DNA from: Patescibacteria group bacterium
Lineage (GTDB): Bacteria; Patescibacteriota; Microgenomatia; UBA1406; GWC2-37-13
Length of the DNA stretch: 35,394 nucleotides
NCBI GenBank assembly: GCA_023380935.1
Contig: JAMCST010000004.1
Span: 1 to 35,394 of the forward strand
Reading direction: 5' to 3'
This document shows, in pieces, positions 1 through 35,394 of the stretch. The stretch's first letter is position 1. Every line of letters starts with the position of its first letter. The position numbers and the translations under genes were made by a program. The notes beneath the pieces were generated by a model that saw only the letters and a program-made list of their open reading frames with translations, had not been told where the DNA came from and did no database searches.

Positions 1-217
1 TGACAGAAAAGATAATCACGGTAAACTTTTTAATTGCCCGTTCAATGTCTACCTGGGTCACGCCGGCATAACCGAATTTTTTCATCAGTTTTTTCCGGAT
101 ACTGACGTCGGTGGTTAAGGCGTCGCGGTAACTTTTCTTATTGGTAAAAAACCACCGGGAATTCCAGTTATAGATGATCCCTAATCGCAATCCCTTGGGA
201 TTAACTTTTTGGCCCAT
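1..217 (-). CDS. rpsC: 30S ribosomal protein S3, N-terminal part
   Basis: The reverse strand from 217 reads MGQKVNPKGLRLGI and continues about 72 residues to the window edge, so the gene is partial. The opening is the invariant S3 start (GQKVNPxGxRLG). S3 binds 16S rRNA in the small-subunit head and lines the mRNA entry channel. Its start overlaps the last 17 nt of rplV in another frame, so translation is probably coupled. No Shine-Dalgarno sequence is visible before the ATG. The order rplV-rpsC is the canonical S10-operon order. Confidence 0.93.
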   Translation of the reverse strand, partial: MGQKVNPKGLRLGIIYNWNSRWFFTNKKSYRDALTTDVSIRKKLMKKFGYAGVTQVDIERAIKKFTVIIFSV

Positions 218-638
218 GTTTTCGCGTGGTGCGTAAACTTTTAGATGATCTTTTTTTCTCCGTTTTTACCGGCGCGGCCGGTTTTTTGATTGCCGACGCC
301 GGCGGCGGCGTACCAACCAAGACAATTTTGATATGTGATAGACGTCGCACAATCGGTTTGGCCGTCCCCCGCCCGCCTGCCCGGTAACGCTTGAGTTTTT
401 GTCCTTCTTCAACGGTTAAAAGTTTAAATTTTAGCATATCGTCACGGCTTTTTAAAGTCGCCTTAGCGTTAACGATGGCCGACCGGATGGCTTTGTGCAA
501 GATTTTTGCCGCACGCTTTGGCGTGTAGTAAAGATAATCCAACGCCTCGACCGGGCGCATCGGTCTGATCGCCGGCAGGAGCCAGCGGAGTTTTCTCGGT
601 GTGACGTCGAGGTTTTTGATATACGTTTGGCTTTCCAT
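201..638 (-). CDS. rplV: 50S ribosomal protein L22
   Basis: A 145-residue protein with the L22 pattern: TPRKLRWLLPAIR near the start, KAAKILHKAI-type helix, SAIVNAKATLKS, then KRYRAGGRGTAKPIVRR and SHIKIVLV. L22 lines the peptide exit tunnel and binds 23S rRNA. Usual length is about 110 residues; the extra ~35 are an Ala/Pro/Lys/Ser-rich basic tail, probably disordered and rRNA-contacting (inference). It starts 1 nt after the rplB stop; rpsS normally lies between these genes and is absent here. The 3' end overlaps rpsC by 17 nt. Confidence 0.93.
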   Translation of the reverse strand: MESQTYIKNLDVTPRKLRWLLPAIRPMRPVEALDYLYYTPKRAAKILHKAIRSAIVNAKATLKSRDDMLKFKLLTVEEGQKLKRYRAGGRGTAKPIVRRLSHIKIVLVGTPPPASAIKKPAAPVKTEKKRSSKSLRTTRKHGPKS

Positions 639-639
639 A

Positions 640-1413
640 TTATTTGCGGCGCTTAACGACTAACCGGGAGGAATACTTATGGCGACGGCGGGTGATCTTC
701 CCCCGTGCTGGCTTACCCCAGGGAGTCTTCGGATGCATTCCTTCACCGCTGCGTCCTTCGCCACCACCATGGGGATGGCTGCGTGGATCCTGGGCCGTAC
801 CTCTTACGGTGGGGCGGATTCCCATATGGATCCTCCGGCCGGCCTTACCGATCACTTCGTCTTTGGCCTCAAGGTTGCCGACTATACCGATGGTGGCGAC
901 GCAGTCCTGAAAAAACTTCCTGACCTCGCCCGAGGGCAACTTGAGGTGGACATAACCCTGTTCTTTGGCAATCACGACGGCCGCCGCGCCGGCACTGCGT
1001 ATCATCTGCCCGCCCTGGCCGGCGTATAACTCAATGTTATGCACGCTGACGCCAATCGGGATATTTTTCAACGGCAGCGCATTACCCACCTTGATCTCGA
1101 CGTTGTCTCCGGCCACCACCTGATCACCAGGTTTTAGATCTTTCGGATGCAGGATGTAACGTTTCTCCCCGTCCTGATACTCGATTAAAGCGATGTGGCA
1201 ATTGCGGTTGGGATCATATTCGATCGTTTTAACCATACCGGTCACGTTTTTTTTGTCGCGCCGGAAGTCGATCACCCGGTAAAACCGCTTCTGTCGGCCG
1301 CCCTGGTGGCGCACCGAGACCTGACCGGACTGGTCACGGCCCGAGTGTTTTTTCAGAATTTCGGTCAACGACCTGACCTTGGGTTGTGTTTGAGCTAGCT
1401 TGGGTGTTTTCAT
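640..1413 (-). CDS. rplB: 50S ribosomal protein L2
   Basis: A 257-residue L2, slightly shorter than the usual ~275 because the N-terminal arm is reduced. Clear landmarks are VRHQGGRQKRFYRVIDFRR, IEYDPNRN, DGEKRYILHP, VGNALPLKNIP and the C-terminal HPHGGGEGR, which carries the His near the peptidyl-transferase centre. Departures from consensus are AQDPRSHPHGG, where AMNPVDHPHGG is usual, and KAGRRIHMG, where KAGRxRWLG is usual. L2 supports subunit joining and peptide bond formation. It follows rplW by 5 nt; a weak purine stretch (AAGG) lies about 11 nt before the ATG. Confidence 0.97.
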   Translation of the reverse strand: MKTPKLAQTQPKVRSLTEILKKHSGRDQSGQVSVRHQGGRQKRFYRVIDFRRDKKNVTGMVKTIEYDPNRNCHIALIEYQDGEKRYILHPKDLKPGDQVVAGDNVEIKVGNALPLKNIPIGVSVHNIELYAGQGGQMIRSAGAAAVVIAKEQGYVHLKLPSGEVRKFFQDCVATIGIVGNLEAKDEVIGKAGRRIHMGIRPTVRGTAQDPRSHPHGGGEGRSGEGMHPKTPWGKPARGKITRRRHKYSSRLVVKRRK

Positions 1414-1418
1414 AGTGA

Positions 1419-1700
1419 TTATGCCTTAGGAAACAAATCTATTTCCCCCGACCTCAAGGTGACATAGGCCACCTTCCGGTCGGGAAAAGCGGTGGGAATA
1501 CGACGGCGTCCCAGCCGGCGGACCTTGCCTTTTCGTTTGGCAATGCGCACCGCACTCACCGTGACTCCGTAACTTTTTTCCAGTGCGGTTTTGATCTGGG
1601 CTTTGTTGGCGTGCGGCGTTACCACGAATCCATAGACGCGATCTTTAACTTTTTGCGTGACTTTTTCCGTCACTAAAGGTTTAATTAAAATGTTTTTCAT
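1419..1700 (-). CDS. rplW: 50S ribosomal protein L23
   Basis: A 93-residue protein starting MKNILIKPLVTEKVTQK, with FVVTPHANKAQIKTALEKSYGV and KRKGKVRRLGRR: the L23 fold with its positively charged loop. L23 sits at the tunnel exit and docks trigger factor and SRP. Length is normal. Its ATG overlaps the rplD stop as ATGA, indicating stop-start coupling in place of an independent ribosome-binding site. Confidence 0.96.
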   Translation of the reverse strand: MKNILIKPLVTEKVTQKVKDRVYGFVVTPHANKAQIKTALEKSYGVTVSAVRIAKRKGKVRRLGRRRIPTAFPDRKVAYVTLRSGEIDLFPKA

Positions 1701-2380
1701 GGTTGTTTTTTGAACAGTTTATTCCAGCAGGATTGATTAAAAACAATGAGCTGATGATTAAGAACGGCGTAAGGATTCAGATCGCTTCCGGTAGTCACGG
1801 TAACCTTGGCCAGATTGCGCGCCGACTTAGCTAGGGCGACGCTTCTGTCAGGCAAAACCAGAAGAATAGTGTTGGCTTGGCGCTTAAGAGAGGTCAACGC
1901 GTCGGACACCTGTTTGGTCTTCGTCAGCGCCAGCCAGGCGTCGTCACAACCGACCACACCGGTTTCCTTGATTTTCCAAGCCAAAGCGTTAAGCAGGAGT
2001 GCCCGGTTCTGGCGCTTGTTCATCTTCGCATGGAACCGACGCGGTTTTGGCCCGCCGACCACACCGCCGCCGACAAAGATCGGGGCCTTAATGTCTCCAT
2101 GACGCGCCCGACCAGTGCCTTTTTGGCGATAAATCTTTCTGGTCGAACCGCTAACCTCACCCCGAGTCTTGGTAGAAACCGTACCTTGCCGCTGGTTGAT
2201 GCGGTAAATACGGACATACTGGGTAAGCGCCGTTAGATTAATCTTTTCTTGTGCGTAAGCCGCGTCCCAGGGAAGTTGACCGGCCGCTTGGCCGGTTTGA
2301 CTGTAAACCGGCACGCCGGACGCCGACGCCGGCGTCTTTTTCCCTGCCGTTTTGCTGGTAGCTTTACTTGAACTTACCAT
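1697..2380 (-). CDS. rplD: 50S ribosomal protein L4
   Basis: A 227-residue L4. The hallmark rRNA-binding segment is present: RQGTVSTKTRGEVSGSTRK followed by QKGTGRARHGDIKAP and the FVGGGVVGGPKPR loop, which reaches into the exit tunnel. The first ~30 residues are a low-complexity Ser/Thr/Lys/Ala extension. In Escherichia coli, L4 also represses its own operon through the S10 leader, which makes it one candidate effector for the attenuator-like leader before rplC (inference). It starts 5 nt after the rplC stop without a clear Shine-Dalgarno; the context is AATCC followed by ATGG. Confidence 0.96.
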   Translation of the reverse strand: MVSSSKATSKTAGKKTPASASGVPVYSQTGQAAGQLPWDAAYAQEKINLTALTQYVRIYRINQRQGTVSTKTRGEVSGSTRKIYRQKGTGRARHGDIKAPIFVGGGVVGGPKPRRFHAKMNKRQNRALLLNALAWKIKETGVVGCDDAWLALTKTKQVSDALTSLKRQANTILLVLPDRSVALAKSARNLAKVTVTTGSDLNPYAVLNHQLIVFNQSCWNKLFKKQP

Positions 2381-2385
2381 AGGAT

Positions 2386-3063
2386 TTATTTCACCGGCGG
2401 CTGAACTTTTAGAAGCGTACCCAAGCTGCCGGGAACGACGCCTTTTACCAACAGGCCGTCCTCATTGGCAGCGATTACCTCAAGATTCTTGATCGTTACC
2501 CGCTGTCCCCCCATCCGGCCGGCCATCCGCTTGCCTTTGTAGACGCGTCCCGGCGTGGTGGTTTGGCCGATGGAACCCGGAGCGCGTTCGCGGTCCGACT
2601 GGCCATGGGTATGCGGTCCTCCCTTAAAGTGATGCCGCACCACCACGCCCTGGAAACCTTTGCCTTTGGCCGTGCCGGTTACCTGAACCCGGTCGCCCGC
2701 CTGAAAAAAAATCGCCGGCTTGATTTCCTCGCCGACGAATATTTTTTTGTTGTTGATGATTAGGCCTTTTTTCTTATTTTCCTCGATCGGGGAAAATTGA
2801 GCAAGCCGGTCGAGGCGAAACTCCCTCAGGTAGCGCAGTGGCGTTACCACACCGGCTTTTTTCCAGACGCCGGCGCGGGAGATCTTAACCCGGCGCGCCT
2901 TACCGTAACCCAGCAACGCCGCCGCATAGCGATCGCCAGGAGCAGACTTGACTTCCAGCAGATAACAAGGAGAGGTTTTGATTAAGGTAACGGGGATCCG
3001 CGTCGTATCGGGTAAAAAATACTGGGTTTGTTTTGATTTCTCTCCTAAAATAAAACCGGACAT
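2386..3063 (-). CDS. rplC: 50S ribosomal protein L3
   Basis: A 225-residue L3 with the loop that approaches the peptidyl-transferase centre: GKGFQGVVVRHHFKGGP, then THGQSDRERAPGSIG and GRVYKGKRMAGRMGGQRVT. It is an early assembly protein for 23S rRNA. It is first in the run rplC-rplD-rplW-rplB-rplV-rpsC and is separated from rpsJ by 141 nt, unlike the near-zero spacing elsewhere in the operon. Its start codon lies 6 nt after the U-run of an intrinsic terminator, and no Shine-Dalgarno is free of that hairpin. Expression is therefore probably set by read-through of the leader. Confidence 0.96.
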   Translation of the reverse strand: MSGFILGEKSKQTQYFLPDTTRIPVTLIKTSPCYLLEVKSAPGDRYAAALLGYGKARRVKISRAGVWKKAGVVTPLRYLREFRLDRLAQFSPIEENKKKGLIINNKKIFVGEEIKPAIFFQAGDRVQVTGTAKGKGFQGVVVRHHFKGGPHTHGQSDRERAPGSIGQTTTPGRVYKGKRMAGRMGGQRVTIKNLEVIAANEDGLLVKGVVPGSLGTLLKVQPPVK

Positions 3064-3069
3064 ATGAGC

Positions 3070-3093
3070 AAAAAAAAAGCCCCAGATTGGGGC
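3070..3093 (-). terminator. Intrinsic terminator immediately before rplC
   Basis: On the minus strand, GCCCCA-AUC-UGGGGC forms a 6-bp GC-rich stem with a 3-nt loop (3093-3079), followed by nine U (3078-3070). It ends 6 nt before the rplC ATG. Because it precedes a gene and follows its own promoter, it reads as an attenuator more than as an end-of-operon terminator. Confidence 0.8.
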
Positions 3094-3117
3094 ATTTTAT
3101 TAACCAATCTGCCAACA

Positions 3118-3153
3118 CTAACACAAATTTCCCCACGCGCGGAAATTTCTCAT
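3118..3153 (-). CDS. Possible 11-residue leader peptide before rplC
   Basis: An ATG lies 9 nt after the -10 box of the rplC promoter and opens a frame reading MRNFRAWGNLC before TAG. Its position matches the leaderless starts of other genes in this window. The coding region spans the first leader hairpin and its stop is 6 nt upstream of the antiterminator strand. It is too short to judge by composition and might be chance. No homologue is recognised. Confidence 0.35.
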   Translation of the reverse strand: MRNFRAWGNLC

Positions 3154-3162
3154 TTAGTTGGA

Positions 3163-3191
3163 ATTATATAATATTAACTCCCTCTGGTCAA
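3163..3191 (-). promoter_or_regulatory. Promoter of rplC operon
   Basis: TTGACC (3191-3186), 17-nt spacer, TATAAT (3168-3163) on the minus strand: near-consensus sigma-70 type. It sits between rpsJ and rplC, so the large ribosomal operon can be transcribed apart from tuf-rpsJ. Confidence 0.8.
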
Positions 3192-3204
3192 CTTAATTCG
3201 GCGC

Positions 3205-3513
3205 TTACATTTTCACCTCAACCTCTACGCCTGCCGGCAGCTCCAAATGCATTAGGGCGTCAATCGTCTGGTTGGTCGGATTATTGATTTCCAACAGACG
3301 CTTATGGATTTTTAAACCAAAGTGTTCGCGAGCATTTTTGTCGGTAAACGTCGCCTTATCCACCACGTAAATTTCGTGTTTGGTCGGCAACGGGACCGGC
3401 CCGATCACCGAGGCGCCGGTTCTAATCGCCGTATCGACCAGTTTTTGACAGGTTTCGTCAATTAACCGATAATCATACGACTTAAGCTTGATGCGAATCT
3501 TCCCCTTTGGCAT
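3205..3513 (-). CDS. rpsJ: 30S ribosomal protein S10
   Basis: A 102-residue S10: IRIKLKSYDYRLIDETCQKL, GPVPLPTKHEIYVV, and the C-terminal NQTIDALMHLELPAGVEVEVKM. Length is normal. S10 binds the 30S head and is also the NusE partner in transcription antitermination. It lies 31 nt downstream of tuf, the usual str-S10 junction. No Shine-Dalgarno and no convincing -10 box is seen before its ATG, so how it initiates is unclear. Confidence 0.97.
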   Translation of the reverse strand: MPKGKIRIKLKSYDYRLIDETCQKLVDTAIRTGASVIGPVPLPTKHEIYVVDKATFTDKNAREHFGLKIHKRLLEINNPTNQTIDALMHLELPAGVEVEVKM

Positions 3514-3544
3514 AATTTAAAGGTGCAATTAGCGAAATTCCCGT

Positions 3545-4729
3545 TTATTTGATTATCTTCGTGATCACGCCGGCGCCTACCGTATGGCCGCCTTCACGGA
3601 TGGCAAACTTTAATCCTTCTTCCATCGCCACCGGATAGATCAACTTGCCGGTAATCTTAACGTTGTCGCCCGGCATCACCATCTCCACTCCGGCTGGCAA
3701 CTTTAACTCGCCGGTAATATCGGTGGTCCTAATATAGAATTGGGGCCGGTAACCGTTGAAAAACGGCGTGTGTCGACCGCCTTCTTCCTTTTTCAGGACA
3801 TAGATTTCCGCTTCGAACTCGGTATGCGGAGTGATCGAACCCGGCTTGGCAATCACCTGGCCGCGTTGAATGTCGGCCTTCTCCACGCCGCGCAGCAGCA
3901 GACCGACGTTGTCGCCGGCTCGGGCTTCATCCAGCGTCTTCCTGAACATCTCGACTCCGGTGATAACGGTTTTCTTGGTCTCCTTGATGCCGACGATCTC
4001 CACTTCTTCTCCGGTTTTGACCTTGCCTCTTTCCACTCTTCCCGTCGCCACGGTTCCCCGACCGGAAATAGTGAAAATGTCCTCGATCGGCATGAGGAAC
4101 GGTTTGTCCAACGGACGCACCGGTTCCGGGACATATTCGTCAACCGTCTTCATCAGTTCCTCAATCGATTTGATGGCTTCCGGATCGTCGGACAACGCCT
4201 TGAGCGCCGATCCGCGAATCACCGGAACTTTGTCGCCCGGGAATTTGTATTTGGTCAACAGATCTCTTACCTCCATCTCAACCAGGTCGAGGATCTCTTT
4301 GTCCTGGACCATATCGACTTTGTTGAGGAAAACCACGATGGCCGGTACGTTCACCTGGGCGGCCAGAAGAATGTGTTCACGCGTCTGGGGCATCGGTCCG
4401 TCCGGAGCCGAGACCACCAAAATGGCGCCGTCCATCTGCGCCGCTCCGGTAATCATGTTCTTAATGTAATCGGCATGACCCGGCGCGTCGATGTGGGCAT
4501 AATGACGTTTTTCCGTCTCGTACTCGGAGTGGTGGAGGTTGATGGTGACGCCGCGCGCTTTTTCTTCCGGCGCCTTGTCAATGTCTTCGTATTTAAGAAA
4601 CTTAGCCAGGCCTTTTTTAGAAAGCACGTAATGGATCGCAGAGGTCAGGGTGGTTTTTCCGTGGTCGACATGACCGATGGTACCAATGTTTAAATGGGGT
4701 TTGTTTCTCTGAAACACGCCTTGTGCCAT
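3545..4729 (-). CDS. tuf: Translation elongation factor Tu
   Basis: A 394-residue EF-Tu, full length. GTPase motifs: GHVDHGKTT (P-loop), [14 protein letters not shown] (switch I), DAPGHADY (switch II; Cys of the usual DCPGH is Ala) and NKVDM. Domains 2 and 3 follow, with [13 protein letters not shown] and the terminal [13 protein letters not shown]. It delivers aminoacyl-tRNA to the ribosome. fusA and rpsL/rpsG, often upstream, are absent here: the neighbour across the promoter is a divergent membrane protein. Transcription begins ~60 nt upstream, making this one of few genes here with a long leader. Confidence 0.98.
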
Positions 4730-4754
4730 AGGTGATAAAAAGTTGAATAATTAA

Positions 4755-4790
4755 TTAATAAAAAAAATTACCAGCACGAATCTGAATCAT
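4755..4790 (-). CDS. Possible 11-residue micro-ORF in the tuf leader
   Basis: ATG is 5 nt after the tuf -10 box and reads MIQIRAGNFFY before TAA, 25 nt upstream of the tuf start. The spacing equals that of leaderless genes in the window. No terminator-like hairpin is evident, only an AU-rich stretch. It could be chance; the interest is the parallel with the rplC and 22185 leaders. Confidence 0.25.
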   Translation of the reverse strand: MIQIRAGNFFY

Positions 4791-4795
4791 CCTCA

Positions 4796-4823
4796 ATTAT
4801 AAAGGAAATCAAATCAAATGCAA
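4796..4823 (-). promoter_or_regulatory. Promoter of tuf
   Basis: TTGCAT (4823-4818), 16-nt spacer, TATAAT (4801-4796) on the minus strand. The -35 is separated by one base from the -35 of the divergent promoter at 4825. Confidence 0.7.
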
Positions 4824-4824
4824 G

Positions 4825-4853
4825 TTGATTTTTATTGACTGTTTCATTATCAT
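4825..4853 (+). promoter_or_regulatory. Promoter of the 4864 membrane protein
   Basis: TTGATT (4825-4830), 17-nt spacer, TATCAT (4848-4853), then 10 nt to the ATG at 4864. The predicted transcript has at most a few untranslated bases. Confidence 0.55.
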
Positions 4854-4863
4854 AATTTGCAGG

Positions 4864-5718
4864 ATGAGAAAAGTCAAGACCTTTTTGTCGGTCTGGCAAA
4901 ACAGCCTTTTCCCGAATGACCAACTTAGTCGCAAAATCATCCGGTTCAACTTCGGATTCTCCTATCGTTACTATCTCCTGCTGATACTTTCACTTCACCT
5001 GCTGTTTAGCGCCCTGTTTCTTTTCCCGCGCTTACTGAAGATTAACCAGCTGAAAAACAGTCTGTTCCAGACGATCAACCTCGTACCCGACCGCCTGACG
5101 ATTTTTTTCGACCGCGGCCTGGTTTGGTCCAACCTCGATCACCCCTATCTTGCCTGGACCGACTTTGACCGGCAAAAAATCCTCCTGTTTGTTTTGGACG
5201 AAAACGCCGGGCCGAACAAAATCAATCAGTATCACAGCCTTATGATGCTTACCCGAGACTATTTTGTCCTGACCAATCTCGGCAGTGCCAGCGGCTTTGC
5301 TGCCTTTCCGGTCAGCCGCACCACTAACCTTTTGACCGTCAATAAAACCGTCCTGATGAACGCTCGGGGAGAGATTAACTCGTTTCTCATTGTTCTCGCC
5401 CTCGGCCTGAGCGGCTTGATCATTTTTGGTGGCGTTGCCCTGGTTTTCGTATGCGAGACCGCCTGGCTGATTGTTTTGTCGGCAATGATACGGCTGATCC
5501 TGCGCCGGCGCCGCGCCAGCTTTGTCAAGCTGCTGCAGATCGCTTTCCATGCCGCAACCTTTCCTTTGGCATTAACCTATATTTTGATCTTGCTGCAAAT
5601 ACCGATTATGGCGGTGGTGAGAGTCAATCTGATTTTAACCATAATCTATTTGGTCGGGGCGGTCTACGAAACCTACCTGGGCCGCACTCCCCGACTCGAC
5701 AGATCAACCGAAACTTGA
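4864..5718 (+). CDS. DUF1189-type polytopic membrane protein
   Basis: A 284-residue protein. One hydrophobic helix lies near the N-terminus (about 28-50), a ~130-residue largely soluble segment follows, then about four C-terminal membrane helices (about 170-265), with an Arg-rich cytoplasmic loop (ILRRRRAS) between them. This matches the DUF1189 layout (helix, extracytoplasmic domain, helices), a family of unknown function; the assignment is by pattern only. I chose ATG 4864 over an in-frame TTG at 4825 because that TTG is part of the -35 hexamer. It is divergent from tuf and followed after 21 nt by the helicase gene. Confidence 0.6.
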   Translation: MRKVKTFLSVWQNSLFPNDQLSRKIIRFNFGFSYRYYLLLILSLHLLFSALFLFPRLLKINQLKNSLFQTINLVPDRLTIFFDRGLVWSNLDHPYLAWTDFDRQKILLFVLDENAGPNKINQYHSLMMLTRDYFVLTNLGSASGFAAFPVSRTTNLLTVNKTVLMNARGEINSFLIVLALGLSGLIIFGGVALVFVCETAWLIVLSAMIRLILRRRRASFVKLLQIAFHAATFPLALTYILILLQIPIMAVVRVNLILTIIYLVGAVYETYLGRTPRLDRSTET

Positions 5719-5724
5719 TTTTCT

Positions 5725-5733
5725 TGCTACAAT
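5725..5733 (+). promoter_or_regulatory. Extended -10 of the helicase/nuclease gene
   Basis: TGC-TACAAT (extended -10) ends 6 nt before the ATG at 5740; no -35 match. GGAGG between them lies only 1 nt from the ATG, too close to act as a normal Shine-Dalgarno, so leaderless initiation is favoured. Confidence 0.5.
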
Positions 5734-5739
5734 GGAGGC

Positions 5740-8634
5740 ATGTTGAATCGGGAACAAACCCAGGCAGTCCGTTACCGGCGGGGTCCGCTGTTACTCATTG
5801 CCGGAGCCGGCACCGGAAAAACCCTGACCCTGGTGGAAAAAATCGCCTTTCTTCTTAAAAGCAACGCCGCCCGGCCGGAAGAAATTCTCGCTCTCACCTT
5901 CACGGAAAAAGCCGCCGCCGAGATGGAAGAGCGGGTCGACCAGGCCGTTCCCTACGGTTATGCGCCTTTGGCCATCTCTACTTTTCATGCCTTTGCCGAC
6001 CGGATCCTGAAAACCGACGGCCACCGGATTGGCTTATCCCCCCATTACCATTTGCTTACCCAGGCCGAATCGATCATTTTTCTCCGAAAAAACCTTTTTC
6101 TGTTGGACCTTGATTACTATCGCCCGCTGGGCAATCCCACCAAATTTGTCGAAGCGCTGCACCAGCACTTTTCCCGATTGAAAGACGAGGACGTTTCTGC
6201 GGATCAGTATCGCCGCTGGGCCGCCAGGCAAAAACAAGACCGGGAACGCTGGAACGAACTGGCCCGCGCTTATCAGCATTACGACCGGCTGAAAGCCAAA
6301 CAAGCCTATCTGGACTTCGCCGATCTGGTCTACTGGACCAATCAGCTGCTGCGCCGGCGCCTTGCTCTACTCAAGGAGTATCGGCGCCGCTTTCGTTTTG
6401 TCCTGGTTGACGAATTTCAGGACACCAACATGATCCAGTACGCCTTAATCAAGCTTCTGTGTCCGCCCCGGCACCACCCCAACCTTACCGTGGTCGGAGA
6501 CGACTCCCAAGCGATCTATAAATTCCGCGGCGCCTCCATTTCCAACATCATCGGCTTTATGAACGACTATCCCGACGCAAAACGGATCAACCTGCAGAAA
6601 AACTACCGCTCCAACCAAACCATTCTTGACCACGCCTATCGCCTGATTAAAAACAACGACCCGGACACCCTTGAAGCCCGGTTGGGAATTTCCAAAGACC
6701 TGCGCGCCCAAAAAAAAGACCGGGATCAAGCCGTAACTTTTTCTCTGTTTAATGGCGGCGACGACGAGGCAACCGCGGTCGCCAAAACTATCTTATCCTT
6801 GCGCCGGCATTACCGTCTTAACGACCTGGCGATCCTGGTGCGCGCCAACGACCATCTCAACGTCTTCGGCAAAGTCCTCCAGTTTTATCACCTGCCCTAT
6901 CGGTTGGTCGGGGCGGCGGCCCTGCTCAAACAACCGGAGGTCAAAGACCTGATCGCCTACTTAAAACTGCTGAACAACCTAAACGACTCGGTCGCCCTGT
7001 ACCGGGTGCTGTCCATGGCCTTGTTTGCTTTTGATCCGATCGACCTGGCGTTGCTCAACGGCTTCTGTCGCAAAACCGGCCTCGATCTTTTCCCGGCCAT
7101 CCAAGTCTATCTGGCCCAGTTGCCGGCCAACGCCGACCTGGACAACGCCCTGGAAAACTACCGACCCCACCTGCCGCTCTTGACAAAAACCGCTCAAGAA
7201 AAACTGGACCGGATCCGGACAATGATCCAGCGCCACCTGCGCTTGAGTCGGCAACACGGCGCCGGCCAGCTCCTTTATTTTTTTCTTGAAGACAGCGGTT
7301 ATCTGGCCCAACTGACCGCGGTCAAATCGGAAAAAGACGCCCGGATGGTCCAGAACATCGCCCAGTTCTTTGCCCTGCTGCGACAGTATGAGATGGAACA
7401 CGAGGATGCCTCGGTGGCCGCCGTGGTCGAGTACCTGGAGATGAGTCTGGAATTGGGGGAGTCGCCAGGGATCGATCTGGAAACGCGCCTCGACGACGCG
7501 GTCAAGCTTCTCACGGTCCACGGCGCCAAAGGCCTGGAGTTTCCGGTGGTGTTCATGCCCAACCTGGTCCAGGGCCGGTTTCCCACTACGGCAAAAAAAG
7601 AAGCCATCCCCATTCCCCAGTCGTTGATCAAGGAGCTGCTTCCCAGCGGCGACTTTCACCTTCAGGAAGAACGCCGGCTGTTCTACGTCGGGCTGACCCG
7701 CGCCATGGACCGGGTCTATCTAAGCGCTTCCCGCCTGTACGGCACCGGTAAACGGGAAAGGAAGGTCTCGCCGTTTGTGGTTGAGACGCTAGGCGAAACC
7801 GCCGTCAACAACGCCCGGGCGATCAAACGGGAGGAAAAACTCCAGCTCTCGATGTTTAACTATCCCGACCGCGGCCCGACCCCGGTCAAACCTCCGGCTT
7901 TCCCGACCGCTTTTTCCTATACTCAACTCGATACTTTTCTTGCCTGTCCGCTGAAATATAAATATACATATATATTGGGAATTCCCACCAGCCCTCAAGC
8001 CGCCCTGGTCTTCGGCACCACCATCCACCAGACTCTGCAGCGGTTTTATCAGGAGTTCAAAACCAATCCCGGTCTCGACCGCCAACGGCTCCTGGAAATT
8101 TATCGGCATCAGTGGATTCCGGTCGGTTATACGACCGCCGCGCAGCAGAAAAAGATGCGCGCCCAGGGAGAATTTTATCTCAAGCGTTATTTTCGACAGT
8201 TCCATCACCAGACCCTCCAGGTGGAGGCGATCGAACAGCCGTTCAAGGTAAATATCGCCCCGCACTTGTATATGGCGGGGAAGATCGACCGCATCGACCG
8301 GTGGAAGAATAACGACATCGAGATCATTGATTACAAAACCGGCCAGAAACCGCAGGAAAAACAACTGATCGGCAATCTCCAATTGCCGCTTTATGCCCTT
8401 GCGGTCATGAACCGCTACCGCAGCCAACGCCAACCGCTGCACCGGCTGCATCTGTCCTTTATTTATCTGGCCGGCGCAGAGAAGTACACCGTCCAACTCG
8501 AGACAAACACCCTGGAAAAGGCGAAGGCAAAAATCAAAACCACCGTAGCCAATCTACACGCCAGCCAGTTTCCGGCCAAAGTCGGCCCGGCCTGCCGAAT
8601 CTGCCCGTTCCGTACCGTCTGCGAAGCCTGGTAA
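5740..8634 (+). CDS. UvrD/PcrA-like helicase fused to a PD-(D/E)XK nuclease
   Basis: A 964-residue superfamily 1 helicase. Motifs: Walker A AGAGTGKT (21-28), TFTEKAA, Walker B VDEFQDTN (223-230), GDDSQAIYKFRGA, NYRSN, TVHGAKGLEFPVV and RRLFYVGLTRA (~646-656). From ~725 on is a RecB/AddB/Cas4-type nuclease domain: GKIDRID (~847), IDYKTG (863-868), QLPLYA. One Cys at ~735 (FLACPLKYKY) and a C-terminal C-x2-C-x5-C (~951-960) would hold an Fe-S cluster. This architecture suggests ATP-driven unwinding coupled to DNA end processing, an AddAB-like task in a single chain (inference). No RecB/AddB partner is adjacent. It is convergent with the GNAT downstream. Confidence 0.9.
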   Translation: MLNREQTQAVRYRRGPLLLIAGAGTGKTLTLVEKIAFLLKSNAARPEEILALTFTEKAAAEMEERVDQAVPYGYAPLAISTFHAFADRILKTDGHRIGLSPHYHLLTQAESIIFLRKNLFLLDLDYYRPLGNPTKFVEALHQHFSRLKDEDVSADQYRRWAARQKQDRERWNELARAYQHYDRLKAKQAYLDFADLVYWTNQLLRRRLALLKEYRRRFRFVLVDEFQDTNMIQYALIKLLCPPRHHPNLTVVGDDSQAIYKFRGASISNIIGFMNDYPDAKRINLQKNYRSNQTILDHAYRLIKNNDPDTLEARLGISKDLRAQKKDRDQAVTFSLFNGGDDEATAVAKTILSLRRHYRLNDLAILVRANDHLNVFGKVLQFYHLPYRLVGAAALLKQPEVKDLIAYLKLLNNLNDSVALYRVLSMALFAFDPIDLALLNGFCRKTGLDLFPAIQVYLAQLPANADLDNALENYRPHLPLLTKTAQEKLDRIRTMIQRHLRLSRQHGAGQLLYFFLEDSGYLAQLTAVKSEKDARMVQNIAQFFALLRQYEMEHEDASVAAVVEYLEMSLELGESPGIDLETRLDDAVKLLTVHGAKGLEFPVVFMPNLVQGRFPTTAKKEAIPIPQSLIKELLPSGDFHLQEERRLFYVGLTRAMDRVYLSASRLYGTGKRERKVSPFVVETLGETAVNNARAIKREEKLQLSMFNYPDRGPTPVKPPAFPTAFSYTQLDTFLACPLKYKYTYILGIPTSPQAALVFGTTIHQTLQRFYQEFKTNPGLDRQRLLEIYRHQWIPVGYTTAAQQKKMRAQGEFYLKRYFRQFHHQTLQVEAIEQPFKVNIAPHLYMAGKIDRIDRWKNNDIEIIDYKTGQKPQEKQLIGNLQLPLYALAVMNRYRSQRQPLHRLHLSFIYLAGAEKYTVQLETNTLEKAKAKIKTTVANLHASQFPAKVGPACRICPFRTVCEAW

Positions 8635-8640
8635 ACGGTT

Positions 8641-9156
8641 TTATTTGCCGGAGAATACCTGCGGAAAAGGATTGTCTCTGATTTTTTTCGCCATGATCTT
8701 TTCGTCTTCGCCAAACCAGGCCCCCCGATGCACCCCCACCAGGCGAAACCCCCGCTTCAGATAATAGGCAATATTGGCTGGCGCCTCGGTAAGCAGATGC
8801 AGATAATGAAATCCGTGGTGCAGCGACCAGTCTTCGGCTTGCTTAAGCAACCTGGTTCCCAGCCCGTGCCGGCGATAAGGCATGATTACTGCCAACCAGT
8901 CGATAAACGCCACGCCGCCGCTGTCGCCTTTCACAGAGACAAATCCCGCCAAACGCTCTTGATCAAAAGCGGCCAACACGACGTTGTTTTCCTCTTTAAT
9001 GAATTTACGAAAGTATGCATGATCAAATAGACGGCCATAGGCTCGGCGGGTACGCGGTTGATAAAGCGAAAAATCATGCTTCATCACCTGATTGACGATT
9101 TCCACGATCGCCTTAAGAGCCAATGCCCGGTTAACTTTTTTTATCTTTAGTTCCAT
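8641..9156 (-). CDS. GNAT family N-acetyltransferase
   Basis: A 171-residue protein with the GNAT core: VVLAAFDQERLAGFVSV (strand 2-3), FIDWLAVIMPYRRHGLGTRLL carrying the acetyl-CoA loop R-R-H-G-L-G, then NIAYYLKRGF, the usual late strand-helix. Substrate cannot be told from sequence. It stands alone on the minus strand, convergent with the helicase (6-nt gap) and divergent from the glycosyltransferase at 9241. A TATAAT lies 34 nt upstream of its ATG. Confidence 0.85.
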   Translation of the reverse strand: MELKIKKVNRALALKAIVEIVNQVMKHDFSLYQPRTRRAYGRLFDHAYFRKFIKEENNVVLAAFDQERLAGFVSVKGDSGGVAFIDWLAVIMPYRRHGLGTRLLKQAEDWSLHHGFHYLHLLTEAPANIAYYLKRGFRLVGVHRGAWFGEDEKIMAKKIRDNPFPQVFSGK

Positions 9157-9190
9157 AAGCGGCAGCGATCTCTCTTGATTATCCGTTAAT

Positions 9191-9196
9191 ATTATA
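9191..9196 (-). promoter_or_regulatory. Possible -10 of the 9156 GNAT gene
   Basis: TATAAT on the minus strand, 34 nt upstream of the ATG and preceded directly by TG. No good -35. A weaker GATAAT lies at 9183-9178. It faces away from the promoter at 9226. Confidence 0.4.
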
Positions 9197-9225
9197 CATG
9201 ATCAAGGACGATTGGCCGCCCGCCG

Positions 9226-9234
9226 TGCTATAAT
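9226..9234 (+). promoter_or_regulatory. Extended -10 of the 9241 glycosyltransferase
   Basis: TGC-TATAAT ends 6 nt before ATG 9241. An earlier in-frame ATG at 9235 begins right after the hexamer and would normally lie upstream of the transcription start, which settles the start at 9241. Confidence 0.65.
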
Positions 9235-9240
9235 ATGGCC

Positions 9241-10716
9241 ATGGCCGAAACGATCGTCCGTTCGCGCTGGTTTATCCGCTTCACCAACGTCATTATCCCG
9301 GTTTTGACCTGGGTTCTTATTACTATGCCGGTTTGGTTTTCCCCTTTTCATCCGGCCGTGGTGGCTTATTTTATCATCGGCTTTGACCTTTATTTTTTTT
9401 ACAAAGCTATTTCCACGGTCTACCTGGCCAGCCTATCCTATCGCCGCATCCTCAATACCAACCAGGTCGAGTTTTCCGGCCTGCTCAAACGGTGTAACAG
9501 CCGCGCCATCTACCATTTCGTCATCATTCCCAACTATAAAGAACCGCTTTACAAACTCCAGTCGACCATTCAGGCGATTACCGATAACCGCTTCGGCAAA
9601 AAACAGATGTATTTGATTCTGGCGTTTGAAAAACGGGAAAAAGAGTCTGAGGAAAAATACCGGACACTCATCGCCCAGTTTGGGCGCCATTTTAGGGCGA
9701 TCATCCCCACCTACCACACCCTCCAACCCGGCGAAGAACCGGGCAAGGCCAGCAACCAAACCCATGCGGCCAAAATCATTGACCAGTATGTATCCGACCG
9801 CAGGATCAACACGAAAAAAGTCATTATTACCATCTGCGACGCCGACAGCCGGCTTCCGACCAACTACTTCGCCTACCTCACCTACCGGTTTATCAAGGAC
9901 AAGGACCGCCTTTACCATTTTTACTGTGCTCCGGTATTGCTGTATAACAATTTTTGGCGGCTGCCCTTTTTCGTCCGGATCCAGTCGACCATCTCGTCGA
10001 TCTTGCGCCTGGCGTTTCTCTCAAGCGGCGACCGGCTGATCCAAATATCCACCTACTCAACCAGCCTGATGTTGCTTAAACGGATCGGCTTCTGGGATGT
10101 CGATGTGATTCCCGAGGACTGGCATGTTTACTTTCAGGCGTTCTTCACCTTTGGCAAGCGGGTAAGGACACTGCCTCTATATACCATTATCAACGGCGAT
10201 GCGGTTTACTCGGGCAAAACCATCAAGACCTCAATCAACCGTTACGAGCAGGAACGGCGCTGGGCCTGGGGGGCGACCGATATTCCTTATGCGCTGCGCA
10301 AGCTTGTGACTACACCGCAAATCTCTTTTTTGACCAAGATCAAGAAAATTCTGTTTCTTAGTGAAACCCACCTGCTTTGGACCAGCTCATTTTTCATTCT
10401 TACCATCAGCGCTTCGATTCCCCCGTTAATCAATCCCCTATTCAAGAAAACCGTGCTCGGATTCATCCTCCCCCAACTGTCGGGTTTAATTCTTACGCTG
10501 TCGTCCTCGATGCTGTTGGTCTACGTTTATCTTGATTTTAAGCTGCGGGAGAAAATCAAGGTTCAGACGCGGCCGGTGCTGTTACCGCTCATGATCATCC
10601 AGTGGTACTTCTTGCCGGTGATTTCTTTTTTTCTTTCTTCATTGCCGGCGCTTGACGCCCATACTCGGATGCTGTTTGGGAAAAAAATCACCTACAAGGT
10701 AACGGAAAAAGTATAA
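9241..10716 (+). CDS. Membrane family-2 glycosyltransferase (cellulose-synthase-like)
   Basis: A 491-residue protein with two N-terminal membrane helices (~15-55), a cytoplasmic GT-A domain, and about three C-terminal helices (~375-475). Catalytic landmarks of processive GT2 enzymes appear in order: VIIPNYKEP, EPGKASNQTHAA, the metal-binding CDADSRL, PEDWHVYFQ, and QERRWAWG (the Q/RxxRW motif). It probably polymerises or transfers a sugar across the membrane; the sugar is unknown. Next comes a GT-C enzyme 6 nt downstream, opening the glycan block. Confidence 0.8.
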   Translation: MAETIVRSRWFIRFTNVIIPVLTWVLITMPVWFSPFHPAVVAYFIIGFDLYFFYKAISTVYLASLSYRRILNTNQVEFSGLLKRCNSRAIYHFVIIPNYKEPLYKLQSTIQAITDNRFGKKQMYLILAFEKREKESEEKYRTLIAQFGRHFRAIIPTYHTLQPGEEPGKASNQTHAAKIIDQYVSDRRINTKKVIITICDADSRLPTNYFAYLTYRFIKDKDRLYHFYCAPVLLYNNFWRLPFFVRIQSTISSILRLAFLSSGDRLIQISTYSTSLMLLKRIGFWDVDVIPEDWHVYFQAFFTFGKRVRTLPLYTIINGDAVYSGKTIKTSINRYEQERRWAWGATDIPYALRKLVTTPQISFLTKIKKILFLSETHLLWTSSFFILTISASIPPLINPLFKKTVLGFILPQLSGLILTLSSSMLLVYVYLDFKLREKIKVQTRPVLLPLMIIQWYFLPVISFFLSSLPALDAHTRMLFGKKITYKVTEKV

Positions 10717-10717
10717 T
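10712..10717 (+). promoter_or_regulatory. -10 box overlapping the upstream stop codon
   Basis: TATAAT contains the TAA stop of the previous gene (10714-10716) and ends 5 nt before ATG 10723 (8 nt before ATG 10726). Confidence 0.45.
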
Positions 10718-10722
10718 CAGTT

Positions 10723-12015
10723 ATGATGAGGTTTTTGTTCACCGCTACGCCGTTGAAATTGATGGTGCAAAGCCTGTGGCGCGACGAGGCGTTTTCTTAC
10801 CTGCTGGCTCACCGACCGGTCGGCCAGATTTTCGCCCTGACCGCCAGAGACTTTAACCCGCCGTTTTACTACCTGCTGCTGCATTACTGGATGAGGTGGT
10901 TCGGATCAAGCGAGATCTCGATGCGTACGCTGTCGCTTATCTGTTTTTGGGGAGTAATACTGGTCGCTTATCTTTTCCTCCGCCGGATTCTGAAAATCAA
11001 ACCAAAACCGGCGGCGTTTTATCTGCTGCTGTTTGTCTGTAATCCTCTGCTCCAGTACTACGCTTTCGAAGCCAGGATGTACAGCCTGCTGGCTTTTTTG
11101 GCTTCGTTATCCTGCTATGCCTTCTTGCGGCGCCGGCGGCTTTTATACCTGACGGCGACCGTCCTCGGTCTGTATACTCATTACTTCATGGTTTTGGTGT
11201 TGCTGGTCCAGTTGGTGGCACGGCTGACGCTGCGGCTCCGGCGCGTTACCGTGCCCGCGGCCGACCTCTTCCTGGCGGTCGGGGGTTTTGTCCCTTGGCT
11301 CATCTTCATGCTCAGCGTCGGCCAGACTCAACTCGGCGCCGGTTTTTGGATCGATAAACCCCAGCTTTCCCTCATCCTCAATCTACCGGCCATTATCTAT
11401 ACCGGTTACGGGTTTGACTTTCCGTTTTACCGGGGTATCTTTTTTTTCACCGCCGCCTTGATCGCCGGATTGATCTGGCTCTCCCGCCGGTCGCGCCTCA
11501 ACCGTAATCTAAAGTGGTTCCTGGGTCTTTGGGCCTTTCTTCCCGGACTGATCACTTTATTGGTGTCTTTTTACAAACCGGTCTTTCTGCCGCGCTATTT
11601 GATTTTTTCCTCGGTCGGATTGATCCTCCTTTACGTCGCGTTGATAAAAAACCAACCGCGTGTTACCCAGTTCTTGGTCACGCTGGCGTTGCTCGTTGCC
11701 ACCGGTTATTACGGACAACTCCAGCTCAAATATCACACCAAGACCGATCTGAGAGCGGTCATTAAGGAAATCAGCGGTATCGCCCAACCATCCGATCTCC
11801 TTTACGTGACCGATCCGCTCGACTTCCACGTCGCCCAGTATTACTTCGACGCCAACCGGGCGATGATCTTCGGCAAAACCTACGACGAGCTTCCCCAATA
11901 CATCGGCAAAATCCTGATCGATCCCCGCCAGATCGCGCTGGATTTTCCCACCTATCCCGTCAAGGCGTTTGTGCTGCAACCGGATCTGCGCTATGACATC
12001 GTCAGCCAGTATTGA
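10723..12015 (+). CDS. GT-C family membrane glycosyltransferase (PMT/ArnT-like)
   Basis: A 430-residue polytopic protein with about ten hydrophobic segments. Signature of lipid-linked-sugar-dependent GT-C enzymes: SLWRDEAFSY with the catalytic-type Asp-Glu, DFNPPFYYLLLHYW, SSEISMRTLS and FEARMYSLLAF. A soluble tail of ~100 residues follows the last helix. Such enzymes use polyprenyl-phosphate sugars on the outer face of the membrane; the synthase at 20088 could supply the donor (inference). Only ~17-18 residues precede the WRDE motif, so the usual first membrane helix is reduced. Start is 10723 or the adjacent ATG 10726. Confidence 0.75.
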   Translation: MMRFLFTATPLKLMVQSLWRDEAFSYLLAHRPVGQIFALTARDFNPPFYYLLLHYWMRWFGSSEISMRTLSLICFWGVILVAYLFLRRILKIKPKPAAFYLLLFVCNPLLQYYAFEARMYSLLAFLASLSCYAFLRRRRLLYLTATVLGLYTHYFMVLVLLVQLVARLTLRLRRVTVPAADLFLAVGGFVPWLIFMLSVGQTQLGAGFWIDKPQLSLILNLPAIIYTGYGFDFPFYRGIFFFTAALIAGLIWLSRRSRLNRNLKWFLGLWAFLPGLITLLVSFYKPVFLPRYLIFSSVGLILLYVALIKNQPRVTQFLVTLALLVATGYYGQLQLKYHTKTDLRAVIKEISGIAQPSDLLYVTDPLDFHVAQYYFDANRAMIFGKTYDELPQYIGKILIDPRQIALDFPTYPVKAFVLQPDLRYDIVSQY

Positions 12016-12040
12016 TTTTTCTTGGGTCAACTGCTATGTT
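12012..12040 (+). promoter_or_regulatory. Promoter of glyA
   Basis: TTGATT (12012-12017, containing the upstream TGA stop), 17-nt spacer ending TGC, TATGTT (12035-12040), then 7 nt to ATG 12048. This favours 12048 over the in-frame ATG at 12036, which lies inside the -10. Confidence 0.55.
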
Positions 12041-12047
12041 TAGCAGT

Positions 12048-13385
12048 ATGCAATTCCTTAATCGGGTTGATCCGGCGATTGCCGCACTGATCAAAAAAGA
12101 GGAGGCACGTCAACGCCGTACCCTGATGATGATTCCGTCGGAAAACTACAGTTCCAGAGCCGTCCAGGAGGCGCTCGCCACCGGCCTGACCAACAAATAC
12201 TCCGAAGGCTATGCCGGCGCCCGTTACTACCAGGGCAATCGCTATATCGACGCGATCGAGAGTCGGTGCGTGGAGCGCGCCAAACGTCTGTTCCATGTGC
12301 CCCATGTCAATGTGCAACCGTATTCGGGCTCACCGGCCAACAGCGCGGTTTACTTCGCCCTGTTGTCGCCCGGCGATACCATCATGGGCCTGTCATTGGC
12401 CAGCGGCGGCCACCTGACCCATGGCGTACCCAAACTGACCTTTTCCGGCCAATATTTCCACAGCGTGCAGTACGAGGTGGGAAGCGACGGTTGGATCGAC
12501 TATAACGCTCTGGAAAAACAGATAAAAAAAACCCGGCCACGGCTGATCGTTGCCGGCACCACCCACTATCCCCGCCGGCTGGATTTTCGTCGGTTTGCCG
12601 AGTTGGCCGATCAGGTCGGCGCCAATCTGCTGGCAGACGTTTCCCATGTGGTCGGCCTGATCATTGCCGGAGTCTACCCCGACCCGGTACCTTATGCCGA
12701 CGTCATTACCACCACTACCCATAAAACCCTGCGCGGGCCGCGCGCAGCGATGATCATGGTGACGAATAAAGGATTGAAACGCGATCCGCAACTGAACGAG
12801 AAGATCGATAGGGCGGTTTTTCCGGGACTGCAGGGCGGACCGCACAACAACACGATCGCCGCCTTAGCCGTCGCCCTTAAGGAAGCCGGCCAACCAGGTT
12901 TTATCCGATACGGTAAACAGATCGTCAAAAACGCCGCCCGCCTGGCAGAAAGACTGCACCAACACGGCTATCAACTGGTCAGCGGCGGCACCGACACCCA
13001 TGTGCTGGTGATCGACCTGCGGCCCCAGGCGTTGCTGGGCAACACGGTTGCCGAAGGGTTGGAAGCGGCCGGCATCGTCACCAACCGCAATAAGGTGCCG
13101 TTTGACCCCAACCCGGCGTTTTATCCATCTGGAGTCCGGCTCGGCACGCCGGCGCTCACCAGCCGGGGAATGCAGGAAAAACAGATGGAGATAATTGCCG
13201 ACGCGATCGATCAAGTGATCCGCTCGCTGCATCAGGCCAAAGCCAGCCTGGAATTAACGCTGAACGACGAACGCAAAAAAACCAATCGCGCCAACCTCAT
13301 CCGCCGGGCCGGCCGGGAACTGAAACAGGTCAACGCCGTCGTCACCGCCCTGTGCCGTCGCTTCCCGGTAGTTAAGGAATACTGA
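12048..13385 (+). CDS. glyA: Serine hydroxymethyltransferase
   Basis: A 445-residue PLP enzyme interconverting serine and glycine with tetrahydrofolate. Conserved blocks: MMIPSENYSS, NKYSEGYAGARYYQGN, NVQPYSGSPANSAVYFALL, HLTHG, the PLP-lysine segment TTTTHKTLRGPR (Lys 226), FPGLQGGPHNN and GVRLGTPALTSRG. It looks complete and active. It feeds one-carbon units, for example for thymidylate. No folate-cycle gene is adjacent, so its place in the glycan block seems incidental. The start is set by the promoter geometry. Confidence 0.97.
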   Translation: MQFLNRVDPAIAALIKKEEARQRRTLMMIPSENYSSRAVQEALATGLTNKYSEGYAGARYYQGNRYIDAIESRCVERAKRLFHVPHVNVQPYSGSPANSAVYFALLSPGDTIMGLSLASGGHLTHGVPKLTFSGQYFHSVQYEVGSDGWIDYNALEKQIKKTRPRLIVAGTTHYPRRLDFRRFAELADQVGANLLADVSHVVGLIIAGVYPDPVPYADVITTTTHKTLRGPRAAMIMVTNKGLKRDPQLNEKIDRAVFPGLQGGPHNNTIAALAVALKEAGQPGFIRYGKQIVKNAARLAERLHQHGYQLVSGGTDTHVLVIDLRPQALLGNTVAEGLEAAGIVTNRNKVPFDPNPAFYPSGVRLGTPALTSRGMQEKQMEIIADAIDQVIRSLHQAKASLELTLNDERKKTNRANLIRRAGRELKQVNAVVTALCRRFPVVKEY

Positions 13386-13393
13386 TCTCCAGT

Positions 13394-13402
13394 TGGTATA
13401 AT
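13394..13402 (+). promoter_or_regulatory. Extended -10 before the 13416 gene
   Basis: TGG-TATAAT; 13 nt to ATG 13416. A transcript starting ~7 nt after the box would have a leader of only ~7 nt, with no Shine-Dalgarno. Confidence 0.45.
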
Positions 13403-13415
13403 ATGGCATACAACC

Positions 13416-13724
13416 ATGATGCGGCTGTTATTAGTCGGCGCCAACCTGTTGATGGCCGGTGTGTTTGTTTTCAGCTACAAACACCTGCCTCCGCAAATTC
13501 CCATTTTTTACTCTCATGCCTGGGGAGAGGATCAACTGGGCGATCTTGTCATGCTGGCAGTCTTCCCCCTTCTTCTCGACAGCCTTTACTTCGTGAACCG
13601 TTTTCTCCAACAGCGCTTTTTTGCCGCCAATCCACTGATTAGCACCATCATCCAGTATCTGAACTTATTTCTGGTTATCAGCCTACCGCTGATTTTCTTA
13701 AAAGTTATTCTCCACGTGTCTTAA
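13416..13724 (+). CDS. Small three-helix membrane protein (DUF1648-like)
   Basis: A 102-residue protein with a helix at ~3-22, a short outer loop LPPQIPIFYSHAWGEDQLGD, and two further helices (~44-60, ~76-98). The loop resembles the P-x-H-x-x-x-G-x-x-D element of DUF1648 proteins (function unknown); the match is partial. Its TAA is directly followed by the ATG of the WecA-like gene, so the two are probably co-translated. ATG 13419 is an equal alternative start. Confidence 0.6.
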   Translation: MMRLLLVGANLLMAGVFVFSYKHLPPQIPIFYSHAWGEDQLGDLVMLAVFPLLLDSLYFVNRFLQQRFFAANPLISTIIQYLNLFLVISLPLIFLKVILHVS

Positions 13725-14786
13725 ATGATTGCATGGAAAGTCGGCTTGACGGCCGCCATCACCGCCCTTGCCCTGACCAAACCGACCATCGTGTTGGCGC
13801 GGCGACTGGGGCTGGTGACCGACAAAAAAACGCGGTTTCATCCCGCCCACACTCACGTGGGCATAATACCGCGCGCCGGCGGGCTGCCCATCTGGCTTGG
13901 TTTTCTTGTCTCTGTCTTGATCTTTATTCCGCTGAATAAAATCGTGGTCGGCATCATTATCTGCACCACCCTACTGGTAATACTGGGGCTGCTTGACGAC
14001 TACCTTGACCTATCGCCCTACTGGCGGTTTGCCGCCAACATTGTCATCGCCATCTTAATGATTATGTTCGGACTGGGCATCCCGTACATTTCCAATCCTT
14101 TCGGCGGCGTCATCCGTCTAGACACCCTCCAGATCCATTTTTCCCTGTTGGGCGGAAACCATTCCCTCTGGGTGGTAGCCGACCTCCTCGCTATTATCTG
14201 GCTTGCCTGGACGATGAATATGGTCAACTGGAGCAAAGGGGTTGACGGACAGCTGCCTGGTTTTGTCGCGATTGCCGCGTTTTTTCTCGGCCTGCTGGCC
14301 AAACGGTTTACCGTCCACGACATTACCAGCCAGGAAGTAATGTTTCTCTCTTTTGCGACGGCTGGCGCCTTCCTCGGTTTTCTTCCCTGGAATTTTTTTC
14401 CCCAAAAAATCATGCCGGGTTACGGAGGTGGTTCTCTGGCCGGTTTTTTGCTGGGAGTGCTGGCGATTCTTTCCTTCGGCAAAATCGGCACTCTGTTCTT
14501 GGTTCTGGCCATCCCCACCATTGACGCGGTGTACACGGTGATCCGCCGCCTGGTGAAAAAACAATCGCCGTTCCGGGCCGACTGGGGCCATTTCCACCAC
14601 CGTTTGCTGGAGATCGGCTGGGGCAAACGCCGCATCGCCATTTTCTACTGGCTGATTACTTTTATCTTCGGCGTCACCAGCCTGTTTCTTAAGGGTTTGG
14701 AAAAACTGATTGCGCTGGTAACGACCGCCATCATTCTGTTCAGTTTTATCTTCATTATCGAAAAGATTAAGCGCCAGCTGCCATGA
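13725..14786 (+). CDS. WecA/MraY-type polyprenyl-phosphate sugar-1-phosphate transferase
   Basis: A 353-residue integral membrane enzyme with about ten helices. Family marks: LGLLDDYLDLSPYWRF (the DDxxD metal site, ~91-95), NMVNWSKGVDGQLPG (cytoplasmic N-x-x-N...DG loop) and WGHFHHRLLE (HxHH substrate-recognition motif). It moves a sugar-1-phosphate, typically GlcNAc-1-P, from UDP-sugar to undecaprenyl phosphate, starting a lipid-linked glycan. With no mur genes beside it and sugar genes around it, a WecA-type role is preferred over MraY. Its ATG abuts the upstream TAA; its TGA overlaps the next ATG. Confidence 0.85.
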   Translation: MIAWKVGLTAAITALALTKPTIVLARRLGLVTDKKTRFHPAHTHVGIIPRAGGLPIWLGFLVSVLIFIPLNKIVVGIIICTTLLVILGLLDDYLDLSPYWRFAANIVIAILMIMFGLGIPYISNPFGGVIRLDTLQIHFSLLGGNHSLWVVADLLAIIWLAWTMNMVNWSKGVDGQLPGFVAIAAFFLGLLAKRFTVHDITSQEVMFLSFATAGAFLGFLPWNFFPQKIMPGYGGGSLAGFLLGVLAILSFGKIGTLFLVLAIPTIDAVYTVIRRLVKKQSPFRADWGHFHHRLLEIGWGKRRIAIFYWLITFIFGVTSLFLKGLEKLIALVTTAIILFSFIFIIEKIKRQLP

Positions 14787-15976
14787 AATACTTCATCAAG
14801 ACGTTCGGCTGTCAGCAGAACTGGGCTGATTCGGAACGGATTGCTCGCCAGCTACACCGACGGGCGATGCGGCCGGCCAAGGAGTTGTCCGATGCCGATT
14901 ATGTCGTCATCAACACCTGCATGATAAGGAAGTCGGCCGAAAACCGGGCATACGGATTAGTAAACAACCTCTCGCAGGTAAAGCAACGGCGCCCGCTCAA
15001 GATCATTCTGACCGGTTGTCTGGTCGGGTTGGCTTATAAAGACAAAAGCGGCCGGTATTTGCGCCGGCTCAGGACAATCCTGCCGGCGGTGGACGAGTTC
15101 CTGCCCATCGAGGAGGTGGGGTTTGATTGGGCTCCGCTGCGCACCGATGCCGTCCACGCCTGGGTACCGATTAGCCAGGGCTGTAATAATTTCTGCACCT
15201 ACTGCGTTGTCCCGTTCACCCGGGGCCGGGAAATCAGCCGGCCGTTCGAACAGATTGTCGCGGAATGCCGCCAGCTCATCGCCGCCGGCTACCAAAAAGT
15301 TACGCTGCTTGGCCAGAACGTTAACTCTTACGGAAGCGACCTGGTCGGACAAAAAACCAACCAGACGAATCGAACCGAGGCGCTGATCCGCGCCCGGCAC
15401 CTTAAACCGGTTTACGTCAAACACCTGGGCCGGCTGCGCATCCCGACGCTATTTCCGTTTCTGCTTGATGAGGTAGCCCGGATGGGGTTTGCCGAGGTGA
15501 ACTTTCTTTCCTCCAACCCCTGTGACTTTTCCGACGAACTGATCGCGGTGATCGCCCGCCACCCCAACATTGGCCGCACCATTCATCTGCCGTTGCAGTC
15601 GGGTGACGACCGGATGCTGAAAAAAATGAACCGCTGGTACACGACCAAACAGTACCTGAGACTGGTCGCCAAACTCAAACGCCAGATTCCCGGCCTGAAG
15701 CTGACCACCGACATTATTGTCGGCTTTTGCGGCGAAACCGAGGCGCAGTTTAACCAGACCGTTTCCGTCTGCAAGACAGTCGGTTTTGCCAAAGCCTATG
15801 TCTCCATGTACTCCCCGCGCCCGGCCACGGCGGCCCAACGGGTGATGCCGGACGACATTCCCCATCCGGTGAAAAAACGACGCTGGCAAATTTTGGAGGA
15901 TCTTATTAATCAACCGCAGCTGAAAAAGCGGAAAAAAACCTCAAACCAGGACGGATCTGCTATAATTTCTCTATGA
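14783..15976 (+). CDS. MiaB-like radical SAM methylthiotransferase without TRAM domain
   Basis: A 397-residue enzyme. N-terminal UPF0004 domain has three cluster Cys (C10 in FGCQQN, C46 in NTCMIRKSA, C79 in TGCLVG). The radical SAM triad C134/C138/C141 lies in CNNFCTYC, followed by PFTRGREISRP, TLLGQNVNSYG and HLPLQSGDDRMLKKMNR. It would thiomethylate tRNA (ms2i6A37-type) using two 4Fe-4S clusters. MiaB proteins usually end in a ~65-residue TRAM RNA-binding domain; here the chain stops soon after the SAM domain in a basic tail. An insertion follows QNVNSYG. It overlaps both neighbours by 4 nt (ATGA). Confidence 0.88.
   Translation: MKYFIKTFGCQQNWADSERIARQLHRRAMRPAKELSDADYVVINTCMIRKSAENRAYGLVNNLSQVKQRRPLKIILTGCLVGLAYKDKSGRYLRRLRTILPAVDEFLPIEEVGFDWAPLRTDAVHAWVPISQGCNNFCTYCVVPFTRGREISRPFEQIVAECRQLIAAGYQKVTLLGQNVNSYGSDLVGQKTNQTNRTEALIRARHLKPVYVKHLGRLRIPTLFPFLLDEVARMGFAEVNFLSSNPCDFSDELIAVIARHPNIGRTIHLPLQSGDDRMLKKMNRWYTTKQYLRLVAKLKRQIPGLKLTTDIIVGFCGETEAQFNQTVSVCKTVGFAKAYVSMYSPRPATAAQRVMPDDIPHPVKKRRWQILEDLINQPQLKKRKKTSNQDGSAIISL
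15958..15966 (+). promoter_or_regulatory. Extended -10 of rfbB
   Basis: TGC-TATAAT ends 6 nt before ATG 15973 and lies inside the last codons of the MiaB-like gene. No -35 match. Confidence 0.55.
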
Positions 15977-16992
15977 AAATCCTGGTGACCGGAGGTGCGG
16001 GCTTTATCGGCGCCAACTTCATTATTTACTGGCTGAAACGCCATCCCCACGACCAGATCATCAACCTGGACAAACTTACTTATGCCGGCAACCTGGAAAA
16101 TCTTAGCGGCGTCGAGAACAATCCCCATTACCGGTTCGTCCATGGCGACATCTGCGACCGCCCGCTGGTCGACCGGCTGGTCGCCAAGGTGGATGTGATC
16201 CTTCATTTTGCCGCCGAGTCGCATGTCGACCGTTCAATCATTGACCCGGCCCCGTTTGTCAAAACCAATATCGAAGGCACCTACGTACTGTTGGAGGCGG
16301 CGCGGAAAAACGGAAAAAAACGCTTTCATCACATTTCCACCGACGAGGTATTTGGTGCGTTGCCGCTGAACACCGCCGAAAAATTTACCCCACAAACTCC
16401 CTATCGTCCCCACAGCCCTTATTCCGCTTCCAAAGCGGCTTCGGACCACCTGGTGCGCGCCTATCACGATACTTTCGCGCTTCCGATTACCATCTCCAAC
16501 TGTTCAAATAACTTCGGGCCGTATCAGTTTCCGGAAAAACTGATCGCCTTAGCCGTCACTAATCTGATCGAGGATAAGTCGGTACCGGTCTACGGCGACG
16601 GCCTTTACGTACGCGACTGGCTTTATGTCGAGGACCACTGCGAAGCCATCGACCTGATCGTACATAAAGGCACGATCGGCGAGACCTATTTGTTGGGCGC
16701 GCTAAGCGATCAATCGCCGCAACGCACCAACCTCGACATAATCAAACAGATCATAAAGATGATGGGGAAAGAGGAAGGGGTCATCAGCTTCGTTCAAGAC
16801 CGACCCGGTCACGACCGGCGTTATGCCATCGACTGGTCGGCCACCGCCGCAACGCTCGGCTGGCGGCCGCGCCACCGCTTTGATGAGGCATTGCAGCTTA
16901 CGCTTGCCTGGTACCAGGACCACCAAAACTGGTGGAAACGCGTCAAAACCGGCGCCTACCGGGACTATTACCAAAAGCAGTACCAATCTTAA
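15973..16992 (+). CDS. rfbB: dTDP-glucose 4,6-dehydratase
   Basis: A 339-residue extended SDR. NAD-binding GGAGFIG (7-13), LDKLTYAGNLENL typical of RmlB, HFAAESHVDRSI, STDEVFG, and YSASKAASD with the catalytic Tyr and Lys. It makes dTDP-4-keto-6-deoxyglucose, the second step to dTDP-rhamnose. An RmlD-like gene follows 3 nt downstream; RmlA and RmlC are not in this window and would have to be elsewhere. Confidence 0.95.
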   Translation: MKILVTGGAGFIGANFIIYWLKRHPHDQIINLDKLTYAGNLENLSGVENNPHYRFVHGDICDRPLVDRLVAKVDVILHFAAESHVDRSIIDPAPFVKTNIEGTYVLLEAARKNGKKRFHHISTDEVFGALPLNTAEKFTPQTPYRPHSPYSASKAASDHLVRAYHDTFALPITISNCSNNFGPYQFPEKLIALAVTNLIEDKSVPVYGDGLYVRDWLYVEDHCEAIDLIVHKGTIGETYLLGALSDQSPQRTNLDIIKQIIKMMGKEEGVISFVQDRPGHDRRYAIDWSATAATLGWRPRHRFDEALQLTLAWYQDHQNWWKRVKTGAYRDYYQKQYQS

Positions 16993-16995
16993 TTC

Positions 16996-17823
16996 ATGTT
17001 AACAGTCGCAGTCACCGGTGCTTCGGGCCTAATCGGATCCCGGCTGGTCGAACAGCTATCTGACCGGGTCCGCTTCCTGCCGATCCAGCAAGAACAGTGT
17101 GACATCACCGACCAGGACGCGGTCTGGCGGGCTCTCAAAGACGTACGGTTTGACCTACTGCTTCATCTGGCGGCCTACACCAACGTCGACCAGGCGGAAA
17201 CCGCCCGCGCCCTGGTTTGGAAAGTCAACGTGGACGGCACCAAACATCTGCTGGCCGCCGCCCGTCAAAAAAACAAAGGTTTCATCTACGTCTCCACCGG
17301 CTTTGTTTTTGACGGAAAAAAAGAACATGTCCCTTTTACCGAAAACTCAACACCGCACCCGATCTGTTACTACGGCCAGAGCAAGTATGCCGGAGAACAG
17401 GTGGTCGCCGGCCAGGCGATGATCGTGCGCCTGGATTATCCTTACGGCCACTCGCCGGCGGCCAAACCGGACTTCGTCACCGCCATCAGAAAACGTCTCC
17501 AGGCAAACCAGACCGTCACCATGGTTAACGACTCCATGATCACCCCGACGCTGATTGACGACCTGATCGGCCGGCTCGGTTTCCTGATGCAGCACTATAC
17601 GCCGGAGATCTTCCATTTGGTCGGGAGCGATAGTTTGAGCCCGCTCCAGGCCGGCCGGGCGATTGCCGCCGCCTTTCATCTCGACCGGACACTGATCCAA
17701 CCGACCAGTTACCGGGAGTTTTTCCGGGGCCGGGCCAAACGGCCGCAGTTTTCCGTCATCCGGTCGACGAAAAACCCCGGTTATCCGATGCACGCTTTCG
17801 CCGACGGATTACGTTTGCTATAA
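16996..17823 (+). CDS. rfbD: dTDP-4-dehydrorhamnose reductase-like SDR
   Basis: A 275-residue SDR with VTGASGLIGSRL (NAD(P) site), DITDQDAVWRAL, DLLLHLAAYTNVDQAE (RmlD hallmark), VSTGFVFDGKK and YYGQSKYAGEQ with the catalytic YxxxK. It probably reduces dTDP-4-keto-rhamnose to dTDP-rhamnose, consistent with rfbB next to it. RmlC, needed between the two, is not seen, so an alternative deoxysugar product is possible. The start is 3 nt after the rfbB stop, without a visible Shine-Dalgarno or good -10. Confidence 0.82.
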   Translation: MLTVAVTGASGLIGSRLVEQLSDRVRFLPIQQEQCDITDQDAVWRALKDVRFDLLLHLAAYTNVDQAETARALVWKVNVDGTKHLLAAARQKNKGFIYVSTGFVFDGKKEHVPFTENSTPHPICYYGQSKYAGEQVVAGQAMIVRLDYPYGHSPAAKPDFVTAIRKRLQANQTVTMVNDSMITPTLIDDLIGRLGFLMQHYTPEIFHLVGSDSLSPLQAGRAIAAAFHLDRTLIQPTSYREFFRGRAKRPQFSVIRSTKNPGYPMHAFADGLRLL

Positions 17824-17824
17824 T
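17816..17824 (+). promoter_or_regulatory. Extended -10 overlapping the rfbD stop
   Basis: TGC-TATAAT includes the TAA stop of the upstream gene (17821-17823); 8 nt to ATG 17833. An in-frame TTG at 17824 overlaps the hexamer and is rejected as start. Confidence 0.55.
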
Positions 17825-17832
17825 TGATTTTT

Positions 17833-19134
17833 ATGACCATTACTTTTATCGGTCACGGTTATGTCGGACTGGTGACCGCCTGTGTGTTTGCGGATTTCGG
17901 TAACGAAGTTTATGTCATCGGCCACACTCCAACCAAGATCGCCCGGCTGAAACAGGGCGATCCGATCATCTACGAACCTGGCCTGAAAGAACTGTTAGAG
18001 AAAAATATCAAGGCGCACCGGCTTCATTTCACCGTCAAGTACGAAGAGGCGATCAGTCGATCGGAGATCGTTTTTATCACCGTCGGCACCCCACCCAAGG
18101 CCAACGGCGAGGCCGATCTGTCTCAGGTGATGAACGTGGCGGAACAGATTGCCCCGCATCTCAAAAACGACCTGACGGTGGTGTCGTGCAAAAGCACCGT
18201 ACCGGTCGGCACCAACCTGCGCATCGAGGCATTACTCTCGAGGAAAAAACCCGCCGCCGCCCGGGTGGCGGTCGCCTCCTGTCCGGAGTTTCTGCGTGAA
18301 GGCTCGGCCATCGACGACACGATCAACGCCGACCGGGTGGTAATCGGGTCAAACTCGCCGGAGGCCAAACATCTGTTGCTTAAACTGCATGAGCCGATCG
18401 CTGGCAAACGCGTCCTTACCGATCTGGCTTCGGCCGAACTGATCAAGTATACGGCCAATGCCATTTTGGCCAACAAGATTTCTTTCGCCAACCTGATCTC
18501 GTTTTTTTGCGAAACCACCGGCGCCGACGTCGAGGACGTTCTGGACGCCGTCGGTCTTGATAAACGCATCGGCCGCATCTTCATGAATCCGGGCGTCGGT
18601 TACGGCGGTTCGTGTTTTCCCAAAGACGTCAAGGCGCTGATCAGCATCGGCCAACAGCACCAGATCGACGTCGAGATGCTCAAGGCAATTGACACGATCA
18701 ACAGCCAAACCCGGACCAATTTCCTCAAAAAAGTGGAACAAAATCTGGACGGCAATACCGTGGCCATCTGGGGACTGAGCTTTAAGCCAAACACCGATGA
18801 CATCCGTTTTGCTCCGTCACTGGCGGTGGTAGCCACCCTGTTAAAACGCGGACTGCATCTGAGAGTGTTTGATCCGGTGGCCATGGACAATTTCCGCAAA
18901 CAATTCACCCAACCGCAGTTGACCTACAGCAAAAACGCCTATGAAGCGGTAAAAGACAGCGATGCCCTCTTGATCCTTACCGAATGGAACGAATTCCGCC
19001 AGGTAGACTTGAAAAAAGTCCGGTCACTGATGCGGCGTCCGCTAATCATTGACGGTAGGAATATTTACAAGCCGGCCGTGATGAAAGAATTGGGATTTCA
19101 ATATATTTCTACTGGCCGTCAACCCATACTATGA
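17833..19134 (+). CDS. ugd: UDP-glucose 6-dehydrogenase
   Basis: A 433-residue enzyme oxidising UDP-glucose to UDP-glucuronate with two NAD+. GHGYVGLVTA at the N-terminus, CKSTVPVGT, PEFLREGSAIDD, KYTANAILANKISFAN, and GVGYGGSCFPKD with the catalytic Cys 261; the C-terminal domain has WGLSFKPNTDDIRFAPS. Full length and apparently active. Its TGA overlaps the ATG of the decarboxylase that uses its product, so the pair is probably coupled. Confidence 0.96.
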   Translation: MTITFIGHGYVGLVTACVFADFGNEVYVIGHTPTKIARLKQGDPIIYEPGLKELLEKNIKAHRLHFTVKYEEAISRSEIVFITVGTPPKANGEADLSQVMNVAEQIAPHLKNDLTVVSCKSTVPVGTNLRIEALLSRKKPAAARVAVASCPEFLREGSAIDDTINADRVVIGSNSPEAKHLLLKLHEPIAGKRVLTDLASAELIKYTANAILANKISFANLISFFCETTGADVEDVLDAVGLDKRIGRIFMNPGVGYGGSCFPKDVKALISIGQQHQIDVEMLKAIDTINSQTRTNFLKKVEQNLDGNTVAIWGLSFKPNTDDIRFAPSLAVVATLLKRGLHLRVFDPVAMDNFRKQFTQPQLTYSKNAYEAVKDSDALLILTEWNEFRQVDLKKVRSLMRRPLIIDGRNIYKPAVMKELGFQYISTGRQPIL

Positions 19135-20078
19135 AAGTGATTATTGCCGGCGGGGCGGGTTTTATCGGTTCAAATCTTACCGATTACTTTATCAACCGTC
19201 ACGCCACGGTCACGGTGATCGACAACCTGATCACCGGCAAAAAAACCAATCTGGAACAGTGGCACGCCCATCCCCGGCTGCGCTTCATCGAGACCGACGT
19301 CTGTGACCTGGACATTTCCGTTTTGCCCAAAGCCGACCGCGTCTACCACCTGGCTTCGCCCGCCTCGCCGATCCAGTACAAAAAACACCCGCTCATGACG
19401 ATGCGCGCCAACAGTACCGGTACGGAGAGATTGCTGGAGTTTTGTCGCCGGTCCGGTAGTCAACCTTTTATTTTCACCTCAACTTCGGAGGTATACGGAG
19501 ACCCGCTTGTCCACCCCCAGGTGGAGAGCTATTGGGGCAACGTCAATCCGGTCGGCGTCCGCTCCTGCTACGACGAGAGCAAACGTTATGCCGAGGCCCT
19601 GGCGGTTAATTACCAACGCAAATACCGACTCGACGTCCGCATTGCCCGTCTTTTTAACACCTACGGTCCGCGCATGGAAAAAAACGACGGCCGGGTCGTC
19701 TCCAACTTCATCATGCAAGCCATCACCCAACAGCCGATTACCATCTACGGCGACGGCCAACAGACCCGGTCTTTCTGTTATGTCGACGACATGGTTAACG
19801 CCCTGGCGGCGTTGGGCGATCAGGAAAAACTCTCCGAAACGATCATCAACCTCGGCAATCCTCACGAAATCACGATCAGTCAACTGGCCACCATCATCAA
19901 AACCCTCACCGGTTCCCGCTCGAAGATCGTCACTCAACCGATTGGCGCCGACGACCCAAAAAAACGCCAGCCCGACATTACCAAGGCCAAACGTTACCTG
20001 AACTGGCAACCGACCATCGGCCTGGAAACCGGCCTGAAAAAAACCATTGCCTATTTTCAAAACCATTACCGGAACTAG
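19131..20078 (+). CDS. uxs: UDP-glucuronate decarboxylase (UDP-xylose synthase)
   Basis: A 315-residue extended SDR: GGAGFIGSNL (7-16), VYHLASPASPIQYKKHP, STSEVYGDP, ESYWGNVNPVGVRSCYDES with the YxxxK pair (CYDESKR), ARLFNTYGPRM. This combination is characteristic of UDP-glucuronate decarboxylases, which give UDP-xylose (or the 4-keto-arabinose intermediate). With ugd directly upstream, UDP-glucose to UDP-xylose is encoded in two overlapping genes. The gene symbol is descriptive. Confidence 0.92.
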   Translation: MKVIIAGGAGFIGSNLTDYFINRHATVTVIDNLITGKKTNLEQWHAHPRLRFIETDVCDLDISVLPKADRVYHLASPASPIQYKKHPLMTMRANSTGTERLLEFCRRSGSQPFIFTSTSEVYGDPLVHPQVESYWGNVNPVGVRSCYDESKRYAEALAVNYQRKYRLDVRIARLFNTYGPRMEKNDGRVVSNFIMQAITQQPITIYGDGQQTRSFCYVDDMVNALAALGDQEKLSETIINLGNPHEITISQLATIIKTLTGSRSKIVTQPIGADDPKKRQPDITKAKRYLNWQPTIGLETGLKKTIAYFQNHYRN

Positions 20079-20087
20079 GTCCAAATT

Positions 20088-21197
20088 ATGCGCAAAACCG
20101 TCATTGTCATTCCCACCTATAACGAAAAAGGCAACGTGGAAAGGATGATTGAAGCCATTTTCTCCGAAGCCGAAACCATTCCCAACTGGGAAATCCACGT
20201 TTTGGTGGTCGACAGTTTTTCTCCCGACGGAACGAACCGGATTGTCGTTGGTCTCCGGAAACGTTACCCCAACCTGCACTTGATCGAAGCTCCAAAAGCT
20301 GGCCTGGGCAGGGCCTATACCGCCGGCTTTCGCTTTGCGCTGGACAAACTTCATGCCTATCTGCTATTCGAAATGGACGCGGACCTTTCCCATAATCCGC
20401 ACATGATCAAAGCTTTTTTGGAACAGATCGAGGCCGGCGCCGATTTGGTGATCGGTTCGCGATACATTAAAAACGGTTCGATCCCCAGCGACTGGGGGTG
20501 GCACCGGAAACTGTTCTCGGTGGCGGGCAACCTGATCGTGCGCTTTGGTTTTATGCAACCAAAGGTCACGGACTGGACCAACGGATACCGGGCGATCAAG
20601 GCCTGGGTGATAAAAAACGCCTTCGACCACATTAGCAATTACTCGGGCTATGTATTCCAGATTGCTTTGCTGGACAGCGCGCTAAAAAGCGGGGCGCGCC
20701 TCAGCGAGATACCGTGCCGCTTCCAGGACCGTAAAGTCGGCCAGTCAAAGATCAACTCGATCGAATACATCGTCAACATTCTTCTTTATGTCTTCAGCCA
20801 TTCGGCCTTTATCAAATTCGTCATCGTCGGCCTGATCGGGTTCGGGATCGATTTCGGCATTTCCTATCTGTTGATCGAAAAAGCCCACTGGATCGTCTGG
20901 AAAGCCACGTTGACCAGTACCGAGATCGCGATCGTCTCCAACTTTCTTCTCAACAACTTTTGGTCCTTTGCCCATAAAAAACTGGATTATACCCCGCTTA
21001 ATTATTTGTGGAACTTCATCAAGTTCAACCTCATCTCGTCCGGTTCGGTGGTCATCCAGACCCTGGGCATCACCGCGGCCGTGGCGTTATTTGGGAAACC
21101 GCTTTGGTATGTTTACAAAGTCCTGATTATCGCCTTGGTCATTATCCCTTATTCCTATGTCCTCTACAATAAAATAATCTGGAAGGAGAAAAAGTGA
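20088..21197 (+). CDS. Polyprenyl-phosphate sugar synthase (DPM1-like GT2) fused to GtrA
   Basis: A 369-residue two-domain protein. Residues 1-235 are a DPM1-like GT2 domain: VIVIPTYNEKGN, FEMDADLSHNP (DxD metal site), IGSRYIKNGS, TDWTNGYRA. Residues ~240-365 form four membrane helices of GtrA type (FIKFVIVGLIGFGIDFGIS, LLNNFWSF). It would load mannose or glucose onto a polyprenyl phosphate, with GtrA aiding flipping or anchoring. The usual VVDDxSPDGT is VVDSFSPDGT here, losing the second Asp. The product could be donor for the GT-C enzyme at 10723 (inference). Confidence 0.88.
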   Translation: MRKTVIVIPTYNEKGNVERMIEAIFSEAETIPNWEIHVLVVDSFSPDGTNRIVVGLRKRYPNLHLIEAPKAGLGRAYTAGFRFALDKLHAYLLFEMDADLSHNPHMIKAFLEQIEAGADLVIGSRYIKNGSIPSDWGWHRKLFSVAGNLIVRFGFMQPKVTDWTNGYRAIKAWVIKNAFDHISNYSGYVFQIALLDSALKSGARLSEIPCRFQDRKVGQSKINSIEYIVNILLYVFSHSAFIKFVIVGLIGFGIDFGISYLLIEKAHWIVWKATLTSTEIAIVSNFLLNNFWSFAHKKLDYTPLNYLWNFIKFNLISSGSVVIQTLGITAAVALFGKPLWYVYKVLIIALVIIPYSYVLYNKIIWKEKK

Positions 21198-21207
21198 AGA
21201 CTCGGCT

Positions 21208-22095
21208 TTATTGTTTTTCGGCGTATTGACCCGATATCCATCCGGTGTTCTTTCCGTCGTATTTGATCTGGTACCAACCGCTCTGCTCGTCCAGCAGGGT
21301 GAATTTGTCGCCCGGTTTGACCTGGGCCTCCTCCGAAGCTTCAACGGATGGCTCGGCGCGCACGCGCAGAAAGCCGGTCGGCGTATCTTTGATTACGATG
21401 GTGGTACTGCCGGCCGCCGCGCTGCTGCTGGACGAAGAGGAACCGGCACTGGCGCTGGCGGTTTTGTCGCCGGCATTGGTCTCGGCAACCTTGGGCATCT
21501 GACTGGGATCGATCGCCAGCTTAAACTTGGCGCTTACCTGATAGCCGGCCGTCACGTTGACTTTTTGGGTTCTCCGGAAAAATCCGGGCATGAAAACCGA
21601 CAATTCATGGTCGCCGCGGGTGACGTCACTTAACACTACCGGTGCCACCCCTTTTTCGTCGTTATCCAGATAAACAATGGCCCCCTGGGGATCGGTCTCC
21701 ACCATCACTTCGCCGTAGTTGCTGTTCTTGGGCGGCTGCTTCATCTTGGTGGCGGTAAAGATTTCGCCGGCTGAAGTTACGTCGGAACTGCCCAGCTCCA
21801 TATTGACGACGGTCAGGGTGTTTTTGTAAATTTTGATTTTTCCCTGCCACGAGGCGGTCTCGGTCGCCGTTCCCTCGGGAATCAACTTTAACAGGTATTC
21901 GCCGACCTTATATTGACTGTCAAAGGCGGTTTTTCCTATGGCCACGTTATCCATAAAAACACTCGCCTCGGGCGAGGCGGTGATGCGCAGCTGTCCCAGT
22001 TCGTTCTGTTTATTATTCAGCCAAAGGAAACGCGCCGCGACAAATCCGGCAAACAGAAGGAGCAGAACGAACAGAAGAATTAACTTCCCTTTCAT
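21208..22095 (-). CDS. Membrane-anchored PEGA-repeat protein with C-terminal SH3 domain
   Basis: A 295-residue protein. An N-terminal hydrophobic helix (~4-26) acts as uncleaved anchor, without a lipobox. Two PEGA domains follow: GQLRITASPEASVFMDN (~35) and GEVMVETDPQGAIVYLDN (~128), the latter with FMPGFFRRT. A Ser/Ala-rich linker (~215-235) leads to a bacterial SH3-like domain with LRVRAEPS and WYQIKYDGKNTGWISGQYA. PEGA and SH3b modules are typical of surface proteins that bind cell wall or glycan. I chose ATG 22095 over an upstream in-frame start because a -35/-10 pair ends 7 nt before it. It is convergent with the GtrA fusion. Confidence 0.8.
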   Translation of the reverse strand: MKGKLILLFVLLLLFAGFVAARFLWLNNKQNELGQLRITASPEASVFMDNVAIGKTAFDSQYKVGEYLLKLIPEGTATETASWQGKIKIYKNTLTVVNMELGSSDVTSAGEIFTATKMKQPPKNSNYGEVMVETDPQGAIVYLDNDEKGVAPVVLSDVTRGDHELSVFMPGFFRRTQKVNVTAGYQVSAKFKLAIDPSQMPKVAETNAGDKTASASAGSSSSSSSAAAGSTTIVIKDTPTGFLRVRAEPSVEASEEAQVKPGDKFTLLDEQSGWYQIKYDGKNTGWISGQYAEKQ

Positions 22096-22102
22096 ACCCA
22101 AT

Positions 22103-22131
22103 ATTCTAGGCCAGTTTTCGTCCGGATGCAA
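22103..22131 (-). promoter_or_regulatory. Promoter of the PEGA/SH3 gene
   Basis: TTGCAT (22131-22126), 17-nt spacer, TAGAAT (22108-22103) on the minus strand, 7 nt before ATG 22095: leaderless geometry. Confidence 0.6.
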
Positions 22132-22148
22132 GAACATTTCCTTTCCGG

Positions 22149-22176
22149 TTGACAAACTAAAACGCACCAGTATAAT
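22149..22176 (+). promoter_or_regulatory. Strong promoter of the 22185 small unit
   Basis: TTGACA (22149-22154), 16-nt spacer, TATAAT (22171-22176): both hexamers are perfect consensus, the best promoter in the window. ATG 22185 follows after 8 nt. Confidence 0.8.
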
Positions 22177-22184
22177 TGTTTGTT

Positions 22185-22256
22185 ATGCAAAGAACACTAT
22201 CAACCGTTTCAGCCAGGCGTAGGATCAGCGGGGAAGATAGTGTTTTGATTGAGTAA
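22185..22256 (+). CDS. Possible 23-residue leaderless peptide, Arg-rich
   Basis: ATG 8 nt after a consensus -10, reading MQRTLSTVSARRRISGED then SVLIE and TAA. Three consecutive Arg codons (AGG CGT AGG, 22215-22223) sit in the loop of the 11-bp stem, and a fourth Arg is codon 3. The stop lies 21 nt before an intrinsic terminator. Downstream genes include argS. An amino-acid-responsive leader peptide is one explanation; chance ORF inside a structured RNA is another. No homologue recognised. Confidence 0.35.
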   Translation: MQRTLSTVSARRRISGEDSVLIE

Positions 22257-22277
22257 AATCAGCAAAAACCTTATCCG

Positions 22278-22305
22278 CCCCGGGCAAAATGCTCGGGGTT
22301 TTTTT
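22278..22305 (+). terminator. Intrinsic terminator before the 22326 GNAT gene
   Basis: CCCCGGGCA (22278-22286), AAA loop, TGCTCGGGG (22290-22298): 9 bp with one G-U, followed by seven T (22299-22305). It ends 20 nt before the next ATG. CGGGG at 22229-22233 could pair with its 5' arm (CCCCG), a weak antiterminator candidate. Confidence 0.85.
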
Positions 22306-22325
22306 ATTTGTTAAAAAAATAAACC

Positions 22326-22898
22326 ATGGAAATTGTTAAACCATACTATTCACTGATCACGCCGGGCCAGATTGCCGGCTGGACTCCAGACAAACAACAA
22401 CAACTGGCAGCGTCAGCCGTTGCCTTGATTAATCAAAGAGCCGACGGCCACATGTTTACTTATGCATCCGATGAGATTGTGCCTTTTTTGCAGGGGGCGC
22501 ACGCGGCGGCAGTCGTAGCGCCGGACGGAAACGAACTATGGGCGTTCGGGAAGCTGTTTCCCTGGCACGTCGCCACCACACTCGATGGGTTACACCCGGT
22601 GACGCGTTCGGCCCAGGGCCAAATCCCTGGCGTGGTGGAGCTGGGTGCGTTGGCCGTTCATCCGAACAAGGAAAGACAGGGTCTTGCCCATCGGATCGTC
22701 GCCGCCTTAGTCGGACAATATCACGCGCTTTATCCACCGGACATACCCTTAGTCGCCGTGGTAGTCAATGATAATTTGGCCTCGCATCAATTATTCTCCC
22801 ATCTACCTGGTTGCCGGCCAATTGATCCTAATCAGTTACCAATCGACATCCTTGATGGTTGGAAACCGCCATCGACGGTTTTTCGCTTAACCGGATAA
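22326..22898 (+). CDS. GNAT-like acetyltransferase
   Basis: A 190-residue protein. The GNAT acetyl-CoA segment is VVELGALAVHPNKERQGLAHRIVAALV, with R-Q-G-L-A-H as the Q/RxxGxG/A loop, followed by PLVAVVVNDNLASHQLFSHL (late strand-helix). The substrate is unknown; a role in arginine metabolism is only hinted at by neighbours. It starts 20 nt after a terminator U-run and lacks a convincing -10 or Shine-Dalgarno, so its transcription may depend on read-through from the promoter at 22149. Confidence 0.75.
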   Translation: MEIVKPYYSLITPGQIAGWTPDKQQQLAASAVALINQRADGHMFTYASDEIVPFLQGAHAAAVVAPDGNELWAFGKLFPWHVATTLDGLHPVTRSAQGQIPGVVELGALAVHPNKERQGLAHRIVAALVGQYHALYPPDIPLVAVVVNDNLASHQLFSHLPGCRPIDPNQLPIDILDGWKPPSTVFRLTG

Positions 22899-22905
22899 AA
22901 ACCGG

Positions 22906-22911
22906 TAAAAT
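22906..22911 (+). promoter_or_regulatory. -10 box of the M20 peptidase gene
   Basis: TAAAAT ends 6 nt before ATG 22918; no -35 match. Weak alone but placed like the other leaderless starts. Confidence 0.4.
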
Positions 22912-22917
22912 ACAACT

Positions 22918-23967
22918 ATGGAAAATCCCGTCGCTTTGTTCCAACGTCTAGTCAAGATCTCCAGCCCGTCAGGCAAAGAACAAGAGATGCGCGCCTATCT
23001 GCGCACCCGGATGAAACAGCTTGGGTTGCCAACCCGCATTGACCAGACCGGCAATCTGTTTGCTTATCGCCGCGGGCCAGGCGATCCGCTTTTGATCGCC
23101 ACCCACATGGACACGGTTCAGCCGGGCGTCGGCATTAAACCGCAAGTTAAAAACCAAGTCATTAAGTCTGACGGCCGCACCATTCTCGGGGCAGACAATA
23201 AGGCGGCGGTGGCCGCGGTGCTGGCAGCGCTATCCGCCGGCCTGCCCCATCGGGCGCTGGAGCTGGTTTTTTCCGTCCGGGAAGAAACCGATATGGGCAT
23301 GAGCCGTTTTCCTTTTAGCTGGCTTAAATCCAAACGGGGACTGGTGTTTGACTTTTCCCAACCGGTCGGCGGCATCGTGCTGCGCTCCCCTCACATCATC
23401 AACTTCCAGGTAAAAATAACCGGAAAAGCCGCTCATTCGTCGCGACCCGACCGGGGCATCAATGCGTTAAGCTATGCTCTTCAGTTAATTAATCAACTGA
23501 AAACCGGCGCGTTTGACCAAGGGGAAACCACCATCAACGTCGGCACCATTCAAGGAGGCACGGGCATTAATACGATACCGGAAACGGTTCAGTACGCCGG
23601 GGAAATTCGCAGCTACAACCGCGCCTTATTCACCAAACACCTCAACCAGATTCGGCGCCTGCACCAGGCAACCGGCCTACCGGTACTGATCAACTGGAGC
23701 ACCAACGGCGCCAGCGCCGGATATGTCCACCGACTTACCGATCCCTGGGTTAAGGCGGTGACTCGTCTAATCTCGGGATTAAAAATCAAAACCAACTATT
23801 ACCATTATTCGGCGGTGAGCGACGCCAATGTCTTAAACGACCACGGTATCAAAACCATTAACATCGCCGACGGCACCCGGTTCACCCACACCGTCAACGA
23901 ATGCATTAGTGTCGCTGATCTGAAACAATTAACCGCCATCGTCAAAACCGCCGTCGCAACCCTATAA
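22918..23967 (+). CDS. M20 family metallopeptidase (PepT/ArgE-like)
   Basis: A 349-residue dizinc hydrolase. Ligand motifs: ATHMDTV (His and nearby Asp), LGADNKAAVAA (bridging Asp), VREETDMG (catalytic Glu and ligand Glu), VFDFSQP (Asp), and FTHTVNECI near the end (His). The dimerisation domain lies at ~155-260 (KITGKAAHSSRPDRGINAL). The family includes tripeptidase T, acetylornithine deacetylase and related aminoacylases; sequence alone does not choose. The GADNKAA and EETDMG forms favour the PepT branch. Confidence 0.85.
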   Translation: MENPVALFQRLVKISSPSGKEQEMRAYLRTRMKQLGLPTRIDQTGNLFAYRRGPGDPLLIATHMDTVQPGVGIKPQVKNQVIKSDGRTILGADNKAAVAAVLAALSAGLPHRALELVFSVREETDMGMSRFPFSWLKSKRGLVFDFSQPVGGIVLRSPHIINFQVKITGKAAHSSRPDRGINALSYALQLINQLKTGAFDQGETTINVGTIQGGTGINTIPETVQYAGEIRSYNRALFTKHLNQIRRLHQATGLPVLINWSTNGASAGYVHRLTDPWVKAVTRLISGLKIKTNYYHYSAVSDANVLNDHGIKTINIADGTRFTHTVNECISVADLKQLTAIVKTAVATL

Positions 23968-23971
23968 TTTT

Positions 23972-23980
23972 TGTTATGAT
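23972..23980 (+). promoter_or_regulatory. Extended -10 of argS
   Basis: TGT-TATGAT ends 9 nt before ATG 23990. A second TATAAT at 23963-23968 contains the TAA stop of the upstream gene. Confidence 0.45.
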
Positions 23981-23989
23981 ATACAGCAA

Positions 23990-25684
23990 ATGATCGATCC
24001 AATCATCAAAGACCTGATTGCCGCCGGCCTGAAAAAACTCAAGGTAAAAACCGCCGAGATCAGCGTCGAAACCCCCGCCAATCCCGCCTACGGCGACTAT
24101 GCTTCAAGCGTGGCGCTCAAACTGGCCAAGACCTTGAAAAAAAATCCGCTGGCGATTGCCCAAGAAATTGTTAATAACCTTCCGGCCAGCCCCGTCATTG
24201 CAAAAGCCGAGGCGGTCAAACCGGGATTCATCAATTTTTGGGTAAAAAAGAACCAGCTGTTTGACTCCCTGGAAAACGCCGCAGCCGGCCGGTTCATTTT
24301 TCCCCGCCTCCGACTCGGCCCAAAAGGCAAAGTCATGATCGAGTTCGCCCACCCCAACACCCACAAGCTGTTTCACATCGGCCACCTGCGCAACATCTCC
24401 ACCGGCGAATCAGTGGCGCGCCTGCTGGAGGCCGGCGGCAATCAGGTAATCCGTTCCAACTACCAGGGAGACGTGGGACTGCATATTGCCAAATGTCTGT
24501 GGGAACTGCAACGGTTGACTCAACAAAAACGCGCCGGGTTTTACGACCGGTTGGACCTCCACGAAAAAATCCGCCTGCTCGGTCAAACCTACGCGGCCGG
24601 CCAGGTGGCTTATGAGACCAGCGACCAAGCCAAACAGGAAATTATTGAGATCAATCGTCAGATTTACGATCAGGATAAAAAAATCCTCTCCCTTTGGCAA
24701 CTGACGCGCCAATGGAGTCTGGACTATTTCAACCAGGTTTATCAGCGGGTCTACGTCAAATTTGACCGGTGTTACTTTGAAAGCGAGTTTGCCAAACGCG
24801 GTCTAGACATAGCCGCCGCGCTTCTTAAACAAGGCATACTGGAAAAAAGCCAGGGAGCCGTGGTGTTCAACGGAAAAAAATACGGCGTTGACACCCGAGT
24901 CTTTGTCAATCACCTCGGCTTCCCGACCTACGAAGGCAAAGAGCTGGCCCTGGCGGAAAAAGAGTTCAGCGATTTTGGCGAGATCGACAAGTGTATTCAC
25001 GTGGTAACGCCGGAGCAAACCAGTTTTTTTAAGGTAACCTTCAAGGTCGAGACGCTGATTAATCCGGGCAAATACGCCGGCAAACAATATCATCTGGCCT
25101 ATGAGTGGGTAAAGTTAAAAACAGGCAAGATGTCGTCACGCACCGGTAACGTGATCGAGGGACCCTGGCTGATTGACGAAATCAAAAAAAAGGTGATTAA
25201 AAAATACCATAACGATCCCGCCGCCGCCGAAACCCTGGCCGTCGCCTCGACCAAATACGCCTTTCTGAAAAACGCCACGGATAAGGCCATCGCTTTTGAC
25301 CTGAACGAGTCGATTTCCCTTGAGGGAAACTCGGCGCTGTATCTGTTATATACCTACGTGCGCACCCGTAGCGTACTGGCTAAACTTACCGCACCGCCCC
25401 GGGCCGGCTTTCCTCCCCGGCTGGCCAAAGAAGAACAGGCACTGCTCAAATGGATCTACCAGTATCCCGAACAAGTGGGTAAAGCCGCGGCCGGTTTAGC
25501 CCCCAACTTGGTGGCCAACTATCTGTTTGAGTTGGCGCAGCAATATAATCTCTTTTACCAAAAGCACCCGATCATCAAAGCCAAAACCGAACGCTATCTG
25601 CGTATCCAGATCACCCGGGCAGTCCAACAAATCATCAAACACGGCTTGTTTTTACTCGGGATTAACCCGGTGGAAAAAATGTAG
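23990..25684 (+). CDS. argS: Arginyl-tRNA synthetase
   Basis: A 564-residue class I synthetase charging tRNA-Arg. N-terminal Add-1 domain (1-~85, with NPAYGDYASSVALKLAK), catalytic EFAHPNTHKLFHIGHLRN with the HIGH box (~129-132), NYQGDVGLHIAKCLW, a KMSSRTGNV box (~380), and the C-terminal anticodon-binding helical domain (ALYLLYTYVRTRSVL). Full length. radA follows 1 nt after its stop. Confidence 0.96.
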   Translation: MIDPIIKDLIAAGLKKLKVKTAEISVETPANPAYGDYASSVALKLAKTLKKNPLAIAQEIVNNLPASPVIAKAEAVKPGFINFWVKKNQLFDSLENAAAGRFIFPRLRLGPKGKVMIEFAHPNTHKLFHIGHLRNISTGESVARLLEAGGNQVIRSNYQGDVGLHIAKCLWELQRLTQQKRAGFYDRLDLHEKIRLLGQTYAAGQVAYETSDQAKQEIIEINRQIYDQDKKILSLWQLTRQWSLDYFNQVYQRVYVKFDRCYFESEFAKRGLDIAAALLKQGILEKSQGAVVFNGKKYGVDTRVFVNHLGFPTYEGKELALAEKEFSDFGEIDKCIHVVTPEQTSFFKVTFKVETLINPGKYAGKQYHLAYEWVKLKTGKMSSRTGNVIEGPWLIDEIKKKVIKKYHNDPAAAETLAVASTKYAFLKNATDKAIAFDLNESISLEGNSALYLLYTYVRTRSVLAKLTAPPRAGFPPRLAKEEQALLKWIYQYPEQVGKAAAGLAPNLVANYLFELAQQYNLFYQKHPIIKAKTERYLRIQITRAVQQIIKHGLFLLGINPVEKM

Positions 25685-25685
25685 T

Positions 25686-26990
25686 ATGTCTTTGTATATC
25701 TGCTCCAACTGCCACTATGGATCGGCGTCGTGGATGGGCAAATGCCCGGACTGCGGCCAGTGGAACACGTTTCAAGAACAGGCCAGCCCGGCCTCGGCCA
25801 AAACCAAACGGGAAAAAACCCAACCGTTCGCCCTCACCCCGATCGCCCAGATTAAAACCCTAAAACAAAACCGACTGGTCACCCAGATCCACGAATTCGA
25901 CCGGGTGCTGGGCGGCGGCATTCTCCCCGGGGCGGTGATTCTGCTTACCGGCGAACCGGGAGTGGGAAAGTCGACCCTGCTGCTTCAAGCACTGCAAAAA
26001 CTGAAAACCGTTTACGTGTCCGGCGAAGAATCGGCCGGCCAGGTCAAGGACCGGGCCGACCGGCTGAAAATCAATCTGGCCAACTTTTTTTTCAGCGATA
26101 CCACCCAGGTGGAAGGCATGCTCGCCGGGCTGGAAAAAATGAAGGAACGCATCGAACTGGTGGTGATCGACTCGATTCAGACGGTCTATTCCAAGACGGT
26201 TGACGCCCCGGCCGGAAACGTCAGCCAACTGAAGGAAAGCGCCAACCAGATCAGCGAGTTTGCCAAGCGACACCACCTGCCGGTCATCCTGGTCGGCCAC
26301 ATTACCAAGGAAGGCGACATTGCCGGCCCAAAAACCCTGGAGCACCTGGTCGACTGCGTGCTGACGTTTGAGGGCGAACGACTGTCGCACTTCCGCATCT
26401 TGCGCGCCGGAAAAAATCGTTTCGGCGCCACCGATGAGATCGGCATCTTCGTCATGAAGGACCGGGGACTGGAACCGGTAAACAACCCGGTGGCCTTTAT
26501 CAACCGCGACGAAGCGCCGGCGCCGGGCAAGGCGATTGCCGGCGTGGTCGAAGGCAAGCGCCCGCTGTTTTTCGAACTGCAAACCCTAACCGTTCCCACC
26601 CAGTTGGCCCTGCCGCGTCGGGTGGTCAAAGGCGTCGATTACAACCGGCTCCAGCTACTGATCGCCGTGTTGCGCAAACACCTGAATCTCTCGCTCGACC
26701 GCTTTGACGTCTTTGTCAACGTGGTGGGCGGCGTCACCATCCGATCGACCGCGGTTGACCTGGCAGTGGCCGCTTCCCTGTTGTCCTCGCTGCATAATTT
26801 TCCCTTACCGCCGCGGTCGGTTTTCAGCGGCGAGATCGGTCTGCTGGGAGAGGTGCGACCGGCGTTTTTCCAGGATAAGTTGATTGGGGAAAGCAAACGG
26901 TTGGCATTCAGGGCAATTTACTCGTCGCTCAACCTGCCGCACGTGCGCGCCCTATTGAAGCTGATCACTGCTTCACGTAGTCGCGCTTAA
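25686..26990 (+). CDS. radA: DNA repair protein RadA (Sms)
   Basis: A 434-residue protein. The N-terminal C4 zinc finger has Cys at 6, 9, 20 and 23 (CSNCHYGSASWMGKCPDC), then a RecA-like ATPase with GEPGVGKST (~89-97), the RadA-specific KNRFG (~243-247), and a C-terminal Lon-protease-like domain (VNVVGGVTIRSTAVDLAVAA). RadA drives branch migration in recombination. ATG 25686 is 1 nt past the argS stop; longer upstream frames overlap argS and lack this domain start. Its last 26 nt overlap the 3' end of the convergent RodZ-like gene. Confidence 0.96.
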   Translation: MSLYICSNCHYGSASWMGKCPDCGQWNTFQEQASPASAKTKREKTQPFALTPIAQIKTLKQNRLVTQIHEFDRVLGGGILPGAVILLTGEPGVGKSTLLLQALQKLKTVYVSGEESAGQVKDRADRLKINLANFFFSDTTQVEGMLAGLEKMKERIELVVIDSIQTVYSKTVDAPAGNVSQLKESANQISEFAKRHHLPVILVGHITKEGDIAGPKTLEHLVDCVLTFEGERLSHFRILRAGKNRFGATDEIGIFVMKDRGLEPVNNPVAFINRDEAPAPGKAIAGVVEGKRPLFFELQTLTVPTQLALPRRVVKGVDYNRLQLLIAVLRKHLNLSLDRFDVFVNVVGGVTIRSTAVDLAVAASLLSSLHNFPLPPRSVFSGEIGLLGEVRPAFFQDKLIGESKRLAFRAIYSSLNLPHVRALLKLITASRSRA

Positions 26991-27585
26991 TCACGGTGGT
27001 TTTCCCGTTGGCTCCCACCACCTGGATCTGGAGTGTGTTTTTTCCCGGCGCTAACGGCAAATTGTACTCGAATACGCCGGACTGGTTTTGATAGACCCGT
27101 TCTCCTGAGATGGTGACAATGGCGTCGGTTTCGGTTTTACCGACGATTTTTATCCGGTTCTCCCGGTGGAATACCTGTTGTTGCGGAGCCATAATCGTCA
27201 CCTGGGGCGGCGACAGATAAGTTTTCAGCTGAAAGGCAAAGTAGAGGAAAAAAGTCAACAGCAACGCCGCCAGGCCGATCGACGCCGCCCGTTTGGTTTC
27301 CGGGGTAAGGTAACGCGTCGCCACTTTTTTTTTAAACCCGACCTCTTCGTTTTTTTCGTACTCCCGGCGGAAAAACGCCAGTATCCGTTTGCCGTCCAGC
27401 CCGAGAAACCGGGCGTAATTCTTGATGATGCCGGTGATGTAGATCTTTGACGAAAACCACTGCCACTGTTCTTTTTCGATCGCCTCAATGAACTTGCTGC
27501 GCACCTTGACCGCTTTCTCCACATCGGCCAACGTGTAGTGCTGACGCAACCGTTCCGTCTGCAGCAACTTACCGACAGAAAGCAT
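26965..27585 (-). CDS. RodZ-like HTH membrane protein
   Basis: A 206-residue protein. Residues ~1-70 form a Cro/RodZ-type HTH (GKLLQTERLRQHYTLADVEK...FIEAIEKEQW...YITGIIKNYARFLGLD). A basic stretch leads to one membrane helix (~112-130), then an extracytoplasmic ~75-residue beta-rich domain (VTIMAPQQQVFHRENRIKIVG onward) like the Ig-like modules of RodZ relatives. RodZ links MreB to the membrane; a shape role here is inference, as no MreB is present. Convergent 26-nt overlap with radA. It lies 38 nt downstream of efp. Confidence 0.75.
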   Translation of the reverse strand: MLSVGKLLQTERLRQHYTLADVEKAVKVRSKFIEAIEKEQWQWFSSKIYITGIIKNYARFLGLDGKRILAFFRREYEKNEEVGFKKKVATRYLTPETKRAASIGLAALLLTFFLYFAFQLKTYLSPPQVTIMAPQQQVFHRENRIKIVGKTETDAIVTISGERVYQNQSGVFEYNLPLAPGKNTLQIQVVGANGKTTVIKRDYVKQ

Positions 27586-27623
27586 GAATAAAAAAGCGCA
27601 AAAAGAAATGTTAAATCATCCCG

Positions 27624-28190
27624 TCAGGCCTTGATTCTTTCCCGGTAGTCCCCGGTTTCCGGATTGACGGAAATCAAGTCGCCCTCCTTGACAAACAACG
27701 GCACAAGCACCGTCACGCCGGTCTCCACCTTGGCCGGTTTGTTGGCGCCGCTGACCGTATCGCCGCGCACCGCTCCTTCGGTCTCGACTACCTTGAGCGT
27801 CACGCTCATCGGCGGCCGGATGGTCAACGGACGCTCGTCCTGAAGATAAACGTAGTACTTTTCCCCCTCCTTAAGAAAGTTGGCCACCTTGCCCACCACT
27901 CCCAACGGCACCGTGTATTGATTGTAACTGCGTTCGTCCATAAAGTAAAGATTGTCCTGGTCTTTATACAGATATTGCATCTCGACACTGGCGACCTCAA
28001 GCGTTTCGACCGTTTCGGCCGATTTATAGGTATACTCGACGTTTTTTCCGGAGAGCAGGTTTTTGATGCGCGTCTTCATCAACGCCGATCCTTTGCCGGG
28101 CGAGTAAAAATCGGCCTTTTGCACCTGCCAGATGTCGTTTTGGTAATAGACAAAATCGCCTTTTTTTAAGTTGCCCGCATGAGTCTTCAT
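27624..28190 (-). CDS. efp: Translation elongation factor P
   Basis: A 188-residue, three-domain EF-P. The domain-I loop SPGKGSA has Lys 33 at the tip, the residue modified in some bacteria. DERSYNQYTVP, PPMSVTLKVVETEGAVRGDT and VPLFVKEGDLISVNPETGDYRER mark domains II and III. It relieves ribosome stalling at polyproline. No EpmA/EpmB homologue is nearby. It has its own promoter ~30 nt upstream, after dnaJ. Confidence 0.97.
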   Translation of the reverse strand: MKTHAGNLKKGDFVYYQNDIWQVQKADFYSPGKGSALMKTRIKNLLSGKNVEYTYKSAETVETLEVASVEMQYLYKDQDNLYFMDERSYNQYTVPLGVVGKVANFLKEGEKYYVYLQDERPLTIRPPMSVTLKVVETEGAVRGDTVSGANKPAKVETGVTVLVPLFVKEGDLISVNPETGDYRERIKA

Positions 28191-28216
28191 CCTGATTTTT
28201 TTAATTGATAAGTCAA
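28187..28216 (-). CDS. Speculative 9-codon micro-ORF leading into efp
   Basis: A TTG 5 nt after the efp -10 opens nine codons whose TGA overlaps the efp ATG as ATGA, which would allow stop-start coupling. Leaderless initiation normally prefers AUG, so this is weak. Confidence 0.15.
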   Translation of the reverse strand: MTYQLKKSG

Positions 28217-28221
28217 CCCCT

Positions 28222-28251
28222 ATTGTACTTTTTTGCTCGGTTCTTTGTCAA
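28222..28251 (-). promoter_or_regulatory. Promoter of efp
   Basis: TTGACA (28251-28246), 18-nt spacer, TACAAT (28227-28222) on the minus strand; 31 nt to the efp ATG. No Shine-Dalgarno at proper spacing. Confidence 0.65.
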
Positions 28252-28266
28252 GACAACCCGGGGGCG

Positions 28267-29139
28267 TTATTCTTGCCCGAGGGCGGTATCCAGCGCCTCC
28301 AGCGCCCGCCTGACCGCCGCCGATACCCGTTGGGGCACCTGGATCTTGAAAACGACGTACTGGTCGCCGCGGCGGGAAGAGTTGGGATAGGGGATACCCT
28401 GGCCGCGCAGCCGTACCGTGGTGCCGGACCGCGTCCCCGGCCGGATCCGCAGCTTTACCGGGGCAGCGATGGTCTGCACCTCCACCGCCCCACCCAGTGC
28501 CGCTTGGCTGTAACTGATGTCCTTTTCCAGGTAAATGTCCTGACCCTCGCGTTTGAAAAAAGAATGGGGGGCGACGTCGACCCGGACGTCAAAGTCGGAA
28601 AAACGAATGGTGGTCCCCTGATCCACGCCGGCCGGAATGCGAATCTGCTTGCGTTTGCCCTCAATCACCGTGTCTTTTTCTACCCCGTGAACCGCCTCGT
28701 CAAAACTAAGACGGATCTCGTATACCGGATGTCGGCGCGATCGGCCGGCGCGCGCAAACGGCGACTGAAACCCGAAAAACTGCTCAAAAATCTCGAACGG
28801 GTCGGAAAAACCGCCAAAATCAGAGCCGGCGAACGGGCTATCGCCGCCGAAGTTGGTATAGACGTGGAACGGCCCTTGTTGGGAATACTGTCCGGAGCCG
28901 CGGTCGGCAAATCCGCCCCCCTTATCAAACGCGGCCGATCCATACTGATCATAGAGCGCCCGCTTTTTCGAGTCGGAAAGCACTTCGTAGGCGCGGTTGA
29001 TCTGCTTAAACTTCTCGGCCGCCTCCGGCGCCCGGTTGCGGTCGGGATGCCATTTAAGCGCCTGGGCGCGGTAGGCAGATTTGATCTGCACCTCGGAGGC
29101 GTTCTTGGCAACGCCCAGCAGTTCGTAGTAGTCGGCCAT
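28267..29139 (-). CDS. dnaJ: DnaJ-family co-chaperone lacking the zinc finger
   Basis: A 290-residue protein with an intact J domain (HPD at 31-33), a Gly/Phe-rich linker (~75-125) and C-terminal client-binding beta domains ([49 protein letters not shown]). The four CxxCxGxG repeats of classical DnaJ are absent, so it is a type II (CbpA/DnaJ2-like) form. As the J protein beside dnaK it likely fills the DnaJ role. It starts 2 nt after the dnaK stop. Confidence 0.93.
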
Positions 29140-29141
29140 GG

Positions 29142-31034
29142 TTATTTGACGACCTCGCCTTCTTCAACGTCTTTTTTTTCGGTGTCCTCGTCTTGGGCAG
29201 GGCCTTCCTGACCTGACGGTTTTGACTCTGATGCGGCGGACGGCGCCGTGTACATTGACTGGCCGATTTTTTGCAGCTCGTCGGACAACTCCTTGGTTTT
29301 AGTCTCAATGTCTTCCTGGGTTCCTTTTTCCGACGCCTGCTTAAGCGCCTTGATCTTTTCGTTAATCGATTCACGCAAATCTTTTGGCGCCTTGTCTCCC
29401 ACGTCTTTCAGGGACTTTTCCGCGACGTAAACCAGGTTGTCGGCCTTGTTTTTTGCCTCGATCTTGGTCTTAAGCGCCTGGTCTTCCTCGGTGTGCCTTT
29501 CGGCGTCGGTCTTCATTTTTTCGACCTCGTCTTTGGTCAAGCCGGTGGAACCGGTGATCTTAATCGCCTGGGACTTGCCCGTCGCTTTGTCTTTGGCCGT
29601 CACCGTCAGGATGCCGTTGGCGTCGATGTCAAAGGCGACTTCGATCTGCGGCACGCCGCGCGGCGCCGGAGGAATGCCTTCCAGTATAAATCTCCCCAGC
29701 GACTTGTTATCCTTGGCCAGCGGCCGCTCACCCTGAAGAATGTGAATCTCCACCTGGGTTTGGTTGTCGCCCGCGGTCGAGAACACCTCCGACTTGGCGG
29801 TCGGGATGGTGGTGTTGCGCTGAATCAGCGCCGTGGTTACCCCACCCAATGTTTCTACTCCCAAAGTCAGGGGCGTAACATCAAGCAGCACCACGTCTTT
29901 GGTCTCGCCGGTCAGCACGCCGGCCTGGATGGCCGCACCTACCGCCACCACCTCGTCCGGATTGACCGAACGGTTGGGTTCCTTCTTGAAAAACTCCTTG
30001 ACTTTCTGGTAGACCAACGGCATTCTCGTCATGCCGCCGACCATCACAACTTCGTTGATCTTATCCACGCCGATTTTGGCGTCCTTGAGGCAGGCCTTGA
30101 CCGAAACAAAGGTCTTGTCCACCAACTGGCCGACCAATCCCTCCAGCTTGGCCCGGGTCAGCTTCATCACCAGATGCTGGGGCTGATTGTCCTTGACCGT
30201 CACAAACGGCAGGTTGATTTCGGTTTCCAAAGACGACGACAGCTCGATTTTGGCCTTTTCCGCGCCGTCGCGCAGGCGCTGGAGCGCCTGGGGGTCTTTG
30301 CGCAGGTCCACGCCGGTGTCTTTTTTGAACTCGTCGGCCAGATACTCAACGATAATTTTGTCAAAATCGTCACCTCCCAAATGGGTGTCGCCGTTGGTCG
30401 CCTTCACCTGGAATACGCCCTCACCCAGTTCCAGTACCGTAATGTCAAAGGTGCCGCCGCCCAGATCGTAAACGGCAATCGTATGGGTATGTTTTTTGTC
30501 CAGACCGTAGGCCAACGCCGCCGCGGTCGGTTCGTTAATGATCCGTACCACCTCAAGGCCGGCAATCTCACCCGCCTGTTTGGTCGCCTGGCGCTGCGAG
30601 TCGTCGAAATAAGCCGGCACCGTGATGACCGCTTTGTCCACTTTTTCTCCCAAATAGGCCTCGGCGTCGCTCCTAATTTTCTGCAGGATCTGGGCGGAGA
30701 TTTCCTGCGGCGTATAGTTCTTTCCTTCCACCTCAACCACCGCCATTTGGTCACGGCCGGCCTTGATTTTATACGGTAACCAGCCGGCGTCGAACTTGAC
30801 CGACGCATCGGAAAATCTCCTCCCCATCAGACGTTTGATGGAAAAAATCGTGTTTTTTGGGTTAATCACCATCTGGCGTTTCGCCACGTCTCCCACTACC
30901 CGCTTAACCGGATCAACCACCGACGGAATCACGTTGCGTCCTTCTTGAGAGTGAATCACCTTGGGCTTGCCGCCCTCCATCACTGCTACACACGAATTGG
31001 TTGTTCCTAGATCAATCCCGATGATTTTTGCCAT
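29142..31034 (-). CDS. dnaK: Molecular chaperone DnaK (Hsp70)
   Basis: A 630-residue Hsp70. Nucleotide-binding domain: [80 protein letters not shown]. Substrate domain begins after [15 protein letters not shown]; the lid ends in an acidic charged tail. It refolds proteins with DnaJ and GrpE, both adjacent. It lies 40 nt after grpE, the widest gap in the operon, with no second CIRCE element there; the start context is AAAACCT-ATGG without Shine-Dalgarno. Confidence 0.98.
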
Positions 31035-31074
31035 AGGTTTTAATAATTAAACTGACAATAATTGATAAACAACG

Positions 31075-31578
31075 TTACGCCTGGGGGGCGGATTTTTTCT
31101 CCACCTGCACCCGGGCCGGACGGATCACCCTACCGTGCAACCAATACCCTTTTCTCACCACCGCGCTCACGACGTTGTCCCTGGTTCCGGCCACCAGCTC
31201 GACGACCTCGGCGGTATACGGATCAAACGGTTTACCCAGCACGGGAATCTCTTCCAATCCCTCGGCCTTGAGCAACTGATAAAACTGGTCTTTGATCAGC
31301 TTCAGATTGGCGTCGCGCACAAACAACTCGGCCCGGTCGAGGTTATCGAGAAAACCCAGCAGTCTGCCGATCAGCTGGGCGTTGGCGTTTTTTTGCCATT
31401 TGATTTTTTCCGCCTCGATCCGTTTTTCAAAGTTTTGGTAATCGGCCAAAGCGCGCAAATATTTGTTTTTGTTCTCTTCGCTCTGCCGCTTATACTCGTT
31501 AACCGCTTTCTCCAGGTGCCTTACCGCGCTGTCGTGATGATCGGCAGGCGGGTGTTTTTTGCTTTTCTGGTCATCCAT
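31075..31578 (-). CDS. grpE: Nucleotide exchange factor GrpE
   Basis: A 167-residue GrpE: an N-terminal charged coiled coil (HLEKAVNEYKRQSEENKNKYL), ALADYQNFEKRIEAEK (the dimer helix signature), and the C-terminal beta-wing with PFDPYTAEVVELVAGT and VVRKGYWLHGRVIRPARV. It releases ADP from DnaK. It is 16 nt downstream of hrcA in the canonical hrcA-grpE-dnaK-dnaJ order. Confidence 0.96.
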   Translation of the reverse strand: MDDQKSKKHPPADHHDSAVRHLEKAVNEYKRQSEENKNKYLRALADYQNFEKRIEAEKIKWQKNANAQLIGRLLGFLDNLDRAELFVRDANLKLIKDQFYQLLKAEGLEEIPVLGKPFDPYTAEVVELVAGTRDNVVSAVVRKGYWLHGRVIRPARVQVEKKSAPQA

Positions 31579-31594
31579 AGATGGTCTTTTTAAC

Positions 31595-32335
31595 TCAACG
31601 GCCCTGCTCCTTGAGAATCGTTTCGATCAGCCCGGAAAAATACTTCACCTGGGGCGACACGACATCGTAATACATCTGTTTTGGCCCGACTACGCCGATA
31701 ATTCCCTTGACCTTTTTTCCTTCAAACTCGCCGAAAATGCTGGCGCACACATCGTAGATCGGATCGCTGACGTCTTCCTCCCCCAACATATAAAAGATAT
31801 CGTCATCAAGGCCATGGAGCCGGACCAACAACCGTTCCCAATAGGTGGTTTCGTCCAACCGGCCCAACAACAAACGGGAAAAATCCCAGTTGGCAAAACT
31901 GGTCCGGTTGAAAAGGTTTACCAAACCGGAATAATAGACGTCACCAATGTTGGTGGCCGCCACCGACATCAATCCGGTCCGGTTGGCCAGCACCTTGGTC
32001 GCCTGGGATAACAGGCGGTGCGTCTCGCTTTTCTCGTCCCAGATGCTGTTTTTATAGGCCACCTCGTCGGCGGTAGACATCTCCTTTTCCTTCATGATGT
32101 TTTTGATGTAGAAACGCAGCCCGCGTGCCGACGGCACCCGTCCCGAGGAAAAATGATTTTTCTTGAGAAAGCCTTTTTTGGCCAACTCTACCATCTCGTT
32201 TCTGATCGTTGCCGGCGAGACGCCGAGCTTGTATTTCTTTTCGAGAATTTCCGAACCGACCGGCCCGCCCGAGTGGGTATATTCGTTAATGATGGCCTTG
32301 AGAATATCAACCTGTCTTTGGGTTAATCCTTCCAT
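31595..32335 (-). CDS. hrcA: Heat-inducible transcription repressor HrcA, short form
   Basis: A 246-residue HrcA, about 100 residues shorter than common forms (~340). The N-terminal winged helix is clear: LTQRQVDILKAIINEYTHSG, VGSEILEKKYKLGVSPATIRNEM, SSGRVPSARGLRFYI. The C-terminal dimer/GAF-like core is abridged but ends with IIGVVGPKQMYYDVVSPQVKYF. HrcA represses grpE-dnaK by binding CIRCE. ATG 32335 is chosen because the operator and promoter lie just before it; a longer upstream frame would cross them. Confidence 0.93.
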   Translation of the reverse strand: MEGLTQRQVDILKAIINEYTHSGGPVGSEILEKKYKLGVSPATIRNEMVELAKKGFLKKNHFSSGRVPSARGLRFYIKNIMKEKEMSTADEVAYKNSIWDEKSETHRLLSQATKVLANRTGLMSVAATNIGDVYYSGLVNLFNRTSFANWDFSRLLLGRLDETTYWERLLVRLHGLDDDIFYMLGEEDVSDPIYDVCASIFGEFEGKKVKGIIGVVGPKQMYYDVVSPQVKYFSGLIETILKEQGR

Positions 32336-32337
32336 AA

Positions 32338-32364
32338 TTAGCAAATATACAATATGACTGCTAA
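32338..32364 (-). promoter_or_regulatory. CIRCE-like HrcA operator
   Basis: TTAGCA-N15-TGCTAA, a perfect 6-bp inverted repeat with the exact CIRCE spacing (consensus TTAGCACTC-N9-GAGTGCTAA). The inner CTC/GAG triplets are degenerate: minus-strand half-sites are TTAGCAGTC and ATTTGCTAA. It covers the hrcA -10 and spacer, so HrcA binding would block RNA polymerase: autoregulation of the chaperone operon. Confidence 0.75.
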
Positions 32365-32373
32365 CGTTGTCAA
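32344..32373 (-). promoter_or_regulatory. Promoter of hrcA-grpE-dnaK-dnaJ
   Basis: TTGACA (32373-32368), 18-nt spacer, TATATT (32349-32344) on the minus strand, 8 nt before the hrcA ATG: leaderless geometry. It overlaps the CIRCE-like repeat. Confidence 0.7.
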
Positions 32374-32395
32374 GGGCATTTTTTTCTGTTACAAT
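32367..32395 (+). promoter_or_regulatory. Promoter of nfo, sharing its -35 with hrcA
   Basis: TTGTCA (32367-32372), 17-nt spacer, TACAAT (32390-32395), 8 nt before ATG 32404. Five of six -35 bases are also the hrcA -35 on the other strand. Confidence 0.6.
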
Positions 32396-32403
32396 GACCG
32401 GCA

Positions 32404-33234
32404 ATGACCAGCAGAAAACTCGGCGCCCACCTTTCGATTGCCGGAGGCTATGGCCGGGCGCTGGAGCGCATCCGGGCGATCGGCGGTAACTGTCTGCAGA
32501 TTTTTTCCGCATCGCCGCGCGGCTGGAATCAGATTAGCGTCGGCCAAGAACAACGCCGCCGCTTTCTCGAACTGAAACACCGCTTGGCCATCGATCCGGT
32601 CTATTTCCACGCCTCCTACCTGATCAACCTGGCCGACGCCGGGGCGATCGGTCAGCGCTCGCGCCAGGCGCTGACGGACGAACTGAACCTGGCTCCCGGC
32701 CTGGAAATCCGCGGCAGCATCGTTCATCTGGGTTCATATAAAAATCAGGTCCGGGAACCGGTGCTGCTCGACAACATCAGAACCATTCTGAAACACACCC
32801 CGACGCAATCGCTATTGATCATCGAAAACGCCGGCAACCGCAAGATCGGCCAGGATTTAGACGAGATTGCCCGCATTGTTCATGCTGTCAATGATTCCAG
32901 ACTGCGTGTTTGCCTGGACTCCTGCCACCTGTTTTCCGCCGGCTACGACTTTACCACACCCGCCAAACTCGATGCCCTGCTTGACCAGTTTGATAGCAAG
33001 ATCGGCCTGGACCGACTCGAACTCTGGCATCTTAACGACAGCCGCGATCCGTTCCATTCGATGCGCGACCGCCACGAAAACATCGGCCAAGGGACAATCG
33101 GCCTTAAGGCATTTGCCCTGCTGCTCAACCATCCCCGATTGCGTTCTCTGCCCTTCATCATCGAGACGCCCGGCTTAGACGGCCACGGACCCGACCAGGC
33201 CAATCTGGATGTTCTAAAAAAACTGGCGTGTTAA
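32404..33234 (+). CDS. nfo: Endonuclease IV (AP endonuclease)
   Basis: A 276-residue TIM-barrel metal enzyme: LGAHLSIAGG (His ligand), NCLQIFSASPRGW, YFHASYLINLA (His), SIVHLGSYK (His), LLIIENAGN (Glu), RVCLDSCHLFSAGYDF (Asp and His), LELWHLNDSRDPFHS (His-Asp), DRHENIGQGTIG (Asp-x-His) and FIIETPG (Glu). The full trinuclear-zinc ligand set is visible. It cleaves DNA at abasic sites in base excision repair. The promoter shares elements with hrcA, so heat-shock repression may affect it. Confidence 0.95.
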   Translation: MTSRKLGAHLSIAGGYGRALERIRAIGGNCLQIFSASPRGWNQISVGQEQRRRFLELKHRLAIDPVYFHASYLINLADAGAIGQRSRQALTDELNLAPGLEIRGSIVHLGSYKNQVREPVLLDNIRTILKHTPTQSLLIIENAGNRKIGQDLDEIARIVHAVNDSRLRVCLDSCHLFSAGYDFTTPAKLDALLDQFDSKIGLDRLELWHLNDSRDPFHSMRDRHENIGQGTIGLKAFALLLNHPRLRSLPFIIETPGLDGHGPDQANLDVLKKLAC

Positions 33235-33237
33235 AAT
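33229..33237 (+). promoter_or_regulatory. Extended -10 of the NUDIX gene
   Basis: TGT-TAAAAT includes the nfo TAA stop (33232-33234); 9 nt to ATG 33247. Confidence 0.4.
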
Positions 33238-33246
33238 TCACGCAAT

Positions 33247-33795
33247 ATGATCAAGCGGTTTCTCGAGGAAATTAAGCCGTTGCGCACCCGGCATTACGTT
33301 GATCAAAGCGTTTACCAACGGTTTGTCCGCCGGATCAACCAGGGAAATCTGACCAAGACGGACAATCCCCGCAGCCATGTCTGCGTCTTTTTCCTGCCGG
33401 TTGACGCGTCGCGTCGGAAAATCTACCTCGGCCACCACATCAAGGCCAACGACTGGATCCCGCCCGGCGGCCACATCGACCCGGGCGAACTGCCCCGCCT
33501 CACGGTCAGGCGCGAAAGCCGCGAAGAACTGCGCTTTGACCCGGATCCGCTGACCATTCATCTGTTTGACCTGTCGATCAAACCGATCGTCCCGGCCAAA
33601 TTCGGCTGCGCCCGGCACTTTGACATCTGGTACATTGTCCGGCAGAAGACACAAAGGTTTGCCTATCTGAAACGGGAATATTACGCCGGCCGCTGGGTCA
33701 ACCTGGCCCAAGCCAACCAGCTGGTCAGACGTAACCCGGACTACCTGCGCATTATCAACAAACTCCCCGATCTGGTTTTCCGCCAGGCTGTATAA
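33247..33795 (+). CDS. NUDIX hydrolase
   Basis: A 182-residue protein. The NUDIX box is GGHIDPGELPRLTVRRESRE then ELRFD: it keeps G-x5-E-x7-RE and the EE metal pair, but the final conserved Gly of the box is Arg and the hydrophobic residue after RE is Ser. Preceding strands carry VCVFFLPVD and DWIPPGGH. The substrate (a nucleoside diphosphate linked to X) is unknown. About 40 residues precede the fold. It lies between nfo and the CCA enzyme; house-cleaning of nucleotides would suit nfo but is inference. Confidence 0.85.
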   Translation: MIKRFLEEIKPLRTRHYVDQSVYQRFVRRINQGNLTKTDNPRSHVCVFFLPVDASRRKIYLGHHIKANDWIPPGGHIDPGELPRLTVRRESREELRFDPDPLTIHLFDLSIKPIVPAKFGCARHFDIWYIVRQKTQRFAYLKREYYAGRWVNLAQANQLVRRNPDYLRIINKLPDLVFRQAV

Positions 33796-33796
33796 T
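33791..33796 (+). promoter_or_regulatory. -10 of cca overlapping the NUDIX stop
   Basis: TATAAT contains the TAA stop of the upstream gene (33793-33795) and ends 7 nt before ATG 33804. Confidence 0.5.
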
Positions 33797-33803
33797 TGAC
33801 AGT

Positions 33804-35147
33804 ATGATCAAACTGCCGTCTTCAATCAGCCGGCTGATGCAGGTGTTTCGCGACCACCGCTACCAAATCTATGTGGTCGGCGGCGCCGTGCGCGACGCTT
33901 TGCTTGACCTGGCCAGCGACAACTGGGACTTTGCCACCAGCGCTACGCCGGAACAGATCCAGCAGCTGTTTCCTGATTCTTTTTACCATAACCAGTACGG
34001 TACGGTTTCTGTTCCCAGCCAAAAGCTGATCTTTGAGATCACCCCGTTTCGCCAGGAATCCGACTACCGCGACGCCCGCCATCCCCGACAAATCCGCTGG
34101 GCCAAGACGATCGAGCAGGATTTGTCCAGGCGCGACTTTACCGTCAACGCCATGGCTTTCGACGGTAAAACCCTGGTCGATCCATGGCACGGCGCCGACC
34201 ATCTGCGGGAGAAAAAAATCAAGACGGTCGGCGATCCGTTCCAGCGTTTCCGCGAAGACGGGCTAAGGCTGATGCGCGCGGTGCGCCTGGCCGCCCAGCT
34301 GGGTTTTTTCATCGAAGAGTCAACGCGCCAGGCGATCAGGGACAACGCCCAGCTGATCGAAAAAATCTCGGCGGAGCGCGTCCGCGACGAGCTGATGAAA
34401 ATTATCGCCAGTCCCCATCCGGCCGACGGCGTGCTGTTTTTGCACAACACCGGCCTGCTCCACTATATTCTTCCGGAGCTGGAGGCGTGTTTCAGCGTGC
34501 CCCAGAAGAGCCCCAAGCGCCACCACATCTTTGACGTGGGCACCCACGCGGTGATGGCCCTGAAACACTGCCCGTCCGCCGACCCGGTCACCCGGCTAGC
34601 CACCCTGCTTCATGACATCGGCAAAGTGCAAACGTTTCGCAAGGACGCCAAAACCGGCCTGATCACTTTTTACAACCACGAGGTGGTCGGAACGCGGCTG
34701 GTGGAAAAAATTGCCCAGCGCCTGAAGTTTTCCAACCAGGACAAAGCCAAGCTGGTGACGCTGGTCAAGTACCACCAGTTCACCGTCACCGAGGTGGCGA
34801 CCGACAAGGCGATCCGCCGCTTTATCCGCCAGGTCGGCAAGGAAAACCTCAACGCCATGCTCGACCTGCGCACCGGCGACCGGATCGGCTCCGGCGCCAA
34901 ACCGACCTCCTGGCGGCTGGAACTGTTTAAGAAACGCCTGGTCGAGGTGCAGAAAGAGCCGTTCAAGGTTACCGACCTGAAGATCAACGGCCACGACGTG
35001 ATGGAGACCCTGCGCCTGTCGCCCGGTCCGGCGGTCGGTCAGATACTGGCCAAGGTTTTTGCCCGGGTGGTTGACGGCCAGGTAAAAAACCAAAAACCCG
35101 ACCTGATCAAGCTGATCAAGCAGCCGGGTTTTTCCACCGTTCATTAG
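33804..35147 (+). CDS. cca: CCA-adding tRNA nucleotidyltransferase with HD domain
   Basis: A 447-residue class II enzyme. GGAVRDALLD is the flexible-loop motif; then NWDFATSATPEQ, where the first Asp of the DxD metal pair is Asn; RRDFTVNAMAFD; and GDPFQRFREDGLRLMRAVRLAAQLGF. An HD-type domain follows (LATLLHDIGKVQ, with THAVMALKHC upstream and FYNHEV). It builds or repairs the tRNA 3' CCA. The Asn may be tolerated if the preceding Asp substitutes, or specificity may be altered; a PAP-like activity cannot be excluded. Confidence 0.9.
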   Translation: MIKLPSSISRLMQVFRDHRYQIYVVGGAVRDALLDLASDNWDFATSATPEQIQQLFPDSFYHNQYGTVSVPSQKLIFEITPFRQESDYRDARHPRQIRWAKTIEQDLSRRDFTVNAMAFDGKTLVDPWHGADHLREKKIKTVGDPFQRFREDGLRLMRAVRLAAQLGFFIEESTRQAIRDNAQLIEKISAERVRDELMKIIASPHPADGVLFLHNTGLLHYILPELEACFSVPQKSPKRHHIFDVGTHAVMALKHCPSADPVTRLATLLHDIGKVQTFRKDAKTGLITFYNHEVVGTRLVEKIAQRLKFSNQDKAKLVTLVKYHQFTVTEVATDKAIRRFIRQVGKENLNAMLDLRTGDRIGSGAKPTSWRLELFKKRLVEVQKEPFKVTDLKINGHDVMETLRLSPGPAVGQILAKVFARVVDGQVKNQKPDLIKLIKQPGFSTVH

Positions 35148-35148
35148 A

Positions 35149-35187
35149 TAATATTGCTTCTTTAACCTCTTTGGCTATTGTTGGCAT
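35149..35187 (-). pseudogene. Possible truncated transposase N-terminus
   Basis: The minus strand from 35187 reads MPTIAKEVKEAIL and then runs into the end of cca. The phrase resembles the first residues of HTH (OrfA-type) transposases (KEVKEx-IL). It is far too short to prove; the HTH itself is missing. An inverted repeat lies where an element end would be expected. Confidence 0.2.
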
Positions 35188-35209
35188 AAAATAGTTATTT
35201 TTCTGAGCT

Positions 35210-35273
35210 TAACTACCAATTTTGTCTTAGAAAAACAGTATCAGTATACCGGAGACGCCTCAGTTGGTAGTTA
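35210..35273. repeat. Inverted repeat TAACTACCAA / TTGGTAGTTA
   Basis: A perfect 10-bp inverted repeat (35210-35219 and 35264-35273) encloses 44 nt, which include an inner GTCT/AGAC pair (35224-35227, 35253-35256). The flanks AGCT/AGCTT extend the similarity imperfectly. It could be an RNA hairpin or an element terminus. Confidence 0.6.
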
Positions 35274-35338
35274 GCTTACAAATAGCCGTTGAACAATATG
35301 TTTAGATTTAATACGCAACGTTGGTTTAATCCGTTTAA

Positions 35339-35363
35339 TTTTAGCCCTCAGTAAGGCTTAAAA
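35339..35363. repeat. Hairpin TTTTAGCC / GGCTTAAAA
   Basis: An 8-bp stem with one bulged T and an 8-nt loop. It lacks a clean T-run on the plus side, so a terminator call is weak. Confidence 0.35.
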
Positions 35364-35394
35364 TAACCCTTTTATAGAACCGATGACCTCTAGG

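Follow-up and report, generated by a model that had tools for sequence, protein, structure and literature searches.

The rplC (S10-type) operon of a member of the Patescibacteria is preceded by a leader that is likely to act as a translation-sensing transcription attenuator. This interpretation is inferred from sequence alone, there being no expression, termination or ribosome-profiling data. The window analysed (the whole stretch of 35,394 nt) comes from a genome of 940 kb that is closest, among named taxa, to Candidatus Roizmanbacteria (class Microgenomatia, Patescibacteria), which with its relatives forms a group of very small bacteria not in culture. On the minus strand of the window the genes run tuf, rpsJ, rplC, rplD, rplW, rplB, rplV, and Pfam supports the identities of rplC, rpsJ and tuf. 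The leader lies on the same strand, at 3191-3064, and comprises in order a promoter, an ATG, a mini-ORF with a hairpin (P1), an antiterminator strand and a terminator, followed by rplC (Table 1). The leader RNA is about 90 nt long and the whole element about 100 nt.

Table 1. Position of the putative attenuator and of the neighbouring genes in the window
Feature	Coordinates	Strand	Remarks
rpsJ (uS10)	3205..3513	-	upstream of leader
Interval from rpsJ stop to rplC ATG	3204-3064	-	contains whole leader
-35 element TTGACC	3186..3191	-	sequence match to sigma-70
-10 element TATAAT	3163..3168	-	spacer 17
Mini-ORF ATG...TAG, MRNFRAWGNLC, 11 codons	3118..3153	-	ATG 3153-3151, TAG 3120-3118
P1 hairpin, 8 bp, AAATTTCC/GGAAATTT, within mini-ORF	3125..3148	-	3148-3141 pairs 3132-3125
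Antiterminator 5′ strand CAGATTGG	3104..3111	-	6 nt past mini-ORF stop
Antiterminator 3′ strand CCAATCTG	3083..3090	-	common to terminator
Antiterminator-strand sequence, also written as CAGAUUGG		-	leader of the window
Intrinsic terminator GCCCCA-ATC-TGGGGC plus T9	3070..3093	-	GCCCCAATCTGGGGC 3093-3079, T9 3078-3070
rplC (uL3)	2386..3063	-	first gene of the putatively controlled operon; ATG at 3063
rplD, rplW, rplB, rplV	201..2380	-	remainder of operon inside window

The promoter, TTGACC-N17-TATAAT, is one of only two 11/12 matches to sigma-70 in the 15 kb scanned, and the ATG of the mini-ORF, 9 nt past the -10 element, lies at the predicted 5′ end of the RNA. CAGATTGG and CCAATCTG form a perfect 8-bp inverted repeat; in shuffles of the upstream sequence with the terminator held fixed, 0.36% of trials yielded a perfect complement of 8 bp at a distance of up to 45 nt. 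Antiterminator and terminator are mutually exclusive because both use 3090-3083. The sequence upstream of rplC has no Shine-Dalgarno. A first-pass annotation had listed promoter, short ORF, hairpin, antiterminator and a terminator with U9 ending 6 nt before rplC, and had stated that the two helices cannot coexist. All of this held, though the strand had been omitted and the parts lie on the minus strand. A plus-strand reading was rejected, as the 35-codon ORF and hairpin found there merely mirror the minus-strand terminator and there is no sign of another affiliation. Taken singly, the leader is not striking: its folding energy departs only mildly from expectation (z about -2) and P1 has an individual folding z of -1.9, so the real evidence is conservation among relatives.

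For this purpose, DNA upstream of rplC was gathered from relatives and aligned by parts. A TATAAT-like -10 served as the anchor and is thus partly a selection criterion for leaders, and the leaders share ancestry, so that counts overstate independence. With these reservations, the leader is conserved by more than chance in the relatives of Ca. Roizmanbacteria. The parts come in the same order in the family and in a few relatives at order level: a TTGACC-like -35, TATAAT, ATG, a hairpin, (C)C[AG]GATTG[GA] and then, after usually 8-19 nt, GCCCCAATCTGGGGC, a U-run and rplC. This layout is kept in 50 or more distinct leaders, and a -35 element with at least 4/6 matches to TTGACA at a spacer of 16-18 is present in 50/52 of the relatives' leaders. 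A covariance model of the Roizmanbacteria-type leader, spanning ATG to U-run, matches 52 of the 72 family genomes with exactly one copy in each, and all 44 copies that could be checked (rplC located) are directly upstream of rplC, 3-136 nt away. In a phylum-wide sample the model matches 2/380 genomes, both members of the family; this sequence version of the leader is therefore confined to Roizmanbacteria and close order-level relatives. Family members without it, through loss or replacement, include G005/G035, G015, G025, G027 and G004. One genus (L148, L151; G035, G005) has lost the entire promoter-leader unit, and rplC begins about 35 nt past rpsJ. In G041 (L129) the antiterminator and terminator have been lost, and a U-run lies directly 3′ of the P1 hairpin.

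The gene to which the leader belongs is indicated by four relatives (L018, L029, L039 and L043) in which rpsJ is >900 nt distant. The unit stays at rplC in all except L039, where rplC is preceded by a different leader, and it is therefore a leader of rplC rather than a tail of rpsJ. These cases also bear on plain punctuation, in which the terminator closes the tuf-rpsJ transcript and an ordinary promoter serves rplC. The presence of a strong terminator between rpsJ and rplC speaks for this explanation, but it is very unlikely: the conserved promoter precedes the terminator instead of lying between terminator and rplC, both the ORF and the antiterminator complementarity are conserved, and the unit adjoins rplC even where rpsJ is far away. 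Elsewhere in the locus, a promoter-like TTGACT-N17-TATGAT lies upstream of tuf (window 4877-4849, minus strand), and tuf-rpsJ is therefore probably transcribed separately. rpsS is not where it is usually found, between rplB and rplV (window 640/638), but in an spc-like cluster, between rplE and rpsH (G000:C5:2698-2940, L159).

Comparison of the leaders establishes that the mini-ORF is selected as an ORF, its start, frame and stop position being kept and its peptide left free; that it is translated remains an inference. An ATG lies 7-10 nt past the -10 element in 47/53 leaders, against 3.7 ± 1.9 in shuffles. With the usual start site, the RNA is predicted to begin at the AUG or up to about 3 nt earlier, transcript starts not having been mapped. 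Read from the first ATG, 47 of the 51 leaders have their first in-frame stop 0-16 nt ahead of the antiterminator strand, the other two frames giving 5 and 13; for a 0-24 nt interval the count is 47, against 14.2 ± 3.2 with a maximum of 24 in 1000 shuffles. The median distance from this stop to the antiterminator is 8 nt, and in roughly one leader in four a leading edge of 10 nt would not reach from the stop to the antiterminator. Mini-ORFs are mostly 10-18 codons long (overall range given as 10-20), and TAA, TAG and TGA all occur. The peptides are unrelated, examples being MLIILCSGTKD, MFIFSQKEKVG, MPIDILVIGIRAQ and MTKIFVVPSVV.

Two rival explanations of the ORF can be considered here. An attenuator specific for an amino acid or a peptide, working through a stall at certain codons or nascent-peptide arrest, is suggested by an anatomy like that of trp/his leaders and by Rfam similarity to Thr, Phe and Leu leaders that is weak and below threshold. 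It is nevertheless unlikely, as no codon run or residue common to the 51 peptides was found and the controlled genes encode r-proteins. The U-rich Phe and Leu codons of the mini-ORF are present because the left arm of P1 dictates them. The second alternative is an insulator only, the stop being kept so that accidental leaderless translation spares an untranslated riboregulator. This accounts for a stop ahead of the antiterminator without any sensing role, but there is very little to recommend it: the ATG is conserved far above chance even though its loss would be the simplest insulation, a median distance of 8 nt is near enough to interfere, and in the Levybacteria leaders described below the stop is inside the strand.

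The leaders possess a mutually exclusive antiterminator and intrinsic terminator, which is the general criterion for an attenuator, although covariation of the antiterminator is seen only across lineages and regulated readthrough is inferred. Among Roizmanbacteria leaders 99% of terminator cells are paired; compensatory changes occur, and none of 500 shuffles reached the covariation score. For the antiterminator the paired share is 96% of cells, but this helix is almost invariant; its covariation within Roizmanbacteria does not exceed that of shuffles and is uninformative because the strand hardly changes. Across lineages, pair 2 of the antiterminator occurs as A-U (CAGAUU/AAUCUG), as G-U (CGGAUU/AAUCUG) and, in Gottesmanbacteria such as L078, as G-C (CGGAUU/AAUCCG). 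The covariance check proposed by the first-pass annotation was thus satisfied within Roizmanbacteria for the terminator and only across lineages for the antiterminator. The letters of the terminator loop hardly vary, and they are complementary to C[AG]GATTGG, which is conserved to the same degree. This favours the antiterminator, as the loop is part of its 3′ strand and would otherwise have no reason to be conserved. P1 is not universal (mean z of -1.15 over 51 leaders).

Autogenous control by an r-protein is possible but rather unlikely. Here one of the operon's r-proteins, such as uL3 or uL4, would bind P1 or the antiterminator and favour the terminator, and the mini-ORF would be incidental; there are no binding data. 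Precedents exist in the S10 operon of E. coli (uL4 with NusA) and in rplJL and infC of B. subtilis (PMC10931766), and the near-invariant C[AG]GATTGG/CCAATCTG and the UUCGGGAA-like P1 loops of one genus could be a protein site. However, this explanation does not tell why ATG, reading frame and stop position are conserved, the sequence and size of P1 vary freely among leaders, there is no Rfam r-leader match, and the leaders of Levybacteria share no sequence despite conserved r-proteins and rRNA.

The Levybacteria-type rplC leaders are unrelated in sequence to those of Roizmanbacteria and follow the same logic. Their order is ATG, a few codons, GGAGGTG, TTG-GCT-ACA-TAG and a terminator such as GCGACTCTATGTGGTCGC-U7, and the ORF stops inside the antiterminator strand (GGCTACATAG pairs with CTATGTGGTC). 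The first in-frame stop is the one in the antiterminator strand in 16/16 leaders, against a null of 3.1 ± 1.6, with lengths to the stop of 33, 36, 39 or 66 nt. Compensatory antiterminator pairs are found in L060 (GGCTGCATA/TGTGCAGTC), L073 (GACTACATA/TGTGTAGTC) and L049 (CTACTT/AAGTGG). An r-protein target is disfavoured because such an RNA should stay recognisable, and only the position of the stop relative to the antiterminator stays. Thus two unrelated sets of leaders have a short ORF so placed that a ribosome on it would affect the antiterminator; this is shown for position and frame, translation again being inferred.

Several further features of rplC leaders were noted. In L050, L073, L086, L111 and others of Levybacteria type, the near-perfect Shine-Dalgarno GGAGGTG is within the mini-ORF, usually 5 nt ahead of TTG-GCT-ACA-TAG on the antiterminator strand, and it could serve either to attract 30S subunits as a decoy or to anchor the terminating ribosome. 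Another type of leader upstream of rplC, GATACTTTGGTATACT ... ACCAAAAGTCTCGGATGAG ... GACCTCAACCGAGGTC-T7, is found in L070, L080, L084, L087 and L100 (Gottesmanbacteria and relatives); in L070 and L100 an ORF from an ATG near the -10 stops at a TGA within CTCGGATGAG. The rplC leaders of L160, L161 and L092 have a GTG in the leaderless position and a 6-codon ORF, GTGGATAARGTTCGTCATTAG, surrounded by a CGTGG/CCACG hairpin and followed by a GGCGCC terminator.

The preferred reading, a translation-sensing attenuator, is supported by the kept ATG at the predicted leaderless position, the stop position, the exclusive helices, the single copy before rplC and the Levybacteria version. The mechanism envisaged is as follows. 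The promoter of the leader would make an RNA starting at, or within about 3 nt of, the AUG. Without translation, the antiterminator would form once its 3′ strand exits RNA polymerase and the operon would be read. A ribosome loading on the leaderless or near-leaderless AUG and reaching the stop would cover the antiterminator strand, so that the terminator can fold and stop transcription short of rplC, whereas a ribosome held up within the mini-ORF would permit readthrough as in the absence of translation. Ribosomes competent for leaderless starts would in this way repress r-protein synthesis, and their shortage, inhibition or stalling would relieve the repression.

Folding models of the nascent stage, in which the 3′ strand of the antiterminator is out and GGGC is not yet, gave an antiterminator probability of 0.84 with no ribosome, 0.78 with a ribosome at the AUG and 0.90 with one in mid-ORF. 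For a ribosome at the stop the values were 0.49, 0.36, 0.27 and 0.21 with its leading edge 10, 11, 12 and 13 nt downstream. The expectation of the first-pass annotation that a ribosome finishing the 11-codon ORF favours termination is hence supported by the comparative tests and by folding, and is still an inference. The antiterminator is usually the less stable of the two helices once the terminator is complete. A switch at thermodynamic equilibrium is ruled out, since the finished terminator prevails whether or not a ribosome is present and only the co-transcriptional stage differs; antitermination must therefore be kinetic or factor-assisted. The physiological signal is the least certain part of the proposal; candidates are free 70S ribosomes, initiation factors or initiator tRNA, and release and recycling. 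Since 70S ribosomes bind leaderless AUGs, which also respond to initiator tRNA and IF3 (PMC9031893), ribosome availability is a plausible, though inferred, signal.

The rplC leader meets the membership criteria of neither the r-protein leaders nor the amino-acid leaders. The E. coli S10 leader likewise attenuates an operon with rplC, rplD, rplW and rplB at an intrinsic terminator in the 5′ leader (PMC10931766), but it precedes rpsJ, is long and highly structured, and has uL4/NusA as effector. The rplC leader follows rpsJ, or stands at rplC when rpsJ is elsewhere, so that the criterion of a uL4-type S10 leader (upstream of rpsJ) is unmet; it is also short, has a conserved mini-ORF and bears no Rfam resemblance. 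In B. subtilis, r-protein operons (rplJL and infC) are controlled by antiterminator/terminator exchange (PMC4538822, PMC10931766), but a bound r-protein, L10(L12)4 or L20, is the switch, whereas the conserved element of the rplC leader is the ORF. The rimP-leader and rpsL-leader (Naville and Gautheret 2010; PMC2965389) are also short attenuators of translation genes with a conserved terminator; they precede other genes, and no mini-ORF is described in the sections of PMC2965389 that bear on them.

In leaders of the trp/his type, a ribosome at the leader stop blocks the antiterminator strand and the terminator forms. The rplC leader differs in its predicted leaderless start and in lacking a helix that terminates in the absence of translation, and runs of regulatory codons, the criterion for amino-acid leaders, are missing from its mini-ORFs. 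The whiB7/wblC genes of Actinobacteria also have a uORF before an attenuated gene, responsive to antibiotics and starvation (PMC12121999, citing Burian and Thompson 2018 and Lee et al. 2022), but differ in gene, phylum and sequence and are not known to control ribosomal proteins. By analogy, the rplC leader would work like the uORF attenuators (trp, whiB7) and fill the role of the uL4-controlled S10 leader.

No Rfam family reached its gathering threshold in the window or in seven relatives' loci. The best sub-threshold matches of the 201 nt query were unrelated sRNAs and leaders, the rimP-leader at 17.8 of 47 bits being far below its gathering score. A survey of new r-leaders has none for rplC in Patescibacteria (PMC7247131), and no description of an rplC leader in this phylum was found in the open-access literature searched, subscription journals not being covered. 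The first-pass annotation had not recognised a leader of this layout before rplC and had placed known S10 control by L4 upstream of rpsJ; the former agrees with the outcome of this search and the latter with the E. coli S10 leader (PMC10931766).

The logic of uORF attenuation is known; what would be new, inferred as it is from sequence alone, is an r-protein operon with a mini-ORF attenuator before rplC. A bolder reading is that the main r-protein operon of the Microgenomatia is under feedback from ribosomes and not from an r-protein, through a decoy start that captures ribosomes which then block antitermination, and that several unrelated leaders have adopted this logic. The decoy would be the leaderless AUG in Roizmanbacteria and a near-leaderless ORF with the internal GGAGGTG Shine-Dalgarno in Levybacteria. 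The balance of evidence tips slightly against this reading at present, and the significance of the leader goes beyond that of a variant uORF attenuator only if the ribosome-availability signal is proven. An element of ~100 nt is portable to E. coli, so that ribosome feedback free of r-proteins is directly testable. Bacteria balance r-protein synthesis by means of r-proteins that bind their own mRNAs. In the Patescibacteria, with their reduced genomes and almost no experimental work on gene regulation, a leader that gauges translation itself would, if the reading is true, be a direct sensor of ribosome capacity.
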